Source: Aureicoccus marinus
GTDB taxonomy: Bacteria; Bacteroidota; Bacteroidia; Flavobacteriales; Flavobacteriaceae
Reading direction: 5' to 3'
Length of the DNA: 64,000 bases
Assembly (NCBI RefSeq): GCF_002954325.1
Contig: NZ_MQVX01000001.1
Span: 2,099,383 to 2,163,382, forward strand
Position 1 is the first letter of the stretch. Each line of letters starts with the position of its first letter. Below are positions 1 through 64,000 of the stretch, in pieces. A program made the position numbers and the translations under genes. Under the pieces are notes generated by a model. It was not told where the DNA came from. It worked only from the letters and a program-made list of their open reading frames with translations, and made no database searches.

Positions 1-309
1 CAGCTTTACGGCTGTACCATAAGCCAGAATTTCAGAACAACCTTGCATCACCATGGAAGTGGTCAGGCGCACATTGACAATGGCATCGGCCCCCATGCGT
101 TCTGCGTCGCGGTGCATTCGCTGCATGGCCTGCTCGCGGGATTGGGCTTGGAGCTTGGTGTACTCTTCAATTTCGCCCCCCACAATATTCTTTAAGCCAG
201 CAAAGACATCTCGACCAATATTTCGGGCGCGTACGGTGCTGCCGCGGGCAATACCGAGGACTTCAATAATCTCTTTGTTCGGAATGGTTTCAGTGGAAGT
301 AATGATCAT
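1..309 (-). CDS. YbjQ/UPF0145 family protein (partial, C-terminus beyond window)
   Basis: The gene begins at the ATG at 309 and stays open to the left edge, giving 103 residues. The translation starts MIITSTETIP and contains IIEVLGIARGSTVRARNIG, a Met/Arg-rich helix and GADAIVNVRLTTS, the layout of the small cytosolic YbjQ family (also called UPF0145 or putative heavy-metal-binding domain). Family members are about 105-110 residues, so only a few residues are missing. They form ring-shaped oligomers of unknown cellular role. It is transcribed away from the STAS-like gene at 456. The intervening 146 bp show no clear regulatory motif. Confidence 0.88.
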   Translation of the reverse strand, partial: MIITSTETIPNKEIIEVLGIARGSTVRARNIGRDVFAGLKNIVGGEIEEYTKLQAQSREQAMQRMHRDAERMGADAIVNVRLTTSMVMQGCSEILAYGTAVKL

Positions 310-455
310 GATTTACATTTTTTGATTCTGTACTTCTAAATGTACGATTTCATTCGTCGAACCACAAAAGGCGTTGATCGGGCGTAAAATTCGCTCGAAC
401 GGAAACCCAAAGCATAGAAGAAATAAAATAAAGTACTTGTAGGAAAATATAACCC

Positions 456-749
456 ATGTATACCACTGAAGAAAAAATCTGTTGTCGAGCCAGTCTAAAA
501 GGCAGTCTTACACGGAAGAACCACGAGAGCCTGCGCATTTACCTAAATCAATTGATAGAAGAAAACGAGTCTATCATTGTTAGTTTCGAAAATGTCGAGC
601 AGATGGATATGAAGTGTGCCCGCTTACTGCTGTCGGTCTATCACTACGCGAAAACGACGAACAAGAGGATCATGTATATTTCCAAATCAAACCCAAGAAT
701 AGAAAACACCCTGCAAAAGTCGGGATTGAACCACTTATTCTCCTTTTAG
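456..749 (+). CDS. small STAS-like domain protein
   Basis: A 97-residue soluble protein. From about residue 30 it has the alternating strand/helix pattern of a STAS (anti-sigma-factor antagonist) fold: a strand SIIVSFENV, then VEQMDMKCARLLLSVYHYA in the place of the usual D-S-x-G loop and helix, then KRIMYISKSNPRIENTLQKS and a terminal GLNHLF. The phosphorylatable Ser/Thr of classical antagonists is not obvious, because Met-Asp-Met-Lys-Cys occupies that loop. It could be a regulatory partner or an inactive relative. The 3' end overlaps the end of convergent hutG by 15 bp. There is no signal peptide or membrane segment. The family call rests on pattern only. Confidence 0.55.
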   Translation: MYTTEEKICCRASLKGSLTRKNHESLRIYLNQLIEENESIIVSFENVEQMDMKCARLLLSVYHYAKTTNKRIMYISKSNPRIENTLQKSGLNHLFSF

Positions 750-1718
750 ACCGCTAGACAGCTGATGAATGAGTCTCGCTCCCAAAAGAGCAGTTTGGCC
801 CGATCCATCCACCTTGGGATTGCATTCGGCCAAGTCAAGACTAATGAGTTTTTTAGAAGAGCAAAGTCGCTCGATCACCTGTAAACCAAATGAGGGGTCA
901 AATCCCATAGGAGAAGCAGCGCTGACACCGGGCGAAAAAGCCGAAGCAAAACCGTCTAGGTCAATACTCAGGTAGACTGCATCCACTGTATCTAGCCAGG
1001 CATCCAATCGCTCAAGGGACTCCTCTACAAATCCGTGTAGAGTGGTCCCCATTTCTACCCAGTCCACACCAAACTGCCTAGCCGTTTCAAACAATTCAGG
1101 GGGATTGGCTGCTTTTTGAATTCCCAGTACCAAATAGCTAAGGCGGTCCGCATATTCCTCAAGCAATTGGTGGTAAGGCGATCCCGAATGGGCCTTGGGC
1201 TCCGCTCTTCGCAGATCGAAATGAGCATCCAAATTCAAAAGACCGATGTGCTGAGCTGCCCAAGTTTTAGATTCCAATAAACCCTTCGCATGCCCGTAGG
1301 CCATGTCATGACCACCCCCCAAGAGTACCGGAAAGATGCATTGGTCATGCAAGCTGCTGACCGCTTCGCTCAAGGCGAGTTGTGCCTCTTCCAGTTGACC
1401 TTCCTGGCAATGCACATCTCCAAAATCAGTCACCGAAAGTTCTCTGTGGTGCCAGGCCATTTTAGCCAAAGCCTTACGCAAAGCTGTTGGGCCTTCTACC
1501 GCACCTAGCCGTCCGGAATTTCGACGCACTCCTTCATCGCAAGCGTAACCCAAGAATCCAATGTCACTCACCTCGGGAGTAGGCTGCTCTGCTAAATCCA
1601 CTAAACGAATTGCTTCGTGCAGATACTGCGGTCCAAGCTCGACCGGACTTGTTCTTCCCGTCCAGCAGCTCGATTCTGGTCCTTTGTAATTATTTATAAA
1701 TGCTTCACTCCAGGGCAT
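735..1718 (-). CDS. hutG: formimidoylglutamase (arginase/ureohydrolase family)
   Basis: Catalyses the last step of this histidine route, N-formimidoyl-L-glutamate to glutamate plus formamide, using a binuclear Mn centre. The 327 residues show the ureohydrolase metal signature: GGGHD (His137, Asp138), NLDAHFDLR (Asp164, His166, Asp168) and a later SIDLDGFASAFSPG. Length is normal for the family. It is the last gene of the hutH-U-I-G operon and starts 9 bp after the hutI stop. Agmatinase or arginase is the sequence-based alternative, but the operon context decides for HutG. Its 3' end overlaps the convergent STAS-like gene. Confidence 0.93.
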   Translation of the reverse strand: MPWSEAFINNYKGPESSCWTGRTSPVELGPQYLHEAIRLVDLAEQPTPEVSDIGFLGYACDEGVRRNSGRLGAVEGPTALRKALAKMAWHHRELSVTDFGDVHCQEGQLEEAQLALSEAVSSLHDQCIFPVLLGGGHDMAYGHAKGLLESKTWAAQHIGLLNLDAHFDLRRAEPKAHSGSPYHQLLEEYADRLSYLVLGIQKAANPPELFETARQFGVDWVEMGTTLHGFVEESLERLDAWLDTVDAVYLSIDLDGFASAFSPGVSAASPMGFDPSFGLQVIERLCSSKKLISLDLAECNPKVDGSGQTALLGARLIHQLSSGLKGE

Positions 1719-1727
1719 AGGCTCAAA

Positions 1728-2966
1728 CTAGGGGTTCCAGATTTCTCCTTGAATATACACCTCCTCCACCAGGTTGTGCGCAAACCGATAGGGAATCTCG
1801 GCATAGCTCTCAAGCGGCCTTGTCACCAAAAGGTTGGCCTTTTTTCCTAAGCTTATGCTCCCCACCTCTTTTTCCAGACCCATGGCGAAAGCCCCATTCA
1901 GGGTTGCCGCATTGATCGCTTCTTCCGGGGTCATCTGCATTTTGACGCAAGCTAGACTGACCACAAAGCTCATATTGCCCGAAGGGGCAGAACCCGGGTT
2001 GTAATCGGTCGCCAAAACCAGGGGCACACCGGCCTCCATGAGACGTTTAACAGGAGTATAGGGGATACTCAAAAAGTGAGAACAGCCCGGCAAAGCCACC
2101 GCCAGGGTATCGCTGGCCTGCAAGGACTTTACATCTTCTTCTCTTAACTCTTCCAAATGATCCACCGTGAGTGCTCTGCCCTCAACCGCTTTTTGCACCC
2201 CTCCAAAGGCGTGAAACTGATTAACGTGGATCTTGGCCGCTAAACCGTACTCTTGGCCAACCTGAATTACGCGCTCCGTATCGTCCAGGTCGAAGTAACC
2301 CTTTTCACAAAAAAGATCGATATAATCGGCCAAACCTTCTTTGACTACTTCAGGCAAGACCTCTTCGAGCATGAGATCCACAAAGGCAGACTTGTTCTCT
2401 TTGAATTCAAGTGGAAGGGCATGCGCAGCCAGAAAGGTCGCCCGAACTTCTACGGGGTAGTTTTCCTTTAGGCGGCGGATGACCCGGAGCATTTTCAGCT
2501 CGGCTTCGGGGGTCAGGCCATAGCCTGACTTAATTTCGACCGCGGTGGTTCCCAGGGTCATGATTTCTTCTAAACGCTGTGCACTTTGGCGGTAGAGTTC
2601 GTCTTCCTCAGTTTTTTCAAGAAGTTTGGCTGATTGTAAAATACCACCGCCTTTCTCAGCGATTTCGGCATAGCTCAATCCCTTGATTCGGTCCACAAAT
2701 TCCCCACTTCGATTTCCGGCATAGACCAAATGGGTGTGGGAATCACACCAGCCAGGTAAAACGGCGCGTCCGGCCAAACTCTTCCTGGGAATTTCGAGAC
2801 CCGGACATTGTTCCATCGGTCCATAGGCGGCGATACGGCCTTCGGAAACCAGAAGGAAAGCGTTTTCAAGCAAAGGCAATTGTTTCATCTCTTCTCCTCG
2901 CAGAGGGGTTTCCTGTCCTTCTCGGACCTGGACCAATTGCTTGATGTCGGTTAAGAGTACATCCAT
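1728..2966 (-). CDS. hutI: imidazolonepropionase
   Basis: Cytosolic amidohydrolase-superfamily enzyme that hydrolyses 4-imidazolone-5-propionate to N-formimidoyl-glutamate, the third step of histidine degradation. The 412-residue product has the expected markers in order: GWCDSHTHLVYAG near residue 75 (metal-binding His pair), EIKSGYGLTPEAE, AAHALP, IHVNQFHAFGG, VDHLEEL and VLATDYNPGSAPSGNM. Length matches characterised HutI. The start lies just downstream of the hutU stop at 2969, so the two are translationally close. No truncation is seen. Confidence 0.96.
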   Translation of the reverse strand: MDVLLTDIKQLVQVREGQETPLRGEEMKQLPLLENAFLLVSEGRIAAYGPMEQCPGLEIPRKSLAGRAVLPGWCDSHTHLVYAGNRSGEFVDRIKGLSYAEIAEKGGGILQSAKLLEKTEEDELYRQSAQRLEEIMTLGTTAVEIKSGYGLTPEAELKMLRVIRRLKENYPVEVRATFLAAHALPLEFKENKSAFVDLMLEEVLPEVVKEGLADYIDLFCEKGYFDLDDTERVIQVGQEYGLAAKIHVNQFHAFGGVQKAVEGRALTVDHLEELREEDVKSLQASDTLAVALPGCSHFLSIPYTPVKRLMEAGVPLVLATDYNPGSAPSGNMSFVVSLACVKMQMTPEEAINAATLNGAFAMGLEKEVGSISLGKKANLLVTRPLESYAEIPYRFAHNLVEEVYIQGEIWNP

Positions 2967-2968
2967 CG

Positions 2969-4963
2969 CTAAAATTGGTTTAAGTGCTCTTCTGCAACCA
3001 GGTGAGGCAGCTGTACGCGAAGTCCAGGACTGCGTTCCATTTCGCGCTCAATGGCCAAACGGGCGTTGGGGTTTCGGGCCCAACTACGTCGTGCGACCCC
3101 ATTATTGACATCGTAAAACAACATGGACTGCAGACGTTTGGAAGCCTGTTCCGATCCATCCAATACCAATCCAAATCCGCCATTGATCACTTCTCCCCAA
3201 CCGACTCCTCCACCATTGTGAATAGAAACCCACGAAGCTCCTCGAAAGGAATCTCCGATCACATTGTGAATGGCCATATCGGCCGTGAACTGGCTGCCGT
3301 CGTATATGTTGGACGTCTCGCGGTACGGAGAATCCGTTCCCGAAACATCGTGGTGGTCTCGACCCAAAACAACCGGGCCGATTTCCCCTTTTTCGATGGC
3401 ATCGTTAAAGGCCTGTGCAATAGCGATTCGCCCTACGGCATCCGCATAGAGAATACGGGCCTGAGAGCCAACAACCAGCTTGTTCTCGCCAGCCTGTTGA
3501 ATCCAGTTCAGGTTGTCCTGCATCTGCTGTTGGATTTCTTCTGGGGCTTCCTGAATCAGTTTTTCGAGGACGCGGGCCGCAATGGCATCGGTCTTTTCCA
3601 AATCCGAAGGCTTGCCGGAAGCACAGACCCAGCGGAAAGGTCCAAAACCGAAATCAAAGCAGAGAGGTCCTAAAATATCCTGCACATAAGAAGGGTAGCG
3701 GAACTCTTTTTGGTCACTTGTTCCTACCGCCGCCCCGGCACGTTTACTCTCGAGCAAAAAGGCATTCCCATAATCAAAGAAGTAGGTGCCCATACTGCTG
3801 TGGCGATTAATGGCCTCCACCTGTCTTCTCAGAGATTCCTGCACCTTTTCCTCAAAGCGGATGGGATCTTCCTTCATCATCTGGTTGGACTCTTCAAAAG
3901 ACAGTCCAGCGGGGTAATAACCCCCCGAATAGGGCAGGTGCAAAGAGGTTTGGTCTGAACCGAGGTGAACATGAATTCCTTCGTCCGCAAAGCGCTCCCA
4001 AACATCCACTACATTCCCGATAAAGGCCAAAGAGCGTACGGCTTTTTGTGCGGTCAACTCCTTCACGCGATAGATGAGCTCATCCATATCGCGGATCAAT
4101 TCGTCTACCCAGCCTTGGGCGTGACGTTTTTCCGCGGCATGGGGGTTGATCTCGGCACAAACACTCAGGCAGCCAGCAATGTTTCCAGCCTTGGGCTGAG
4201 CACCGCTCATTCCGCCCAATCCGGCGGTCAAGAAGAGTTTTCCTCCTCCGCTTTCTCCAGGCTTTAAAATCTTACGCAAAGCGTTCATTACCGTAATCGT
4301 GGTACCGTGAACAATTCCTTGCGGCCCTATGTACATATAAGAGCCCGCAGTCATTTGCCCGTACTGGGTAACCCCTAAGGCGTTGTACTTATCCCAATCG
4401 GCTGGCTTGGAGTGGTTGGGAATCATCATACCATTGGTCACCACGACCCGTGGACTGCCGGGCGCCGACGGGAAGAGTCCCATAGGATGCCCCGAATACA
4501 TATGCAGACTCTGGTCCTCGTTCATTTCGGCGAGGTACTTCATACAGAGTCGGTACTGGGCCCAATTCTGAAAGACGGCACCGTTCCCTCCGTAGGTGAT
4601 GAGTTCCTGCGGGTGCTGGGCCACCTCCGGATCCAGGTTGTTCTGGATCATCAACTGAATGGCCGCCGCTTCGGTGCAATTCGCCGGGTAGTCCTCAATA
4701 GGGCGAGCGTGGATCGGGTGCTCCGGCATAAAGCGGTACATATAAATCCGGCCGTATTCCTGCAATTCCTGCGCGAATTCCGGAGCGAGTTCAGCGTGCC
4801 ATTCGGGTTTGAAATAACGCAGAGCGTTACGCAGTGCCAGTTTTTTTTCGGCTGGACTGAGAACTTGCTTGCGGCGAGGCGCGTGCGAAAACTGATCGCT
4901 TCGGCCTTTAGGCGGGGGGAGCCGATCGGGTATTCCTTGAAGAATTTCTTCTTTAAATGTCAT
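2969..4963 (-). CDS. hutU: urocanate hydratase
   Basis: NAD-dependent urocanase converting urocanate to imidazolone propionate, second step of the hut pathway. The preferred start is the ATG at 4963 (MTFKEEILQGIPDRLP), giving 664 residues, the longer urocanase type common in Bacteroidota. A longer reading to 5020 exists, but those codons overlap the reconstructed 3' end of hutH, so I reject it. Recognisable blocks are YGGNGAVFQNWAQY, LTAGLGGMSGAQPKAGN (nucleotide-binding region), GSDQTSLHLPYSGGYYPAG, FDFGFGPFRWVCASGKPSDL (with the catalytic-region Cys) and SIHNGGGVGWGEVINGG. It lies 10 bp after the hutH stop and 2 bp before hutI. Confidence 0.96.
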   Translation of the reverse strand: MTFKEEILQGIPDRLPPPKGRSDQFSHAPRRKQVLSPAEKKLALRNALRYFKPEWHAELAPEFAQELQEYGRIYMYRFMPEHPIHARPIEDYPANCTEAAAIQLMIQNNLDPEVAQHPQELITYGGNGAVFQNWAQYRLCMKYLAEMNEDQSLHMYSGHPMGLFPSAPGSPRVVVTNGMMIPNHSKPADWDKYNALGVTQYGQMTAGSYMYIGPQGIVHGTTITVMNALRKILKPGESGGGKLFLTAGLGGMSGAQPKAGNIAGCLSVCAEINPHAAEKRHAQGWVDELIRDMDELIYRVKELTAQKAVRSLAFIGNVVDVWERFADEGIHVHLGSDQTSLHLPYSGGYYPAGLSFEESNQMMKEDPIRFEEKVQESLRRQVEAINRHSSMGTYFFDYGNAFLLESKRAGAAVGTSDQKEFRYPSYVQDILGPLCFDFGFGPFRWVCASGKPSDLEKTDAIAARVLEKLIQEAPEEIQQQMQDNLNWIQQAGENKLVVGSQARILYADAVGRIAIAQAFNDAIEKGEIGPVVLGRDHHDVSGTDSPYRETSNIYDGSQFTADMAIHNVIGDSFRGASWVSIHNGGGVGWGEVINGGFGLVLDGSEQASKRLQSMLFYDVNNGVARRSWARNPNARLAIEREMERSPGLRVQLPHLVAEEHLNQF

Positions 4964-4973
4964 AGCGTTTGTT

Positions 4974-6466
4974 TTAGACCAGGAACTGGCGGTTTCTAAC
5001 CAATTGGACAAGGGCATCAATATCGGGTTTGAGCAAACGGTCTTCCTCCAGGGGGGGAACCTGCTGTCGGACTATTCGGAGGTTTTCTTCAATTTTATCT
5101 GAGAAGCGCAATGGGCGTCTAAACTCCAGCGCTTGGGAGCCATCAGAATTTCGATGGCCAGAATTTTTTCGAGGTTGCCGAGGACCTGGTTGAATTTACG
5201 TCCCGAAATACTTCCCATGGACACGTGATCTTCCTGCCCCAAAGAGGTGGGAATACTGTCGGCGGAAGACGGAAAGCAAAGCGATTTGTTCTCGCTTACC
5301 AAAGCAGCCGTGGTGTACTGAGGGATCATCATCCCGGAATGCAAGCCCTCTTTGCGGGTTAAAAAACGAGGCAAGCCATAGCGGCCTTCTAAAAGCAAAT
5401 AGGAACGGCGATCCGAAATATTCCCCAATTCAGAGGCGGCAACAGTGGCGTAATCCAGGGCCATGGCCAGGGGCTGCCCGTGAAAGTTTCCGCCCGAAAT
5501 AATTTCTTCAGCCGAAAAAACCAAAGGGTTATCGGTGACCGAATTACTTTCGATCTCAGCCAATTCTTTGAGGTGCGCAAAGGCATTGCGCGAAGCACCA
5601 TGTACTTGCGGGATACAACGTACCGAATAAGGATCCTGCACCCGGTCGCAGTCTTCGTGCGAAGCCAAATTCTCTGAATGCTCAAGAAAGGCCCTCATCC
5701 GGGCCGCCACCACTTGGCTGCCGTGAAAAGGACGGCACTGATGAAGCCCTTCGTGAAAGGGCGAACTGCTGCCTTGGTAGCCTTCCAGGGTCATGGCGCC
5801 AGCCAGATCGGCCAGGTCCAGGAGATACTTCATTTTATCCAATCCTTGGAGTGTATGGGCCAGGATGAACTGGGTCCCGTTGATCAGGGCCAATCCTTCT
5901 TTTCCACTTAAGCGAAGGGGGGCAATCCCCGCCTCAGAGTAGACCTCTTGAGCAGAATGACGCTCCCCATTGACCCAGAATTCTCCTTCCCCGATCAAGG
6001 GCAAAAACAAATGAGACAAGGGCGCCAAATCCCCAGAAGCCCCTACAGAGCCTTGCTCGGGAACCACCGGTATCCAGTCTTTTTCTAAGAATAAGAAAAG
6101 GCGTTCCACTAAGAGTAAACGCACCCCGGAATACCCGCGGCACAAGGCGTGGATTTTGCAAATGAGCATGAGTTTAGAGAGCTCTGCCGCAATGGGCTGC
6201 CCCACTCCGACGGCATGGCTGAGCAGAAGGTTCTGTTGGAGTTCTCCACTCTGCTCTGCGCTGACCTGGGTATCGCAAAGCGGACCAAAACCGGTATTGA
6301 TTCCGTAATGCGCCTCATCAGAATCCAAAACCGTCTCCACATGCTTGCGGCTGTTCTGTAGGCGTTTGATGGCCTCTTCATCCAACTCGGGAATACGGGG
6401 CATTTGCAGAAGCTCCATGGCTTTTTCGAGCTGCAAATCGTTTTTTCCCCATTTAAAATCACTCAT
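4974..6466 (-). CDS. hutH: histidine ammonia-lyase, broken by a 1-base frameshift near 5138
   Basis: Deaminates L-histidine to trans-urocanate, entry to the hut pathway. The N-terminal part includes the MIO prosthetic-group tripeptide in GSVGASGDLAPLS, and then NGTQF and SVTDNPLVF. As read, the frame ends at 5072 with a non-family tail. Adding one base near 5138 (GCT-CCC to GCT-TCC on the coding strand) restores SQALEFRRPLRFSDKIEEN and then PPLEEDRLLKPDI, the normal C-terminus, stopping at 4974 and giving 497 residues. The restored stop is 10 bp before hutU. The gene is divergent from the LysR gene at 6549. I think the lesion is a sequencing indel. A real mutation would remove the last ~50 residues. 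Confidence 0.93.
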
Positions 6467-6480
6467 TTGGACATGTATTT

Positions 6481-6536
6481 ATTGGTATTTTAAAAGTAGA
6501 TGTAGAATTAATACCTTACAATGAATTATTAATACC
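6481..6536. promoter_or_regulatory. candidate hut operator: two ATTAATACC repeats plus an inverted GGTAT
   Basis: The 82-bp gap between hutH and the divergent LysR gene holds ATTAATACC at 6507-6515 and again at 6528-6536, exactly 21 bp apart (two helical turns). A reversed partial copy ATTGGTATT lies at 6481-6489. Same-face spaced repeats in the shared promoter of a LysR gene and its divergent operon are typical of LysR tetramer sites. The assignment is inferred from position and spacing. Confidence 0.5.
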
Positions 6537-6548
6537 CTATCAATAACT

Positions 6549-7445
6549 ATGAGTTATGATTACTCCTTGATTGAACTGCGCTATTTTCAGGTTTTAGCGG
6601 AGGAATTGCACTTCGGCCGGGCGGCAGAAAAACTCTTTATTACACAGCCCGCTTTGAGCAAGCAAATCAAACGCTTGGAGTCACGTTTAGAGACGGTGCT
6701 CTTTGACCGCCACAACCGCAAAGTGGAACTCAGTGAGTCCGGACGCTTTTTACAGGAAAAAGTCAAGGTACTCTTGGAAAACTGGAAGAAAGACGTCAAT
6801 TACGCCCAACAAATCCAACAAGGCCTGGCCGGTAACCTCCGCATCGGGTATGTGGGGTCGGCCATACAATTCCTCACCCAGGAATTGCTGCTTAAAATCA
6901 GAAAGGGCTACCCAGACATCAGCTTTGAGTTGGAAGAGATGGGAAACAGTCGACAGGCCCAGCTTCTGAGCGAAGGCTCGCTGGATATTGGCTTTATGCG
7001 CTCCGAAACCGAAATCAAAGGTCTGGCGTCATCCGTTGTTCAAAAAGACCACTTCTGTTTGGTGGTCCCTCAAAACTACAAGCGACTGACCCGTATTCAA
7101 TCCCCGGAAGACCTCAGCATGCTGAAGGAAGAAGACTTCATTTTATTCGACTCGGAATACAGCCCTACTTACTTTGAACGCCTAATGCAAATTTTTGAGC
7201 GGGCCGGTTTTAAACCCAAGATTGCACACAAGACCGTGCACGCCCACACCATTTACAACCTGGTCGAAAACGGTTTTGGTATCGCCATTGTTCCCCAATC
7301 CCTGCAGTACGGCTTTGCGATGAACATTCAATTCATTCCCCTGGACCCCTTCCCCCAGGAGGCCAGTTTGCGTATGGTCTGGAATACAAGCAATCTCAGC
7401 GAGGTATTACGACGCAGTTTAGGCCTGCTTCCCGTACAATCCTAG
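6549..7445 (+). CDS. LysR-family transcriptional regulator, probable hut regulator
   Basis: A 298-residue LysR protein. It has an N-terminal winged helix-turn-helix (residues 5-65; LRYFQVLAEELHFGRAAEKL, then ITQPALSKQIKRLE) and a periplasmic-binding-like effector domain from about residue 90 (GNLRIGYVGSAIQFL, LDIGFMR, VENGFGIAIVPQSL). It is transcribed divergently from hutH, and no HutC repressor is present in the window, so it most likely responds to urocanate or histidine and controls the hut operon and itself. Length and domain order are normal. The inducer cannot be read from sequence. Confidence 0.9.
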   Translation: MSYDYSLIELRYFQVLAEELHFGRAAEKLFITQPALSKQIKRLESRLETVLFDRHNRKVELSESGRFLQEKVKVLLENWKKDVNYAQQIQQGLAGNLRIGYVGSAIQFLTQELLLKIRKGYPDISFELEEMGNSRQAQLLSEGSLDIGFMRSETEIKGLASSVVQKDHFCLVVPQNYKRLTRIQSPEDLSMLKEEDFILFDSEYSPTYFERLMQIFERAGFKPKIAHKTVHAHTIYNLVENGFGIAIVPQSLQYGFAMNIQFIPLDPFPQEASLRMVWNTSNLSEVLRRSLGLLPVQS

Positions 7446-7525
7446 CAGCACGACTATTTTAAATTATTCTAAATCTATATACCTGAATTCCAGCTATTTA
7501 ATTTCATTCTAAGGATCTTGGATGC

Positions 7526-7533
7526 TAAGTTTG
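7526..7533 (+). promoter_or_regulatory. TAnnTTTG promoter element of the Cys-rich gene
   Basis: TAAGTTTG matches the Bacteroidota -7 consensus TAnnTTTG and sits 17 bp before the ATG at 7551, giving a short leader. Confidence 0.5.
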
Positions 7534-7550
7534 AATAAAAAGAATGAATT

Positions 7551-7796
7551 ATGGCGATTAGACTAGCAAGCAACTGTGTGAATTGCAAGAACCTGGCAGA
7601 AGGTTCCCTCTGTTCACAACACAATATTGAAGTCACCGAAAAGCACACCTGTGACAGTTTTACCATGAAAGAAGCCCTTAAGTCAGATGTCAACTGTGGC
7701 ACCTGTTCCCGCTTCAATAGGCCCAGCTGTGCACACCCGGCCAAAGCCTCTGCAGAGATGACTTGCGCCAAGTGGGCACCCCAAGCGATGGCTTAG
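7551..7796 (+). CDS. small cysteine-rich protein of unknown function
   Basis: An 81-residue soluble protein with eight cysteines arranged as two similar blocks: C-x2-C then C (CVNCKNLAEGSLC) with a further Cys in HTCDSF, and again CGTCSRFNRPSC with a Cys in MTCAKW. The repeat of CxxC-x7-C suggests two small metal (Zn) or Fe-S knuckles or a disulfide-rich fold. It has no signal peptide, so metal binding in the cytosol is more likely than disulfides. I do not recognise a named family. It has its own TAnnTTTG promoter and an intrinsic terminator about 110 bp downstream, and so appears monocistronic. Confidence 0.7.
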   Translation: MAIRLASNCVNCKNLAEGSLCSQHNIEVTEKHTCDSFTMKEALKSDVNCGTCSRFNRPSCAHPAKASAEMTCAKWAPQAMA

Positions 7797-7836
7797 GTTA
7801 ACATTGGGTAAAGGAATTGTATCTGCCCCCTTTTGG

Positions 7837-7939
7837 CTTGTTCAAAAGATGGTGGCAGACTACCTTTAACACTGTTCAAAATGAACAAGGTTAGGTAAAT
7901 TACAAAAGCCGCTCGTTTCTCATCGGGCGGCTTTTTTTT
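7837..7939 (+). other. structured 3' region, possible small RNA between the Cys-rich gene and the terminator
   Basis: After the Cys-rich gene comes CTTGTTCA (7837-7844), matched by TGAACAAG (7882-7889), and an inner perfect TGTTCA-AAA-TGAACA hairpin. TACCTTTA at 7861-7868 resembles a -7 element, with TTG 20 bp upstream at 7838. The strong terminator ends at 7939. This could be a short transcript of about 70 nt or simply a structured 3' UTR. Confidence 0.25.
7904..7939 (+). terminator. rho-independent terminator
   Basis: AAAAGCCGC and GCGGCTTTTTTTT form a GC-rich stem with a short loop followed by eight T. It ends transcription from the Cys-rich gene and faces the 3' end of the convergent DUF3857 gene. 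Confidence 0.85.
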
Positions 7940-7956
7940 ATGTCTTTTTTAATGGA

Positions 7957-9917
7957 TTACTGCACCGGTTCGAGCACCAGGGTCACCTTGTTGAAGTCCG
8001 CTGCACTATTGATTACCGTGCGGTACTGCTCAAAGATTTCGACGGGTATTTTATTGATATCGTAACTCTCGTCCGCCTTGATGATGAGCTGGTTTCCTTT
8101 TTGCTCATAAGAGGATCTAAAGTACATCAGTTCTTGGCCGTCTTTAATGTAGTGGTGATCGATATTGATGTCTTCCGGATTCACTACCCGATAGCCTTCC
8201 GGAATCTGCAGGGTAATGGTGCGGTAGTAAGTACGGGTAAAGTCATTTTCTAGGGGCAGGACACGGGCCTTTTCCTGGTACATTTCGATTTGTGGTCCGA
8301 TCAATTGCCCCAGTTTAAACAGAAACTTTCGGCCAGCCTTCTCGGTAAGCGACTGGGATTGCAATTCCATGATAAATTCCAAAGGCTTCACGCCAAAGTC
8401 AGCAGGATTACCTCCCTTGACTTCCAAGACCTTGATGTCAGCATTGGCATCGACGCGCTTTCCGAAGCTCTCGATCAAATCATCCCGTTCTTTTCCTTTG
8501 ACCAAATCAAAGAAAGGCTGCAGGTAAACGGCATAATAGCCGGTCATTTCCAAACCGAGCTTAACCGTATTCTGGCTCAGGTCATCCGCATCAAAATTCA
8601 CATCGATCTTCATGCGGTCAATACTCTTATCGGCCCGTACGGGTGCGATATACTGCACTTTACCCACTGCCGAAACATAGGAACCTACCTTGACTTGCTT
8701 GATAAAGAGACCGTAGTTATCGGTATACTCTCCAGGGGGAAAGCCATAGCGGCTGTTGCTCTCGTTCGGCGCCAGGTACTTCTTGTACTTCGGAAAGTAC
8801 AACAACACCTCCTGAAGGAAGTTATAAGCCTCAAAATCCTTATCAAAAACGGTCTCGCCTCGATCAGTGGTAAACACGATCTGGTTCTCAATACCGAGGG
8901 CATCGAGGGCCGCTACATAGAGCTTGATGACCCCGGTAGAACTAGCCACCTTATTGGTTAAAATCTGCTCCAGATCTTTTTGGGCATCGCCATCGACCTC
9001 TGCCTCATAGATTCCGCGTTTAATAGCGTTTTCCAACATTCGGATCTTGGCTTCTTCGTCCGCAGTAGCCGTTATACCCAATTCTGTAAAAAAGTCCTGC
9101 AAGAGTTTTGCGGCTTTCTTACTCGGCTCCTCGTTGTAGTACTTAAAAATGTTTTGAGAGGCGGTCTTATAACTCACCAGGTTGCGGCGGTTACGAGCCT
9201 TGTTTTCGTCAATCTTGTAAACCAAACTGGCCCGACTGGCATTGTAAGGAGCAGATTGCTCGTTCTCTAAGCCTTTCATTCCTTTTACACTTAACCGGTA
9301 CCGGTTCTTACCCGGCACACTGTCTTCCTGGATTTCAGGCAAGGCATAGGTCTTAAAAGCAAATCCAAGATTGGAAGGCGACAGCAGTTCAAAAGAGAGG
9401 TCCTCCACCCGGTACTTGGACTGCAAGCGGTACTTGCGACCATTGTAGGAAGGCTGCTTGCGCTCAACATAGTAATACTCGACGATACTTCCTTTTTCGA
9501 TCCCCTCAAAGGCAAAATACTTGTACTGTTGCCCCGTCTCCTCATCCTGAGCCGTCAAAATCTTGCTCTGGTCCAGTTCCTGTGCCTTTCCGCCAGGCTG
9601 AATGACCCGGGCACGGCTCACCACCAGCTCTGAACTGGCGGAATAGGGTAGATAGATACGGTTAAAGTCTTCTATACTCTCGTCAGAATTCAACCAAACA
9701 GCTCGGTGCTGCAGGGCAAACTCCGCCAGATTTTCACCATCAAAGATGAACTCCACCTGGTGCTTTTCAAGCAGTCCCAGAATGGGATCGTCTGTGGTCT
9801 TGATCTGATCAAATTTTGGGCACTACCCCAATCAAAAGAAAGGTATTCCGGTTGAACTTGGGCGTAGGTACTCCAAAAAGAACAGAGGACGATCAAAGAG
9901 AAAAGGTACTTTTTCAT
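7957..9917 (-). CDS. secreted DUF3857/transglutaminase-like protein, frameshifted near 9815
   Basis: The N-terminus MKKYLFSLIVLCSFWSTYAQ is a Sec signal peptide, but that frame dies soon after. One added base in the A-run at 9814-9817 joins it (…DWGSAQ) to KFDQIKTTDDPILGLLEKHQ and the long 599-residue frame, giving 653 residues. The body has a DUF3857 beta domain (KILTAQDEETGQQYKYFAFE; GSIVEYYYVER) followed by a transglutaminase-like domain. In that domain the catalytic positions look lost: SSTGVIKLYVAALDALGIE stands where Cys is expected and AYNFLQEV where His is expected. It is probably a non-catalytic paralogue of the adjacent upstream protein. Role unknown; exported. Confidence 0.82.
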
Positions 9918-9925
9918 AGGGGTGT

Positions 9926-11862
9926 CTATTGGGTTTTCTTCAGCACGAGGACTTGCCGGAACTGAGGTTCAACTTTTTTAATCAGGCTACCCAACTCGTT
10001 GAGCTCCGCTGGGCTATAGAGGATTTTCTTTAGAGCGTATTGGTGGGTGTAATCAATGCGCCCGTCCTTTAGGGCGTAGCGAATGGTGCACTCGATCAAA
10101 TCATTCTTCAATTCAAAATTCCCTGGTAAATAATCAACGGCATAGCTTCGGGTAAATCCAAAGAATTGTGGAAGTAGGCCTGGGATTGGTAATCGATTTC
10201 CCAGCTCAGTTCGCGGTCCTTAAAAAGGCCGAGATCGGCAATATCGCGGTTCAAATTCAGGTTCACGTAGATTTCGTCCCCAATTTGCTTGGCGTAATTG
10301 TCTAGTTTGAAGTCAAAACCGATGCTCACCGGCCCGTCGTACTCTGCCTGACTCACCTCAATATTTTCGGACAAGAAGCTGTTGCTACCCTTGCGGAAAC
10401 GGAAATTGAAATACTCCTGCACCTTCTGCTCTTTGGTGCGGTCTTCCATTTCGTAGAGAAAGTCCACGGCGACATACCCGCTCAACTCCCCTTGGCTAGA
10501 CCCCAAAATAGAGGCCCCTTCCAAACGGAGCGAGGTCTCTTCTCGCTGCTGGTTTTGTGCCGCCGGAATAATCGGCACCTCAACCACCTCATAGGTCTCG
10601 GGCGTCTTCCCAATCAAAGCTTCCTTGCCCTGAATAAAAGAACTCGGTAGGGCCATGGGCAAATAACGGCCCGTGGCGTCTAAAAAGTAGTTCTTCCCGT
10701 CAATCTCGACCGTGAGGATCATGTGGTTATCGACCTGAGGAGAAGGCACCTCTGAATAGGTGTAGGGCAAATCCCGGGTACCGATCCAGGTGAGGTAGCC
10801 CTTCATACCGGCGATCTCCAACATTTTAAAAAGAAGACTTGAATTGTCCTTGCAGTCTCCATATTTCTTTCGAAAAACTTCGTTGGCAGACCGGGGCACA
10901 AAACCGCCCAAGGCGTATTCAAAAGCCACATACTTGATATTTTTCTGCGTCCAGTAATAAATAGCCTTCGCCTTTTCGAGATCCGTACTCTTATCGGCGG
11001 TAATTTCTTTGACCAACACCTCAATAGCCGCGTCTGCTGATTCTTGGTTGACCGGTTGTACCAGAGAAGAATACCACCCGTAGAGATCCTGGGTGTCTTC
11101 TAAAACCGGAATGCGCTGCTTCTTGTATTCGTAGGCCTTGACCCGAGGAATGATATGGGGCAGGTAATAGCGGTAATCCGGGGCAGAGCCTTCACTTTCA
11201 AAGGGCTCAATATCCTTCATCGAAAAGGAATAGACTATCATCCCTTTCTTCTTCTCCACCGATTTTTCGATCGGCAGCCCATCGAGATGAAAAGTGGCAA
11301 AATCCAACTCCACTTTGGGGTCTGCCCAAATCTCCAAAACCGCCTTCTTCATGGGCTGGTAATCCGCGAAGAAAAAGGTCGATAAAAAGCGGGGATTTTT
11401 AATCTGATACTCGTAAGTGAGCTTGGTCTTTCCTCCTTTTTGCAATCGGGGGTACAAAAAGCTGACGCTTTTGTTATCGTCGTAAAAAGAGCCATCTAGC
11501 TCGTCCTTCTTCTTAAAATCCGTCACCAGGATTTCTTCGTATCGGCCCTTGTTGTAGACCAGGGTTGCGGCCTCCAGCTTTCGCAATTCAAAAAAGGTCG
11601 AATAACTCAGGCTGGAACGGGTACTAAAAGAGGCACTGTTATCCAAAAAGAGATCCTCTTCCCAGTTCTTTTGGTTAATCACCAATTCCCCTTCTTCAAT
11701 TTCAATGCGTACGACCCGTTTGTTGACTAAACCTATACGTTCAGCTTCAGGATACTGCTCGAGATAGCCTGCTACTTCTGGATTCTGCTGGGCCTGAAGC
11801 TCAGCGAAAATCAGGAAGAAAAGCAGTAGATTAATCTTGTTCAACTTTTTCCACGTAGTCAT
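9926..11862 (-). CDS. secreted DUF3857 + transglutaminase-like cysteine protease, frameshifted near 10144
   Basis: Signal peptide NLLLFFLIFAELQAQ, then a DUF3857 domain (about residues 45-250) and a transglutaminase-like domain with an intact triad: Cys337 in KYGDCKDNSSL, His380 in VDNHMILTV and Asp395 in YFLDATG. The frame as read ends IIYQGILN at 10108. One extra base near 10144 turns this into DLPEGYAVDYLPGNFELKND and continues into IRYALKDGRIDYTHQYALKK, the usual C-terminal beta domain, stopping at 9926 and giving 645 residues. The start overlaps the upstream YwqK-like gene by 32 bp. Members are thought to act on envelope peptides or proteins. The substrate is unknown. Confidence 0.83.
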
Positions 11863-12310
11863 TAAAGTAATATTCCTTTCGGGTTAATTTTCCTGTTTCT
11901 TTGTAAAAGCTCGCCCAACCTTGTAAGGAGTCTAAGAAGTAAACCTTCTCCCACTTCTTCTTCTTTCCGTTAGGATAGTACGCCACTTCCGTGCCATTTT
12001 TTTGATCGTTGGTGTAATTGATCTCTAATTTAAGAGTTCCATCCGCATAATACTCCGCATTTCGACCATTATAATTGCCGTGAAGGTAGCCGGTGGTCTC
12101 GGCCAACTGCCCGTCTTCGTAATAAGTACGGTATTCACCTTCATTCCATCCATTTTTGGTGACGTATTCCCGGGCCAATTGTCCGTTGGCGTAATAAGAG
12201 TAGTCCTTGCCTTGAATAACACCTCCAACAAAGTTTCTCTTGACATCGATGCTCCCGTTTTCATGAAAAAAAGGAAGGAGAAGAAGTAGTGGGCTTAGGA
12301 AGTGTTTCAT
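11831..12310 (-). CDS. YwqK-like/MORN-type repeat protein, secreted
   Basis: A 159-residue protein with a hydrophobic start (MKHFLSPLLLLLPFF) followed by at least five repeats of the form YYxxGxLxxxxxYxxGxxxG, such as YYANGQLAREYV, YYEDGQLAETTGYLHG, YYADGTLKLEINY and YYPNGKKKKWEKVY. These are the repeats of the YwqK/MORN-variant families, common in secreted Bacteroidota proteins. The jump from the hydrophobic stretch straight into FHENGSI, across a run of seven T, lacks a clear signal-peptidase site, so a lost base there is possible. It probably forms one transcription unit with the DUF3857 genes. Confidence 0.7.
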   Translation of the reverse strand: MKHFLSPLLLLLPFFHENGSIDVKRNFVGGVIQGKDYSYYANGQLAREYVTKNGWNEGEYRTYYEDGQLAETTGYLHGNYNGRNAEYYADGTLKLEINYTNDQKNGTEVAYYPNGKKKKWEKVYFLDSLQGWASFYKETGKLTRKEYYFNDYVEKVEQD

Positions 12311-12369
12311 CCTTCTAATTTAGACCTCCTCTACTTTTTCACAAGAAAAATGTTTGAAATGCGCAGATT

Positions 12370-12858
12370 TTATTTCAGTTTTCCAAAAACCTCATCCAAT
12401 TGCTCTTCATAAAGCGCAAAGGCGAATCTTTCATTCTCTGCCGTGCGAAAACGCAATTCCCATTTTCGGGTGTTGGCCTTGTACAAGGTGACCAGGTGGT
12501 CACTGAGTTTAAATCGTATGAGTCTCTCCCCAACTTTAGTGTTTAAAGGCCTCAGTGTCCGACTCTTTTTCATGTTCTTCTTCATGGCCGAATAGAGCGC
12601 GTCAATTTCACCCGGCTCGGCTAAAAAGTCGAGGCGTTGGATGGGCTTGGAAGAACGAGAATTTTGGTACTGAAAAGCCCATTGGTCTGGTCTTTCGGAC
12701 AGGGGTATCTGAATGAGTTTCAGAACGTCACCTGTGGTGATATCCATGGATTGCCCAATGACTTCCTCATAGGGATCGTCGGTCCAGTCCACGGCAGTGA
12801 TTTGGGCCTGAAGAGTAAATGCAATGAAAAAAGTTAAGCAGAATAGTGTTCTCTTCAT
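12370..12858 (-). CDS. secreted protein of unknown function
   Basis: A 162-residue product with a clear Sec signal peptide (MKRTLFCLTFFIAFTLQAQ). The mature part is basic and mixed alpha/beta: it contains DDPYEEVIGQSMDITTGDV, SSKPIQRLDFLAEPGEIDAL, a Lys-rich AMKKNMKKSRTLRP, and ends in an amphipathic helix AFALYEEQLDEVFGKLK. I see no catalytic motif, membrane helix or lipobox. It is in the same orientation as the YwqK-like and DUF3857 genes downstream. No family recognised. Confidence 0.6.
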   Translation of the reverse strand: MKRTLFCLTFFIAFTLQAQITAVDWTDDPYEEVIGQSMDITTGDVLKLIQIPLSERPDQWAFQYQNSRSSKPIQRLDFLAEPGEIDALYSAMKKNMKKSRTLRPLNTKVGERLIRFKLSDHLVTLYKANTRKWELRFRTAENERFAFALYEEQLDEVFGKLK

Positions 12859-13007
12859 ATTCTAAACTTCGAACGTTAAATATACCAATCTTCAGCAATC
12901 CTTCACAACAGCTCGAATGTTAAGTTTTTCCGTGTCAAAAAAAGCAGTCTTAAAACGAGCCATCAACGACGTAAGAGTCCTCTAAATTTCCGTTATCGAT
13001 GCCGGTT

Positions 13008-13051
13008 GTAACCTAGATTACCAAAGGCTAGTTTTAGAGCCATTACCTTTG
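13008..13051 (+). promoter_or_regulatory. Crp/Fnr-type operator and promoter, copy 1 (before the Crp/Fnr-SulP genes)
   Basis: Palindrome GTAACCTAGATTAC at 13008-13021, then 22 bp, then the -7 element TACCTTTG at 13044-13051. Arms GTAA/TTAC are perfect with a CTAG centre. The same spacing occurs in copies 2 and 3. With transcription starting about 5 nt after the -7 element, the operator centre falls near -41, the class II Crp/Fnr activator position. Confidence 0.8.
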
Positions 13052-13058
13052 TAGCAGT

Positions 13059-13093
13059 TGCAATTCGCTAATTGCAGGCTTCTTCCGCGGAAG
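13059..13093 (+). promoter_or_regulatory. paired dyads in the leader of the Crp/Fnr transcript
   Basis: TGCAATT-CGCT-AATTGCA (13059-13076) is a perfect 7-bp hairpin that would lie almost at the transcript's 5' end. It is followed by the perfect palindrome CTTCCGCGGAAG (13082-13093). They precede the start codon by about 40 bp. They could stabilise the mRNA, modulate translation or bind a second regulator. Confidence 0.4.
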
Positions 13094-13133
13094 TTTTCTT
13101 ATTAAGTTTGATTAGCGATTAGCCGCAGAGCCT

Positions 13134-13784
13134 ATGATGAGCAAAGAAATTGGTTCGATCTACGGAGCGCATTTAGAAAAAGCACTACTGGAGGAGATCA
13201 TTCAGGTGGGGACCTTTAGAGAAGTGTCCGCTGGAACCACACTTGTCGATATCGGTCATTATGTTAAGGGGATGCCCCTGCTCATTTCTGGTGCCATCAA
13301 AATACTTCGGGAAGACAAAAACGGAGACGAACTTCTGCTCTACTATATCGAACAGGGCGAAACCTGCTCCATGACCATCAATTGTTGCCTGGGTCAAAAA
13401 CAAAGCGAAATTCGTGCCATTGCCGAGACCGATATCCGCTTAGTTATGGTTCCTATCATAAAAATGGAGGAATGGACCACCAAATACCGCAGCTGGAGAC
13501 AATTCATTTTCAACAGCTACCACGAACGCCTATCGGAAGTGCTACAAACCCTGGACAGCGTGGCCTTCAACAGTATGGACCAGCGCCTGATGGCCTACTT
13601 GAAGAAAAAATCAGAAGTCAATAATGACAGGCATTTGTACAACACCCACCAAGAAATAGCCTACGACTTACACTCTTCCCGCGTGGTCATCTCACGGCTT
13701 CTAAAAAAATTAGAGCAAATGGGTCACATTGCCCTGCATCGAAATCATATCGAAATCATTAACCTGGAATCCGATTCGAATTAA
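13134..13784 (+). CDS. Crp/Fnr-family regulator, probable activator of the sulfur module
   Basis: A 216-residue regulator. The N-terminal cNMP-binding-like beta-roll (about residues 15-125) includes FREVSAGTTLVDIGHYVKGM and GDELLLYYIEQGETCSMTIN, followed by a dimerisation helix and a C-terminal winged HTH (about 150-210, HQEIAYDLHSSRVVISRLLK). The recognition helix reads SRVVISR: both arginines match Crp/Fnr (SRETxxR), but the specificity Glu is Val, consistent with the unusual GTAAC half-site. Cys residues in the roll (TCSMTINCCLG) might sense redox or sulfane sulfur. It starts the unit with sulP 12 bp downstream and has its own operator copy, so autoregulation is likely. Confidence 0.88.
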   Translation: MMSKEIGSIYGAHLEKALLEEIIQVGTFREVSAGTTLVDIGHYVKGMPLLISGAIKILREDKNGDELLLYYIEQGETCSMTINCCLGQKQSEIRAIAETDIRLVMVPIIKMEEWTTKYRSWRQFIFNSYHERLSEVLQTLDSVAFNSMDQRLMAYLKKKSEVNNDRHLYNTHQEIAYDLHSSRVVISRLLKKLEQMGHIALHRNHIEIINLESDSN

Positions 13785-13796
13785 ATTCTCGTCTTA

Positions 13797-15539
13797 ATGG
13801 CAGTCCGCCCGCCCATTCTGCATCGGCTTTTCCCTATCCTGACCTGGTTACCCCAGTACAAGAGGGCCTGGCTGGGAGCGGATTTGAATGCCGGTCTTAC
13901 CGTAGGCATCATGCTGATCCCACAAGGAATGGCGTACGCGATGATTGCAGGTCTACCCCCGGTTTACGGTCTTTACGCCTCCCTTGTTCCCCAACTGATC
14001 TACGTGCTTACCGGGACCTCCCGAAAATTAGGTATGGGCCCTGTAGCCATGGACTCTCTTTTGGTTGCAGCCGGTTTAGGTGCTTTAAAATTGAGTGGTA
14101 TTTCGGAGTACATCGGGATGGCCATCTTTTTAGCTCTTTTTATGGGGGTTCTACAGGTCGTTTTGGGACTGCTGAAAATGGGCTTCCTGGTGCGCTTTTT
14201 GTCTAAACCAGTCATCAGCGGATTTACTTCCGCTGCGGCTGTCATCATTGGGTTCAGTCAGCTAAAACACTTATTGGGAACCAATGTTCCTGGATCGAAC
14301 CGCTTTCATCTGTTGCTGTATCAAAGCTTTCAGCATCTTGACGAAATCCACGGGCTGACGGTATTGGTCGGAATCCTGTCTATTGGCATCATTCTCCTCT
14401 TCAAACGCATCAACTCCAAGTGGCCCGCATCATTGATTGCGGTCGTTCTGAGCATTTTAGCCAGTATTTGGTTAAAACTGGAAGAAAAAGGAGTCCGTGT
14501 GGTAGGTGAGATCCCCCAAGGTCTGCCTGGTTTTGAAATACCTACAGTTCCCTTGGACCGACTGCAAGACCTCCTTCCGATAGCGATTACCCTGGCTTTG
14601 ATCGCCTTTATGGAAGCCATCTCGGTTGCTAAAGCGATAGAAGAACAAGACAAAACAGATGAGCTCCGTCCTAATCAAGAACTTATCGCCTTAGGACTTT
14701 CGAACGTTCTCGGTTCCTTTTTTCAGTCCTACCCCACCACGGGAGGCTTTTCGAGAACGGCCGTAAATCACCAAACCGGAGCCCGTTCACCCCTTGCCCT
14801 TTTCTTTAGCGCCCTGGTCATCGGTATTACCCTCTTGTTCATCACCGATTGGTTCTATGCCCTACCGAATGCCATCTTGGCCGCTGTGATCATGGTCGCT
14901 GTTTCCGGTTTAATCGATGTATGCTATCCGGTTGAATTATACCACAAACGGAAGGACGAATTTATTCTCCTGCTCATCACCTTTGGGATCACCCTGTTCA
15001 TCGGGATCAAGGAAGGAATCTTACTCGGGGTCTTGTTCTCTTTACTCCTTTTGGTCTACAGAACCTCTCAGCCGCATATCGCTGTTTTGGGTCGAATCAA
15101 AGGAAGCCCTTACTTCCGCAATTTGGACCGTTTTGAAGAAGAAGCGGAGGCCACTCCCGGAATTCTGATGTTCCGCTTTGACAGCGAACTCTACTTCGGT
15201 AACAAAGACTACTTTAAGCAAGAACTCTACCGCTTGATCCAAGAGAACCCGAGTCCGGTCAAAACCGTAATCCTCAATGCTAAATCAGTCAATTACATCG
15301 ACAGTACCGCTGTTTATACCCTCCGCCAGATTTTGAACGATTTACACGAAAAAGAGATCACCTTCTTAGTCGCCGGTGCTATTGGACCAACACGCGATAT
15401 TCTTTTTAATAGTGGACTGATCAAGACCATTGGAGACGAGCGTATTTTCTCTTCGACCCTGGACGCCTATGAGTACGCGGTAAACCAAAAAGGCCCCTCC
15501 CCTCTTCAGAAAAAAATCTCCCTTCAAAAAAAAGGCTGA
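13797..15539 (+). CDS. SulP-family inorganic anion (sulfate) transporter with STAS domain
   Basis: A 580-residue inner-membrane permease. The N-terminal part has the SulP signature WLGADLNAGLTVGIMLIPQG and AMIAGLPPVYGLYASLVPQL, with about 12 hydrophobic segments to residue ~420, including PTTGGFSRTAVNHQTGARSP. A cytosolic STAS domain follows at about 440-560 (FRFDSELYFGNKDYFK; ILNAKSVNYIDSTAVYTL). SulP proteins move sulfate, bicarbonate or other anions. The sulfur-enzyme neighbours favour sulfate or a related oxyanion, perhaps exporting or importing the oxidation product. It is co-transcribed with the Crp/Fnr gene. Confidence 0.9.
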   Translation: MAVRPPILHRLFPILTWLPQYKRAWLGADLNAGLTVGIMLIPQGMAYAMIAGLPPVYGLYASLVPQLIYVLTGTSRKLGMGPVAMDSLLVAAGLGALKLSGISEYIGMAIFLALFMGVLQVVLGLLKMGFLVRFLSKPVISGFTSAAAVIIGFSQLKHLLGTNVPGSNRFHLLLYQSFQHLDEIHGLTVLVGILSIGIILLFKRINSKWPASLIAVVLSILASIWLKLEEKGVRVVGEIPQGLPGFEIPTVPLDRLQDLLPIAITLALIAFMEAISVAKAIEEQDKTDELRPNQELIALGLSNVLGSFFQSYPTTGGFSRTAVNHQTGARSPLALFFSALVIGITLLFITDWFYALPNAILAAVIMVAVSGLIDVCYPVELYHKRKDEFILLLITFGITLFIGIKEGILLGVLFSLLLLVYRTSQPHIAVLGRIKGSPYFRNLDRFEEEAEATPGILMFRFDSELYFGNKDYFKQELYRLIQENPSPVKTVILNAKSVNYIDSTAVYTLRQILNDLHEKEITFLVAGAIGPTRDILFNSGLIKTIGDERIFSSTLDAYEYAVNQKGPSPLQKKISLQKKG

Positions 15540-15623
15540 AATCTTGCTGAAGCGTGCAAAATGACCATGAAGGCCCTCCCGATTTTTGCCCCTATATTTG
15601 TCTTTGGAATTGACGTGTAGATT

Positions 15624-15667
15624 GTAACCTGTGTTACCGTGTATCCTAGTGGTCCAAGGTACCTTTG
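15624..15667 (+). promoter_or_regulatory. Crp/Fnr-type operator and promoter, copy 2 (before the MBL-rhodanese gene)
   Basis: GTAAC-CTGT-GTTAC at 15624-15637 has perfect 5-bp arms. After 22 bp comes TACCTTTG (15660-15667), a perfect TAnnTTTG element. The ATG at 15685 follows 17 bp later. This promoter rules out any start upstream of 15672. Confidence 0.85.
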
Positions 15668-15684
15668 TAATCAATTCGACAAGC

Positions 15685-17088
15685 ATGAAAATAGAACAGA
15701 TATACACCGGATGTTTGGCTCAAGGAGCTTATTATATTGAGAGTGATGGCGAGGCCGCGATTATCGATCCTCTCCGCGAGATCAGCCCTTACCTCAAACG
15801 AGCTGAGCAGGACGAAGCCGAAATCAAATACATCTTCGAAACCCACTTCCACGCGGATTTTGTCAGTGGTCACTTGACCCTCTCAGAAAAAACAGGAGCC
15901 CCTATCGTTTATGGGCCATTGGCCAACCCGAGTTTTGAGGCGCTTATTGCAACCGACGGACAGGTTTTTGAAATCGGAAAGATCAAAATCACCGTTTTAC
16001 ATACCCCTGGACATACCATGGAGAGTACGACTTACCTCCTCCAGGACGAAAGCGGGAAAGACCATGCCATTTTTAGTGGTGACACCCTCTTTTTAGGAGA
16101 TGTGGGACGCCCAGATTTAGCGCAAAAAGCAGCCGATATGACCCAGGAACAACTCGCAGGAATGCTCTTTGACAGCCTGCGTTCCAAGATCATGCCCTTG
16201 GCGGACGATGTGATCGTTTACCCTGCTCACGGAGCCGGATCAGCTTGCGGAAAAAACATGATGAAAGAGACGGTTGACACCCTCGGAAATCAAAAAAAGA
16301 TGAACTATGCTCTTCGCGCCGACATGAAGCGTGAAGAATTTATCACAGAGGTGACTGACGGCCTTTTGCCTCCACCACAGTACTTCCCCCTGAATGTGAA
16401 AATGAACAAAGAAGGCTATGAGTCAATCGACCAAGTATTGGACCGGGGATTAACCGCTTTGGATCCCGAGGCGTTTGAAACCCTGGCCGAAGAAACAGGA
16501 GCCGTTGTGTTGGATGTTCGCCACCAAAACGACTATGTCAAAGGCCACGTACCTCGCTCGATTTTTATTGGTTTAGACGGTGGTTTCGCCCCCTGGGTTG
16601 GCACCCTGATTGCCGATGTGGAACAGCCTATACTTTTGATCGCACCAGAAGGACGCGAATCAGAAACTATTACCCGACTTTCACGAGTAGGTTTTGACAA
16701 AACCCTGGGCTACCTCCAAGGCGGTTTTACAGCCTGGAAAGAAAGCCAAAAAGAATTCGACAGCATCGATCAAATGACGGCCGATGAACTCAAGGCAGAT
16801 CTCGACAATCAGGTGGTTTTTGATGTACGTAAACCCGGAGAATTCGAAGCGGAGCACTTGCCCAATGCCGAAAATACTCCACTTGATTTCTTAAATGATC
16901 ACATGGCGCAAATTGGACAGGCCGGACCTTTGGTTATTCACTGTGCCGGCGGATACCGCAGCGTAATAGCCGCCTCTATTTTAAAGAGCAGAGGTATTCA
17001 CCAGATCACGGACCTCATCGGTGGATTTAAAGCCATAAAAGAAGCTGGAATGGAAGTAATTCAATTTCAATGCACTTCAAAGAGCTAA
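15685..17088 (+). CDS. MBL-fold persulfide dioxygenase-like protein with two rhodanese domains
   Basis: Start taken at 15685 (MKIEQIYTGCLAQGAYYI), 467 residues. The first ~235 residues are a metallo-beta-lactamase domain of the ETHE1/persulfide dioxygenase type: THFHADFVSGH, LHTPGHTMEST, FSGDTLFLGDVGRPDL and VYPAHGAGSACG. Two rhodanese domains follow. The first (about 270-360) has LLIAPEGRESE in the active loop and so lacks the catalytic Cys. The second (about 375-465) has VIHCAGGYRS with Cys. The likely role is oxidation of glutathione or protein persulfide to sulfite, or sulfur transfer, in the cytosol. It is followed 3 bp later by thioredoxin. Confidence 0.92.
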   Translation: MKIEQIYTGCLAQGAYYIESDGEAAIIDPLREISPYLKRAEQDEAEIKYIFETHFHADFVSGHLTLSEKTGAPIVYGPLANPSFEALIATDGQVFEIGKIKITVLHTPGHTMESTTYLLQDESGKDHAIFSGDTLFLGDVGRPDLAQKAADMTQEQLAGMLFDSLRSKIMPLADDVIVYPAHGAGSACGKNMMKETVDTLGNQKKMNYALRADMKREEFITEVTDGLLPPPQYFPLNVKMNKEGYESIDQVLDRGLTALDPEAFETLAEETGAVVLDVRHQNDYVKGHVPRSIFIGLDGGFAPWVGTLIADVEQPILLIAPEGRESETITRLSRVGFDKTLGYLQGGFTAWKESQKEFDSIDQMTADELKADLDNQVVFDVRKPGEFEAEHLPNAENTPLDFLNDHMAQIGQAGPLVIHCAGGYRSVIAASILKSRGIHQITDLIGGFKAIKEAGMEVIQFQCTSKS

Positions 17089-17091
17089 GGC

Positions 17092-17391
17092 ATGACCTTT
17101 GACGAGATTATTGACCACGACAAGCCCGTATTGGTTGATTTCTTTGCCGAATGGTGCGGACCCTGCAAGCTGATGCCCCCCATCCTCAAAGAAGTCAAAG
17201 ATCGACTGGGAGATGATGTGCGCATTGTCAAGATTGATGTAGATAAGAACCAAGCCATCGCAGAAAGATTCCAAGTTCGTGGAGTCCCGACCTTGATTAT
17301 CTTTAAGAATAAGACCGCTGTCTGGAGACAATCCGGGGTACTGCAAGCCTCCGTCCTCGAACAACAGATTCAAACTCACCTCAACGCCTAA
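17092..17391 (+). CDS. thioredoxin
   Basis: A 99-residue classical thioredoxin with the redox motif in DFFAEWCGPCKLMPP, the cis-Pro loop VRGVPTLIIF and C-terminal helix. It is cytosolic, with no signal peptide. It starts 3 bp after the MBL-rhodanese gene and is surely co-transcribed. It probably accepts or reduces sulfane sulfur (persulfide) carried by the rhodanese domain and returns the thiol. Slightly short at the N-terminus compared with E. coli TrxA but complete. Confidence 0.93.
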   Translation: MTFDEIIDHDKPVLVDFFAEWCGPCKLMPPILKEVKDRLGDDVRIVKIDVDKNQAIAERFQVRGVPTLIIFKNKTAVWRQSGVLQASVLEQQIQTHLNA

Positions 17392-17392
17392 A

Positions 17393-17562
17393 ATGAAGCG
17401 TTCAGGAAAGGATTATCTCTATGTAGGCCTGCGGTTGATACTCTTCGGGCCTTCTCTTTTCAGTCAAGGCCTCTTATGAAGAAAAACGCCTGATTCAGGT
17501 GTTTCCCAAGTATGGGCCATATCGTAAAAAAAACCGGTAAATTCTTGCCTTGGATTAAATAA
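17393..17562 (+). pseudogene. remnant of an isoprenylcysteine-methyltransferase-like membrane protein
   Basis: Two bp after the thioredoxin stop, an ATG opens MKRSGKDYLYVGLRLILFG, which stops at TGA. In another frame the sequence continues as SYEEKRLIQVFPKYGPYRKK, and after one further shift in a run of eight A as GKFLPWIK and stop at 17562. EE-x2-L then F-x-Y and F-L-P is the C-terminal signature of ICMT/DUF1295-type methyltransferases (normally 150-220 residues). So the N-terminus and C-terminus survive with the middle deleted and at least two frame changes. Its position in the operon suggests it was once part of the sulfur module. Confidence 0.65.
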
Positions 17563-17573
17563 GGAAACCTACT

Positions 17574-17617
17574 GTAACCAGAGTTACACCCAAAGTGTAA
17601 GGGAGATGTTTTCTTTG
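17574..17617 (+). promoter_or_regulatory. Crp/Fnr-type operator and promoter, copy 3 (before the YeeE genes)
   Basis: TGTAAC-CAGA-GTTACA (17573-17588) has perfect 6-bp arms, the best copy. After 22 bp comes TTTCTTTG (17610-17617), one mismatch from TAnnTTTG. The ATG of the first YeeE gene lies at 17635. It lies directly behind the methyltransferase remnant. Confidence 0.82.
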
Positions 17618-17634
17618 AGAAAAAATTTTGCAAG

Positions 17635-18192
17635 ATGAATTGGATTTTTGAACCTTGGCCCTGGTATGTTTCCGGACCTTTGATCGCTCTGGTGATGATG
17701 ACCTTACTCTTGGCGGGTAAAGGTTTTGGGATGTCATCAAACCTGAGAACCATATGCACCATTTTAGGTGCCGATAAACGCGCTGAATTTTTCCGTTTTG
17801 ATTGGAAAAGTCAACGTTGGAACCTCTATATCGTCCTCGGGGTGGCCATGGGAGGCTTCCTCGCTTCCCAATTCCTTTCCAATGGTGAGGGGGTACAAAT
17901 CGCACCAGAAAGTGCCGAAAAGTTAAAAGCCCTTGGCTTTGCCAGCACCGGAGAAGCTTACCTTCCGGACGAAATGTTTGCGCTTTCAGCACTTTCTGAT
18001 CCCAAGACACTGATCTTACTGATTGTCGGCGGATTCCTGGTTGGGTTTGGAACACGCTACGCAGGTGGATGTACCTCCGGACATGCTATTTCTGGCCTGA
18101 GCAACTTGCAAATGCCTTCCTTAATTGCCGTTATCGGTTTCTTTTTGGGCGGCCTGCTTATGGTTCACTTCATTTTTCCAATCATATTCTAA
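17635..18192 (+). CDS. YeeE/YedE-family sulfur transporter, first half
   Basis: A 185-residue inner-membrane protein with four to five hydrophobic segments and the family's conserved Cys motif [20 protein letters not shown] near residue 145. It also has [14 protein letters not shown] with a Cys near residue 40. YeeE/YedE (TsuA-type) proteins take up thiosulfate or related sulfur compounds by passing sulfur along conserved cysteines. In Bacteroidota the protein is often split, and here this gene is followed 6 bp later by the second half. Controlled by operator copy 3. Confidence 0.88.
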
Positions 18193-18198
18193 TTCACC

Positions 18199-18612
18199 AT
18201 GAAATCAACTTTCTATATCATCGTTGGCCTTTTCTTCGGTGTTGTACTTTATAAATCCGAAGCCGCTTCCTGGTTTCGCATTTACGAAATGTTCCAGTTC
18301 GACAGTTTCCATATGTACGGTATTATTGGATCGACCATCACCTTGGGAACTTTGGGGATTCAGTGGATTAAACGCAAAGAAGTGAAAGCCGTTGACGGCT
18401 CTCCGATTGTAATTGCCTCAAAAGACAAGGGAATTGCGCGCTACCTGATCGGGGGAACCCTATTTGGATTAGGATGGGCCTTAGCAGGAGCTTGTCCCGG
18501 ACCCATGTTTGTTCTGGCAGGTGCTGGATCTGGGTATATTTTGGTGGTTATCGCCTCCGCGATATTGGGAACCTTTTTCTACGGTATATTGCGCAACAAA
18601 CTACCCCATTAA
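18199..18612 (+). CDS. YeeE/YedE-family sulfur transporter, second half (DUF6691-type)
   Basis: A 137-residue membrane protein with about four hydrophobic helices: FYIIVGLFFGVVLYKSEA at the start, IIGSTITLGTLGIQWI, and GTLFGLGWALAGACPGPMFV with the conserved Cys-Pro-Gly that matches the second repeat of YeeE. It pairs with the preceding protein to make a full-length transporter. The stop at 18612 is only 6 bp from the end of the convergent Zur-like gene, with no clear terminator between. Confidence 0.86.
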   Translation: MKSTFYIIVGLFFGVVLYKSEAASWFRIYEMFQFDSFHMYGIIGSTITLGTLGIQWIKRKEVKAVDGSPIVIASKDKGIARYLIGGTLFGLGWALAGACPGPMFVLAGAGSGYILVVIASAILGTFFYGILRNKLPH

Positions 18613-18618
18613 AGACTC

Positions 18619-19026
18619 CTAAGAATTGCAGTTACCGCAGATTCCATGGACAATGGTTTGAATCTGCTTGACGTGAACTTTGTCATCAACCTTGACATCA
18701 ATACTTACAGAACCTTCCATACAGCTGACAGTCTCGCAATTATCGCAGACAAAGTGCGCGTGATCGTCTGATAGGTCTTGTTGGCCCAAGGCAAATTTCG
18801 CTATACCGCTGTGGTCGTTGATCTTGTGTATTAAACCCGCTTCTTCAAAACTCGTGAGGTTTCGATAGAGGGTAGACTTGTCTAATTTGGAAGACATCCC
18901 ATCTTGGATGTCATGAAAAGACAGAGCATTGGAATTCTGCAGAAATAAAGAAACCAACTCCCTTCTGATTGGGGTCTTTTTTAGTCCTTTGCTGTCCAGT
19001 AGTTGTGTCTGCAGTTCTGTACTCAT
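18619..19026 (-). CDS. Fur-family metalloregulator, probably Zur-like
   Basis: A 135-residue regulator counted from the ATG at 19026 (MSTELQTQLLDSKGLKKTPI); a TTG two codons upstream touches the preceding stop. The winged HTH (residues ~10-80) contains ALSFHDIQDGM and DKSTLYRNLTSFEEAGLIH. The metal/dimer domain has HAHFVCDNCETVSCM and a C-terminal HGICGNCN, giving two CxxC pairs that form the structural Zn site seen in Zur and PerR/Fur relatives. It is the last gene of the operon with the ABC transporter and FFCG proteins, which points to zinc rather than iron or peroxide sensing. Confidence 0.85.
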   Translation of the reverse strand: MSTELQTQLLDSKGLKKTPIRRELVSLFLQNSNALSFHDIQDGMSSKLDKSTLYRNLTSFEEAGLIHKINDHSGIAKFALGQQDLSDDHAHFVCDNCETVSCMEGSVSIDVKVDDKVHVKQIQTIVHGICGNCNS

Positions 19027-19032
19027 GATCAA

Positions 19033-19507
19033 TTATTCAAAAGGATAAGCTACAGCTTTTTCCAGAATAAAATAGCTGTAGGCCGGGTCACTTTCGTTGA
19101 GGCGCAACACCCCTTCCACTGTGATCACATCATCCACTTCAAAATTATAGCTCTTGGTAAATTTTAGATCCATCACCGTTTCAGGCCCTCCGTTTCCGCA
19201 AAAAAAGCAAGAAGCGAAAGGGTTTTTAGATAGTAAAAAGCGGGATCGACGTGCATCCAAAACCAAAAAATAGCCGGTAATCGAAATCTTTTGACCCTCC
19301 ATGGACTTCATGTCCGGGGTAAATGCTGCTGGTTCAAACTTCGGGATAATACTGTTTGGGAGCAAAGTTTAAAATAATGCCGGAGGCCAGATCCTGCCAC
19401 CCCATATTGGTCTGGGCCTGAAGAGTGCCCAAAGCAAAGAAACAGATGGAAAGCAACGCTCCTATTTGACGAGCGTTCCTGTGGCTTGATCTAAAATGTA
19501 ATTGCAT
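19033..19507 (-). CDS. secreted FFCG-motif protein A (DUF3299-like), frameshifted near 19343
   Basis: Paralogue of the next gene upstream. The readable C-terminal part has ITGYFLVLD, a conserved SKNPFASCFFCGNGGPETVM and DDVITVEGVLRLNESD. The N-terminal part is in another frame: an ATG at 19507, or more likely the TTG at 19456 just after the neighbour's stop, gives LSICFFALGTLQAQ as signal peptide and then TNMGWQDLAS. The frames join around 19343 in a run of three G (coding CCC), where one base too many seems present. The Cys pair in FFCG with PET resembles the DUF3299 family of the Zur-regulated PA4063-PA4066 operon of Pseudomonas aeruginosa. Probably periplasmic, metal-linked; function unknown. 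Confidence 0.7.
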
Positions 19508-19901
19508 CGTTCGGCATTTGAGTCATTCAACTGCAATATTCCTTCTACCGTGATCACCTGATCGGTTCGGAAGGTGGGCTTTTCTTTAAACGCAACTTCA
19601 ATGATGGTTTCTGGCCCTGCTGCCCCACAAAAGAAGCAGGTCGCCATGGGATTCTTAGACAGCAGAAAAACCTTTCCGCTTCCTGAAATATCCAAAAAAT
19701 AACCTTTGATCGCAATTTTCTTCCCCGATCTCTTTTTGATGCTTTCACCGAAAGTCGGCATCAAAAGTGGGCGTCATACTCCTCGAAATACTTGGGTTTG
19801 AACTCCACATCGGCCAAATCCGTCCAGGTAAGGCGCTCCTGCCCATAGAGTGTTGTTCCGCAGAGCAAGACCAACAGTAAAGCGATAACAGATTTATTCA
19901 T
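19462..19901 (-). CDS. secreted FFCG-motif protein B (DUF3299-like), frameshifted near 19764
   Basis: The start ATG at 19901 gives a Sec signal peptide (MNKSVIALLLVLLCGTTLYG) followed by RLTWTDLADVEFKPKYFEE. That frame stops at TGA. One more base in the A-run at 19763-19766 (coding TTTT) continues it through HFLMPTFGESIKKRSG, KKIAIKGYFLDISGSG, SKNPMATCFFCGAAGPETII and DQVITVEGILQLNDS. The reconstructed length is about 146 residues. The two FFCG proteins lie in tandem between the ABC permease (8-bp overlap) and Zur. A role as periplasmic zinc-handling partner of the transporter is inferred from context. Confidence 0.75.
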
Positions 19902-21174
19902 CAGTAAGGGTTTTTGCAACATTAAGATTAAATACAGGCAGGGCCGCTAAAAAAGCCGCTACTATAGATAAACACAAGGTAATCCCCAATAGTATATATT
20001 CTTGCGTACTCGGTGGTCGAAGCAATAGGCTGTAGCCGTATTCACTTTCGGTATAAGACGAAAAAAGGGCAATACCTAAGCGTCCCAAAGCCCATCCAAG
20101 AGCAAAACCGAGGAGCGACAAAAAGAGTCCCTCCATCAGTGCAAGATACAGCAATTGCCCGGTACGGAAGCCATAGACCCGCAACAAGGCCAATTCTCTT
20201 TTGCGCTCGCGAATGGTTTTAAGCAGACTGATAAAAATACTCAAAGCAGAAACCAAGAGAATCGCCAAGGCAATTCCATTCACTGTTTTCACTCCAGAGC
20301 CTAAAAGGCCGAGTAAGCGTTGTACCTCAAAACTGGGCAAGGCTGATTGCATATTGGTGCCTTCGTTTATATAGCGTGGTAGTTGCACCATTCCCAAAGG
20401 GCTTCCGAATCGGACCAGCAAAGAGGTGATTTCGCGGTCGGCATCTTCCTCTACATAATCATGGTCGTGATTATCATGAGCATGATCTTGATCATCGTGT
20501 TCGTGCTCCTCGTCGTGCTTGTGTTCTTCCTCAGAGGACTTTGGTGCTTCACCTTCATGGGCATGGCTATCCCACACGCTCTCTAAAGAGGTAATCAACA
20601 ACTGGTCCAAAACCGTGTTTGAGCGTTTGAGTATTCCGGTAACGATATAGGGATGCTCATCGTGAGCACCAAAATCGGTCTCGATCAATCCATGGCTTCC
20701 GACGACCTCACTCCCAATTTGGAGGCCTAGTTTTTCTGCTGCCGCTGCCCCAACGACAATATCGAAAGGCCGGTTAAAGAATTTACCTTCCGCCAATTCC
20801 CCTCCATAGGTGCTGATATACTCAGACGTTGTCCCAAGAATGCGGAATCCCTTGTAATTGTCTCCGTAAGAAACGGGAATGGCGTACTTGACAAAAGGGT
20901 GATTCATCAAAGGCCGAGCTTCTTTCAATTTGATATTTCCAGTGGGGTTATCAATGTGCAGAACCGAGGCCAAGACCAACTGCAAAGGGCTACCTTTCGC
21001 CCCAACCACCATATCGAAGGGGGTAATGTTCTTTTCGAGCTGTCCGCCCATTTGATCACTGAGCTGCAAAACAAAGGTGACCAATGAAATACTAAGCGAC
21101 AGCAACAGCATGCTCAAAATCAAGTTGAGCGGCTTAGATATCATGTTCCGAAAAGCGAGATAGATCATTCTCAT
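19894..21174 (-). CDS. ABC transporter permease (FtsX/MacB type) with His-rich metal-binding loop
   Basis: A 426-residue membrane protein: one N-terminal helix (PLNLILSMLLLSLSISLVTF), a long periplasmic domain, then three helices at about 300-420 (GIALAILLVSALSIFISLLK; LALMEGLFLSLLGFALGWAL; ILLGITLCLSIVAAFLAALP). This is the FtsX/MacB architecture. Within the extracytoplasmic domain, residues ~205-240 are a run of about 35 residues made almost only of His, Asp and Glu, a typical zinc-binding tract. It overlaps its ATPase by 4 bp. It probably works on a metal-bearing or metal-sensing periplasmic partner rather than importing free ions. Confidence 0.88.
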   Translation of the reverse strand: MRMIYLAFRNMISKPLNLILSMLLLSLSISLVTFVLQLSDQMGGQLEKNITPFDMVVGAKGSPLQLVLASVLHIDNPTGNIKLKEARPLMNHPFVKYAIPVSYGDNYKGFRILGTTSEYISTYGGELAEGKFFNRPFDIVVGAAAAEKLGLQIGSEVVGSHGLIETDFGAHDEHPYIVTGILKRSNTVLDQLLITSLESVWDSHAHEGEAPKSSEEEHKHDEEHEHDDQDHAHDNHDHDYVEEDADREITSLLVRFGSPLGMVQLPRYINEGTNMQSALPSFEVQRLLGLLGSGVKTVNGIALAILLVSALSIFISLLKTIRERKRELALLRVYGFRTGQLLYLALMEGLFLSLLGFALGWALGRLGIALFSSYTESEYGYSLLLRPPSTQEYILLGITLCLSIVAAFLAALPVFNLNVAKTLTDE

Positions 21175-21797
21175 AATTCAATTCGGTTATCAAAGTGTTT
21201 CATCACCCGGTAATCGTGGGTAATGATAATGAGGCTACTCTTGCTGATATTGGCTTCTTCCTTCAAGAGGTTGATGACCTTTTCACAGTTGTCGTTGTCC
21301 AGATTGGCTGTGGGTTCATCCGCCAAAACCAAATCAGGCATATGAATAATCCCTAAAGCAATGGCCAGGCGCTGCTGCTGACCCTGACTCAAGGCGGAAA
21401 CTTTCTTGTGCAATTGGTCTTGAAGACCCAGGCGATTAACCAGGGCCATTCGGCGCTTCTTTCCTTCTTTTCCAGCCTTTCGTCCTTGGCGTAGCCGCAG
21501 ATTCTCTTCGACATTAAGCGCTCCGATAAACTGGTATTTCTGAAAGACTAAGCCGATGTGCTTTCCGCGAAATTGATCCAATTGTTTGCGATTGAGGGAC
21601 TCCAGAGAAGTGTCTCCAATACGCAATTGGCCTGATTTAGGAAGCAGGAGGCCTGCGAGCAAATACAATAGGGTGGTCTTCCCTACTCCAGAAGGGCCAA
21701 GAATGAGCAAATGCTCATTAGTAGGCAATTGGATGTCCGGAAATTGAAGCAGAGCACCTTCTGGGTAGGCAAATTCCAAATCCTGCGTATGAACCAT
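21171..21797 (-). CDS. ABC transporter ATP-binding protein (LolD/MacB type)
   Basis: A 208-residue ATPase with Walker A LILGPSGVGKTTLLYLLAG, Q-loop GLVFQKYQFIG, signature ALSQGQQQRLAIALG, Walker B PDLVLADEPTANLD and switch His in IIITHDYRVMK. It belongs to the compact group that energises FtsX/MacB-type permeases. It is the first gene of the minus-strand unit ATPase-permease-FFCG B-FFCG A-Zur and lies divergent from the MerC-like gene across a 101-bp control region. Confidence 0.93.
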   Translation of the reverse strand: MVHTQDLEFAYPEGALLQFPDIQLPTNEHLLILGPSGVGKTTLLYLLAGLLLPKSGQLRIGDTSLESLNRKQLDQFRGKHIGLVFQKYQFIGALNVEENLRLRQGRKAGKEGKKRRMALVNRLGLQDQLHKKVSALSQGQQQRLAIALGIIHMPDLVLADEPTANLDNDNCEKVINLLKEEANISKSSLIIITHDYRVMKHFDNRIEL

Positions 21798-21833
21798 GAG
21801 GGGGTAAATATTTTAAACGCGACTGAGTTGCAT

Positions 21834-21855
21834 CTGTAAATATACAGTACATTTG
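21834..21855 (+). promoter_or_regulatory. palindrome abutting the merC-like promoter; candidate Zur operator
   Basis: CTGTA-AATA-TACAG (21834-21847) is a perfect 14-bp dyad directly followed by TACATTTG (21848-21855), a full TAnnTTTG element for the plus-strand MerC-like gene. A protein bound there would block RNA polymerase at that promoter. The dyad also lies upstream of the divergent ABC operon. Zur is the best candidate from the neighbourhood. Confidence 0.5.
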
Positions 21856-21898
21856 CCGACTAGAAGGAACAATATACGAATCCAGATTCCTAGACCCT

Positions 21899-22288
21899 AT
21901 GACTTCCGTTGATAAAGCACAAAAAATAGACCTAATTGGCGTGGTGGCCAGTGCACTTTGTCTGGTCCATTGTTTAGTTACTCCTTTTTTATTTCTCGGA
22001 CTTTTTGGTTTGAGTGCCTATACCGACTCTGTAGATCCTGTTTGGGGGAGTTTAGACTGGATCTTTTTAATCATCACCCTCTTTGCGGTTGCCCGTTCGA
22101 GCAAATCCAGCACCCGTTCTTGGTTACCCCTGGCTTTCTGGAGCAGCTGGGCGCTCTTACTGGCTCATGTAATCAATGAAAAAATCGGATGGATTGAGCT
22201 GCCTGAACTCTTCGTCTTGATCCCTGGTTTGGCCCTGGTCGTTTTTCATTCGATCAATCTGCGCGATTGCCGATGCCGCGTTGAATGA
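21899..22288 (+). CDS. MerC-domain inner-membrane protein
   Basis: A 129-residue protein with four hydrophobic helices. The first carries VVASALCLVHCLVTPFLFLG, the Cys-x3-Cys pair in helix 1 typical of MerC. Others are LDWIFLIITLFAV, LPLAFWSSWALLLAHVI and LPELFVLIPGLALVVF. The C-terminus ends in RDCRCRVE with two more Cys. MerC transports Hg(II), but in Bacteroidota such proteins occur without mer genes next to Zur and zinc genes, as here. Probably a thiophilic or zinc-ion transport protein. Confidence 0.85.
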   Translation: MTSVDKAQKIDLIGVVASALCLVHCLVTPFLFLGLFGLSAYTDSVDPVWGSLDWIFLIITLFAVARSSKSSTRSWLPLAFWSSWALLLAHVINEKIGWIELPELFVLIPGLALVVFHSINLRDCRCRVE

Positions 22289-22334
22289 TCGCTTTAAACA
22301 CCCTATTTAACTTGGCTTCTCCTACCTTTACGGT

Positions 22335-22937
22335 ATGGAAATCCTCTACTATTTAGACCTGTTTGGAACCCTGGTTTTTGCGATCAGTGGCGTCTTGACC
22401 GCACTGGATAAAAAATTTGATCTGGTGGGTTCGGTGGTGATAGGATTGATTACCGCAGTCGGCGGTGGCACCTTACGCGATGTACTCATCGGACGCACCC
22501 CGGTAGGATGGATGGAAGATCAGTGGACCCTGGTTGCTGTGCTGGCAGGGATTGTACTGTCTTATTTGCTAAAACCTTGGATCATTCGCCTAAAAAGAAG
22601 CATGTTCCTCTTTGATACCCTTGGAATAGGGGTATTCACTGTTTTGGGTGTTCAAAAAACCTTAAACACCGACCTCAGTTTGGGAGTAGCTCTTTTAATG
22701 GGGGTGGTTTCGGCTGTTTTTGGCGGTGTTATCCGGGATGTTCTTTGCAACGAAGTTCCCTTGATATTCCGGAGACAAATCTACGCCTCAGCCTGCTTAG
22801 CCGGTGGATTGGTGTACGAGGGTGGGCTTAGCCTGGAGCTTTCTCCTCTTCTCATTAGCCCCTTGGCCATCGCTGTGGTGGTTGGTATTCGCTACCTCTC
22901 GGTTCGCTACAACTGGTCCCTCAGCATCCCTCGTTAA
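22335..22937 (+). CDS. trimeric intracellular cation (TRIC) channel family protein, YicG/UPF0126
   Basis: A 200-residue membrane protein with two repeats of the UPF0126 domain, each holding a glycine-rich core followed by an Arg-Asp: ITAVGGGTLRDVLIGRTPV in repeat 1 and VSAVFGGVIRDVLCNEVP in repeat 2. Seven hydrophobic helices are expected (EILYYLDLFGTLVFAISGVL at the start). Bacterial TRIC homologues conduct K+ in vitro. The bacterial role is unclear. It probably stands alone between the MerC-like gene and the pterin genes. Confidence 0.9.
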   Translation: MEILYYLDLFGTLVFAISGVLTALDKKFDLVGSVVIGLITAVGGGTLRDVLIGRTPVGWMEDQWTLVAVLAGIVLSYLLKPWIIRLKRSMFLFDTLGIGVFTVLGVQKTLNTDLSLGVALLMGVVSAVFGGVIRDVLCNEVPLIFRRQIYASACLAGGLVYEGGLSLELSPLLISPLAIAVVVGIRYLSVRYNWSLSIPR

Positions 22938-23002
22938 TTTTGTTTAATCTTTAACACTTTTTGTTAAACATAAGTGCTAGATTCGTAATTACAATTGGAT
23001 TC

Positions 23003-23425
23003 ATGACTAAAAAAAATAAAACGGCTATAATTCGCAAAGAGCACTTCAATGCGGCACACCGTTTGCACAACGAGCACTGGTCGGACGAAAAAAACAAACA
23101 AGTTTTCGGTAAGTGTAATAACCCCCACTTCCACGGCCACAACTACGATCTGGAAGTAAGGGTAGTGGGATTTTGCGACCAAGATACTGGCTACGTCATG
23201 GATGCCAAACTACTCTCGGATCTGATTAAAGAGAAAGTTCTAAACGATTTTGATCACAAGAATCTGAATCTGGAAGTAGATGACTTTAAAACGCTCAACC
23301 CGACAGCGGAAAACATCGCTCGGGTAATTTATGAGCGGATTCGCCCTCATTTGGATGAGGAACTTGAATTAAAGATAACCTTGTATGAAACCCAACGAAA
23401 TGTCGTGGAATACCCTGCTCGATAA
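23003..23425 (+). CDS. 6-pyruvoyl-tetrahydropterin synthase/6-carboxytetrahydropterin synthase
   Basis: Start placed at ATG 23003 (MTKKNKTAIIRKEHFNAAHR), giving 140 residues, normal for the family. Zn-binding His residues appear in FNAAHRLH and PHFHGHNYDLEV. The active-site Cys region is KQVFGKCNNPH and the catalytic helix NDFDHKNLN; PTAENIARVIYERI follows. It converts dihydroneopterin triphosphate either to 6-carboxytetrahydropterin (QueD, queuosine pathway) or to 6-pyruvoyl-tetrahydropterin. The motif alone does not decide. The next gene, folE, supplies its substrate and overlaps its 3' end. Confidence 0.88.
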   Translation: MTKKNKTAIIRKEHFNAAHRLHNEHWSDEKNKQVFGKCNNPHFHGHNYDLEVRVVGFCDQDTGYVMDAKLLSDLIKEKVLNDFDHKNLNLEVDDFKTLNPTAENIARVIYERIRPHLDEELELKITLYETQRNVVEYPAR

Positions 23426-24163
23426 CGAGGAGCACAAAGAGTTAACCGACCATAGACAAAGTGTCGAACCGACTAGTCCGTCTGAGACCAATGGTCTGAA
23501 TGGCCTGAGTGCAGAAGAAATTGGTGACAACCATTTTTCTACAGGCCTGGATACTCCTATGACGGCGGATGCCTTCGAAAAAAGTGATTCCGAAAAGAAA
23601 ATAATCATCGCCAAACACTTCAAAGCCATCATGGAAACCATGGGCCTTGACTTGACGGATGATTCCCTAAAGGGAACTCCCGAGCGTGTGGCTAAGATGT
23701 ACATCGAAGAGATCTTTTCAGGATTGAACCCAAAAAACAAACCGAAAATTGCCCTTTTCGACAACAAATACCAGTACAACCAGATGCTGGTCGAAAAGGA
23801 CATTTCGTTTTACTCCAATTGCGAGCATCACTTTGTTCCTATCATTGGGCGAGCCATGTAGCCTACGTCTCTTCCGGTCGCGTAATCGGTCTTTCCAAGC
23901 TCAACCGTTTGGTTCAGTATTTCGCGAAACGACCCCAAGTTCAAGAAAGATTGACCAATCAGATTGGGGAAGAGCTCAAAAAAGTATTGGGTACAGAAGA
24001 TGTGGCCGTCATCATCGACGCTAAACACCTTTGTGTTTCTTCTCGCGGAGTCAAAGACGACACCTCAGCTACGGTGACATCCTACTACGGCGGAGTCTTC
24101 AATGATCTAGAGAGAAGAAAAGAATTGTACCAATACATCAATAATTCAAACGGGGCAGTATGA
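23400..24163 (+). CDS. folE: GTP cyclohydrolase I, frameshifted near 23855
   Basis: Converts GTP to 7,8-dihydroneopterin triphosphate for folate and pterin synthesis. Start at ATG 23400 (or 23385), both overlapping the PTPS gene. The first frame runs through GLDLTDDSLKGTPERVAKM, YNQMLVEKDISFYSN and CEHHFVPIIGRA (Zn-binding Cys and active His), then stops. One extra C in GAGCC at 23853-23855 restores AHVAYVSSGRVIGLSKLNRL and VAVIIDAKHLCVSSRGVKD (second Zn Cys) to the stop at 24163. Reconstructed length is about 254 residues, with an N-terminal extension of some 40 residues beyond the usual start. The gene overlaps the peroxidase start by 4 bp. Confidence 0.9.
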
Positions 24164-24708
24164 AATTGATGGATTCCCTTCAAAACAGCCTGGATAAGCT
24201 CCAAAACAGAAAAGAAAACACCTTAGCTGATCCTCTGGTTTCGATTTACGAGATTCCGGTCACCAGCCTCAACGGTGAACCCCTCGATATGAAACAGTTC
24301 AAAGGCAAATACCTGTTGATTGTTAATGTGGCTTCCCGCTGTGGATTCACCAAACAGTACAAAGCCATGGAGGCTGTTTACCAGGAATATGGAGAACGGC
24401 TTGCCATGCTGGGTATGCCCTGCAATCAATTTGCTGGACAAGAACCCGGTAATGCCGAAGAAATCCAAGCCTTTTGCGATCGGCATTTCGGTGTGAGCTT
24501 TCCACTGTCCGAAAAAGTGAAGGTTAAAGGTACGGATCAGCACCCTGTCTACAGCTGGTTGACGAAAGCAGAGCAAAACGGGCGTATGGACACCAAGGTA
24601 AAATGGAATTTCCAGAAATACCTGATTGATCCAGAAGGTCGTCTGGTCGACGTCTTTTATTCGGTAACGGCACCGGACAGCAACAAGATTTTGCGACACC
24701 TGAACTAA
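24160..24708 (+). CDS. glutathione peroxidase-family protein (Cys type)
   Basis: A 182-residue thiol peroxidase. It has the catalytic tetrad motifs NVASRCGFTKQYKAME (peroxidatic Cys), GMPCNQFAGQEPGNAEEI (resolving Cys and Gln) and VKWNFQKYLIDPEGR (Trp and Asn). There is no selenocysteine and no obvious signal peptide; a ~25-residue N-terminal extension precedes the domain. Bacterial members usually use thioredoxin to reduce lipid or organic hydroperoxides. The start overlaps the folE stop (ATGA-type), implying translational coupling. Confidence 0.93.
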   Translation: MKLMDSLQNSLDKLQNRKENTLADPLVSIYEIPVTSLNGEPLDMKQFKGKYLLIVNVASRCGFTKQYKAMEAVYQEYGERLAMLGMPCNQFAGQEPGNAEEIQAFCDRHFGVSFPLSEKVKVKGTDQHPVYSWLTKAEQNGRMDTKVKWNFQKYLIDPEGRLVDVFYSVTAPDSNKILRHLN

Positions 24709-24714
24709 ACCCGC

Positions 24715-25095
24715 TTGAAAAGGACCCTGCAACTCGCTGCCCTTTACAACCTCCTCTGGGGGGCCTGGGTAGTGCTCTTTCCGAACTCCTTTTTTGAACT
24801 GGTCGGTATGGAAGCGCCGACACACCCCATGATCTGGCAAGGAATGGGTATGGTTATCGGCGTGTATGGTCTGGGGTATTGGTGGGCCTCTTACAACCCG
24901 GTACGTCATTGGCCTATCGTGGCTGTGGGCTTCTTAGGGAAGATTTTTGGCCCCTTGGGTTTTGTCTTCAACTACTTACAAGATATTGTACCGGGAGCCT
25001 TCGCCTACACCTTGATCACCAACGATTTGATCTGGTGGATTCCCTTTGGTATTATTCTGCTGAAGGCCCACCGAGCTGGTTGGCCGCTGCGCTAA
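24715..25095 (+). CDS. small integral membrane protein of unknown function
   Basis: A 126-residue protein that begins with a TTG codon (TTG-AAA-AGG) 6 bp after the peroxidase gene. Four hydrophobic segments are visible: LAALYNLLWGAWVVLF, MIWQGMGMVIGVYGLGYW, PIVAVGFLGKIFGPLGFVF and TNDLIWWIPFGIILLKA. The pattern of four short helices with conserved Trp and Gly recalls small DUF4345/alkyl-hydroperoxide-adjacent membrane proteins, but I do not assign a family. Likely the last gene of the pterin-peroxidase transcript. Confidence 0.65.
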   Translation: MKRTLQLAALYNLLWGAWVVLFPNSFFELVGMEAPTHPMIWQGMGMVIGVYGLGYWWASYNPVRHWPIVAVGFLGKIFGPLGFVFNYLQDIVPGAFAYTLITNDLIWWIPFGIILLKAHRAGWPLR

Positions 25096-25182
25096 GGATT
25101 AGCCCATGGTAAAGGGCCGCCCTGTACTCTGTAAAACAGAAAATCAAAAATCGCCTGTTATTGTCTCTTAGAATAAATACAC

Positions 25183-25206
25183 CTATGTTATTTTAGATTA
25201 CATTTA
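25183..25206 (+). promoter_or_regulatory. possible autoregulatory dyad and promoter of the second Crp/Fnr gene
   Basis: TGTTATTTTAGATTACA shows a TGTnAT-N5-ATnACA dyad. Its last bases overlap TACATTTA, one mismatch from TAnnTTTG, about 25 bp upstream of the Crp/Fnr start at 25230. Binding there would repress. Weak evidence. Confidence 0.3.
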
Positions 25207-25229
25207 ATGGAAGGCAATCCTGTAAGATC

Positions 25230-25919
25230 ATGGATGAACATAAGTGTGAAAACTGTATCATTCGTCAATTCAATGCGCTTCGAGCAATGAATAAGGATGA
25301 ATTGAAACAAATCAACAAGGCCAAAGAAGATAAATCATTTAAAAAAGGAGAAGTGTTATTTAAGGAAGGAGAAACACTTCACGGCCTCTATTGCCTTAAA
25401 AATGGAGTTGCTAAACTTTCCAAGCTTAGCGAGAACGGAAAAGATCAAATTGTCAAACTTGCAGCCAAAGGCAGTATACTGGGTCACCGCTCGGTAATCG
25501 CAAAAGAAAACACCAATCTTTCTGCTGTAGCGGTAAGCGATGTTCAATCCTGTTATATCCCCAAGAGTAAAATAGAAGCAGTCCTGCGTTCCAACCCGGA
25601 TTTCACTCTCGAAATGCTGAGAAAATTGGCCCATGATATCAAGGAATCGGATGATTCCCTAGTGCAGATGTCCCAAAAGAACGTAAAACAAAGAATGGCC
25701 CAAGCCCTACTCCATATTCAGGAAAATTTTGGTGCCGATGAAGAAGGGTACTTCTCGGTTCATTTTTCCAGAGAAGACCTGGCTAATATTGTGGGAACCG
25801 CAACAGAATCAGCGATCCGAATGTTATCTGAGTTCAAGAAAGACACCATTCTAAAATCAAAGGGACGTAAATTGGGAATAGCCGACTTGGAAGCACTCAA
25901 AAAAATGGCGGCCGATTGA
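25230..25919 (+). CDS. Crp/Fnr-family regulator with N-terminal CxxC
   Basis: A 229-residue regulator. The N-terminus carries MDEHKCENCIIRQFNALRAM; a CxxC ahead of the effector domain is common in Bacteroidota FNR-like proteins and may ligate an Fe-S cluster or other cofactor. The beta-roll (about 25-140) includes FKKGEVLFKEGETLHGLYCL and GKDQIVKLAAKGSILGHRSV. The HTH (about 170-220) has SREDLANIVGTATESAIRML, recognition helix TESAIRML. It differs clearly from the sulfur-module regulator at 13134. The likely signal is oxygen or redox, target genes unknown. Slightly AT-richer than the preceding block. Confidence 0.87.
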   Translation: MDEHKCENCIIRQFNALRAMNKDELKQINKAKEDKSFKKGEVLFKEGETLHGLYCLKNGVAKLSKLSENGKDQIVKLAAKGSILGHRSVIAKENTNLSAVAVSDVQSCYIPKSKIEAVLRSNPDFTLEMLRKLAHDIKESDDSLVQMSQKNVKQRMAQALLHIQENFGADEEGYFSVHFSREDLANIVGTATESAIRMLSEFKKDTILKSKGRKLGIADLEALKKMAAD

Positions 25920-26122
25920 TGTCCCGTTTTGGACAATTGGTTGCGGAAGACAGGGCCCAGAGCGATTTATATACTAACCAACCTAAAATATAAAGAAGAT
26001 GCTACAGGCCTTGTCTTCCTCAATAAGACCATGGCCCGATTTTTTTTGGTTCTCATTATTCAAGAGAGAACCGGTTGAATCACCCATTATAAGAAATTAC
26101 TGATCTCTGTCGTTTTAATTTT

Positions 26123-27649
26123 ATGTCTACTATTGTATTCCGGAAACTGCTATTTACAGCCATAATCGTTGTCATTCTTTGCACTCTTATGGCCTTTTTT
26201 TACAATAGAGGTTTGCGGAGAATTAATGGTGGTTTGACCAAAAAAGTCGATTGGTCATCAATCGATATTCCTAGTAGTGATGTCCTCTTAAGCAACGCCT
26301 TTATCTGGGATTCAGACAGTTTGCTGTTCCGTAAAGGGGCAGTTCTTATTCAAAATGGAATTATACAGCCAATCGAATCAAACCGGGTTACCTCTTCCGA
26401 TATTCAAATGATCGATGCCCAAGGTCAATATTTGATTCCGGGATTGATCGACTACCATATTCATCTTTTTGAAAGTCCAAACGACCTCCTACTCTATTTG
26501 GCAAACGGTATCACCCAGGTACGTGAGATGTCGGGTACAGACGTTCACTTAAGGTGGCAATTAGAAATCAAATCAGGGCGTCCTGGACCAGATTTATATG
26601 TCATTTCTCCACGACTGAGTAGTTTCTCTACTTTGGAAGGTTGGAAGGCAGAATACACACAAGGATATAACAACATATCAAACCAAAAATCTGCACGAAA
26701 AAGTCTTATTCGCTACAAAGAAAAAGGTTTTCAGGGAGTCAAAATTCACTCAGGTCTGAACTTGGAAAGCTATCAAGCCATGAGTGTTCTAAGCGATTCA
26801 TTGGACCTCCAAATGGTTGGACATCTGCCCAAAAGTATCACTTTTGACGACCTATGGGCTTCAAATCAGTCGGATATAGCCCATACAGAAGAACTCCTTT
26901 TGGTCTTTAAACGCGAATATGAAGAAGTGGGTAAAGTCATCGACGCTGACTTTTTGACTTATGTTCAAAAAAGAACCCTTGAAATTGCACCCGAACTCCT
27001 TCGTCAGGATATAAGCGTAAATACTAATCTCTGGTTGATACAGAGTTTTGTCAGCCAAAAATTTGATCTCAACAATCAACTGAGTCAAATTCATCTACAA
27101 TACGCCAATCCAGGAATTACAGAATCCAAAAAATTCCTTCGAAACGGCCCCGGATGGCTCCCGGGAGTCAATCGTTATCGTCTGCCTAAAAATCTAAATG
27201 ATCAAGAAATACAAAAAGAGAAAAAGTACTGGAACACCTACGCCAAAGCATGCGAGAGGATCGTAAAAACCTTGGCGGAATCGAAGGTTACCCTTATTCC
27301 AGCTACTGACGCCAATCTGCCACTAAGCGTGCCTGGATTTGGATTTTATGACGAAATAAATAGCTTACATGCATTAGGTATTCCAGCAAAAGATTTACTT
27401 CATTGGGCGACTGATATCCCAGCCCATAGAATGGGGAGTAAAACAGGTCGAATCGAACCCGGATATAAAGCTAATCTGGTACTACTAAAAGGTAATCCAT
27501 TAGAAAATATCAAGCATTTAAACAATATCTCTTTGGTCATAAAAGGCAAGCAAATTTATGAGCGAAAATTACTGGATCAAATCCTGGAAATGGTTCTTGA
27601 TTCAAATGAAGAGAGTAGAAGTATTGATATTAAACAATATACTCGATAG
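26123..27649 (+). CDS. membrane-anchored amidohydrolase-family protein
   Basis: A 508-residue protein with an N-terminal membrane anchor (LLFTAIIVVILCTLMAFFY), so the enzyme domain probably faces the periplasm. Amidohydrolase features: LIPGLIDYHIHLFESPNDLL (HxH metal pair), FQGVKIHSG (Lys), MVGHLPKS (His), DIAHTEELL (His), and IPATDANLPLSVPGF (Asp), then KTGRIEPGYKANLVLLKGNP, the usual C-terminal beta-sandwich return. It resembles imidazolonepropionase-like or prolidase-like (Xaa-Pro) members of unknown substrate. AT content is visibly higher than in flanking genes, hinting at recent acquisition. No conserved neighbours. Confidence 0.8.
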   Translation: MSTIVFRKLLFTAIIVVILCTLMAFFYNRGLRRINGGLTKKVDWSSIDIPSSDVLLSNAFIWDSDSLLFRKGAVLIQNGIIQPIESNRVTSSDIQMIDAQGQYLIPGLIDYHIHLFESPNDLLLYLANGITQVREMSGTDVHLRWQLEIKSGRPGPDLYVISPRLSSFSTLEGWKAEYTQGYNNISNQKSARKSLIRYKEKGFQGVKIHSGLNLESYQAMSVLSDSLDLQMVGHLPKSITFDDLWASNQSDIAHTEELLLVFKREYEEVGKVIDADFLTYVQKRTLEIAPELLRQDISVNTNLWLIQSFVSQKFDLNNQLSQIHLQYANPGITESKKFLRNGPGWLPGVNRYRLPKNLNDQEIQKEKKYWNTYAKACERIVKTLAESKVTLIPATDANLPLSVPGFGFYDEINSLHALGIPAKDLLHWATDIPAHRMGSKTGRIEPGYKANLVLLKGNPLENIKHLNNISLVIKGKQIYERKLLDQILEMVLDSNEESRSIDIKQYTR

Positions 27650-27710
27650 ACACTTCAAATAGGTCCTTTGAGCAGAAAGAGCGGTTGTTAAAAATTCTGC
27701 TTTCGGAAGG

Positions 27711-29909
27711 CTAGGGTAGACTAATCGGGATATACAGGTCAATCAACTTGTTCTTTTGGTCCAAGCCCCGAATCAAAAGAACATACTCCTGGGTGTCCAG
27801 TTTAGGGAACTGCAATACGAGCTCCTTCTCTTCTTCCAAAGGCAATTGAGGCTCCCACAAAAGTGTGCCAAATTGCTGCAGATAAGAAGGATTATAAAAA
27901 GGCAGGTAACGCTCAAAAGAATCGACAGCGGAGATTCCCCATTCCGGAAGGCAGGTACAGGTTTTGGGTTGTCTTCGGCTCTTTTTCACCCAAAGGCTGA
28001 TGAATTGTCTGCGATTGGAATCGTAGGTGATACTCTGGATCTGTGAAAGAGACATTTGAAAAATATCGGTGCCATCACTCGGCAAGCCATCAACAATGAC
28101 CGGCACAGGAACGGGACCCGTTGCCTTTCCGGGACCGCCTCCTCTGGACATGGCGATCACCCGGCCTTCGTAGACCCGTACTCCGAACCCCAACTTGCGC
28201 AAATAACTAGCGAGAGTCGGGTAGTTTTTTTCATCTTCCGCTGTGATTATTCTGCCTTCGGTCAAGGCATCGATCTGAAAAGCTACCGGGGCCTTTGCTT
28301 TGGAAGTGACCACCACCTCATCCAGGGCAATCTGATTGTCCGGCCAGAACGATATTTCTTGGGGTTCTTCTTCCAAGGAATAGGTCGCAATCCATTTTTT
28401 CCAATCTTCTTCATAGGTGGGAACACTTAGCGGTTCCATCCAAATATTACAGCCGCTTTTGACCAAGGCCTTTCCACGGGCATCCAAAGGGGTGGCAAAA
28501 AGAGTGTCCTGGCTTTGGGGGGTCAAAGTCGCGCTAAATCGTTTATCTGTTCCCACAGGAGCAAGGGCGAATACGCCGTTTCTGCTTTGGATTAAAACCT
28601 GCTTGACCTCTGTGCTCTGAAGACCTTGAACCTGCCCTTTAAAGGGTACTCCTGTCAGCAGGGTGGTGGGGTCCATTTCGGCCTCTAATGCTTTTATCAA
28701 GGAAGCCCGGAGCTTTACCCATTGATCGATTTGGGCATTTTTCTTTCGACTGGGCAGTTTAGAAAAAGAGGGAATATAGTCGGCCGGAAACACCTGACCC
28801 AATTGATTCTTCAGACTGTGGTCCCGCTGGTAAGAGAGATCATAACTCTCTTTGGTCATCACCGTTGCACTGAGTCGAAGACCTTCTGATAAGGTCTTTG
28901 CCGAGGCGACCAGTCTGATGGAATCCGCTTCAAAGCTCGCTTCCTTCAATTGAATGGGCTGAGCCTTTTTGGACCATTGGTTCACAAACCAATTTTGACC
29001 TCTGGTTTGCCCGGCCACAACATAACGCAACTGTATTACTCCTTCCGGAAGTGAGGCCTTAGGCAATCGAAAAACCTCCTTGTTGGGATCAGCGTCCAAT
29101 CGACTCAGCTGGCTCTGGCCCTTAAACCAAACCTCCAGTTCGCCATTTTTGTCTTTTGTCAGGGAGTTGAGCTCGATAAGCACCTCCTCAGTCTCGAGGT
29201 TGTTGATCCGGATTCCAACGGAACCCTTTTCGGCAGGAATTACAGGGAAATAGGCCGGTGACTTTCCTGCGCCAACCAATAAGAATTTATAGGACTTAGC
29301 CGGATCGTGGTAGTAGGTCAAATGCCCCATCTCTTGCCACGTACCTTTGATATCACTGATCAAAAGTTGGTTGTCTTCGTAAAAATCCAATCGTCTGTCG
29401 TCCTGGGATTCCGGACTCCGTAAAAGCTGAAACAACAGGGTGTTTTGCTGCCCAGCAATAACACTACCGTTCTCTGGAGTCCATAAAAATCGCTCCTCCG
29501 AGCCGAGGGGTTTTTCTTTGCTCAAGGGATTGGTTAACAAGCGAAGTCGCACCATATCACGAAGTGGGGCAGCTTCTTCATTTTGTAAAACCTGTGCCGC
29601 CAAAAAAACGTAATCATTTTTCCAGGACTCGTCCAGCAAGAGGTTCCCGAAACCCGATCCCTGACGTAGAGGAAAAACACCGGTTTTAAGAATTCCGCCC
29701 TCCTTGTTTAATAAATGAACCTGCACCAGGGCTTCTCCTTGTATAGGGGCCTCGAACTCGTCAAAAAGATAGGTCGTAAACCATACCTGCTCCCCAGGGG
29801 TAAAAACGGTTTTATTCAGGTGAAGCTGCAATTGGCCTTGTGAATACAGTCCAAAAGAAAACAGGGTAAAAAGGAGAAAAAGAACCTTAGGCGCTAGGCG
29901 AGTGTACAT
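27711..29909 (-). CDS. secreted MG2-like/TonB-plug-like protein of unknown function
   Basis: A 732-residue exported protein with signal peptide LFLLFTLFSFGLYSQG. The mature N-terminus (LHLNKTVFTPGEQVWFTTYL) resembles the first macroglobulin-like (MG2) domain found in Bacteroidota proteins that precede TonB-plug domains. Near the C-terminus, residues ~535-640 (LDEVVVTSKAKAPV, TLASYLRKLGFGVRVYEGRV, PVPVIVDGLPSDG, LSQIQSITYDS) look like a TonB-dependent-receptor plug without a barrel. Such proteins are widespread in Flavobacteriia and their role is unclear; they may act with outer-membrane transporters or peptidases. Monocistronic, convergent with the amidohydrolase gene. Confidence 0.75.
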   Translation of the reverse strand: MYTRLAPKVLFLLFTLFSFGLYSQGQLQLHLNKTVFTPGEQVWFTTYLFDEFEAPIQGEALVQVHLLNKEGGILKTGVFPLRQGSGFGNLLLDESWKNDYVFLAAQVLQNEEAAPLRDMVRLRLLTNPLSKEKPLGSEERFLWTPENGSVIAGQQNTLLFQLLRSPESQDDRRLDFYEDNQLLISDIKGTWQEMGHLTYYHDPAKSYKFLLVGAGKSPAYFPVIPAEKGSVGIRINNLETEEVLIELNSLTKDKNGELEVWFKGQSQLSRLDADPNKEVFRLPKASLPEGVIQLRYVVAGQTRGQNWFVNQWSKKAQPIQLKEASFEADSIRLVASAKTLSEGLRLSATVMTKESYDLSYQRDHSLKNQLGQVFPADYIPSFSKLPSRKKNAQIDQWVKLRASLIKALEAEMDPTTLLTGVPFKGQVQGLQSTEVKQVLIQSRNGVFALAPVGTDKRFSATLTPQSQDTLFATPLDARGKALVKSGCNIWMEPLSVPTYEEDWKKWIATYSLEEEPQEISFWPDNQIALDEVVVTSKAKAPVAFQIDALTEGRIITAEDEKNYPTLASYLRKLGFGVRVYEGRVIAMSRGGGPGKATGPVPVPVIVDGLPSDGTDIFQMSLSQIQSITYDSNRRQFISLWVKKSRRQPKTCTCLPEWGISAVDSFERYLPFYNPSYLQQFGTLLWEPQLPLEEEKELVLQFPKLDTQEYVLLIRGLDQKNKLIDLYIPISLP

Positions 29910-30010
29910 AGGCGAGAGCTAATGGATTAGCAGGGAACTCCTTACAAGATAGCCCATAAATGAGTAAATTATGCCTCCATTAACGCTTCTTTTAGACCAT
30001 CTCAATCGCC

Positions 30011-30903
30011 ATGAACAGACGCCGATTTATCCAAAATACAGGAATGCTTACCGCCATGAGTTTACTCCCGGCCTATGCCTGTCAGAAGGCACCTGTCAGT
30101 AAATACAAAATGGGCTATCAGCTGTTTTCGATTCGGGACGAAATGGCCAAGGATCCATTGGCCACCTTAAAGGCTTTAATCGCGATGGGGTATGAATCCT
30201 TTGAGACCTACGGATACGAACCGGATACCGATCAAATCTATGGCTACACTGCCCAGGAATTCCGAAACGTCCTTGATGAGCTTCAGGTGGTTGCACCGAG
30301 CGGACATTTTGGTTTTGATCCTTTTCATTTTGCGGAAGAAGCCGAAATCCTTCGCTTTGTCGACGGCTGCTTAAAAGGGGCCGAAACCATGGGCATGAAG
30401 TACATCACCTGGCCCTGGTTAGCGCCCGAAAAGCGAAACCCCGAGGGATTTGAGCAGCTCGTGATTCAATTGAACCGCATTGGAAAGCACATCCAAGGTT
30501 CTGGAATCGGATTGGCCTTTCACAACCACGGTTATGAATTTGAAGACCACAATGGGGTGAATGGATATGATATGATTCTCACGCAAACCGACCCGGAATT
30601 GGTCAAGCTCCAACTCGATATGTATTGGCTCAAGCATTCCACCAATATGACTCCACAACAACTGGCAGACGATCAACCTGGGCGCTACGTGATGTGGCAC
30701 ATCAAAGACATGGACAAGGTCACCCGAGATTATACGGAGCTGGGCAATGGTTCCATAGACTACACCACCTATCTACCCAAGGCAGAGGACGCCGGCTTGG
30801 AATTTTACTTTATAGAGCAAGGTGGAAACTTTACCGTCAATTCGACGGAAAGTGCCAAGCCAGTGCGGAATACTTCAAAGCGAATCTCCAACAATTGATA
30901 TAA
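30011..30903 (+). CDS. exported sugar phosphate isomerase/epimerase (xylose-isomerase-like TIM barrel), frameshifted near 30856
   Basis: MNRRRFIQNTGMLTAMSLLP is a twin-arginine signal, followed by a lipobox-like AYACQ, so the protein is probably folded before export and lipidated. The AP-endonuclease-2/xylose-isomerase barrel includes YKMGYQLFSIRDEM, GLAFHNHGYEFEDHN (metal His/Glu), LQLDMYWLKHS and MWHIKDMDK, then YFIEQGGNFTVNST with a metal Glu. As read, the tail goes out of frame. One extra A at 30856-30857 restores ESAKASAEYFKANLQQLI and the stop at 30903, giving about 297 residues. It acts on an unknown sugar or cyclitol in the periplasm. Confidence 0.87.
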
Positions 30904-30914
30904 GCAAGACGGGC

Positions 30915-31286
30915 TTGATCAAGAAGAACCTTCAACTCCTGATTTCGGCCCTTGTCGTGGTGGGCGCAGCTCTTTTTTATGGAGCTAGCCCGGGCAATTT
31001 ACTACCCTTCCTCTTCGACTTTGACACCCAGAATACGGACCTCCGCAATATTCTTCGGGCCGTTATGGGTCTCTACCTCGCCTTCTCTGGCTTTTGGATT
31101 TACGCTCTCTATCGGCCTGCCTATTGGCGTACCGCCACCTTGAGTAATGCCCTCTTTATGGGCGGTTTGGGTTTTGGCAGACTGATCAGTTTTATTCTGG
31201 ACGGCTACAGTGAAGTATATTTTCCAGGCATGCTTTTGGAATTCGGTATGATGGCCTGGGCCCTATTCAACTTGAAAAAAGCGTAA
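30915..31286 (+). CDS. DUF4345-type membrane protein
   Basis: Start taken at TTG 30915, 12 bp after the corrected stop of the isomerase, giving 123 residues; upstream codons of this frame overlap the isomerase. Four hydrophobic helices: LQLLISALVVVGAALFYGAS, LRAVMGLYLAFSGFWIYAL, NALFMGGLGFGRLISFILDG and GMLLEFGMMAWALFNL. The ASPGNLLPFLFDFD stretch, the LRA-GLYL motif and GRLISFILDGYSE match the DUF4345 family. Function unknown. Probably co-transcribed with the isomerase. Confidence 0.72.
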   Translation: MIKKNLQLLISALVVVGAALFYGASPGNLLPFLFDFDTQNTDLRNILRAVMGLYLAFSGFWIYALYRPAYWRTATLSNALFMGGLGFGRLISFILDGYSEVYFPGMLLEFGMMAWALFNLKKA

Positions 31287-31322
31287 CCTCAACTGGAAAT
31301 CCAAGAGTACCTTAACGCAACT

Positions 31323-31484
31323 TCAATGGAAAATTGATATACAAAGGAAGGCTGGCAGATTATCAAAGAGTTCTTTAGACCAGTCGCGACAATGCGTACA
31401 CTAAAAACCACAGGCCACGGCCTTGACCGAATCGGGTGGTAATTCTTTGCGGCAGTGTTCGCAACTGGGCAGGAGCTCCAACAT
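31323..31484 (-). pseudogene. decayed DUF1272-family small Cys protein
   Basis: Four bp after the dinB stop, an ATG at 31484 opens MLELLPSCEHCRKELPPDSV, which matches the start of the 55-75-residue DUF1272 family (MLELRPxCExCxxxLPPDS). After ACGF the codon is TAG (31401-31403), where the family has Glu of the C-x-F-E-C-T-F-C motif. The reading then continues CTHCRDW, with Trp where the next Cys is expected, and the CPNCGG end is not recognisable before the stop at 31323. With two substitutions in key residues it looks genuinely inactivated, unlike the one-base indels elsewhere. Confidence 0.7.
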
Positions 31485-31487
31485 AAC

Positions 31488-32006
31488 TCAGAGGTAGCGT
31501 TCTTCTATGATTCCATTATGCCAGATCTCGTGACCCGCAATGATAAAGGCCGCCGCCCGAGCAGAAACCAGGTTTCCGTTTACACTGCCCATCCGGCCCA
31601 AGTCAGCGGTGGATAAGCTCCCAAGCACCGAGAGTGTAAAAATTCGAGTTGTACGATACTCCTCCAACAGGGTCTCCATACTTTTCTTATTGGCACCGGA
31701 AGCAGGAACGTAATCGTTTTGATCGAATCCTGCCAAAGGGGTTTGGTCTCCTCGTGAAATTCGAAAGGCACGGTACAAGAAAATACGCTCTGTATCGATC
31801 AAGTGTTGCAGTACTTCTTTGCAGGTCCACTTCCCTTCGGCATAACGGTACTCGTGTTTCTCTTCCGGTAAATTTTGATAGAAAGCTTCGGTCTTCCTCC
31901 CCCCTTCTTTCAAAGCATCCATAAGTTCGGAAGCAGGGTCTACCCGAGCAATATAGGCAGCGTAGTACGGGTGAAATTCGGATTCTTGTAGGGCCTGTGT
32001 AGTCAT
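31488..32006 (-). CDS. DinB-family protein
   Basis: A 172-residue four-helix-bundle protein. Metal-binding histidines are seen in the family places: VLQHLIDTERIFLYRAFRI and, near the C-terminus, FIIAGHEIWHNGIIEERYL. TWxxxEVLxHL-type helix starts and the IDTER motif are diagnostic. DinB/YfiT proteins are nickel or zinc proteins, some acting as thiol-dependent transferases (bacillithiol/mycothiol S-transferases). The substrate here is unknown. A TAnnTTTG promoter lies at 32032-32039, and a dead DUF1272 gene follows. Confidence 0.88.
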   Translation of the reverse strand: MTTQALQESEFHPYYAAYIARVDPASELMDALKEGGRKTEAFYQNLPEEKHEYRYAEGKWTCKEVLQHLIDTERIFLYRAFRISRGDQTPLAGFDQNDYVPASGANKKSMETLLEEYRTTRIFTLSVLGSLSTADLGRMGSVNGNLVSARAAAFIIAGHEIWHNGIIEERYL

Positions 32007-32031
32007 GATCGTCTATTGTGTTAATCTAGGA

Positions 32032-32039
32032 CAAAATTA
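32032..32039 (-). promoter_or_regulatory. TAnnTTTG promoter element of dinB
   Basis: CAAAATTA on the plus strand reads TAATTTTG on the minus strand, a full match to TAnnTTTG, 25 bp upstream of the dinB ATG. Confidence 0.5.
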
Positions 32040-32082
32040 ATTATTCCGACCGGGCTAAAGCCATACGACCTGATCAAGGTTT

Positions 32083-32604
32083 TTAACCGATCACCTCTCC
32101 TCTTGCAGGATATCTAGTTCTAGTAATATAGTCTACAGCCTTTAGAAAAGACGGTAAATAAGGCCTCCCCCAAGGATTAGAAGTGATAGCTGCGTAGTAC
32201 ACCTTATTTTGCTTATCGATTAAAAATAGACCAGGCTCACTAAATTCTTCCGGTTCTCCCTCCTTCACACCCTTACTGAGGTATAGTCCCCAATCCCTAG
32301 CTTGTTTTCTATCCAAACCATAACCAATTTTCAGCTGATCGATGCCCCATTTTTGGCGAGAAAGTCTAGCGCGCTTTTCCGAGTCCATACTAAGGGCGAC
32401 TACGTCGACACCTCTCTGAGCAAATTCTGGGAGTAAATCTTGTAATTGTTGCAAATATCTCTCGCAGATCGGACAGTGAAGGCCTCGGTAGAAAACCAAG
32501 AGTTGGAAATTTTCAGTTTCCTGTTCTGACAAGGTGAATTTTATCTGATCCAGTGTATTGAATTCCAAAAAAGGAGCCACTTGTAAAGGGGTGGGTCTAT
32601 TCAT
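32083..32604 (-). CDS. peroxiredoxin-like (AhpC/TSA) family protein
   Basis: A 173-residue thioredoxin-fold protein. LLVFYRGLHCPICERYLQQL has the peroxidatic-type Cys in a CPIC arrangement, where classical peroxiredoxins have T-x2-C, and VVALSMDSEKRARLSRQKWG is the following strand/helix. GLFLIDKQNKVYYAAI and SNPWGRPYLPSFLKAVDYI match the 'redoxin domain' group found in oxidative-stress loci. The start overlaps the 3' end of the mdaB-like gene by 8 bp, so both are in one operon under the HxlR regulator. AT-richer than the surrounding core. Confidence 0.85.
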   Translation of the reverse strand: MNRPTPLQVAPFLEFNTLDQIKFTLSEQETENFQLLVFYRGLHCPICERYLQQLQDLLPEFAQRGVDVVALSMDSEKRARLSRQKWGIDQLKIGYGLDRKQARDWGLYLSKGVKEGEPEEFSEPGLFLIDKQNKVYYAAITSNPWGRPYLPSFLKAVDYITRTRYPARGEVIG

Positions 32605-33195
32605 TACTCTTTGTATTAAAATGTAGGTTTAAATGTTGGTCAAAGCGTTTAAAATCTTGATTAATCTGAGGGTTCTTCATTACATCATAAGACATGAAAG
32701 TGGGTAGGGCTTTTAAACCAAACCATTGAAAATTTAAATGCATGGGATTAAGTAGTTCGTCCTCACTAATTCCATTAAAAAAAGTTTCCTCCGGATTTCG
32801 AAAAGCCTCTTCCGGCGCATTAGCCGTTACGGAGATCATATACTTACCCTTTAGTTTTCCTCCAAGGCCATAATTCTTCTTGGGCTCTTCACGACTTCTA
32901 CCATCCCCTGCAGACAGTTCTCCCATCATTCCAGCAGAGAATACCTCATCAATGTACTTCTTAAAAGACCAGCTAACACCCATCCAGTTCAAGGGAGTCT
33001 GAAAAAAGACCAGATCAGCCCACTTGAAATTTTCAATCTCCTGATTCACTTCATAGCTATCTTCCATTGTTCTAACCCGAACAGCACATCCCTGACTTTC
33101 AAAAAAATCGATGGCTTTCTTAGTATAACTGGCATTCAAACGTCCTTCGGAGAAGGATACTTTTGATGCCCGTTGAGTATAAAAACATTCTTCAT
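32597..33195 (-). CDS. MdaB-like NAD(P)H quinone reductase, frameshifted near 33153
   Basis: Flavodoxin-fold FAD enzyme reducing quinones by two electrons. The true start is the ATG at 33195: MKNVFILNGHQKYP, the conserved FMN/FAD-binding N-terminus. That frame stops at once. One more T in the coding run (agaag at 33151-33155) restores PFSEGRLNASYTKKAIDFFE and the rest: FKWADLVFFQTPLNWMGVSW, GRSREEPKKNYGLGG, KGKYMISVTANAPEEAF, and LPTFMSYDVMKNP. Reconstructed length is 199 residues, right for MdaB (~193-199). The first gene of the operon with the peroxiredoxin-like gene, divergent from hxlR. Confidence 0.9.
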
Positions 33196-33211
33196 TGGAA
33201 TATCAATTTAT

Positions 33212-33253
33212 TAGTATCACAAAGAAACTTATATTAGTTTATTTTTGATACTA
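33212..33253. promoter_or_regulatory. 42-bp dyad operator covering both divergent mdaB/hxlR promoters
   Basis: Outer arms TAGTATCA (33212-33219) and TGATACTA (33246-33253) and inner arms AAACT (33225-33229) and AGTTT (33236-33240) share one centre at 33232.5; 18 of 21 base pairs are complementary. TATTTTTG (33240-33247, plus) is a full TAnnTTTG element for hxlR. TTTCTTTG (33220-33227, minus) is a near match for mdaB. The dyad therefore sits on both promoters, fitting repression by two HxlR dimers. Confidence 0.7.
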
Positions 33254-33297
33254 TAAAATACGAGCAAGCGATAATTTGTGGTAACCTCAGAGTAACT

Positions 33298-33672
33298 ATG
33301 TCTAGAAAATACATTGATAACCCAAACGCCTGTACCCTGGTTCACACCATGAATACAATTGGCAACAAATGGAAACCAATTATTCTTTACCTATTATCCC
33401 AAGGTCCTTTGCGTTTTGGAATGTTGAATCTTTTAGTCCCAACAATATCCAAGAAGGTACTGAGCACACAACTCAAGGAGCTCGAAAATGACGACCTAGT
33501 TTCTAGAACTGCTTATGCTGAAACACCACCGCGTGTGGAGTACGCCTTAACTCAGAAATCAAAAGGCTTACTTCCCATTTTAAAGGCACTTAGTGAATGG
33601 GCAGAAATCACTTATCCTGAAATTGATTTTGAGCAATGCCGAATAGCCGATCATCAGCTTAAAGAGGAATAA
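33298..33672 (+). CDS. HxlR-family transcriptional regulator
   Basis: A 124-residue winged-helix protein. The family signature is clear: a Cys near the N-terminus (NPNACTLVHTMNTIGNKWKP), LSQGPLRFGMLNLLVPTISK, VLSTQLKELENDDLVSRTAY and TPPRVEYALTQKSKGLLPIL. In HypR/QorR/YodB-type members the N-terminal Cys (here Cys12) senses quinones, aldehydes or hypochlorite and releases repression of a neighbouring quinone reductase. The divergent mdaB-like gene makes that the likely role here. A second Cys (Cys114) is in the C-terminal tail EQCRIADH. Confidence 0.92.
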   Translation: MSRKYIDNPNACTLVHTMNTIGNKWKPIILYLLSQGPLRFGMLNLLVPTISKKVLSTQLKELENDDLVSRTAYAETPPRVEYALTQKSKGLLPILKALSEWAEITYPEIDFEQCRIADHQLKEE

Positions 33673-33768
33673 AAGCTCCATAATGGCATCCTTTTGTGAC
33701 CTCTACCTGTATCCATAGAAAAAGCCGTTCCAAAACCTCTTCGTACATTTACTATCAAATATCATAAC

Positions 33769-34233
33769 ATGAGAAACACCATAACTATTTTATTTTTTAT
33801 TGTAGCCACGGGTCTAAGTGCCCAGGGTATTTCTAAAAATGCCTTAGGGCTTCGCTTTGGAGACAACAATGGCCTTGGCGGAGAGATCTCTTACCAAAGA
33901 GGCCTTAGCGAAAACAACCGACTGGAATTTGACCTGGGTTGGAGAAATTCAGATAATGTCGATGCTTTTAAGTTGGTTGGACTTTACCAATGGGTTATGC
34001 CCTTGGACGGGAACTTCAATTGGTATATTGGGGCCGGTGGCGGTGTCGGCTCTTTTGACGCAGGCGAAAACGATGGCTCTTTTTTCGTTTTGGCCGGAGA
34101 TATCGGTATCGAATACAACTTCGAAATTCCGCTCCTCATCAGTCTGGATATGCGTCCAGAGCTTGGCTTTAACGACAACTATTCCGACGACCTGGATTTT
34201 GATATCGCCCTCGGGATTCGCTATCAATTCTAG
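33769..34233 (+). CDS. small outer-membrane beta-barrel-like protein
   Basis: A 154-residue exported protein: signal peptide MRNTITILFFIVATGLSAQ, then alternating aromatic/polar strands such as ALGLRFGDNNGLGGEISYQR, NRLEFDLGWRNSDN, VGLYQWVMPLDGNFNWYIGA and FVLAGDIGIEYNFEIP, ending in ALGIRYQF with C-terminal Phe as usual for outer-membrane barrels. About eight strands are expected (OmpW/OmpA-like barrel). Function unknown. It has its own terminator and no co-directional partner. Confidence 0.75.
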   Translation: MRNTITILFFIVATGLSAQGISKNALGLRFGDNNGLGGEISYQRGLSENNRLEFDLGWRNSDNVDAFKLVGLYQWVMPLDGNFNWYIGAGGGVGSFDAGENDGSFFVLAGDIGIEYNFEIPLLISLDMRPELGFNDNYSDDLDFDIALGIRYQF

Positions 34234-34252
34234 AGCGCTAAAACAACTATTG

Positions 34253-34284
34253 AAAAAAAGGGCAAACGATGTTTGCCCTTTTTT
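34253..34284 (+). terminator. rho-independent terminator
   Basis: AGGGCAAAC-GAT-GTTTGCCCT, a perfect 9-bp stem with a 3-nt loop followed by six T, 20 bp after the barrel gene stop. The A-run before the stem would allow weaker use from the other strand. Confidence 0.9.
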
Positions 34285-34377
34285 GCTGAATTTCAATTAC
34301 ATTGAGGCCCGATTACTTCATTAAGTATTCTTTTTACCCCACATCGCTTTTGAGGCGAAATAAAAGATCTTATTGGA

Positions 34378-35043
34378 ATGGCACTACATGGAAAAAACAC
34401 TGAAATAGGCGACTGGGAAGACTACGCAACTGCCCTGATTGCCGGAAAAATGGGCTCCGGTCGCTCACCGGAAGGAGAGTCCTCCTCTCTGTATTCCCTG
34501 ATTCGCTTTTGGCGATTATTATTCATTATGAGTCTGGTGATTGTCAGCTATACTCTAATCACCATCATTTATGAATCGGCCTCTGGTAAAAGCCTCATCG
34601 GACTTTTTTACAGACTCTTGGAGATGACACCCGAAGAGCCCTTTGCTGTTCTCAATCCAGGAGAACTCGAAAGTTGGAAGACCTTTTACAGCGGGTATGG
34701 GGGTATGGTTCAATGGATCGCAGGCTCCTTAGCACTTGCCCATTTTTGGATTGGTAATATGATTCGCTCTTCTTTTGGAACGGTTTCGCGTACCTGGCGT
34801 TTTATGAAATCCCATGCCGGAGACCTAAGTGAACAAGCACTTTCGGTTCCTGAAGCTTCCCAGATCGAAAAAGAAATTATGCTAAGCACCTCCTTCCGAG
34901 GATTCTGGAAGAAAAAAGCAAACGGCTTCCCCCTTTCTCCTTTTGGATTGCGCCTCCTTATGACGCTTTTGTTTTCGGCCGTTTATGCAGGTCTAGCTTA
35001 TATTGGGCTATTGACTAACCCCTTAATACAGGCGGGACTCTAA
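34378..35043 (+). CDS. membrane protein of unknown function
   Basis: A 221-residue protein with three hydrophobic helices: LLFIMSLVIVSYTLITIIYE (about 50-70), MVQWIAGSLALAHFWIG (about 118-135) and LRLLMTLLFSAVYAGLAYIG near the C-terminus. Between them are soluble stretches rich in Ser/Glu (KSHAGDLSEQALSVPEASQI). The N-terminal 40 residues are polar and cytosolic (GDWEDYATALIAGKMGSGRS). I recognise no family. The gene is plus-strand, monocistronic and ends 34 bp before the end of the convergent tRNA gene. Confidence 0.6.
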   Translation: MALHGKNTEIGDWEDYATALIAGKMGSGRSPEGESSSLYSLIRFWRLLFIMSLVIVSYTLITIIYESASGKSLIGLFYRLLEMTPEEPFAVLNPGELESWKTFYSGYGGMVQWIAGSLALAHFWIGNMIRSSFGTVSRTWRFMKSHAGDLSEQALSVPEASQIEKEIMLSTSFRGFWKKKANGFPLSPFGLRLLMTLLFSAVYAGLAYIGLLTNPLIQAGL

Positions 35044-35045
35044 AC

Positions 35046-35073
35046 AAAAAAACCCCTGCAACTGCAGAGGTTT
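35046..35073 (-). terminator. terminator of tRNA-Leu
   Basis: On the minus strand, AAACC-x-CTGCA, loop, TGCAG-x-GGTTT followed by a T run (plus-strand A46-A52) lies just after the tRNA 3' end. It also meets the 3' end of the convergent membrane-protein gene. Confidence 0.75.
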
Positions 35074-35077
35074 CTTG

Positions 35078-35159
35078 TACCTTGGGTGGGAATCGAACCC
35101 ACACTCCCGAAAGAACTGGATTTTGAATCCAGCGCGTCTACCAATTCCGCCACCAAGGC
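35078..35159 (-). tRNA. tRNA-Leu (anticodon CAA)
   Basis: Read on the minus strand, the 82-nt sequence folds as a cloverleaf: acceptor GCCTTGG pairing with CCAAGGT (one G-U), D-loop with GGTAGACGC, anticodon stem CTGGA/TCCAG with loop TTCAAAA (anticodon CAA), a long class II variable arm, and T-arm GGGTTCGATTCCC. CCA is not encoded. The long variable arm and CAA anticodon identify leucine (UUG codons). Confidence 0.93.
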
Positions 35160-35265
35160 TCGGGTAAATCCATTTTTTCTGAAATGGATGGCAAAGCTAA
35201 AAAAATATTCTAAAAGACAAGGTGCAAAAACTCTTCTTTATCCTTTTCTGGGCAAAATAATTGGT

Positions 35266-35273
35266 TAAATTTG
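35266..35273 (+). promoter_or_regulatory. TAnnTTTG promoter element of prs-rplY-pth
   Basis: TAAATTTG matches TAnnTTTG exactly and lies 49 bp before the proposed prs ATG at 35323. A start at 35271 would fall within this element, which supports the downstream start and the frameshift in prs. Confidence 0.55.
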
Positions 35274-35322
35274 CACCTCCTTAAAATTCACGCGCTTAGC
35301 AGCGAGATCAAAGAACGAGAAG

Positions 35323-36263
35323 ATGCCTTATCAAGTACCGGAACCAAAAATTTTGCATGTACCCAGAGTCAAGCTTTGGGAGCAAAAATCGCTGCAGCCT
35401 ATGGAACGGATTTAGGCAACATTCGCTTTTCTCGTTACAGCGACGGAGAATTTCAGCCTTCTTTTGAAGAGTCCATTCGGGGAGCCCGTATTTTCATTAT
35501 CGGCTCCACCAATCCGAGTTCTGAAAATCTGATGGAAATGCTGTTGATGTTGGACGCCGCCAAGCGTGCATCTGCTCGTCACATTACCGCTGTGATGCCC
35601 TACTTCGGGTGGGCACGTCAGGACCGGAAGGACAAACCCCGTGTTCCAATTGCTGCCAAGTTGATTGCCAAAATGCTGGAAACGGCTGGTGCTACGCGTA
35701 TCATCACCATGGATCTACACGCGGACCAAATTCAAGGCTTTTTTGAGAAACCGGTGGATCATTTGTTCGCTTCAACCCTTTTTCTGCCTTATGTAGAGAA
35801 CCTGAAGCTGGACAATTTGTGCATCGCCTCTCCTGATATGGGAGGGTCCAAAAGGGCTTATGCCTATTCCAAAGCCTTGGAATGCGATGTAGTGATTTGC
35901 TACAAACAGCGCGAAAAGGCCAATGTGGTGACCCACATGGAACTCATCGGAGAGGTAAAAGGAAAAAACGTCATTCTGGTTGACGATATGGTGGATACGG
36001 CGGGCACGCTGACCAAAGCGGCTGATTTGATGATGGAGCGCGGAGCGGAAAGCGTACGTGCCATAACAACACACGGTTTATTAAGTGGGAGTGCCTACGA
36101 TCGAATCGAAAAATCCCAACTCAAGGAGTTGATCATTACCGATTCCATCCCGACCACCCAAACCAGTAATAAAATCAAGATTTTGAGTTGTGCAGATTTA
36201 TTTGCCGATGTGATGAACCGCGTTCACCACAACACCTCAATTTCGTCCAAATTTGTACTTTAA
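35323..36263 (+). CDS. prs: ribose-phosphate pyrophosphokinase, frameshifted near 35352
   Basis: Makes PRPP from ribose-5-phosphate and ATP for nucleotide and histidine synthesis. The ATG at 35323 gives [10 protein letters not shown] and, with one more T in the run at 35351-35354, continues as [20 protein letters not shown]. As written, that frame stops and the long frame appears to start inside the promoter. Core motifs: [50 protein letters not shown], the PRPP-binding loop [17 protein letters not shown], and the C-terminal [12 protein letters not shown]. About 313 residues, normal. rplY follows 14 bp later. Confidence 0.95.
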
Positions 36264-36277
36264 TTCTTATACATAAA

Positions 36278-36916
36278 ATGAAATCAATTACTATCAAAGG
36301 ATCCCAAAGAGAAAGCGTGGGCAAGGCTTCAACCAAAGCCCTACGTAATGCTGGAAAGGTCCCTTGCGTACTGTACGGAGGGGAAGCACCAGTTCACTTT
36401 TCATCTGAAGAGTTGTCTTTCAAAAATCTCGTGTACACTCCAAATGCGCACACGGTATTGATTGAACTAGAGAATGGAGAATCTTACCAAGCGGTTTTGC
36501 AAGACATTCAATTCCACCCGGTAACCGATCGCATTCTGCACATCGACTTCTTCCAGTTGTTCAAAGACAAGCCAATCACCATGAATATTCCTGTTCGTTT
36601 GGAAGGAAATTCTCCTGGTGTTCGTAACGGTGGACGTCTATTGCGCCGTAAGCGTAAATTGGCCATTAAGGCGCTTCCGGATTTGTTGCCTGACGAAATC
36701 GTCATTGACATCTCCAAGCTACGTATCGGAGGAACTATTTCTGTTGACTCTCTACGTGTTGACGACTACACTATCATGCACCCAGACAACCAGGCCATCG
36801 TTCAGGTTAAAACCTCTAGAACGGCCGTTGCTGACGCGGATGATGATGAAGATGAAGAAGGAGAAGCACCAGCTGCTGAAGGCGCAGAAGCTCCTGCCGC
36901 TGCTGCTGAAGAGTAA
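36278..36916 (+). CDS. rplY: 50S ribosomal protein L25/general stress protein Ctc
   Basis: Start at ATG 36278 ([20 protein letters not shown]); 212 residues. The N-terminal L25 domain (residues ~1-90, binding 5S rRNA) includes [20 protein letters not shown] and HIDFFQLF. The C-terminal TL5/Ctc beta domain (about 95-180) has [20 protein letters not shown] and [19 protein letters not shown]. The tail from residue ~185 is a run of Asp, Glu and Ala, a low-complexity acidic extension seen in many Bacteroidota L25 proteins. It lies between prs and pth, the classic gene order. Confidence 0.96.
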
Positions 36917-36939
36917 ATCGATCTTCAAACCTTATAATC

Positions 36940-36969
36940 AAAAGCACTCTGGGTTCCCAGGGTGCTTTT
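36940..36969 (+). terminator. rho-independent terminator after rplY
   Basis: AAAAGCAC-x-CTGGG, loop TT, CCCAG-x-GTGCTTTT: a long, nearly perfect stem ending in T4. It lies between rplY and pth, only 14 bp before the pth ATG, so pth may be reached by readthrough or by its own promoter. Confidence 0.8.
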
Positions 36970-36982
36970 GTAGTTTTACACT

Positions 36983-37549
36983 ATGAAAAAGTTTTTGGTT
37001 GTTGGTCTGGGGAATATCGGAGAAGAATACCGAGGAACCCGCCACAATATTGGTTTTGAAATCCTGGATCACCTGGCAGAAAAAGAAGAGTTCCAATTCA
37101 GCTTAGATCGCCTGGGTGATGTTGGTCAATTCAAATACAAAGGGCGCACGGCGATTTGCCTTAAACCTTCCACCTATATGAATTTGAGTGGGAAGGCGGT
37201 TTTGTATTGGCTGCAAAAAGAGAACATCCCCTTAGAGAATTTATTAATCCTCACTGACGACCTCAACTTGCCTTTCGGCAGTCTTCGTTTAAAAACAAAA
37301 GGGTCTGATGGCGGACACAACGGTTTGAAAGACATTCAAAAAATGCTTAATACGGGCTCTTACCCTCGACTGCGCTTTGGAGTAGGCAGTGATTACTCTC
37401 GCGGGCAGCAGGTCGACTTTGTACTCGGTCGATGGAACGAGGAAGAAGCCGAGGCACTTCCGGAACGGCTAAATCGCTGTTCCGAACTCATTCGTTCCTT
37501 CCTGTTCGCCGGTCCCAAAAACACCATGAACAAGTTCAACAATACGTAG
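36983..37549 (+). CDS. pth: peptidyl-tRNA hydrolase
   Basis: Releases tRNA from prematurely dropped peptidyl-tRNAs. The 188 residues have FLVVGLGNIGEEYRGTRHNI (catalytic His of the GLGNPGxxYxxTRHN motif, with Ile for Pro), KPSTYMNLSGKAV (Asn), LLILTDDLNLPFGSLRLK (Asp), GSDGGHNGLKDI and RLRFGVGSD. A full-length Pth, ending in a helix that closes over the substrate. Forms the prs-rplY-pth order. Confidence 0.96.
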   Translation: MKKFLVVGLGNIGEEYRGTRHNIGFEILDHLAEKEEFQFSLDRLGDVGQFKYKGRTAICLKPSTYMNLSGKAVLYWLQKENIPLENLLILTDDLNLPFGSLRLKTKGSDGGHNGLKDIQKMLNTGSYPRLRFGVGSDYSRGQQVDFVLGRWNEEEAEALPERLNRCSELIRSFLFAGPKNTMNKFNNT

Positions 37550-37552
37550 ACT

Positions 37553-38266
37553 CTACTGAACTCGGAAGCCCTGAATCGGTGATTCAGCACGATTCCCTTG
37601 GCGGTCAATGGCAATAATCTGCCAGTGGTAAAGACCTCCGGAAAGTACCGCCACAGGAAACTCGGAAATTCCGGCCGACTGGGTATTGACGACCGTTGTT
37701 GGAGGATTGCTTTCAGAAAAGCGCACTTCGAATTCCCAAAGATCGCCGTCGACATCCCCGCTGGTTGTCCAATCCAAAAGGACTTGCCCATTGGTATCGG
37801 CACTGACCGTTGCACCCGAAGCCGGCGTTGCAAGTGAGGGCGGAAAGGGTGCATATTCCGTTTCTGAACCTGCATTGTAAAAGGCCCAGGTCGGACTGGT
37901 AGCCGTTTCTTCCGTATCGGTATTGCTCGCTGTGACATTCCAGGAATAAGGAACCCCTTTTTGCAAGGTGACCGGAGCTGTTGTCGAGGTCGTATTGATC
38001 ACCTGTAGGTTCAAGTTCGTATTCAGATTGCGGATGCGCAAGGCATAGGCGGTGGCATTATCGGCGGCCTGCCATTGAAAAGTCACCTGACTGGTCGTAG
38101 CGCTTTGATCTACCCCCGTTGTACATTCAGAACTTTCCTGAGGAAAGGTCAACAAAGGTGCACTTGGAGGGGGTGGCGGCCCACTGCTCTTTGAACAAGC
38201 ATTTAGTCCAATAAATAAAACGAGAAGTATTCCCGCAGCTAGAGGGTGTGTATATTTTTTCATCAT
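37553..38266 (-). CDS. lipoprotein with two fibronectin-III-like domains
   Basis: A 237-residue exported lipoprotein: AAGILLVLFIGLNACSKSSG has the lipobox LNAC, so Cys at about residue 24 is lipidated. A short Pro tract (GPPPPPSAP) leads to two FN3-like beta-sandwich domains, recognised by VTFQWQAADNATAYALRIRN, LQKGVPYSWNVTA, VLLDWTTSGDVDGDLWEFEV and LSGGLYHWQIIAID. Probably surface- or periplasm-facing. The start overlaps the stop of the large metalloprotease gene by 4 bp, so the two are translated together and may form a pair. Confidence 0.83.
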   Translation of the reverse strand: MMKKYTHPLAAGILLVLFIGLNACSKSSGPPPPPSAPLLTFPQESSECTTGVDQSATTSQVTFQWQAADNATAYALRIRNLNTNLNLQVINTTSTTAPVTLQKGVPYSWNVTASNTDTEETATSPTWAFYNAGSETEYAPFPPSLATPASGATVSADTNGQVLLDWTTSGDVDGDLWEFEVRFSESNPPTTVVNTQSAGISEFPVAVLSGGLYHWQIIAIDRQGNRAESPIQGFRVQ

Positions 38267-41200
38267 GGCTTGATGATTTTTACAGTTTTGGTATAGAATG
38301 GTGCTTCTAGTGTCAAGAAATAGATTCCGCTGCTTAATTCAGCGGTTGGGTACTGAAGGAGACCCGCTTCTGCCTGAAGGGTTCGATCGACGAGTAATTG
38401 CCCACTCAGGGTGTAGAGTCTGGTCCTCAATTTCGTCAGGTTCTGCGGAAGGTAGATCATCCCAATAGCGCCGACCGGGTTGGGAGCCACAGTGGCTTCC
38501 TGTCCGATGACAATGGTCTTTGCGAACTCCCCTTGGCAGCTCTTATCGGTTTTTACCTTCAGTACATTTATACCCTCCTCTAAAGACAGTCGGATGGAAC
38601 TGGCCTGGGTGGTTTGTACGTTTCCGTTGAGGGAAATCTCGTACTCCTCGGCCCCACTCATTTCGAGTACCACCTGAGAAAGTGCTGCTTCAATTTGAGA
38701 TTGTACTTGCAAGACATCGGGCTGAGTAACCTCAAGGTCAAAACATACCTGCTCGTAGGTATTCCCTCCGTCCATTCCATCTATACAGAGTCTATACGTG
38801 CCTGCACTTAAGTTTTCAAAGGTGTTGGCCGCGCTGAGATCAAGGCTTTGATTTACACCGTCCCCGGTTAGGGTAGCATTTAAATCAAAAGCGGCTACGG
38901 TGGCATTGACTACAACACGAATCAATCCGTCATTGGAAGAACGACAAGACTCGGAATTCACTTCAATTTGGAAAGCGTTATCCGCGAAACGGTAAACAGC
39001 ACATCCGTTGATATCGACTTCCTGGCCAGGGGGAGTTCCCAAACAGAGATCGTCCCCATCATCGAACACCCCATCGCCGTCAGCATCAGGTCGAAAATCG
39101 CCTTCCACACAGTATTCTAGGCTTACCGCCTCAATACTACCTCCATCCGCGTTGGCCGTGTCTTCGACTTCAAGAACCCAAACACCCTGAGAACTTTCTC
39201 CAGCAAATGCACTTAAGGCTCCTTGTGGTAAAATATTCCCAGAAACCACTGGAGCTACTCCGCCACAAGAAAGACCGGTGCCTTCATCGGTAAAGAGGGC
39301 ATCAATATCTTGTCCCCCGCCACAACTCTGCGAGAGCAGGGTTACGGTGGTACCGGAAGGAGATCTCAAACGCAAGACCAGATCACCAACAAAGGTGTGG
39401 GTAATTAGCACCCGCACCGTCACCGATGAGATCGGCAGGTTCTGGGTCACTGGAATTTGAATTTCTTCTGTCGATGGCGCTCCACTTGAAATAGAGACCG
39501 GTAAGGTATCAACGACCACCGTATCACAACTGATGGTTGCTGTTGTAAAGGTTCGTACGGTACTGTATGCACCTGCTCCACAAGCACTGGTTCCTCTAAC
39601 TCTCCAGTAATACTGTGTACCACCAACCAATCCTTCAGGACTGATGGTTTCGAAGGAAGTGGTTCCCTGATCAATAATTGAGCTAAAGCCCGCATCGGTG
39701 GCGATTTGCCACTCGTAACTATCTACTCCGCTTATTGCTGTCCAATTCAGGGCTGTTCCAATCGACACTGCGGTTGCGTTGGCTGCCGGACTTTGCAATT
39801 CTACCGCTCCAGGAGCACTGTCCAAAAGAACCAGATTTAAATCAACACTGTAAGACTCTCCGCCTCCGTCGGCCATTAAGGTTAGGGTATAGGATCCTGC
39901 AGGCACCGCATTCAGGTTCGAAAGCTCCAAATTCAATGCGGTATCTGTTGCCGAAACGGTCGGCTGAGAAAAGCTGGCAGTCACCCCACTGGGGACGGTC
40001 GCGCTCAGGGTCATGGTCTCAGAAAATCCTCCATAAGCCTCATAGGTAAATGGAATATCCAAGGTACTGTCCTGGCAACCGGCAAGTTCCAAAGACTCCA
40101 CATTCAAAAGGGCAGCCGTTTCTGTCACCGTAATATCGGTGCTGTTGACCGCCAAGAAAATCTGGTTTTGAGGACGAACCATCAGGCGTCCTTGGGTAGT
40201 GGCATTTCCAGGAATTTGAATTTGGGCTTCTCCATCATTCAGGAGACCGGAAGCGACAAGAATCGGAAAACTCACGCCTTGGTCGGCAGAGAAGTAAACG
40301 TCCACTTTGGTCGCACTGATACTCCCTTGTTCGGTTCCCCCAGTGTCCCACTGCAAAGTTTGAATACTCCCCGCAGCATAAGTCGGCGAATCACCTTGGG
40401 AGGTAACCTGAAAAGGAGTATAACTGTCTAAAACTTCTATACGGATCTGATCGGCGTCAACCTGCCCTCCACCGGCGGCATTGTCGCGTACGGTCAAGGC
40501 AAAATTGTACGCTCTCGCCACATTCGCCAGAGTTTCCCAAGCCGATCCATTGGTCGGCCCACTTTGAGTGAGGTCTCCCGAAACAATACGGCTCAAGCGC
40601 GGAAAGTAACGGTAAGGCTCCACCGTCGGGGGTAAGGATCGGAAACTCGCACCATTGGTGTTATTCGGTCCAAAAATGGAGTTGGTCACGACCCCGTTAT
40701 CGATCTGTTCCCAGCAATAGGTCAACTGATCTCCTGCGTCCGGATCAGAAGCAACTCCCTCCAAAACAAAGGGAGTACCGACCGGAATTTGATAGTCCGG
40801 TTGCTCGGTAATAACAGGAGGTTGATTGCTAATGGCCGTTTCGGTCCCACAAGTCGTGGTCCCCAAATAGGTGGTCATTTGTAAAATACTGTTGTAGTGG
40901 TAGTAATCATCCCCAGAAGAAGCCACGTCATTGGCTCCGGTAATTCCGGCATACCCCATGATGGTGGTACCGGATCCCGGTTCAGCCTGAACTCCGGTTC
41001 CTTCTGTCTGGAAGGACCAGGTGTGGTTGGCCCCAAATTGGTGCCCCAATTCGTGCGCCACATAGTCCAAATCGTATCGATCTCCTTCCGGTGTCAGCGC
41101 CGAAGAAAAGGCCGCACCTTTAATTCCATTTTGACATACTGTTCCAATCCCACCGGCATTTCCGTTGTCGTTATCTCGGTGAAAGAGGTGTCCCACGTCG

Positions 41201-42000
41201 TAGGCAGCTTCTCCGATTCGCGTGGTCAAGGCATTTTGTACCTCGGCGTTCAGGTTGTTGCTGTAGGGATCCGAAGTACTGTTGGTGAAAATGAGTTGAT
41301 CGTTGTTGGCGATGAGCTCCAAGCGAACTCCCATATCGGTTTCCAAGACCTCATTGATCCGAGAAACCGTGGTATTGATAGCCGCCAAAGCCCCTTCAAC
41401 CGTTCCTCCGTGAAAAGAGGCGTACTCTCCGGTGGTTGATACCGCGAAGCGATAGGTTCTCAGGGTCTGGTCATCCACCAGCTGTGGGGGCAATTCACTG
41501 GGGTCTCGTTCCGGAGTTTTACACTCAAAGTTCTTCTCTTCTTTATGACTGCCTCGGGCATACAAGCGATACTGCTCTCCCTCCTTCTCTAAAAAAGCGT
41601 CCTTTTCGCCCTGCTGACGAATCATCAAGGCCAACTTATTGGGACTGATCGTTAGACGAATACGGGTTTTGCCGTCCTCAGAAAATCCGACCAACGATCG
41701 GATCTGGGGGTATTTGGCCTGTAGGTCAGGATGCATCACCGATCGCTCCTCCATTTGAAAAGCGCGAATCTTTCCTTGGGCATCCGGAAACCACAGTAGG
41801 GTTTTGCTTTTCGAAGACGAGGCTACCGCATTTTGAAAAGCTTCCTGATTCAACGTAAAGAGCTGGATAACTTCCCCTGACTTAAAACCATCACTTTTGG
41901 AAGTGGTGAGCTGGTGTTGCCAATAATCCTGTTGACTCCAAAGCGAAAAGGAGGTCAGGAATATGGAAAATGATAAAACAAGGCGTAATTTAGCTTTCAC
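38263..42000 (-). CDS. T9SS-secreted reprolysin-type zinc metalloprotease
   Basis: A 1245-residue secreted protease. Domains in order: signal peptide (VLSFSIFLTSFSLWSQ), a propeptide-like region to ~190, a reprolysin/M12B catalytic domain (about 195-385) with the zinc motif AHELGHQFGANHTW and a Met-turn GTTIMGYAGITG, Ig-like and FN3-like domains (PPVITEQPDYQIPVGTPF; GTALNWTAISGVDSYEWQIA), a proprotein-convertase P domain (about 880-1000, HTFVGDLVLRLRSPSGTTVT), a DxDGDG calcium-type motif (DADGDGVFDDGDD), and a C-terminal type A sorting domain (VAPNPVGAIGMIYL; LSSGIYFLTLE). It should leave by the type IX system and degrade external protein. Confidence 0.93.
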   Translation of the reverse strand: MKAKLRLVLSFSIFLTSFSLWSQQDYWQHQLTTSKSDGFKSGEVIQLFTLNQEAFQNAVASSSKSKTLLWFPDAQGKIRAFQMEERSVMHPDLQAKYPQIRSLVGFSEDGKTRIRLTISPNKLALMIRQQGEKDAFLEKEGEQYRLYARGSHKEEKNFECKTPERDPSELPPQLVDDQTLRTYRFAVSTTGEYASFHGGTVEGALAAINTTVSRINEVLETDMGVRLELIANNDQLIFTNSTSDPYSNNLNAEVQNALTTRIGEAAYDVGHLFHRDNDNGNAGGIGTVCQNGIKGAAFSSALTPEGDRYDLDYVAHELGHQFGANHTWSFQTEGTGVQAEPGSGTTIMGYAGITGANDVASSGDDYYHYNSILQMTTYLGTTTCGTETAISNQPPVITEQPDYQIPVGTPFVLEGVASDPDAGDQLTYCWEQIDNGVVTNSIFGPNNTNGASFRSLPPTVEPYRYFPRLSRIVSGDLTQSGPTNGSAWETLANVARAYNFALTVRDNAAGGGQVDADQIRIEVLDSYTPFQVTSQGDSPTYAAGSIQTLQWDTGGTEQGSISATKVDVYFSADQGVSFPILVASGLLNDGEAQIQIPGNATTQGRLMVRPQNQIFLAVNSTDITVTETAALLNVESLELAGCQDSTLDIPFTYEAYGGFSETMTLSATVPSGVTASFSQPTVSATDTALNLELSNLNAVPAGSYTLTLMADGGGESYSVDLNLVLLDSAPGAVELQSPAANATAVSIGTALNWTAISGVDSYEWQIATDAGFSSIIDQGTTSFETISPEGLVGGTQYYWRVRGTSACGAGAYSTVRTFTTATISCDTVVVDTLPVSISSGAPSTEEIQIPVTQNLPISSVTVRVLITHTFVGDLVLRLRSPSGTTVTLLSQSCGGGQDIDALFTDEGTGLSCGGVAPVVSGNILPQGALSAFAGESSQGVWVLEVEDTANADGGSIEAVSLEYCVEGDFRPDADGDGVFDDGDDLCLGTPPGQEVDINGCAVYRFADNAFQIEVNSESCRSSNDGLIRVVVNATVAAFDLNATLTGDGVNQSLDLSAANTFENLSAGTYRLCIDGMDGGNTYEQVCFDLEVTQPDVLQVQSQIEAALSQVVLEMSGAEEYEISLNGNVQTTQASSIRLSLEEGINVLKVKTDKSCQGEFAKTIVIGQEATVAPNPVGAIGMIYLPQNLTKLRTRLYTLSGQLLVDRTLQAEAGLLQYPTAELSSGIYFLTLEAPFYTKTVKIIKP

Positions 42001-42047
42001 TCGATTAATGTTTAGTGACCTTAAAATAGTCCATTTATTTCATTCAG

Positions 42048-42998
42048 TTGGAGACCCTTCCCAGTATTAACCATTACAAATCAAAAATCCCTACCGTTTT
42101 AACGATAGGAACCTTCGATGGCGTACATATCGGGCACCAAAAAATTCTGGAACGCCTTCTGGAGGAAGCCCAAAAAAGACAGCTGAATTCACTGGTTTTG
42201 ACCTTCTTTCCGCACCCCCGACGAGTACTTCAGAAAGATAGCGACCTGCAGTGGCTCACTACCCTGGAAGAAAAAAAGCAAATTCTGGACCGAATGGGGC
42301 TCGATGTTTTGGTTGTTCAACCCTTTACCGAAGAGTTCTCTCGCCTTAGCCCGAAAGAGTACATTGAACAAGTGCTCGTCAAGGCACTGATGGTGCAAAA
42401 AATCATCATCGGATACGACCACCGCTTTGGCCGAAATCGCAAAGCAGACATCACCGATTTGATTCGCTTCGGAAAGGAATTTGGTTTTGAGGTCGAACAA
42501 ATTGCCGCCCAGGACATTGAAGAAGTGGCCGTGAGCAGCACCAAAATTCGGCGGGCTTTAAGTGAAGGAGCTATTGATACGGCGCACAAGTACCTCGGCT
42601 ACCCTTACCTGTTGACCGGAACCGTTGTCAAAGGGAAAGGAATTGGCAAGACGCTGGGATTCCCGACCGCCAATGTCGAGCTCTCCGAAGAAGGCAAACT
42701 GGTGCCCGGAAACGGAGTTTATGTCATCCAATTTGAATTTGAAAAGAAGTCCGGCTTTGGCATGATGAACATCGGTACCAACCCTACTCTTTTAGGGGAG
42801 TCCCAAAAAATCGAAATCCATCTTTTTAATATAGACGAAAACCTCTACGGTAAATCCCTCCAGGTGGGGCTCTTGCACCGTTTGCGAGATGAACAGAAAT
42901 TCCGATCTTTAGACGAATTGCAGGCCCAATTAGAACGGGACCGGCAAGAGGCCTTAAACTATATCAAAAACAGAGGAGATGAAACGCTGGCTCTTTGA
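42048..42998 (+). CDS. ribF: bifunctional riboflavin kinase/FAD synthetase
   Basis: Phosphorylates riboflavin to FMN and adenylylates FMN to FAD. Starts with TTG at 42048 (ETLPSINHYKSKIPTVLTIG), 316 residues. The N-terminal nucleotidyltransferase domain has TIGTFDGVHIGHQKILERLL and YDHRFGRNRKADITDL, with VSSTKIRRALSEG at its end. The C-terminal flavokinase domain has GKTLGFPTANVELSEEGKLV and GMMNIGTNPTL. Normal length. It overlaps the HTTM gene downstream by 20 bp and is divergent from the metalloprotease gene. Confidence 0.95.
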   Translation: METLPSINHYKSKIPTVLTIGTFDGVHIGHQKILERLLEEAQKRQLNSLVLTFFPHPRRVLQKDSDLQWLTTLEEKKQILDRMGLDVLVVQPFTEEFSRLSPKEYIEQVLVKALMVQKIIIGYDHRFGRNRKADITDLIRFGKEFGFEVEQIAAQDIEEVAVSSTKIRRALSEGAIDTAHKYLGYPYLLTGTVVKGKGIGKTLGFPTANVELSEEGKLVPGNGVYVIQFEFEKKSGFGMMNIGTNPTLLGESQKIEIHLFNIDENLYGKSLQVGLLHRLRDEQKFRSLDELQAQLERDRQEALNYIKNRGDETLAL

Positions 42999-44316
42999 GA
43001 GAACGGATAATATCACCCTGGTACTCTTTCGGATTTTCTACGGCTTTTTAATGGCAGCCGAAAGCTTTGGAGCCCTAAGCACCGGCTGGGTTAGAAGAAC
43101 CCTTATCGAACCTCAATTCACTTTTAATTTTATTGGATTCGACTGGCTGCAGCCTCTTCCTGGATGGGGAATGTATGCCTATTTCGCCTTGATGGGTATC
43201 GCCGGCCTCTGTATCATGGTGGGGTATCGGTACCGCCTGGCCACCTTCAGCTTCGCTATTCTGTGGACAGGAGTATACCTGATGCAAAAGACCTCCTACA
43301 ACAACCACTATTACCTGATGGTTCTTTTAGGTTTCATCATGGCCTTTTTACCGGCTAATCGGGACCTCTCTGTCGATGCTCACCGCAATCCAGCCCTGCG
43401 TCGTCAAGACATGTCCCGGGGTATTTTAGTCTTGATTATCGCTCAGTTGGCCATCGTATACACCTATGCTTCCGTCGCTAAACTCTATGCCGATTGGCTG
43501 GATTTTAGCTTCTTGAAATTACTGATGGAAAGCAAGAAAGACCTACCTGTCATCGGGGAATTCCTGCAGCAAGAGTGGGTGCATACCGCTATGGGAGTCT
43601 TCGGGCTTGTCTTTGATGGTCTGGTGATCTGGGCCCTGCTCTACAAGCCGACTCGAAAAATCGCCTTTGGCCTATCGATCTTTTTTCACCTCTTCAATAG
43701 CTATGTTTTTCAGATTGGGATTTTCCCTTACCTCTCCCTGGCATTCTGTGTTTTCTTTTTTCCTGCCGAAGAATTGAGGATTTGGTTTCACTTAGCCCGC
43801 ACCGAAGAACTTGCGGAAGGAACTGCTGAGATTCCAAAGCACAGCCAATGGTCCTTGCCGCTCATTGGGGTATACCTGGTTATTCAATTCTTACTTCCCC
43901 TGAGGCATTTTACCATTAAAGAGCCTGTCATTTGGACGGAGGAAGGGCATCGGATGAGTTGGCGAATGATGCTGCGAAGCCGCAACGGTCATATTTCTTT
44001 TCGCGTTAAGGATAAGAACACGGGGGAGATGGCCTTGGTGAAGCTTGAAGACTACCTCACCCGCAAACAGATACGGAAGGTGGCCACTTATCCGGATTTT
44101 GCCTGGCAGTTTGCCCAACGTCTTAAAAGAGAATACGAAGCCAAAGGCCTGGAGGTCGAAATCTATGCCCAGGGCCGGGTGAGTATTAACCGAAATACCC
44201 CCTACCCTCTTATTGATCCCGAGGTGGATTTGGCCCAGGCCAAGTGGGATTATTTCTTTCACAACGAATGGATCTTGCCCTATCCCGAAATCGAGGTGGA
44301 AAATGCCTCGGAATAA
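42979..44316 (+). CDS. HTTM-domain protein (vitamin K-dependent gamma-carboxylase-like)
   Basis: A 445-residue membrane protein. The HTTM region (about 1-270) has at least six hydrophobic helices and conserved polar-aromatic motifs: VLFRIFYGFLMAAESFGALS, QKTSYNNHYYLMVLLGFIMA, YASVAKLYADWLD and FFHLFNSYVFQIGIFPYLSL. A soluble C-terminal domain (about 320-445) includes PVIWTEEGHRMSWRMMLRSR and GHISFRVKD. This architecture matches bacterial homologues of the human gamma-glutamyl carboxylase. Bacterial substrates are unknown. The 20-bp overlap with ribF indicates co-transcription, though its own chemistry would use a quinol rather than flavin. Confidence 0.88.
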   Translation: MKRWLFERTDNITLVLFRIFYGFLMAAESFGALSTGWVRRTLIEPQFTFNFIGFDWLQPLPGWGMYAYFALMGIAGLCIMVGYRYRLATFSFAILWTGVYLMQKTSYNNHYYLMVLLGFIMAFLPANRDLSVDAHRNPALRRQDMSRGILVLIIAQLAIVYTYASVAKLYADWLDFSFLKLLMESKKDLPVIGEFLQQEWVHTAMGVFGLVFDGLVIWALLYKPTRKIAFGLSIFFHLFNSYVFQIGIFPYLSLAFCVFFFPAEELRIWFHLARTEELAEGTAEIPKHSQWSLPLIGVYLVIQFLLPLRHFTIKEPVIWTEEGHRMSWRMMLRSRNGHISFRVKDKNTGEMALVKLEDYLTRKQIRKVATYPDFAWQFAQRLKREYEAKGLEVEIYAQGRVSINRNTPYPLIDPEVDLAQAKWDYFFHNEWILPYPEIEVENASE

Positions 44317-44348
44317 CGTAATTTTACCGGCTTAAAACGCATACCGCT

Positions 44349-45620
44349 ATGCTTACGCTTCACCGTATTCGCGAAGAAAAAGACAAACTCGTTCAGGCTT
44401 TAGGCAAAAGACAGCTCGAAGCTGGACCTCTTTTGGACAAGGTAATCGGTTTGGATGAAAGCCGCCGAGCTTTACAGACTGAGCTGGATGCCACCCTGGC
44501 CGAGGCCAATAAACTTTCCAAAGAAATTGGGCAGTTATTCAAATCCGGTGAAGTAGAAAAAGCCAATACACTCAAGGCGCAAACGGCGGATCTAAAAGAA
44601 AAATCCAAGGAATTGGGCGAACAGCTGCAGACGGCAGAAAGCCAATTGCAAGAGGAACTATACCAGCTGCCTAACGCACCGCACAGCAGTGTTCCGGCCG
44701 GAAACTCCGAGGAAGATAACGAGGAAGTTTTTCAAAAAGGAGAAGTTCCTGAACTACACGGAGAAGCCTTACCCCATTGGGAATTGGCCAAGAAATACGA
44801 CCTCATCGATTTTGAACTCGGCGTAAAGGTAACCGGGGCAGGATTCCCGGTGTACAAAGGCAAGGGAGCCCGTCTTCAACGCGGACTGATCAATTATTTT
44901 CTGGACCGCAACACCGCTGCCGGATATACCGAAATCCAACCCCCTCACCTGGTTAACGAGGCCTCAGGCTTGGGTACCGGGCAGCTTCCGGATAAAGAAG
45001 GTCAAATGTACCATGTGACTGCAGACGATTTGTACTTGATCCCGACAGCGGAAGTTCCCATCACCAATATTCTAAGAGGGGAACTATTGCAAGAAAGCGA
45101 ATTGCCTATCGCCTACACCGGCTACACCCCTTGCTTTCGTCGAGAGGCTGGAAGTTATGGAGCGCACGTCCGCGGATTGAACCGCCTCCATCAGTTTGAC
45201 AAGGTTGAGCTGGTTCGCGTAGAGCGAACAGAAGATTCTTATGCCGCCTTAGACGGCATGGTGGAGCACGTAAAGGGACTCTTGGAAGAACTGCAATTGC
45301 CTTACCGCATTCTTCGCCTTTGCGGAGGAGACTTGGGCTTTACCTCTGCCCTCACTTACGATTTTGAGGTGTATTCAACGGCACAAGAGCGCTGGTTAGA
45401 AATCTCCTCCGTTTCTAATTTTGAGGATTTCCAATCCAACCGCCTAAAACTGCGTTATAAGTCAGCAGATGGCAAAAAACAGTTGGCTCACACCTTGAAC
45501 GGAAGTTCCTTGGCCCTGCCTCGTGTTGTCGCCGCTTTGCTTGAAAACTTCCAAAAAGAAGACGGTATCGAATTACCCGAGGTATTGCATTCTTACTGCG
45601 GATTCTCCAAAATCGATTAA
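44349..45620 (+). CDS. serS: seryl-tRNA synthetase
   Basis: Charges tRNA-Ser. The 423 residues hold an N-terminal coiled-coil arm (about 1-110; ATLAEANKLSKEIGQLFKSG) that grips the long variable arm of tRNA-Ser, then a class II catalytic core with motif 2 YTPCFRREAGSYGAHVRGLN and LHQFDKVELVRV, GDLGFTSALTYDFEVYS, and motif 3 LNGSSLALPRVVAALLENFQ. Complete and of normal length. 32 bp separate it from the HTTM gene. Confidence 0.97.
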   Translation: MLTLHRIREEKDKLVQALGKRQLEAGPLLDKVIGLDESRRALQTELDATLAEANKLSKEIGQLFKSGEVEKANTLKAQTADLKEKSKELGEQLQTAESQLQEELYQLPNAPHSSVPAGNSEEDNEEVFQKGEVPELHGEALPHWELAKKYDLIDFELGVKVTGAGFPVYKGKGARLQRGLINYFLDRNTAAGYTEIQPPHLVNEASGLGTGQLPDKEGQMYHVTADDLYLIPTAEVPITNILRGELLQESELPIAYTGYTPCFRREAGSYGAHVRGLNRLHQFDKVELVRVERTEDSYAALDGMVEHVKGLLEELQLPYRILRLCGGDLGFTSALTYDFEVYSTAQERWLEISSVSNFEDFQSNRLKLRYKSADGKKQLAHTLNGSSLALPRVVAALLENFQKEDGIELPEVLHSYCGFSKID

Positions 45621-45698
45621 GGCGGATCGCTATCGAAGATTTCGGCTTTTAGCAGGAAGTTAACGGCATATTCAAGTGAGTCATCGTAATTTACACCT

Positions 45699-47528
45699 AT
45701 GCTAAAGACAGGGTCATTTAAAAAGCGAAGGACAGCCCAATGGGTAATGGTCTTGCTTTTTACCATGGCGTTCTCTTGCAGCTCTGCGCTCTGGGGTCAG
45801 CAGGAACTCCTGGCCAAACGGTACCTGGAAGACGGAGAGTACGAAAAGGCCCTCGTCTATTTTATTAAACTCAGCGAAAAAAATCCTTACCGCATGGAAT
45901 ATGCGGAGGCCACGGTCAAGTGTTACCAGCAATTGGAACGCTATGCGGAAGCCGAGCAGTTTTTGCTGAAAAAGATGGAGTCCAAAACCACCTTTCCGAC
46001 CTTTTATATTGAGTTGGGTTACACCTATGTTCTGGCGGGACAACCTGAAAAGGCTCCGCCCATGTACCAAAAAGCCATTGACGCCATTGAACTCAACCCC
46101 AATATGGGATACAGCATAGGGTACCGCTTTCAGCGCTACGCTCTTCTGGACGAAGCCATCGCGGCTTTCAACAAGGCCCTGGAACTCAAACCACAACTCA
46201 ATTACGGGATTCAACTGGCTCGTGTGTATGGCGAAAAAGGCGACATTCAAAAAATGTTTGAGGCTTATCTGGATCTCATTGAAGAAGGCAAAACTTCTTC
46301 TTCCAGAGCCATGCGAAGTATTGATGATTTTCTGGAAGATCGGGCCGACGCCCCCAACAATATTCTTTTTCGAAAAAGTCTTTTGCTTCGTGCACAAAAA
46401 AGACCCAACCTCGTTTGGAATGAGCTCCTCAGCGGACTCTTCGTCCGACAAGGTCAGTTCAAGCTGGCCTTTGCTCAGGAGAAAGCCTTGCTAAAACGCC
46501 TGCAGGACGGACAGATGGATCGCCTGTTTGGCCTGGGGGATCTGGCCGATAAAGAAGGAGATCGCAAGACCGCTAAGGCCTGTTACACCTTTATTGAGGA
46601 GACAACTCAACAGCCACAATACAAACTCAGGGCTTCCTTGAGTCTCTTGAATTTAGAAAGGGCAGAAACCGGACCCAATGGCTACGACAAAATAGAAAAA
46701 CAGTACCGCGAACTACTCGCGATTTATCCGCCTCGGGACCAGACCATGGGGCTGTATTTGGCCTACTACCGTTTTTTGACGTTCCAACAGAACAAGGCGA
46801 AAGAAAGCAGCCAACAACTCAAGGAACTTCTGGATGGCAACCTCAGTCCCCGATCAAAAGCACAGCTCAAAATGCTTTTGGGAGACGTATTGGTCTACGA
46901 TCAAAAATTCAACCAAGCACTGGTCTACTTTTCGCAAATTCAACAAGAGCTCAAAAACGATGTCATTGCCCAAAAGGCACGGTTCCAGGTTGCGCGAACC
47001 AGTTTTTTCAAGGGTGATTTTGACTGGGCTTTAACCCAACTCAAAGTCCTCCGAAACTCGAGTACTCAACTTATCGCGAACGATGCCATGCAATTGAGCC
47101 TAACAATTTCGGACAACAACTGGGGGGACTCTACCCAGGTGGCACTGAAGAAATACGCTCGTGCGGATCTACTTTCCTATCAAGAAAAAAGAACAGAGGC
47201 CATTGCCGAATTACAAGACCTGCTAGACAACCACAAAGGCTCTCAGATCGAAGATGACGCCTTGTTTCTGCAAGCGCAATTGCTGCAAAAAGAGGGCAAG
47301 TACGAAGAAGCCCTGTGGAACTATCAACGCCTGTTGGAATTCTATCCTTACGGTATCTGGACCGATGACACCCTATACGAGAGAGGTCTGCTTTACGAGA
47401 CTAAACTCCAGCAGACCGAAAAAGCCATGGAGTCATACGAAATCCTGATTTACGATCACCAGGACAGCTATTTCTTTCCTTTGGCGCGTAAGCGTTTCCG
47501 CAAATTAAGGGGAGATCAAATTCAATAA
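45699..47528 (+). CDS. secreted tetratricopeptide-repeat protein
   Basis: A 609-residue exported protein; the N-terminal hydrophobic stretch VMVLLFTMAFSCSSALWGQ is a signal peptide, with a possible lipobox (FSCSS). The rest is mostly alpha-helical TPR repeats, for example AKRYLEDGEYEKALVYFIKL, IELGYTYVLAGQPEKAPPMY, ALLDEAIAAFNKALELKP, LLGDVLVYDQKFNQALVYFS and LLQKEGKYEEALWNYQRLLE. Likely a periplasmic scaffold. TPR proteins next to DUF4286 and rsmA are a conserved Flavobacteriia arrangement, but the role is unknown. It is followed 2 bp later by DUF4286. Confidence 0.85.
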   Translation: MLKTGSFKKRRTAQWVMVLLFTMAFSCSSALWGQQELLAKRYLEDGEYEKALVYFIKLSEKNPYRMEYAEATVKCYQQLERYAEAEQFLLKKMESKTTFPTFYIELGYTYVLAGQPEKAPPMYQKAIDAIELNPNMGYSIGYRFQRYALLDEAIAAFNKALELKPQLNYGIQLARVYGEKGDIQKMFEAYLDLIEEGKTSSSRAMRSIDDFLEDRADAPNNILFRKSLLLRAQKRPNLVWNELLSGLFVRQGQFKLAFAQEKALLKRLQDGQMDRLFGLGDLADKEGDRKTAKACYTFIEETTQQPQYKLRASLSLLNLERAETGPNGYDKIEKQYRELLAIYPPRDQTMGLYLAYYRFLTFQQNKAKESSQQLKELLDGNLSPRSKAQLKMLLGDVLVYDQKFNQALVYFSQIQQELKNDVIAQKARFQVARTSFFKGDFDWALTQLKVLRNSSTQLIANDAMQLSLTISDNNWGDSTQVALKKYARADLLSYQEKRTEAIAELQDLLDNHKGSQIEDDALFLQAQLLQKEGKYEEALWNYQRLLEFYPYGIWTDDTLYERGLLYETKLQQTEKAMESYEILIYDHQDSYFFPLARKRFRKLRGDQIQ

Positions 47529-47530
47529 AC

Positions 47531-47848
47531 ATGCTGATTTACAACGTTACCATCAATATTGACGAATCCGTCCACGACGCTTGGCTCGGTTGGATGCGCG
47601 ACACCCACATTCCCGATATGCTGGGTACAGGAAAATTTACCAAAGCCAAAATGAGTCGGGTTTTAGTCGAAGAAGAAATGGGTGGACTCACCTATTCCGT
47701 ACAGTACAGCTGTCGGGATCAAGCCACTTTGGAACGCTATTATGCAGAGGATGCCGACAGCATGCGAGCCGATGGAATGTCTCGTTTTGCCAATAAATTC
47801 GTAGCCTTCCGAACAGAATTGGAAGTGATCAGCGAACAAGAAGCCTGA
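47531..47848 (+). CDS. DUF4286 family protein
   Basis: A 105-residue cytosolic protein. It has the ferredoxin-like (dimeric alpha-beta barrel) pattern of DUF4286: MLIYNVTINIDESVHDAWLG at the start, MRDTHIPDMLGTGKFTKAKM with conserved His-Ile-Pro, then GLTYSVQYSCRDQATLERYY and KFVAFRTELEVI. No catalytic residues are evident; relatives resemble heme-degrading or ABM-fold monooxygenase subunits. It sits between the TPR gene (2 bp) and rsmA (3 bp), a common neighbour pair in Bacteroidota. Confidence 0.87.
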   Translation: MLIYNVTINIDESVHDAWLGWMRDTHIPDMLGTGKFTKAKMSRVLVEEEMGGLTYSVQYSCRDQATLERYYAEDADSMRADGMSRFANKFVAFRTELEVISEQEA

Positions 47849-47851
47849 TTC

Positions 47852-48685
47852 ATGAAAAAAGAACGGCGCCCCCGTCCCTCCGAAGATGTACAACCCAAAA
47901 AACACCTGGGTCAACACTTCCTCAAAGACGAGAATATAGCATTTAAAATAGCCGAAACCCTTTCTCTGGAGGGCTACAACAAGGTTCTGGAAATCGGACC
48001 GGGGACCGGCGTTTTGACCAAGCATCTTTTGGAGCGTCCCTTGCAGTTATGGGCCATGGATGTCGATACTGAATCCATCGCTTACCTCCGCGAAAATTAC
48101 GAGGCCCAAGCCATTCAGGACCTTTCCAAAAAAGCCCCTTTGACTGTAGTTGAAGCCGACTTTCTCAAGACCCCCCTAGAGAAGTACTTCGGGGAAGAGC
48201 CCTTTGGTATTACCGGTAATTTCCCCTACAATATTTCGACCCAAATCGTCTTTCGCCTTTTGGACTATCGCCATCAGATTCCGGAATTTTCGGGTATGTT
48301 CCAAAAAGAAGTGGCCAAACGCATCTGTGAAAAACCGGGCAGTAAGGCTTACGGGATTCTTTCGGTTTTGGTGCAGGCCTTTTACGAGACCGAATACCTT
48401 TTTACTGTGCACCCCCAAGTGTTTGACCCCCCACCTAAAGTGCAATCCGGAGTAATTCGCCTGGTGCGAAAAGAGCAGCAAGAACTTCCTTGTTCGGCCT
48501 CCCTCTTCTTTGGTGTGGTCAAGCGCGCTTTTAATCAGCGTAGAAAAACCCTGCGAAACAGCTTAAAATCCTATGCCTTGAGCCCGGGTCTGAAAGAAGA
48601 TAGTATCTTTGATCGGCGACCGGAACAGCTCTCCGTTGAGGAGTTCATCCAACTCAGCAGCCGCATAGAAAATGACACCGTTTAA
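47852..48685 (+). CDS. rsmA: 16S rRNA dimethyladenosine transferase
   Basis: Dimethylates A1518 and A1519 of 16S rRNA. The 277 residues show the KsgA series: [20 protein letters not shown], the SAM-binding [27 protein letters not shown], the catalytic motif [19 protein letters not shown] (NFPY), [20 protein letters not shown], and the C-terminal [20 protein letters not shown]. Full length. Its 3' end overlaps mgtE by 14 bp. Confidence 0.96.
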
Positions 48686-50024
48686 GCTAACAGACGAGCT
48701 TCTCGATCAGATCCAGCTCCTTATTGAAGCTGGGAAGGATTCGGACCTGCAGGAAAGCATGCAGGAATACCACTATGCGGATATCGCAGAGATCACCAAC
48801 GAACTCGATACCGAACAGGCCACCTACCTCATCAAGCTGCTCGACAGCGAAAAGACCTCCGATGTTCTTACCGAGCTGGACGAAGATGTGCGGGAGGCCA
48901 TTTTAAATCAGCTTACACCAAAAGAAATTGCCGAAGAAATCGCGGAGCTCGACTCGGATGATGCCGCGGATATTCTCGGTGAACTTCCCGCTGACCAGGT
49001 TCAAGGGGTCATCTCCAATATCGAAGACAAGGAGCATGTCAAAGACATTGTTGAACTCCTTCGGTATGACGAAGATTCTGCTGGGGGACTCATGGCAAAG
49101 GAACTCGTCAAAGTCAACGAAAACTGGACCGTCCTGACTTGCGTTAAAGAAATGCGGGAGCAGGCCAAAAATGTCACCCGCGTTCACTCCATCTATGTGG
49201 TAGACGATGAAGAAATACTCAAAGGCCGGCTTTCTTTAAAGGACCTTCTGACCACCTCCACCCGCACCGACATCAAGGATGTATACATCCCCAAGGTCGA
49301 TTATGTACGCGTGAATGAAAAGCCAGAAGAAGTGGCCAAAATCATGTCCAAATACGACTTGGAAGCCATTCCAGTCGTGGACGAAATTGGCCGCCTGGTG
49401 GGACGCATTACCATTGATGATATCGTCGATGTTATTCGGGAAGAAGCCGATAAGGATTACCAAATGGCTGCGGGTATCTCGCAAGACGTAGAGGCCGATG
49501 ACAGCATCTGGGAATTGACAAGAGCTCGTTTACCCTGGCTCATTTTAGGGCTTATTGGCGGATTGGGAGCTGCGGCCATCATGGGAGGGTTTGAAGAAAT
49601 GATCACCAAGCATGCCGTCCTTTTCTACTTTTCGCCCCTTATTGCGGCCATGGCCGGAAATGTTGGGGTTCAATCCAGTGCGATTGTCGTTCAGGGTCTG
49701 GCCAACGACGACCTCAAGGGCAGTATCAGTGATCGTCTCTGGAAAGAAATGCTTTTGGCCTTATTCAATGGCCTCATCCTCGCCGTAATCCTCTTGTTGT
49801 TTACCTGGTTTTGGAAGGGAAGTTTTGAAACGGCCTTAGCCATCTCGATTTCTCTGGTGGTGGTGATCATTGTTGCCGGATTGGTCGGAACGTTTACTCC
49901 TTTATTCTTGGACCGTCGCGGCATTGATCCCGCTATTGCCACGGGACCCTTTATCACTACCAGCAACGACATCTTTGGGATCTTGATTTATTTTACCATC
50001 GCCCGCTGGATTCTGGGCATTTAA
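48672..50024 (+). CDS. mgtE: magnesium transporter MgtE
   Basis: A 450-residue Mg2+ channel. Cytosolic N-domain of acidic repeats (about 10-135; [20 protein letters not shown]), a CBS pair (about 140-265; [40 protein letters not shown]), a plug helix, then five membrane helices with the pore motifs [40 protein letters not shown] and [20 protein letters not shown], including the conserved Mg-binding Asp near the C-terminus. Complete. It overlaps rsmA and is probably gated by internal Mg2+. Confidence 0.96.
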
Positions 50025-50034
50025 GTCAACAAAC

Positions 50035-50978
50035 ATGAAGGTACTCCACCTGGACAACAACCACCCTTCCCTGATGCAGGGATTGGCGGCCTTGGGTTAT
50101 ACCAACGAGGAAGACTACACCAGTTCTCGAAAAGAAATCCTCCAAAAAATTGGGGATTATCAGGGGCTTATAATCCGCAGTAGAACGCCGATTGACAAGG
50201 AGTTTTTGGACCACGCCACCTCCCTTCGTTTTATCGGACGTGTCGGTGCGGGAATGGAAAACATCGATATTCCATACGCTGAATCCAAGAATATTTTTTT
50301 GGCCTCTGCTCCTGAAGGAAACCGCAACGCGGTTGGAGAGCACGCATGGGAATGCTGCTCGCACTTATGAACAAGCTTCGGATTGCACACGAATCTGTGG
50401 TCGAGGGCCACTGGCTTCGGGAAGAGCACCGAGGAACCGAAATAGAAGGCAAAACAGTAGGCATCATCGGCTATGGAAATATGGGAAAGGCCTTTGCCCG
50501 TAAGCTAAAGGGGTTTGACTGTGAAGTCCTCTGCTACGACCTACTCCCCGATCTCGGAGACGAAAACGCCCGCCAGGTCACCTTGGAGGAGCTCCAGCAA
50601 AAAGCCCATATTCTCAGCCTGCACACGCCGCAAACGGCAATTACCCGAGGCATGGTTAATCGCGATTTTTTAAACGCCTTTCAACATCCCATTTGGCTGA
50701 TCAACACCGCTCGTGGAAGTGCTGTGGTTTCTGCTGATTTAGTGGAAGCCTTAAAGTCTGGTCAGGTTTTGGGTGCGGGATTGGATGTACTCGAATACGA
50801 AAAAGCCTCTTTTGAGAATCTGTTTGAAGTCAGTCAGAAACCGGAAGCCCTGGCCTTTTTGCTTTCGGCTCCCCATGTTTTGCTCAGCCCTCATGTCGCC
50901 GGATGGACCCTCGAAAGTCATCAGAAACTGGCCCAAACCATCGTCGACAAGATCAAAGAACATTTTTCATACCTTTAG
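50035..50978 (+). CDS. D-2-hydroxyacid dehydrogenase (phosphoglycerate dehydrogenase-like), frameshifted near 50344
   Basis: NAD-dependent dehydrogenase of the SerA/D-isomer family. First part: MKVLHLDNNHPSLMQGLAAL, LIIRSRTPIDKEFLDHATSL, FIGRVGAGMENIDIPYAESK and EGNRNAVGEHA, then the frame is lost. One more base in GCATGGG at 50344-50346 restores AMGMLLALMNKLRIAHESVV and the rest: VGIIGYGNMGKAFARKLKGF (NAD fold), HTPQTAITRGMVN, WLINTARGSAVV (Arg), AGLDVLEYEKASFE (Glu) and LLSPHVAGWTLESHQK (catalytic His). Reconstructed length about 314. It is short, without an ACT domain, so serine synthesis or another 2-ketoacid are both possible. Confidence 0.9.
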
Positions 50979-51006
50979 AGGAACCCCAATTAATGAACAA
51001 AGCCAT

Positions 51007-51462
51007 ATGCGTATCCAAGCCGATACCGTAGACCAGTACATCGAAAAACTCCCAGTCGAAAGACGCAAATCCATTTCGCGCATCCGGGAAGTCCTTCAAA
51101 AAAATCTGTCTTCCGATTTTAAGGAATGCCTCAGTTATGGGATGATTGGCTATGTGGTGCCTCACGAGGTTTATCCCGACGGCTACCATTGCGATCCTAA
51201 GCTGCCCTTGCCTTTTATCAACCTGGCCTCTCAAAAAAATTACATCGCCCTGTACCACATGGGGGTATATGCACAGGAAGACCTGCTGAAGTGGTTTCAG
51301 AATGAATACACGTCTCGCGTTCCCCATAAATTGGATATGGGAAAAAGCTGTATCCGCTTCAAAAAAATAGACCAGATCCCTATGGACCTCATTGGAGAAT
51401 TGGCTCAAAAGATGGATGCCAAGCAGTGGATTGCCCTCTATGAAAAAAGCCGTAAAAAATGA
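51007..51462 (+). CDS. DUF1801 family protein
   Basis: A 151-residue soluble protein from ATG 51007 (MRIQADTVDQYIEKLPVERR). Family marks: TVDQYIEKLPVERRKSISRI at the N-terminus, FKECLSYGMIGYVVPHEVYP in the middle, LASQKNYIALYHMGVYA, and DMGKSCIRFKKIDQIPMDLI. DUF1801 (YdhG-like) folds resemble frataxin-type iron-binding or PF08818 proteins; the function is not established. The stop overlaps the VOC-family start by 4 bp, so the two are coupled. Confidence 0.88.
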   Translation: MRIQADTVDQYIEKLPVERRKSISRIREVLQKNLSSDFKECLSYGMIGYVVPHEVYPDGYHCDPKLPLPFINLASQKNYIALYHMGVYAQEDLLKWFQNEYTSRVPHKLDMGKSCIRFKKIDQIPMDLIGELAQKMDAKQWIALYEKSRKK

Positions 51463-51851
51463 AAAAACGCGTAACAGGCCTCGGGGGTTTTTTCTTCAAA
51501 ACCTCCCAACCGGATCATCTAAAGCAGTGGTATAAAGAGCGTCTTGGCATCCCCACAGACAATTACGGCTGGTCCTTTTGGTGGAAAGATGCCGAAGGCA
51601 ATGACGGGTTGACCCAGTGGAGCCCTATGAAGGACGATACCGATTATTTTGAGCCGAGCGAAAGCTCCTTTATGATGAACTTTCGGGTCGAAAACCTGGA
51701 CGAACTATTGGCCGCCCTAAAAGAAGAAGGCGTTACCGTAATGGAAAAAACCGAAGAATACGACTACGGTAAATTTGGTTGGATTTTGGATCCGGACGGA
51801 AACAAAATAGAACTTTGGGAACCCAAAGACGAAGCCTTTAAAGAAGAGTAA
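51459..51851 (+). CDS. VOC-superfamily (glyoxalase/bleomycin-resistance-like) protein
   Basis: A 130-residue protein with two beta-alpha-beta-beta-beta modules: GGFFFKTSQPDHLKQWYKER, SFMMNFRVENLDELLAALKE and YGKFGWILDPDGNKIELWEP. The last motif provides the C-terminal metal Glu (IELWEP). A first metal ligand position (His/Gln) is not clear in GFFFKT. Members include small-molecule lyases, dioxygenases and binding proteins. The actual substrate cannot be read. Start overlaps the DUF1801 stop (ATGA). Confidence 0.87.
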   Translation: MKKRVTGLGGFFFKTSQPDHLKQWYKERLGIPTDNYGWSFWWKDAEGNDGLTQWSPMKDDTDYFEPSESSFMMNFRVENLDELLAALKEEGVTVMEKTEEYDYGKFGWILDPDGNKIELWEPKDEAFKEE

Positions 51852-51870
51852 TCAATCATAAACCTAGAAT

Positions 51871-52215
51871 ATGTCAGAAGAAAGCAACTTTGCGGAAGAA
51901 GCAAAAAAAACAGCGAACGAGTTCAGTGATGGCCTAAAACAAGCCGGAGGAGAAAACAAGAAAGTCCTTGCCGGAGTGCTGGCCATTTTACTGGGCTCCC
52001 TGGGAGTGCACAAGTTTATTTTGGGCTACAACAAGGAGGGCTTTATCCTACTGGGTGCCTCTTTGATTTCGTATGTCCTAACCTGTGTGGTCATCGGAGC
52101 CTTTATTCTCTGGATCCCCGGTGTCATCGGCCTGATTGAAGGAATCATCTACCTGACCAAATCAGACGAAGAATTTTACAACACTTACCAGGTTGGACAC
52201 AAGCCATGGTTCTAA
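51871..52215 (+). CDS. TM2-domain membrane protein
   Basis: A 114-residue protein. A charged N-terminus (about 35 residues) precedes the TM2 domain: VLAGVLAILLGSLGVHKFIL (first helix ending in G-x-HKF), GYNKEGFILLGASLISYVLT, and VVIGAFILWIPGVIGLIEGI with the acidic loop after it (YLTKSDEEFYNTY). TM2 proteins are small two- or three-helix inner-membrane proteins of unknown role. It ends 9 bp before an intrinsic terminator, closing the cluster. Confidence 0.88.
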   Translation: MSEESNFAEEAKKTANEFSDGLKQAGGENKKVLAGVLAILLGSLGVHKFILGYNKEGFILLGASLISYVLTCVVIGAFILWIPGVIGLIEGIIYLTKSDEEFYNTYQVGHKPWF

Positions 52216-52223
52216 AAACAAAG

Positions 52224-52248
52224 AGCTGATTTTCGGATCAGCTTTTTT
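52224..52248 (+). terminator. rho-independent terminator
   Basis: AGCTGAT-TTTCGG-ATCAGCT followed by five or more T, directly after the TM2 gene. It separates this cluster from the arsenic genes. Confidence 0.85.
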
Positions 52249-52267
52249 ATATACTTACATTATCGTA

Positions 52268-52279
52268 ATATTGCAATAT
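52268..52279. promoter_or_regulatory. candidate ArsR operator
   Basis: The perfect 12-bp palindrome ATATTGCAATAT lies 12 bp before the arsR ATG, in an AT-rich stretch with no other dyads. ArsR-family repressors bind such sites over their own promoter. Confidence 0.5.
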
Positions 52280-52291
52280 AATAATTAAACA

Positions 52292-52615
52292 ATGGGTACA
52301 ACCAAGTCAGAACTCTTCAGTACCAAGCACAACGCATTGGCCGTAGCTGCAAAAGTACTGGCTCATCCCGCCCGGGTAGCCATACTGGAGTACATCAGTC
52401 AACAAGAGGCCTGTATCTGCAATGATTTGGTAGATGTGATCGGCCTTTCACAACCGACCATTTCTCAACACCTGAATGAAATCAAAAAAATTGGACTCCT
52501 TCACGGCAATTTTGAAGGAAAGAACCTGTGCTATTGCATCAACAGAGAGCGCTGGGAAGAATTAAAAAACTCCTTCCAAAAGTTCTTTGATCAAATCGCA
52601 CAAAACTGTTGCTAA
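52292..52615 (+). CDS. arsR: ArsR-family arsenite-responsive repressor
   Basis: A 107-residue winged-helix repressor: KVLAHPARVAILEYISQQEA, CICNDLVDVIGLSQPTISQH, LNEIKKIGLLHGNFEGKNLC and a C-terminal AQNCC. CIC in the sensor helix corresponds to the As(III)-binding Cys-x-Cys of ArsR (ELCVCDL in E. coli), and further Cys occur near the C-terminus. It probably represses the downstream cluster until arsenite or antimonite binds. First gene of the ars operon; the next gene starts at 52617, right after this stop. Confidence 0.92.
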   Translation: MGTTKSELFSTKHNALAVAAKVLAHPARVAILEYISQQEACICNDLVDVIGLSQPTISQHLNEIKKIGLLHGNFEGKNLCYCINRERWEELKNSFQKFFDQIAQNCC

Positions 52616-52616
52616 T

Positions 52617-53102
52617 ATGAAAACATCCGAATTCCTAGACCTGCTCAAAGAGCACAGCGGTAAATCCCTCCACTTCGAATACACACCGGGTAAGCGAGTG
52701 GGTAACCACTACCACATCACCGAAGTCAAAAACGTACAAATTGAAGCCGTCGACTGTGGTGGACGTGCCGATCAATGGTCAGAAACCGTCATTCAGCTTT
52801 GGGAAAGCGAAGCCGAAGCCGGAAAAGAAAAACCCATGTCGGCCTATAAAGCCCAAAGCATATTGAATCGGGTCCACGGAGTACGTCCGATGCAATTGGA
52901 TGCGTTGGTTAAATTTGAGTACGGCATCGATACCTTTCATACCGCACAACTTCCTGTTCAGGCCGCATACTTCAACGAGAATGAACTGTTGATCCAGCTC
53001 AAACCAGACATTACGGACTGCAAAGCCAAAGATGCCTGTGGCGTGCCCGAACATGCAGAAGCGACTCAGAACACCTGTCAACCCGGGAGCGGCTGTTGCT
53101 AA
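52617..53102 (+). CDS. DUF6428 family protein of the ars operon
   Basis: Start at 52617 (MKTSEFLDLLKEHSGKSLHF), 161 residues. The sequence shows SLHFEYTPGKRVGNHYHITE, VDCGGRADQWSETVIQLWES, and a Cys-rich tail (DCKAKDACGVPEHAEATQNT followed by CQPGSGCC). Such proteins are regularly located between arsR and arsC in Bacteroidota. The NHYHITE histidines and C-terminal Cys pairs suggest binding of As(III) or another soft metal. The exact role is not known. No signal peptide. Confidence 0.82.
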   Translation: MKTSEFLDLLKEHSGKSLHFEYTPGKRVGNHYHITEVKNVQIEAVDCGGRADQWSETVIQLWESEAEAGKEKPMSAYKAQSILNRVHGVRPMQLDALVKFEYGIDTFHTAQLPVQAAYFNENELLIQLKPDITDCKAKDACGVPEHAEATQNTCQPGSGCC

Positions 53103-53116
53103 AACCCTAAAAGCCC

Positions 53117-53632
53117 ATGCAGATTCGGAAGATGCATAACACCGATTGGTCTAGAGTACAGGACATTTACCAAAAAGGGCTGGACACTGGAATCGCCAGC
53201 TTCGAGACCGAAGTGCCTTCCTATGAAAAATGGGATACCAAGTTTCTGCAAACCGGACGCCTGGTGCTCGAAACCGAGGAAGGTGTGGTCGGGTGGACGG
53301 CCCTGAGTAAGGTCTCGCCTCGTTATGCCTACCGCGGGGTTGCAGAGGTAACCATCTACTTGCATCCCGACGCACAGGGTCAGGGATGGGGTAGCGCTCT
53401 GATGACTAAACTGATTGAAGAAAGTGAAGAGGCGGGTATTTGGACCCTGCATTCGGCGATCTTCCCTCAAAACGAAGCCAGCGTTCAACTCCACCTGAAA
53501 ATGGGTTTCCGTAAAATCGGACTCCGCCAGCGGGTCGCTTATCGCGATGGCCACTGGCACGACAACCTCCTGATGGAAAAAAGAAGTACAACCGTAGGAC
53601 TCAATAAGCCTACAACCTCAATACCCACTTAA
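53117..53632 (+). CDS. GNAT acetyltransferase, ArsN/phosphinothricin-acetyltransferase type
   Basis: A 171-residue GNAT enzyme. MQIRKMHNTDWSRVQDIYQK, GIASFETEVPSYEKWDTKFL, VVGWTALSKVSPRYAYRGVA, EVTIYLHPDAQGQGWGSALM (acetyl-CoA loop with Q-G-x-G-W/G), IFPQNEASVQLHLKMGFRKI and GLRQRVAYRDGHWHDNLLME follow the Pat/ArsN1 series. In ars operons this enzyme acetylates arsinothricin, an arsenic antibiotic; elsewhere phosphinothricin. Position in the arsenic cluster favours ArsN. It starts 14 bp after the DUF6428 gene. Confidence 0.88.
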   Translation: MQIRKMHNTDWSRVQDIYQKGLDTGIASFETEVPSYEKWDTKFLQTGRLVLETEEGVVGWTALSKVSPRYAYRGVAEVTIYLHPDAQGQGWGSALMTKLIEESEEAGIWTLHSAIFPQNEASVQLHLKMGFRKIGLRQRVAYRDGHWHDNLLMEKRSTTVGLNKPTTSIPT

Positions 53633-53642
53633 AATCCAACAC

Positions 53643-54059
53643 ATGAAAAACATCTTGGTTCTTTGTACAGGGAACTCCTGCCGTAGTCAAATGATGCACG
53701 GCTACCTCGCCCATATGCTCGAAGGAAAAGCGAGCATTTACAGCGCAGGAATCGAAACCCATGGCCTCAATAAACGGGCGGTGGCCATCATGAAAGAAGA
53801 CAACATCGATATTTCAGGGCATACCTCCAACCACGTAGCCGAATACGAAGGAATCGCCTGGGACTACATCATTACGGTCTGCGATCACGCGAACGAAAAC
53901 TGCCCTTTTATTCCAGCTCCGGCAGCCGAACGTCTGCACCACAACTTTTCAGACCCTTCTAAATTAAACGGGACAGAAGAACAAATACACGCGGCCTTCG
54001 AGAAAACACGTAACGAAATTCGAGAGTACGCGGCTGAGCTGGTTACTCGCGCATTTTAA
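53643..54059 (+). CDS. arsC: arsenate reductase, low-molecular-weight-phosphatase (thioredoxin-coupled) type
   Basis: A 138-residue enzyme reducing As(V) to As(III). The catalytic loop is LVLCTGNSCRSQMMHGYLAH (C-x5-R with Ser), followed by YSAGIETHGLNKRAVAIM, ITVCDHANENCPFIP (the Cys pair used in the intramolecular disulfide relay) and HHNFSDPSK with the general acid Asp. Length and motifs match the ArsC family typified by Staphylococcus pI258. It is the last gene of the cluster: the next gene is convergent, and no arsB, acr3 or arsM is present here. Confidence 0.94.
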   Translation: MKNILVLCTGNSCRSQMMHGYLAHMLEGKASIYSAGIETHGLNKRAVAIMKEDNIDISGHTSNHVAEYEGIAWDYIITVCDHANENCPFIPAPAAERLHHNFSDPSKLNGTEEQIHAAFEKTRNEIREYAAELVTRAF

Positions 54060-54065
54060 GACTTG

Positions 54066-55919
54066 CTAAGAGGTGGCGGATGCAGCGTCGTCCGCTGCCT
54101 TTGCCGTTTGAGCCCCTCCGCTGGCGTCCTGAAGCTTTCTTTCCAACTCGGCCTGAAACTCCTCCATGACGGGTTTTACCGTACTTTCTGGGAGGTCAGC
54201 TATGCGGATGTACATCAATCCATCCACGGCATGATTGAAGAGGGGATCGACATTGAAAGCGACCACCTTGGCGTTTTGCTTAATGTACTTTTTAATCAAC
54301 ACCGGCAAACGCAAACTCCCCGGTTCCACCTCATCAATGAGCTTATCAAACTTATTGAGGTCGGCTTGGGTTTCATCAAAAATGAATTCTTTGTCGGCAT
54401 CTTTGAGCTGCACCTTGAATTCCTTTTTTGGTCGAATGTATTGGGCCACATAAGGATCCCAATAGTTCGATTTCATGAATTCAATCATCAGAGATTTCGA
54501 AAAGTTCGAAAACTGATTACTGATACTCACCCCACCAATCAGGTATTTGTGTTCCGGGTAGCGGAGGGTGGTATGTACAATTCCTTTCCACAACAAAAAA
54601 AGCGGCATGGGTCTTTGCTGGTAAGAGCTAACGATATAGGCCCGGCCCATCTCGATCGACTGGCTCATCATATCGTATAACTCGGGTTCAAAGCGGAAAA
54701 GATCCTGCAGGTAAAAACCATCGATCCCGTACTTTTCGAATATCTGTGAACCCAAGCCCATTCTGTAAGCTCCTACCACACATTCGGCAGCACTGTCCCA
54801 CAAGAACATATGGTGGTAGTAGGCATCGAATTTATCGAGGTCGATCGGTTTGTTGGTCCCCTCCCCGATCTCGCGGAAGGTCAATTCCCGTTGACGGCCT
54901 ATCTCTTGCAACAAGAAAGGCATATCGTTTTCCTGGGCCAAAAACACTTCGTAGTTCTTACTCTGAAGCAAGCGGAGTTCCTTTTCCCGGAGTTTTTCAA
55001 TTTCTCCGATCAGGACCTCTTTTCGGACGGCACTGGCCACCTTGCGAGGGGGTTTCGGAATTTTGAGTTCCCCTCTAACCTTCTGTAAAAAGGGAGATTT
55101 CTCATATACATTGGCCAAGAGGTAGGTCTTCTTTCGGAGCAGATCCGAATAATCTTCCAGAGAGTCTGCTTCTTGTTGCGTCGCCACAGAAATCGGTTGC
55201 CCAATTCGCACCGTAATCGGTCTTCTTCGTTGAGAGGTCAATTCAGAAGGCAGCTTTGCCGTTCTAAAGACATCATTAATCTTGGAGAGCTGATAAAAAA
55301 GCCGGCTGTTGCGGGCGTGAAAATAAATAGGCACTACCGGCACCTCGGCCTTGCGAATCAATTTTAGAGCCGCCTCTTCCCAAGGCTTGTCTACCAGAAG
55401 TTTTCCTTCTCGGTAAGTCGACACTTCTCCCGCAGGAAAAACACCCAAAGGATGACCTTCTTTTAAGTGTTTGAGTGCATTCTTAAAACCTAAGATACTG
55501 CTCTGCGCATCCTTGTGATTCTCGAAGGGATTCACAGGCATGATGTAGGGCTTCAAGGGAGCAATTCGGTGAAGCAAAAAGTTGGCAATGATCTTGTAAT
55601 CCGTGTGCTGACTCAACAACAACTTAAGCAGTAGTACGCCATCAATACCTCCTAAAGGGTGATTGGAAATAGTGATGAAAGGTCCTTGTTTGGGGATACG
55701 CTTCAGGTCAGCTTCGGGTATATCAAACTGAATCTCGTAATGCTTCAAAATAGCATCCAGAAATTCCGGTGCCGACAAGTGCTGGTGCTTGTCGTAAAAA
55801 CGGTTCATGGTACTGATGCGAGTCGCTCTCATCAATAACCAACCCACAAATGTTCCGAGGACCCCGTAGCGATCCAGACGGATAGCCTGGGCTACTTCCT
55901 TCGCTGTTACTAATCCCAT
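54066..55919 (-). CDS. fused PlsC + hemolysin/GNAT acyltransferase, ornithine-lipid synthase OlsF type
   Basis: Start at ATG 55919 (MGLVTAKEVAQAIRLDRYGV), 617 residues; a longer start at 55952 is possible. The N-terminal part (about 60-290) is a PlsC O-acyltransferase: ITISNHPLGGIDGVLLLKLL (NHx4D), GVFPAGEVSTYREGK and VPVVPIYFHARNSRLF. The C-terminal part (about 320-560) is the hemolysin/OlsB-like N-acyltransferase: RELTFREIGEGTNKPIDLDK, AECVVGAYRMGLGSQ and YIVSSYQQRPMPLFLLWKGI. Order and length match OlsF, which makes ornithine lipid in both steps. The last ~30 residues are a low-complexity Ala/Asp tail. Confidence 0.88.
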   Translation of the reverse strand: MGLVTAKEVAQAIRLDRYGVLGTFVGWLLMRATRISTMNRFYDKHQHLSAPEFLDAILKHYEIQFDIPEADLKRIPKQGPFITISNHPLGGIDGVLLLKLLLSQHTDYKIIANFLLHRIAPLKPYIMPVNPFENHKDAQSSILGFKNALKHLKEGHPLGVFPAGEVSTYREGKLLVDKPWEEAALKLIRKAEVPVVPIYFHARNSRLFYQLSKINDVFRTAKLPSELTSQRRRPITVRIGQPISVATQQEADSLEDYSDLLRKKTYLLANVYEKSPFLQKVRGELKIPKPPRKVASAVRKEVLIGEIEKLREKELRLLQSKNYEVFLAQENDMPFLLQEIGRQRELTFREIGEGTNKPIDLDKFDAYYHHMFLWDSAAECVVGAYRMGLGSQIFEKYGIDGFYLQDLFRFEPELYDMMSQSIEMGRAYIVSSYQQRPMPLFLLWKGIVHTTLRYPEHKYLIGGVSISNQFSNFSKSLMIEFMKSNYWDPYVAQYIRPKKEFKVQLKDADKEFIFDETQADLNKFDKLIDEVEPGSLRLPVLIKKYIKQNAKVVAFNVDPLFNHAVDGLMYIRIADLPESTVKPVMEEFQAELERKLQDASGGAQTAKAADDAASATS

Positions 55920-55952
55920 AGTGGAGATAAATCCTACGGCTAAAGATAGCAA

Positions 55953-57200
55953 TTAGCGGGTAACCAACTGCACCGTTTCTCCATTGCGCTGTTCCAGCAC
56001 AACTTCCTTGTCTTTTCGAGTTTTTTCGACCGCCTCTTCGGTAAAATGACGGATGGTATAGAGATCGACATCACGGTAGCAGTTCACCTTGAATTGCTGC
56101 TCCAAGTCCTTGAGCAAAGCCTCCAGTCCTCCGAAACGGTTGTCGAGGCAAACCGAAAAACTAATGGCCGAATTTTGGATCAAATCTGTCTTCAGGCGGT
56201 ACTGGTGGAGCAAATCAAAAAGATTACTCAAGTGATGCTCCGCCATAAAAGAAAAATCCAGGGTGGACAACTGCAGTAGTACCTGCTTCTTTTTCACGAT
56301 GAAACAAGGGATTTCCGGCTTGATCTTTTTCCCTCGACCGACTTCCGTTCCCTTTTCTTTTGGCTGAATAAAGGAGCGAACGTAGAGCGGAATCTCTTTG
56401 CTTTGCAAGGGCTGCAAGGTTTTGGGGTGGATTACGGAAGCTCCGTAAAAAGCCAACTCAATGGCCTCACGATAAGACACTTGCTCCAATAGGGTGGTTT
56501 CTTCAAAATAACGGGGATCAGCATTGAGAACTCCGGAAACATCTTTCCAAATAGTGACTGACTCGGCGTCCAGGCAATAACCCAATATCGCAGCGGTATA
56601 ATCCGATCCTTCCCGACCCAATGTGGTCGTGAAGTTGTTTTCGTCACTTCCCAAAAATCCTTGGGTAATATACAGTGGCCCGGATTTTATTCCTTTTCGA
56701 ATGCGCGCTTGGGTCTGATCCCAATCGACCCCGGCATCCCGGTAATTTCGGTCTGTTTTGATGTAATGGCGCACGTCAATCCATTCATTTTCTAAGCCTT
56801 GCGACTGCAAATAATGGCTGACAAGTGCAGTGGACAAGAGTTCCCCATAACCCACTACCTGATCATAGACAAAGGCATATTTGGGAGAACGAATCCATTT
56901 TAAAAACCCACGCACCTCCTCAAAAAGCACTTGCAATCGAGTAAAAACAGGATCCCCCTCCTCAAAGAGTTCTTGAGCCAGGCTAAAGTGAAAGGATTCC
57001 ACCGGGTCAAGGGATTCAGAAAAGTCTTTCCCCTCCTTAAAGTAAGCTTCCACCACTTCCTCCATGGCATTGGTTGTCTTCCCCATAGCCGAGACCACCA
57101 AAAACACATCCGAATGCCCCGTTTGCTGTAAAAGACGGCAGAGGTTCTTCACTCCATCAGCATCCTTTACAGATGCTCCTCCAAACTTAAATACCTTCAT
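55953..57200 (-). CDS. aspartate kinase
   Basis: Phosphorylates aspartate, first step to lysine, threonine and methionine. 415 residues: MKVFKFGGASVKDADGVKNL (K-F-G-G-x-S motif), LVVSAMGKTTNAMEEVVEAY, FTTTLGREGSDYTAAILGYC, VTIWKDVSGVLNADPRYFEE and ASVIHPKTLQPLQSKEIPLY, then a regulatory region (about 290-415) with degenerate ACT-like strands (FMAEHHLSNLFDLLHQYRLK). Slightly shorter than two-ACT enzymes. It shares a transcript with the acetyltransferase upstream (4-bp overlap). It lies 33 bp upstream of the olsF start. Confidence 0.93.
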   Translation of the reverse strand: MKVFKFGGASVKDADGVKNLCRLLQQTGHSDVFLVVSAMGKTTNAMEEVVEAYFKEGKDFSESLDPVESFHFSLAQELFEEGDPVFTRLQVLFEEVRGFLKWIRSPKYAFVYDQVVGYGELLSTALVSHYLQSQGLENEWIDVRHYIKTDRNYRDAGVDWDQTQARIRKGIKSGPLYITQGFLGSDENNFTTTLGREGSDYTAAILGYCLDAESVTIWKDVSGVLNADPRYFEETTLLEQVSYREAIELAFYGASVIHPKTLQPLQSKEIPLYVRSFIQPKEKGTEVGRGKKIKPEIPCFIVKKKQVLLQLSTLDFSFMAEHHLSNLFDLLHQYRLKTDLIQNSAISFSVCLDNRFGGLEALLKDLEQQFKVNCYRDVDLYTIRHFTEEAVEKTRKDKEVVLEQRNGETVQLVTR

Positions 57201-57685
57201 CTGTTCTTAAAATAATCCTGTAAGGCCGTTCCATCCAATTGAACGACATGCCAATCCTCCATTACCCGGGCTCCGCGACTTCGGTAAAACTCGATGGCTT
57301 TTTCGTTCCAATCCAGGACTTCCCAGGATACACGCAAGACACCTTGCTCCTGCCCATAACGAACCACCTCATCCAGTAATTGTGCTCCGGCCCCTTGCCC
57401 TCTATAGGCTTGTTTAACCAAAAGATCCTCCAAATGCAGCACAATTCCTTTCCAGGTGCTGTACCGCGGGTAGACCAAAGCCATACCGACCAATTCTTCG
57501 TCTTCCTTCTCGGCGACAAAACAGCGAAAAGCTGGCTTAGACCCAAAACCATCGCGTTTTAAATCCTCAGCGCTGATCTCGACCTGCTCCGGTTCATTCT
57601 CGAAGTCGGCCAATTCCTGTATCATTTCCAATACAGCAGACATATCCGGTTCTTCGGCAAGTCGTATACGGAAAGCTGTTTCCAT
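57197..57685 (-). CDS. GNAT-family N-acetyltransferase (diamine acetyltransferase-like)
   Basis: A 162-residue acetyltransferase: FRIRLAEEPDMSAVLEMIQE, LADFENEPEQVEISAEDLKR, VGMALVYPRYSTWKGIVLHL, EDLLVKQAYRGQGAGAQLLD (acetyl-CoA R-G-x-G-A/x loop), and VLDWNEKAIEFYRSRGARVM. The EDLxV-x4-RGxG and NxxAIxFYxxxGA signatures match diamine/spermidine N-acetyltransferases or thialysine acetyltransferases. The amine acceptor is uncertain. Its stop overlaps the aspartate kinase start, and a promoter element is at 57708-57715. Confidence 0.87.
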   Translation of the reverse strand: METAFRIRLAEEPDMSAVLEMIQELADFENEPEQVEISAEDLKRDGFGSKPAFRCFVAEKEDEELVGMALVYPRYSTWKGIVLHLEDLLVKQAYRGQGAGAQLLDEVVRYGQEQGVLRVSWEVLDWNEKAIEFYRSRGARVMEDWHVVQLDGTALQDYFKNR

Positions 57686-57707
57686 GGCGTTTGTTATAAA
57701 TAAAACA

Positions 57708-57715
57708 CAAAGTTA
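57708..57715 (-). promoter_or_regulatory. TAnnTTTG promoter element of the acetyltransferase-aspartate kinase unit
   Basis: Plus-strand CAAAGTTA reads TAACTTTG on the minus strand, a full match, 22 bp before the ATG at 57685. Confidence 0.5.
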
Positions 57716-57819
57716 CAAATCAAAGAAAGCCCTTCCGAGCTTTCTTTTACGAAAACGTTATCGTATCACATTTTCATCGATATTTGTACTGGAAAAAACA
57801 ACCTCTACCTCGCTATTTC

Positions 57820-58842
57820 ATGGGAAAAATCAACAAAACGCTCGGAGAATTCATCATTGAGAACCAATCCTCATTTGCCTACTCCACGGGCGAACTTTCC
57901 AAACTCATTCACGCCATCCGCCTGGCCGCAAAAGTGGTTAACCACGAAGTCAACAAAGCCGGACTGGTAGACATCTTGGGAGATGCCGGTGATCAGAACG
58001 TACAAGGGGAAGACCAGCAAAAACTGGATATTTTAGCCAATGAAAAGTTCATCCAAACCCTGAAAAATAGAGAGATCGTTTGTGGTATTGCTTCAGAAGA
58101 AGAAGATTCATTTATCGAAGTCAATTCCCATGACGAACTCCATCAAAACAAGTATGTCGTGCTGATTGATCCACTAGATGGTTCTTCCAATATCGATGTC
58201 AATGTATCGGTGGGGACTATTTTCTCGGTGTACCGCCGGGTGACTCCCATCGGTAGTCCAGTGACTCTAGAAGACTTCCTCCAGCCCGGACGAAACCAGG
58301 TTGCAGCCGGTTACGTGGTCTACGGAACGTCGACCATGCTCGTCTACACCACTGGGCACGGAGTAAACGGTTTTACCTTGAACCCCGCCATTGGAACCTT
58401 TTACCTATCGAATCCCGATATGCAGTTCCCGGAAGATGGTAAAATTTACTCGGTCAATGAAGGAAACTACATTCACTTCCCACAAGGCGTAAAGGACTAC
58501 ATTAAGTACTGCCAGGAAGAAGACGGAGATCGTCCCTACACTTCACGATATATCGGATCCTTGGTTTCGGATTTCCACCGCAATATGATCAAAGGGGGAA
58601 TTTACATGTACCCCAAAAGCAGCAAAGCCAGTAACGGAAAGTTGCGCTTGCTGTACGAATGCAACCCCATGGCTTTTTTGGCGGAACAGGCCAAGGGTAA
58701 AGCGAGTAACGGCTACGAGCGCATATTGGATTTACAGCCAACGGAGCTACACCAACGCGTTCCCTTCTTCTGTGGAAGTCGAAAAATGGTAGAAAAAGCC
58801 GAATCCTTTATGGCCAAACACGAGGCCGTCGAATTCAAATAA
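57820..58842 (+). CDS. fbp: class 1 fructose-1,6-bisphosphatase
   Basis: Gluconeogenic phosphatase making fructose-6-phosphate. Start at ATG 57820 ([20 protein letters not shown]); a near-consensus promoter element GATATTTG at 57779-57786 excludes earlier starts. 340 residues: [35 protein letters not shown] (metal Glu), [20 protein letters not shown] (metal D-P-x-D-G-S), [40 protein letters not shown] and [16 protein letters not shown]-site Lys/Arg near the N-terminus cannot be judged. Divergent from the acetyltransferase gene. Confidence 0.95.
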
Positions 58843-58845
58843 GTC

Positions 58846-59271
58846 TTAGTCCTTATTCACCAAGTAGTTAAAATCTTCAAAGCTGATCTGGCCGCAGAAG
58901 ATTTCGAAGGCACGCTCTATGAGTTTCGAAGCGTCCTCAGTAGAGTATCCCAATCCAATCGCGTAGCGCGCAATGAGGGACTTTTGATCCTCATCGATTT
59001 TATGATCAGCGAAGGCCATGCGGAAAAAGTCGAACAAACGCTTTAACCTCTTCTCCGAATCATGAGGAGTTTCGATGGGGTACTTGTTCTCTTTCTTCAT
59101 CACTTCGGCGTAGTCTTCCTCGCTGATGTTCAATTTAAAAGCAAAACGGTCCAAGATTTCTTTTTCGCTTGCGCTGATTTCGCCATCCACTGCAGCCAAA
59201 CTGGCCAAAGTAGCGAAGTGAGCCAAATTGCGTTTTTGTTCTCCGTGCTCGTATAAATCTAAAATCGGCAT
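58846..59271 (-). CDS. TerB-family protein
   Basis: A 141-residue cytosolic protein from ATG 59271 (MPILDLYEHGEQKRNLAHFA). An all-helical TerB domain fills it: ATLASLAAVDGEISASEKEI (acidic metal-binding D-G-x-I), LDRFAFKLNISEEDYAEVMK, and a second D-x-K-I-D-E-D-Q element in FADHKIDEDQKSLIARYAIG. TerB proteins link to tellurite resistance and membrane-associated stress complexes; stand-alone members are usually of unknown role. Convergent with fbp, with 3 bp between stops. Confidence 0.88.
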   Translation of the reverse strand: MPILDLYEHGEQKRNLAHFATLASLAAVDGEISASEKEILDRFAFKLNISEEDYAEVMKKENKYPIETPHDSEKRLKRLFDFFRMAFADHKIDEDQKSLIARYAIGLGYSTEDASKLIERAFEIFCGQISFEDFNYLVNKD

Positions 59272-59290
59272 GTGATCGAAAATTTGGTTG

Positions 59291-59298
59291 CAAATATA
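59291..59298 (-). promoter_or_regulatory. TAnnTTTG promoter element of the TerB gene
   Basis: Plus-strand CAAATATA reads TATATTTG on the minus strand. It is 19 bp before the ATG at 59271 and downstream of the earlier possible start at 59313, which it therefore argues against. Confidence 0.5.
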
Positions 59299-59357
59299 GC
59301 AGGAATTGAGCAATGACCTGCCTTAGCACGCAGAAGAATTCGTAATTTCAGCAGGCT

Positions 59358-60371
59358 ATGAAGGAACCACTGCTCGCATTTACCGAAAAAGGGATTTATT
59401 GCGCCGCGGCGGATGTTTACCTCGACCCTTGGAAACCCGTCGCCAAAGCCCTGATTACCCATGGTCACAGTGACCACAGTCGATGGGGTCACGGGCAGTA
59501 CATCACCCACCACCGCAATGTTCCCATCATTCGCCACCGACTCGGCGACATCCAGGTCCAGGGGGTGGAATGGGGCGAAAGCCTGCTTATTCGTGGAGTG
59601 CGTTTTCAATTCTTTCCGGCTGGTCATATCGTCGGCTCTTCCCAAATCCGAGTAGAATACCAGGGCGAAGTCTGGGTCTTTTCCGGGGATTATAAAACAG
59701 AAAACGATGGACTCTGCACGCCCTATGAAGTGGTGAAGTGCCACACCTTTATCACCGAATGCACCTTTGGCTTGCCGGTCTTCCGTTGGCGCCCCCAGGA
59801 AGAAGTGATGACGGACATCAACCGCTGGTGGGCCGAAAATAAAGCCGAAGGAAAAACCTCTGTCCTTTTTGGGTATTCCCTCGGCAAAGCCCAACGACTG
59901 CTGCACCTGCTCGATACCGAAATCGGAACCATTTACACCCACGGAGCCATCGAAAACATGAACGAGGTGCTCAGACCATTGATTGAATTAGCTCCGACAG
60001 AACGCATCACCGCAGATACCGCAAAAGAGGCAGTTAGGGGGAATTTGGTCCTGGCCCCACCAAGCGCACACGGCAGTACCTGGCTCCGCAAATGGGGTCC
60101 TTTCGAAACCGCCAGCGCCAGTGGCTGGATGGCTTTTCGAGGGGCCAGAAGAAGGCGTGCTATCGACAGAGGATTTGTTTTAAGCGACCACTGCGATTGG
60201 AGTCAGTTGCTCAAAAGCATCACGGCAACAGGAGCCGAAAAGGTGATCTGTACCCACGGCTATTCCGAACTCTTTGCTCGCTACCTCAACAGTAAAGGCT
60301 GGGATGCCCGCACGGTAGAAACACAATACGAAGGAGAAAGTCTAGAAGCCACCTCAACCGAAGCCCAGTGA
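59358..60371 (+). CDS. ligase-associated DNA exonuclease (MBL/beta-CASP fold)
   Basis: A 337-residue metallo-beta-lactamase-fold nuclease: ALITHGHSDHSRWGHGQYIT (metal HxHxDH), FFPAGHIVGSSQIRVEYQGE (metal His), VWVFSGDYKTENDGLC (metal Asp), CHTFITECTFGLPVFRW (beta-CASP region), SVLFGYSLGKAQRLLHLLD and FVLSDHCDWSQLLKSITATG. This is the 'ligase-associated exonuclease' that always precedes the ATP-dependent ligase in this cluster (related to CPSF/Artemis-type nucleases). It probably trims DNA ends. The GTG of the ligase overlaps its stop by 4 bp. Confidence 0.93.
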   Translation: MKEPLLAFTEKGIYCAAADVYLDPWKPVAKALITHGHSDHSRWGHGQYITHHRNVPIIRHRLGDIQVQGVEWGESLLIRGVRFQFFPAGHIVGSSQIRVEYQGEVWVFSGDYKTENDGLCTPYEVVKCHTFITECTFGLPVFRWRPQEEVMTDINRWWAENKAEGKTSVLFGYSLGKAQRLLHLLDTEIGTIYTHGAIENMNEVLRPLIELAPTERITADTAKEAVRGNLVLAPPSAHGSTWLRKWGPFETASASGWMAFRGARRRRAIDRGFVLSDHCDWSQLLKSITATGAEKVICTHGYSELFARYLNSKGWDARTVETQYEGESLEATSTEAQ

Positions 60372-61992
60372 AAGACTTTGCCTACCTCATCAAAGAACTA
60401 GACCGCACCAACAAGGTCAATCCCAAGGTGAATGCCCTGGCCGAGTACTTCACCAAAGCTTCTGATCGAGACAAGGTGTGGACCATCGCTTTGCTCTCGC
60501 ACCGACGTCCGCCCCGTCCAGTAAACACCACCTTGCTTCGGGAATGGGCTGCAGAAGAAGCCCAAATCGATCCCTGGCTCTTCGAAGAGAGCTACCACAT
60601 CGTAGGGGATTTAGCCGAAACCATCGCTTTGGTACTGCCCAACCCCTCAGAATCAACCACCAAAAGCCTCACGGATTTTCTGGAAGAAATGATTGTACTC
60701 AAGGCTTTGGAAGAGGACGAAAAAAGAGACTACCTCCGAACCAACTGGAAAACCCTGGACTACTATGAACGCTTTGTTTTTTGTAAGCTGATCACCGGTG
60801 GATTCAGAATTGGGGTAAGTCAAAAACTGATGACCAGAGCCCTTTCTAAAGCCACAGGAGTAGAAGAAGATCTACTGGCCTACCGCCTGATGGGGAACTG
60901 GAATCCCAAAACGGTTGACTTCAAAGAATTGGTTCTTGAACCCCGAGAAGAAGATCAATTGTCCAAGCCGTATCCTTTTTTCCTGGCCCACGCAGTGGAA
61001 GAGAATTTTTTTGAGGAAGAAGATCCCAAGAACTGGTCTGCGGAACACAAATGGGACGGAATTCGGGCCCAGCTGATTTTTCGCAAGGGCAAGCACTTTC
61101 TCTGGAGTCGGGGCGAGGAATTGGTCACAGACAAATACCCGGAATTTGAGATGTTGTTGGAACATCTACCCGACGGCACTGTGCTTGATGGGGAACTTTT
61201 GCCCTATCCGGATGGGCAAATTGGAGACTTTTCTCTGCTTCAAAAACGCATTGGACGAAAGCAACTCACCAAGAAGATACTCGAGTCTTGTCCGGTGATC
61301 CTAAAGGCCTACGACCTGCTCGAAGAACGCGGAGAAGATTTGCGTGAGAGGCCCCTTCAGGAGCGACAAAAAAGACTTCAGGAGCTCTTGTCCACTCTGC
61401 CTGAAGGCCTTCCTCTGCAACGATCTCTCCCCTATTCCTTTGAAAGTTGGGGAGACGCTGCCAAAGAAAGGAACGTTCCCGGGAAATACGGAGCGAAGGG
61501 CTGATGCTTAAAAGAGTGAATTCACGTTACCGCGTGGGCCGCAAAAAAGGAGATTGGTGGAAGTGGAAGGTGGACCCCTTTTCAATTGATGCCGTCTTGA
61601 CCTATGCCATGCGCGGTCACGGCCGGCGCAGCAACCTCTTCACAGATTACACCTTTGCCCTTTGGGGTAACCCAAAAGACGGAGGAGCTCCCGAACTCCT
61701 TACTTTTGCTAAAGCCTATTCGGGATTGAGCGATGCGGAATTCCGGGAAGTGGATCGCTGGATCAAACAGCACACCTTAGAGCGATTTGGTCCTGTGCGC
61801 AGTGTGGAGCCTCAATTGGTTTTTGAAATTGCCTTTGAAGGAATCGCCCTGTCGAGTCGCCACAAGAGTGGGGTAGCCACTCGATTCCCCAGAATAGCCC
61901 GCTGGAGAAAAGACAAAAAACCAGAAGACGCCAATACCCTGGAAGACCTCAAAAAGTTGCTCCCATCCAATAGCCAAAAAACGAAATCGTGA
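60368..61992 (+). CDS. ATP-dependent DNA ligase, frameshifted near 61466
   Basis: Seals nicks with ATP. It starts with GTG at 60368 overlapping the exonuclease stop. Order: N-terminal DNA-binding helices (LIKELDRTNKVNPKVNALAE), the adenylation domain with active Lys in AEHKWDGIRAQLIF (K-x-D-G), LDGELLPY and KRIGRKQLTK. The frame then stops at 61504. One more A in GAAAG around 61466-61469 yields AAKEKERSREIRSEGLMLKR and the OB domain: YRVGRKKGDWWKWKVDPFSI, GRRSNLFTDYTFALWG and RFPRIARWRKDKKPEDANTL to the stop at 61992. Reconstructed about 541 residues, normal for the family. Confidence 0.93.
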
Positions 61993-64000
61993 ACCCTAAA
62001 ACCTCTTCTACTCTACTTCCGCAGCAGGAAGTTCTGCTGCAAAAAGCCGAAGACTGGTTTTCTGATCAAGGCTGGAAGCCCTTTCCTTTTCAAAAAGAAA
62101 CCTGGCGGGCCTATATGGAAGGTAAACACGGGCTATTGAACGCTCCGACTGGAAGCGGAAAAACCTATGCCCTTTGGTTCCCGATTCTCATGGAATGCCT
62201 AAGGGTTTCCGGTTATTTGGACGAGAAGAAGAAAACCAGGCCTAAAAGAGGGCTGCGGGCCATCTGGATTACTCCACTTCGAGCCCTTTCCCAAGAAATA
62301 TTTCAGTCTGCACAACGGATTATTCAGGATTTGGACTTGCCTCTTTCGGTAGGAATCCGAACGGGAGACACCTCCACCAAAGAACGGAGTCGACAGAAAC
62401 GGCAGATGCCCGAATTGCTCATTACCACTCCGGAAAGCTTGCACCTTTTGCTTTCTTCCAAAAACTACCCCAAGACCTTTGCACTCTGCCAGGCCGTGGT
62501 GGTCGATGAGTGGCACGAACTCATGGGAAGTAAGCGGGGCGTGCAAATGGAACTCGCGCTTTCGCGCTTAAAAACCCTTTCAGAAAACCTCCGAATTTGG
62601 GGGATTTCGGCCACCATTGGCAACCTGGATTTGGCCCGGGAAGTCCTGTTGGGCCCCGGCTCTCCAGCGTTCGAAAACTCGGTAATGATCCGGGCCGATA
62701 TCCAAAAGCGAATTGAGGTCAAGAGTCTCTTGCCCAAAACCATGGAGACTTTTCCTTGGCGAGGGCATTTGGGCTTGCATTTACTGGACGATGTTATTCC
62801 CATCATCAAGTCCAGCAAGACGACCCTTCTGTTTACCAATACCCGGAGTCAATGCGAAATCTGGTTCCAAAAAATCCTAGAACGCTACCCGGAATTTGCG
62901 GGCGAAATGGCCATGCACCACGGAAGCATCAACAAAGAAACCCGCCTTTGGGTGGAACAGGCCATCCGCAACGAAAGCCTTAAGGCCGTGGTCTGCACCT
63001 CCAGTTTGGATCTGGGAGTAGACTTTGCGCCGGTCGAAACCGTCATCCAAATAGGGGGTCCAAAAGGGGTAGCCCGATTTTTTCAGCGAGCGGGGCGTAG
63101 TGGCCACCGGCCTGGTCAGCCCAGCGTTATCTACTTTTTACCCACCCATGCCTTGGAACTGGTGGAAGCTTCTGCCCTGCATAAAGCCATCGAGAAAAAA
63201 GCCGTAGAAGACCGCATGCCTTATCTGATGAGTTATGATGTGCTTCTGCAATATTTGACCACCCTGGCTGTCTCAGACGGTTTTTATCCCAAAGAAATTT
63301 GGCCCGAAATCCGATCGACTTTCTGTTACCAAGGGCTGGATGAAGACCAGTGGCAATGGCTGCTGAATTTTATGGTTTTGGGCAGCCAAAGTCTGCGATC
63401 CTACGACGAGTACCGCAAGGTTGAAGTGGAGGAGGACGGACGATTCAAGGTGAACAACAAGGGCATCGCCATGCGCCACCGCTTCCAAATGGGAACCATT
63501 GTAGGAGACGCTAACCTGTCGGTACACTACCAAAGCGGAGGCTATATCGGCTCTATTGAAGAGTGGTTTGTCTCGGGCCTTAATCCGGGTGATGTCTTCA
63601 CTTTTGCAGGACGCAACCTGGAGTTCATACGCCTGAGAGGAATGAAAGTACAGGTACGCAACTCCAAAAAACGCACCTCCAAAGTTCCCAGTTGGATGGG
63701 CGGACGACTTACCCTGAGCGCCCAAATGTCTCAACTCCTTCGTGAAGAGTTGTACTCAGCCCGGCTCAGCAAAGCTGAACAAAGCCCTGAAATCCAGGCC
63801 TTGGATCCGGTTTTCGAACAGCAACGAAAAGAAAGCATCATCCCGTCGACCGACCATTTTTTGATGGAGTACTTCGAAACCCGTGAAGGTCACCACCACC
63901 TCTTTTACCCCTTTGAGGGTCGCTTTGTACACGAAGCCCTGGCCAGTTTATTGGCCTACCGCATCAGTCTAATGCGGCCGGTATCTTTTTCATTGGCCTT
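61989..64000 (+). CDS. ligase-associated DEXH-box helicase (partial, 3' end beyond window)
   Basis: Begins with GTG at 61989 (GTG-AAC-CCT), overlapping the ligase stop; 670 codons are in the window and the frame stays open. Superfamily 2 helicase of the Lhr type: Walker A LLNAPTGSGKTYALWFPILM, WITPLRALSQEIFQSA, LLITTPESLHLLLSSK, DEXH box VVVDEWHELMGSKRGVQM, IWGISATIGN, TLLFTNTRSQCEIWFQKILE, VVCTSSLDLGVDF and RFFQRAGRSGHRPGQPS. A winged-helix region and the Lhr-type module follow. Lhr-like helicases unwind or anneal DNA 3' to 5' in repair. It should be followed by the nuclease/phosphoesterase PdeM, beyond the edge. Confidence 0.93.
   Translation, partial: MNPKTSSTLLPQQEVLLQKAEDWFSDQGWKPFPFQKETWRAYMEGKHGLLNAPTGSGKTYALWFPILMECLRVSGYLDEKKKTRPKRGLRAIWITPLRALSQEIFQSAQRIIQDLDLPLSVGIRTGDTSTKERSRQKRQMPELLITTPESLHLLLSSKNYPKTFALCQAVVVDEWHELMGSKRGVQMELALSRLKTLSENLRIWGISATIGNLDLAREVLLGPGSPAFENSVMIRADIQKRIEVKSLLPKTMETFPWRGHLGLHLLDDVIPIIKSSKTTLLFTNTRSQCEIWFQKILERYPEFAGEMAMHHGSINKETRLWVEQAIRNESLKAVVCTSSLDLGVDFAPVETVIQIGGPKGVARFFQRAGRSGHRPGQPSVIYFLPTHALELVEASALHKAIEKKAVEDRMPYLMSYDVLLQYLTTLAVSDGFYPKEIWPEIRSTFCYQGLDEDQWQWLLNFMVLGSQSLRSYDEYRKVEVEEDGRFKVNNKGIAMRHRFQMGTIVGDANLSVHYQSGGYIGSIEEWFVSGLNPGDVFTFAGRNLEFIRLRGMKVQVRNSKKRTSKVPSWMGGRLTLSAQMSQLLREELYSARLSKAEQSPEIQALDPVFEQQRKESIIPSTDHFLMEYFETREGHHHLFYPFEGRFVHEALASLLAYRISLMRPVSFSLA

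Follow-up and report, generated by a model that had tools for sequence, protein, structure and literature searches.

A conserved dyad between the divergent hxlR and mdaB genes of Aureicoccus marinus as the probable upstream part of an HxlR operator array

The window, a stretch of 64,000 nucleotides from Aureicoccus marinus, carries an hxlR gene that diverges from a gene for an mdaB-like flavodoxin-fold reductase, with an intergenic region of 102 bp between them (Table 1). A redoxin gene overlaps mdaB and was found beside it at all linked loci except one at a contig end (L044), and the two genes probably form one operon. Downstream of hxlR, positions 33769-34233 encode a 154-residue protein with a signal-like start and no Pfam match. 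The mdaB frame is broken in the assembly (33139-33195): the conserved ATG at 33195 is off-frame, and the open frame runs from a TTG at 33139. At 33 of the 37 loci compared, an ATG at the conserved mdaB start reads through; among the other three loci lacking an ATG frame, two (L052 and L034) have a GTG, as judged by eye, and L038 is seemingly one base short. Given that the genome is in 2 contigs with 87% completeness, the frame break in the window is possibly an assembly error. In L038, from Nonlabens tegetincola, the first mdaB stretch is also broken, and the array described below is one base short.

Table 1. Genes and candidate regulatory features of the hxlR/mdaB locus (positions within the window)
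Feature	Position	Strand	Basis
AhpC/TSA-type redoxin, overlaps mdaB	32083-32604	-	PF00578; linked in relatives
mdaB-like flavodoxin-fold reductase	32597-33195	-	PF02525; ORF; relatives
hxlR, HxlR/DUF24 regulator, 124 residues	33298-33672	+	PF01638, 96.4 bits (cut-off 20.8)
42-bp dyad (sites A + B)	33212-33253	.	18/21 pairs; 0/5000 shuffles; unique in the window
Operator site A (putative)	33211-33231	.	boxes GTATC 33214-33218 and GAAAC 33224-33228, 10 bp apart
Operator site B (putative)	33234-33254	.	boxes GTTTA 33237-33241 and GATAC 33247-33251, 10 bp apart
Operator site C (putative)	33281-33296	.	GTAAC-N6-GTAAC; ends beside the hxlR start codon
Likely hxlR -7 element, TATTTTTG	33240-33247	+	in site B; TAnnTTTG consensus and position from PMC9723704
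Possible mdaB -7 element, TTTCTTTG	33220-33227 (read 33227-33220)	-	in site A

The intergenic region contains the sequence TAGTATCACAAAGAAACTTATATTAGTTTATTTTTGATACTA, which an earlier note on this DNA had described as a 42-bp dyad with 18 of 21 complementary positions around a single centre. A recount gave the same figure. No other 42-bp dyad with at least 18 of 21 pairs was present in the window. When the intergenic region was shuffled 5000 times with dinucleotides preserved, 18 pairs were never reached (maximum 17, mean 11.3). In an inverted-repeat search, the arms of the dyad widened to 33206-33259 with 81% complementarity. To determine its conservation, 51 hxlR/mdaB intergenic sequences were collected and reduced to 37, the window included, by merging identical ones; one locus (L001), which duplicated that of the window, was dropped. 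The alignment of the 37 sequences contained two noncoding blocks, namely the dyad and a GTGGTAACC....AGTAAC block ending at the hxlR start codon. An exact GTWAC-N6-GTWAC was found in 32 of the 37 sequences, while 100 rounds of shuffling produced none. The dyad is thus real and conserved, the property that the earlier note had set beforehand as the one by which it should be judged. At the level of sequence, the array formed by the two blocks is likewise conserved across the 37 distinct intergenic regions; many of these loci are closely related, and the counts overstate their independence.

Subsequently, a matrix built from the 37 dyads was run on the 110 bp upstream of each of 86 other HxlR genes, from Mucilaginibacter, Pedobacter, Chitinophaga, Dyadobacter, Spirosoma, Flavobacterium and others. 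The score exceeded all 4300 shuffles at 49 of the 86 genes, and 53 were accepted at a shuffle frequency of ≤0.0002; the 86 loci are not independent, as many come from Mucilaginibacter, Chitinophaga, Pedobacter and Dyadobacter. No dyad match was found within 110 bp upstream of the remaining 33 genes, a count in which arrays lying farther upstream, such as those of L010 and L011, which the phylum scan described below brought out, were scored as absent. GTWAC-N6-GTWAC occurred in 57 of the 86 regions, against a shuffled mean of 0.08. The second HxlR gene of the A. marinus genome (L002, G000:C1:149315-149632) showed no array in its upstream 110 bp, nor was one seen in the upstream 140 bp of the HxlR genes of four plasmid-borne relatives, a small sample of three from alphaproteobacteria and one from Persicobacter, a member of the Bacteroidota.

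The upstream neighbour was divergent at 52 of 52 readable loci among the 53 with an array; the remaining one, L078, had no readable upstream ORF. By Pfam, these 52 partners comprised short-chain dehydrogenases (32), NADH:flavin oxidoreductases of the Old Yellow Enzyme kind (5), F420-type NADP oxidoreductases (5), YceI proteins (3), AHSA1 proteins (2) and a single flavodoxin-fold reductase, so that the array stays constant while the partner changes. In a tree of 123 HxlR proteins, built quickly from few columns and with many open forks, a single branch separated the mdaB-linked proteins from the rest, and the label "no array" required 6 changes compared with a shuffled mean of 29.5.

The internal layout of the array was then analyzed, with L038 (array one base short) and L005 (whose best match was on the opposite strand) left out of the symmetry, box-position and -7 counts. 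The centres of the putative sites A and B lie 23 bp apart. Site A is the only exact GTWTC-N5-GAWAC in the window; site B is one mismatch from this pattern, and its box at 33237 (GTTTA) departs from GWWWC. When one mismatch was allowed, the A/B pattern showed no excess over shuffles in the window, and the site C pattern by itself was not significant, with 4 places in the genome, below the reversed control. Across all HxlR upstream regions, L005 retained, the distances between GWWWC boxes that recurred far more often than in shuffles were 10, 11, 22-23 and 33 bp. Counted from 33211, at which the array begins, the boxes fell at positions 3, 13 and 36, and a further box at 26 was mostly GTTTA and hence outside the strict form. 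The boxes of site C stood at 69/80 or 70/81 in the mdaB clade and mainly at 58/69 in the other arrays. Site C is therefore 11 bp, one helical turn, nearer to A/B in the arrays that lack mdaB, where it also stands at another distance from the start codon. Such a shift favours proteins aligned on one face of the DNA and suggests helical phasing.

In all sets, the highest symmetry was found at the middle axis of the dyad, not at the axes of A or B. This would suit a single operator occupied as one block around a centre near 33232, with C serving another role such as a signal for the start of hxlR translation, and in the mdaB clade C does adjoin the start codon. A strong middle axis is, however, also expected of two similar sites placed next to each other; the register of A and B is therefore one that we infer. 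The inner boxes of the dyad are 13 bp apart, whereas the pairs of A, B and C have the 10-11 bp that is the dominant spacing upstream of HxlR genes; moreover, the other subfamilies have C farther from the start codon and one turn nearer to A/B. We consider the single operator improbable and a row of three sites the better description.

Genome scans were performed with a profile of the 44-bp dyad that was blind to the position of HxlR genes. In the window's own genome this locus alone scored well, and it did so on either strand, as expected of a dyad; a wider regulon in this genome is accordingly not claimed. At least 10 of the 120 genomes of the family had a match at E ≤1e-3, and 8 of these 10 matches preceded an HxlR gene; the two weakest (L148 and L149), beside other genes, are probably due to chance. 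Across the phylum, at least 15 of 395 genomes had a match at E ≤1e-4, and each of the 15 matches was followed on its own strand by an HxlR domain, whose start was 45-115 bp away in 13 cases and 276-287 bp away in 2. Since few candidates were scored per genome, both scans speak to specificity rather than to frequency. The symmetry of the array alone names no protein, and a regulator other than the neighbouring HxlR might bind it. Even with few candidates scored per genome, the 15 of 15 phylum matches upstream of HxlR genes argue against this, as does the way in which the array tracks HxlR subfamilies while partner genes change, and we regard another regulator as very unlikely. The proposal that the dyad is an HxlR operator, put forward in the earlier note, is in keeping with its conservation, its specificity for HxlR and its position between divergent genes; the element was drawn too small, and the third site, C, was missed.

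The flavobacterial -7 box, TAnnTTTG, sits at -12 to -5 according to PMC9723704. Both boxes named in the earlier note, TATTTTTG on the plus strand and TTTCTTTG on the minus strand, were present in the dyad, although TTTCTTTG departs from the consensus at its second letter. The plus-strand place (array columns 29-36) held an exact TAnnTTTG in 33 of the 52 other arrays and the minus-strand place (columns 9-16) in 28 of 52, with both exact together in 23 of 52. When the minus position was slid by 1-2 bases, at most 3 of the 52 kept both boxes, and none did when it was slid further. In the mdaB clade the corresponding counts were 8 of 36 for the plus strand and 0 of 36 for the minus strand, and the TTTCTTTG 8-mer occupied the minus place in 29 of 36. 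The claim that the dyad covers the -7 elements of both genes is thus strongly supported by the fixed places on both strands of the 52 other arrays and less well in the clade of the window itself, where, given the 0 of 36 and 8 of 36 exact boxes, we are unsure of the promoter positions.

Further plus-strand boxes were found in the clade. A TAnnTTTG at the left edge of A, 33 bp upstream of the B position, was present in 23 of the 37 sequences; 2 of 37 had one just before C, and 4 of 37 had none at these places. The left-edge and B-position boxes never occurred together in the clade (0 of 37) and did so in 15 of 53 arrays of the wider set, so that mutual exclusion of the two positions holds for the clade and fails beyond it. 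A promoter shift between the two plus-strand positions is offered as a suggestion only. From a start set by the left-edge box, A and B could be transcribed together with hxlR, and the dyad might then act as an RNA hairpin in the transcript leader. We find this extremely improbable: the tested symmetric positions of the dyad showed no paired changes, the predicted start in the window falls at the end of B and would leave the dyad outside the hxlR transcript, and phasing by 10-11 bp suits DNA. Co-variation of the outer arms (GTATC with GATAC) was tested as a candidate in its own right and was unsupported.

The predicted structure of the HxlR protein of the window showed a confident HxlR winged-helix fold that matched the structures of HypR, HxlR, YodB and QsrR. 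A relative from the same order gave 13 matches to the protein. Its only cysteines are Cys12 and Cys114. The single-chain model places Cys12 directly before helix 13-21, where helix 1 begins, and Cys114 beyond helix 92-105, in the tail. Cys12 was present in 37 of 37 clade proteins and in 83 of 86 others, and Cys114 in 37 of 37 and in 2 of 86 (L005 and L065), respectively. The partner of L005 is the one flavodoxin-fold reductase among the 52, as judged from the start of its sequence. The earlier note had built its switch on one N-terminal cysteine; Cys12 is indeed conserved, but it is accompanied by a second cysteine that is invariant in the clade.

The YodB protein of Bacillus subtilis (PDB 5HS7-5HS9), a sensor of quinones and diamide, belongs to the same family and has the same fold. 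As described in PMC8063818 and PMC6798810, Cys6 of YodB, at the start of a helix, senses quinones and diamide and can be linked to Cys101 or Cys108 in the partner subunit, and YodB controls quinone reductases. The window protein resembles YodB in having one N-terminal cysteine at a helix start and one C-terminal cysteine; Cys114 lies near Cys108 rather than Cys101, with an offset of one residue from Cys108 when the conserved Trp is taken as reference. By analogy, a YodB-like switch with the two cysteines Cys12 and Cys114 is plausible. The DNA sites differ, as the YodB operator TACT-N7-AGTA was not found in the intergenic region even when one mismatch was tolerated, and the window has instead a three-site array between divergent genes. 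QsrR of Staphylococcus aureus also shares family and fold with the window protein. The QsrR operator is GTATA-N5-TATAC, which would have the same box spacing as sites A and B, and we know of no three-site array for QsrR. PMC6798810 describes QsrR as a quinone-sensing repressor of reductases that acts through Cys5.

By sequence, the closest named relatives with solved structures are HypR and HxlR of B. subtilis (PDB 4A5M/4A5N and 7BZD-7BZG). The sensing cysteines of HypR are Cys14 and, as the second, Cys49, compared with Cys12 and Cys114 alone in the window protein. The sensing cysteines of HxlR (Cys11) and of HypR occupy the same place as Cys12. According to PMC7835342, B. subtilis HxlR is a formaldehyde-driven activator that requires Cys11 and Lys13, two residues after the cysteine. 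This activator raises the alternative that the array is conserved and bound by HxlR, while the regulator responds to a ligand or activates transcription and is not a thiol-switched repressor. Sites lying over -7 elements suit repression, however; both cysteines are invariant in the clade, and residue 14 is Leu, so that the Lys of the formaldehyde switch of HxlR proper is absent. We judge this alternative rather unlikely; on the evidence from these homologs, the window protein would work like YodB and QsrR.

Taken as a whole, the sequence comparisons make it highly probable that the dyad forms the upstream portion of an array of operator sites serving the adjacent HxlR, and this array, when bound, would shut off the mdaB-redoxin operon and hxlR until a thiol-triggered release. 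One HxlR dimer would occupy A and another B, 23 bp or about 2.2 helical turns apart, so that both -7 elements would be covered, and a further dimer would sit on C, in phase with A and B, in the hxlR leader beside the start codon. With A, B and C bound together, the mdaB-redoxin operon and hxlR would both be off. Alkylation of Cys12 by quinones, or its oxidation and joining to Cys114 of the partner subunit, would cause the dimer to let go, and both genes would then be expressed.

The type of control is probably ordinary, namely autogenous regulation by a thiol-sensing repressor; a fixed three-site layout across a phylum is, so far as we know, new. A literature search, covering titles and the openings of abstracts and with subscription journals mostly outside it, returned no account of the DNA sites of HxlR-type regulators in Bacteroidota or of this array. 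It seems reasonably likely that the Bacteroidota hold an old, portable cassette consisting of an HxlR repressor and a phased array of three sites, the first two of which contain both -7 elements, with a swapped partner, with C shifting by a whole turn and with the second cysteine fixed in the quinone-reductase branch. On the same footing, the partners exchanged within the cassette would tend to be a quinone reductase with its redoxin, an SDR, an Old Yellow Enzyme, an F420-type reductase and others. HxlR-type regulators are common, and a recognisable, fixed array offers a direct means of linking each regulator to its target gene. The array could also help to identify in advance the detoxification enzymes that respond to thiol-reactive compounds, and it offers a way to test how two promoters of the unusual Bacteroidota type can be served simultaneously by a single repressor array.

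Two departures from the layout were also observed. In an HxlR subgroup from Mucilaginibacter, Pedobacter and Chitinophaga (L066-L069 and L071), a denser row of GTWAC boxes was found, with the dyad reduced to a piece resembling site A. In Dyadobacter psychrophilus (L080), unrelated sequence stands in place of the left part of the array, and the right box of B is kept together with C.
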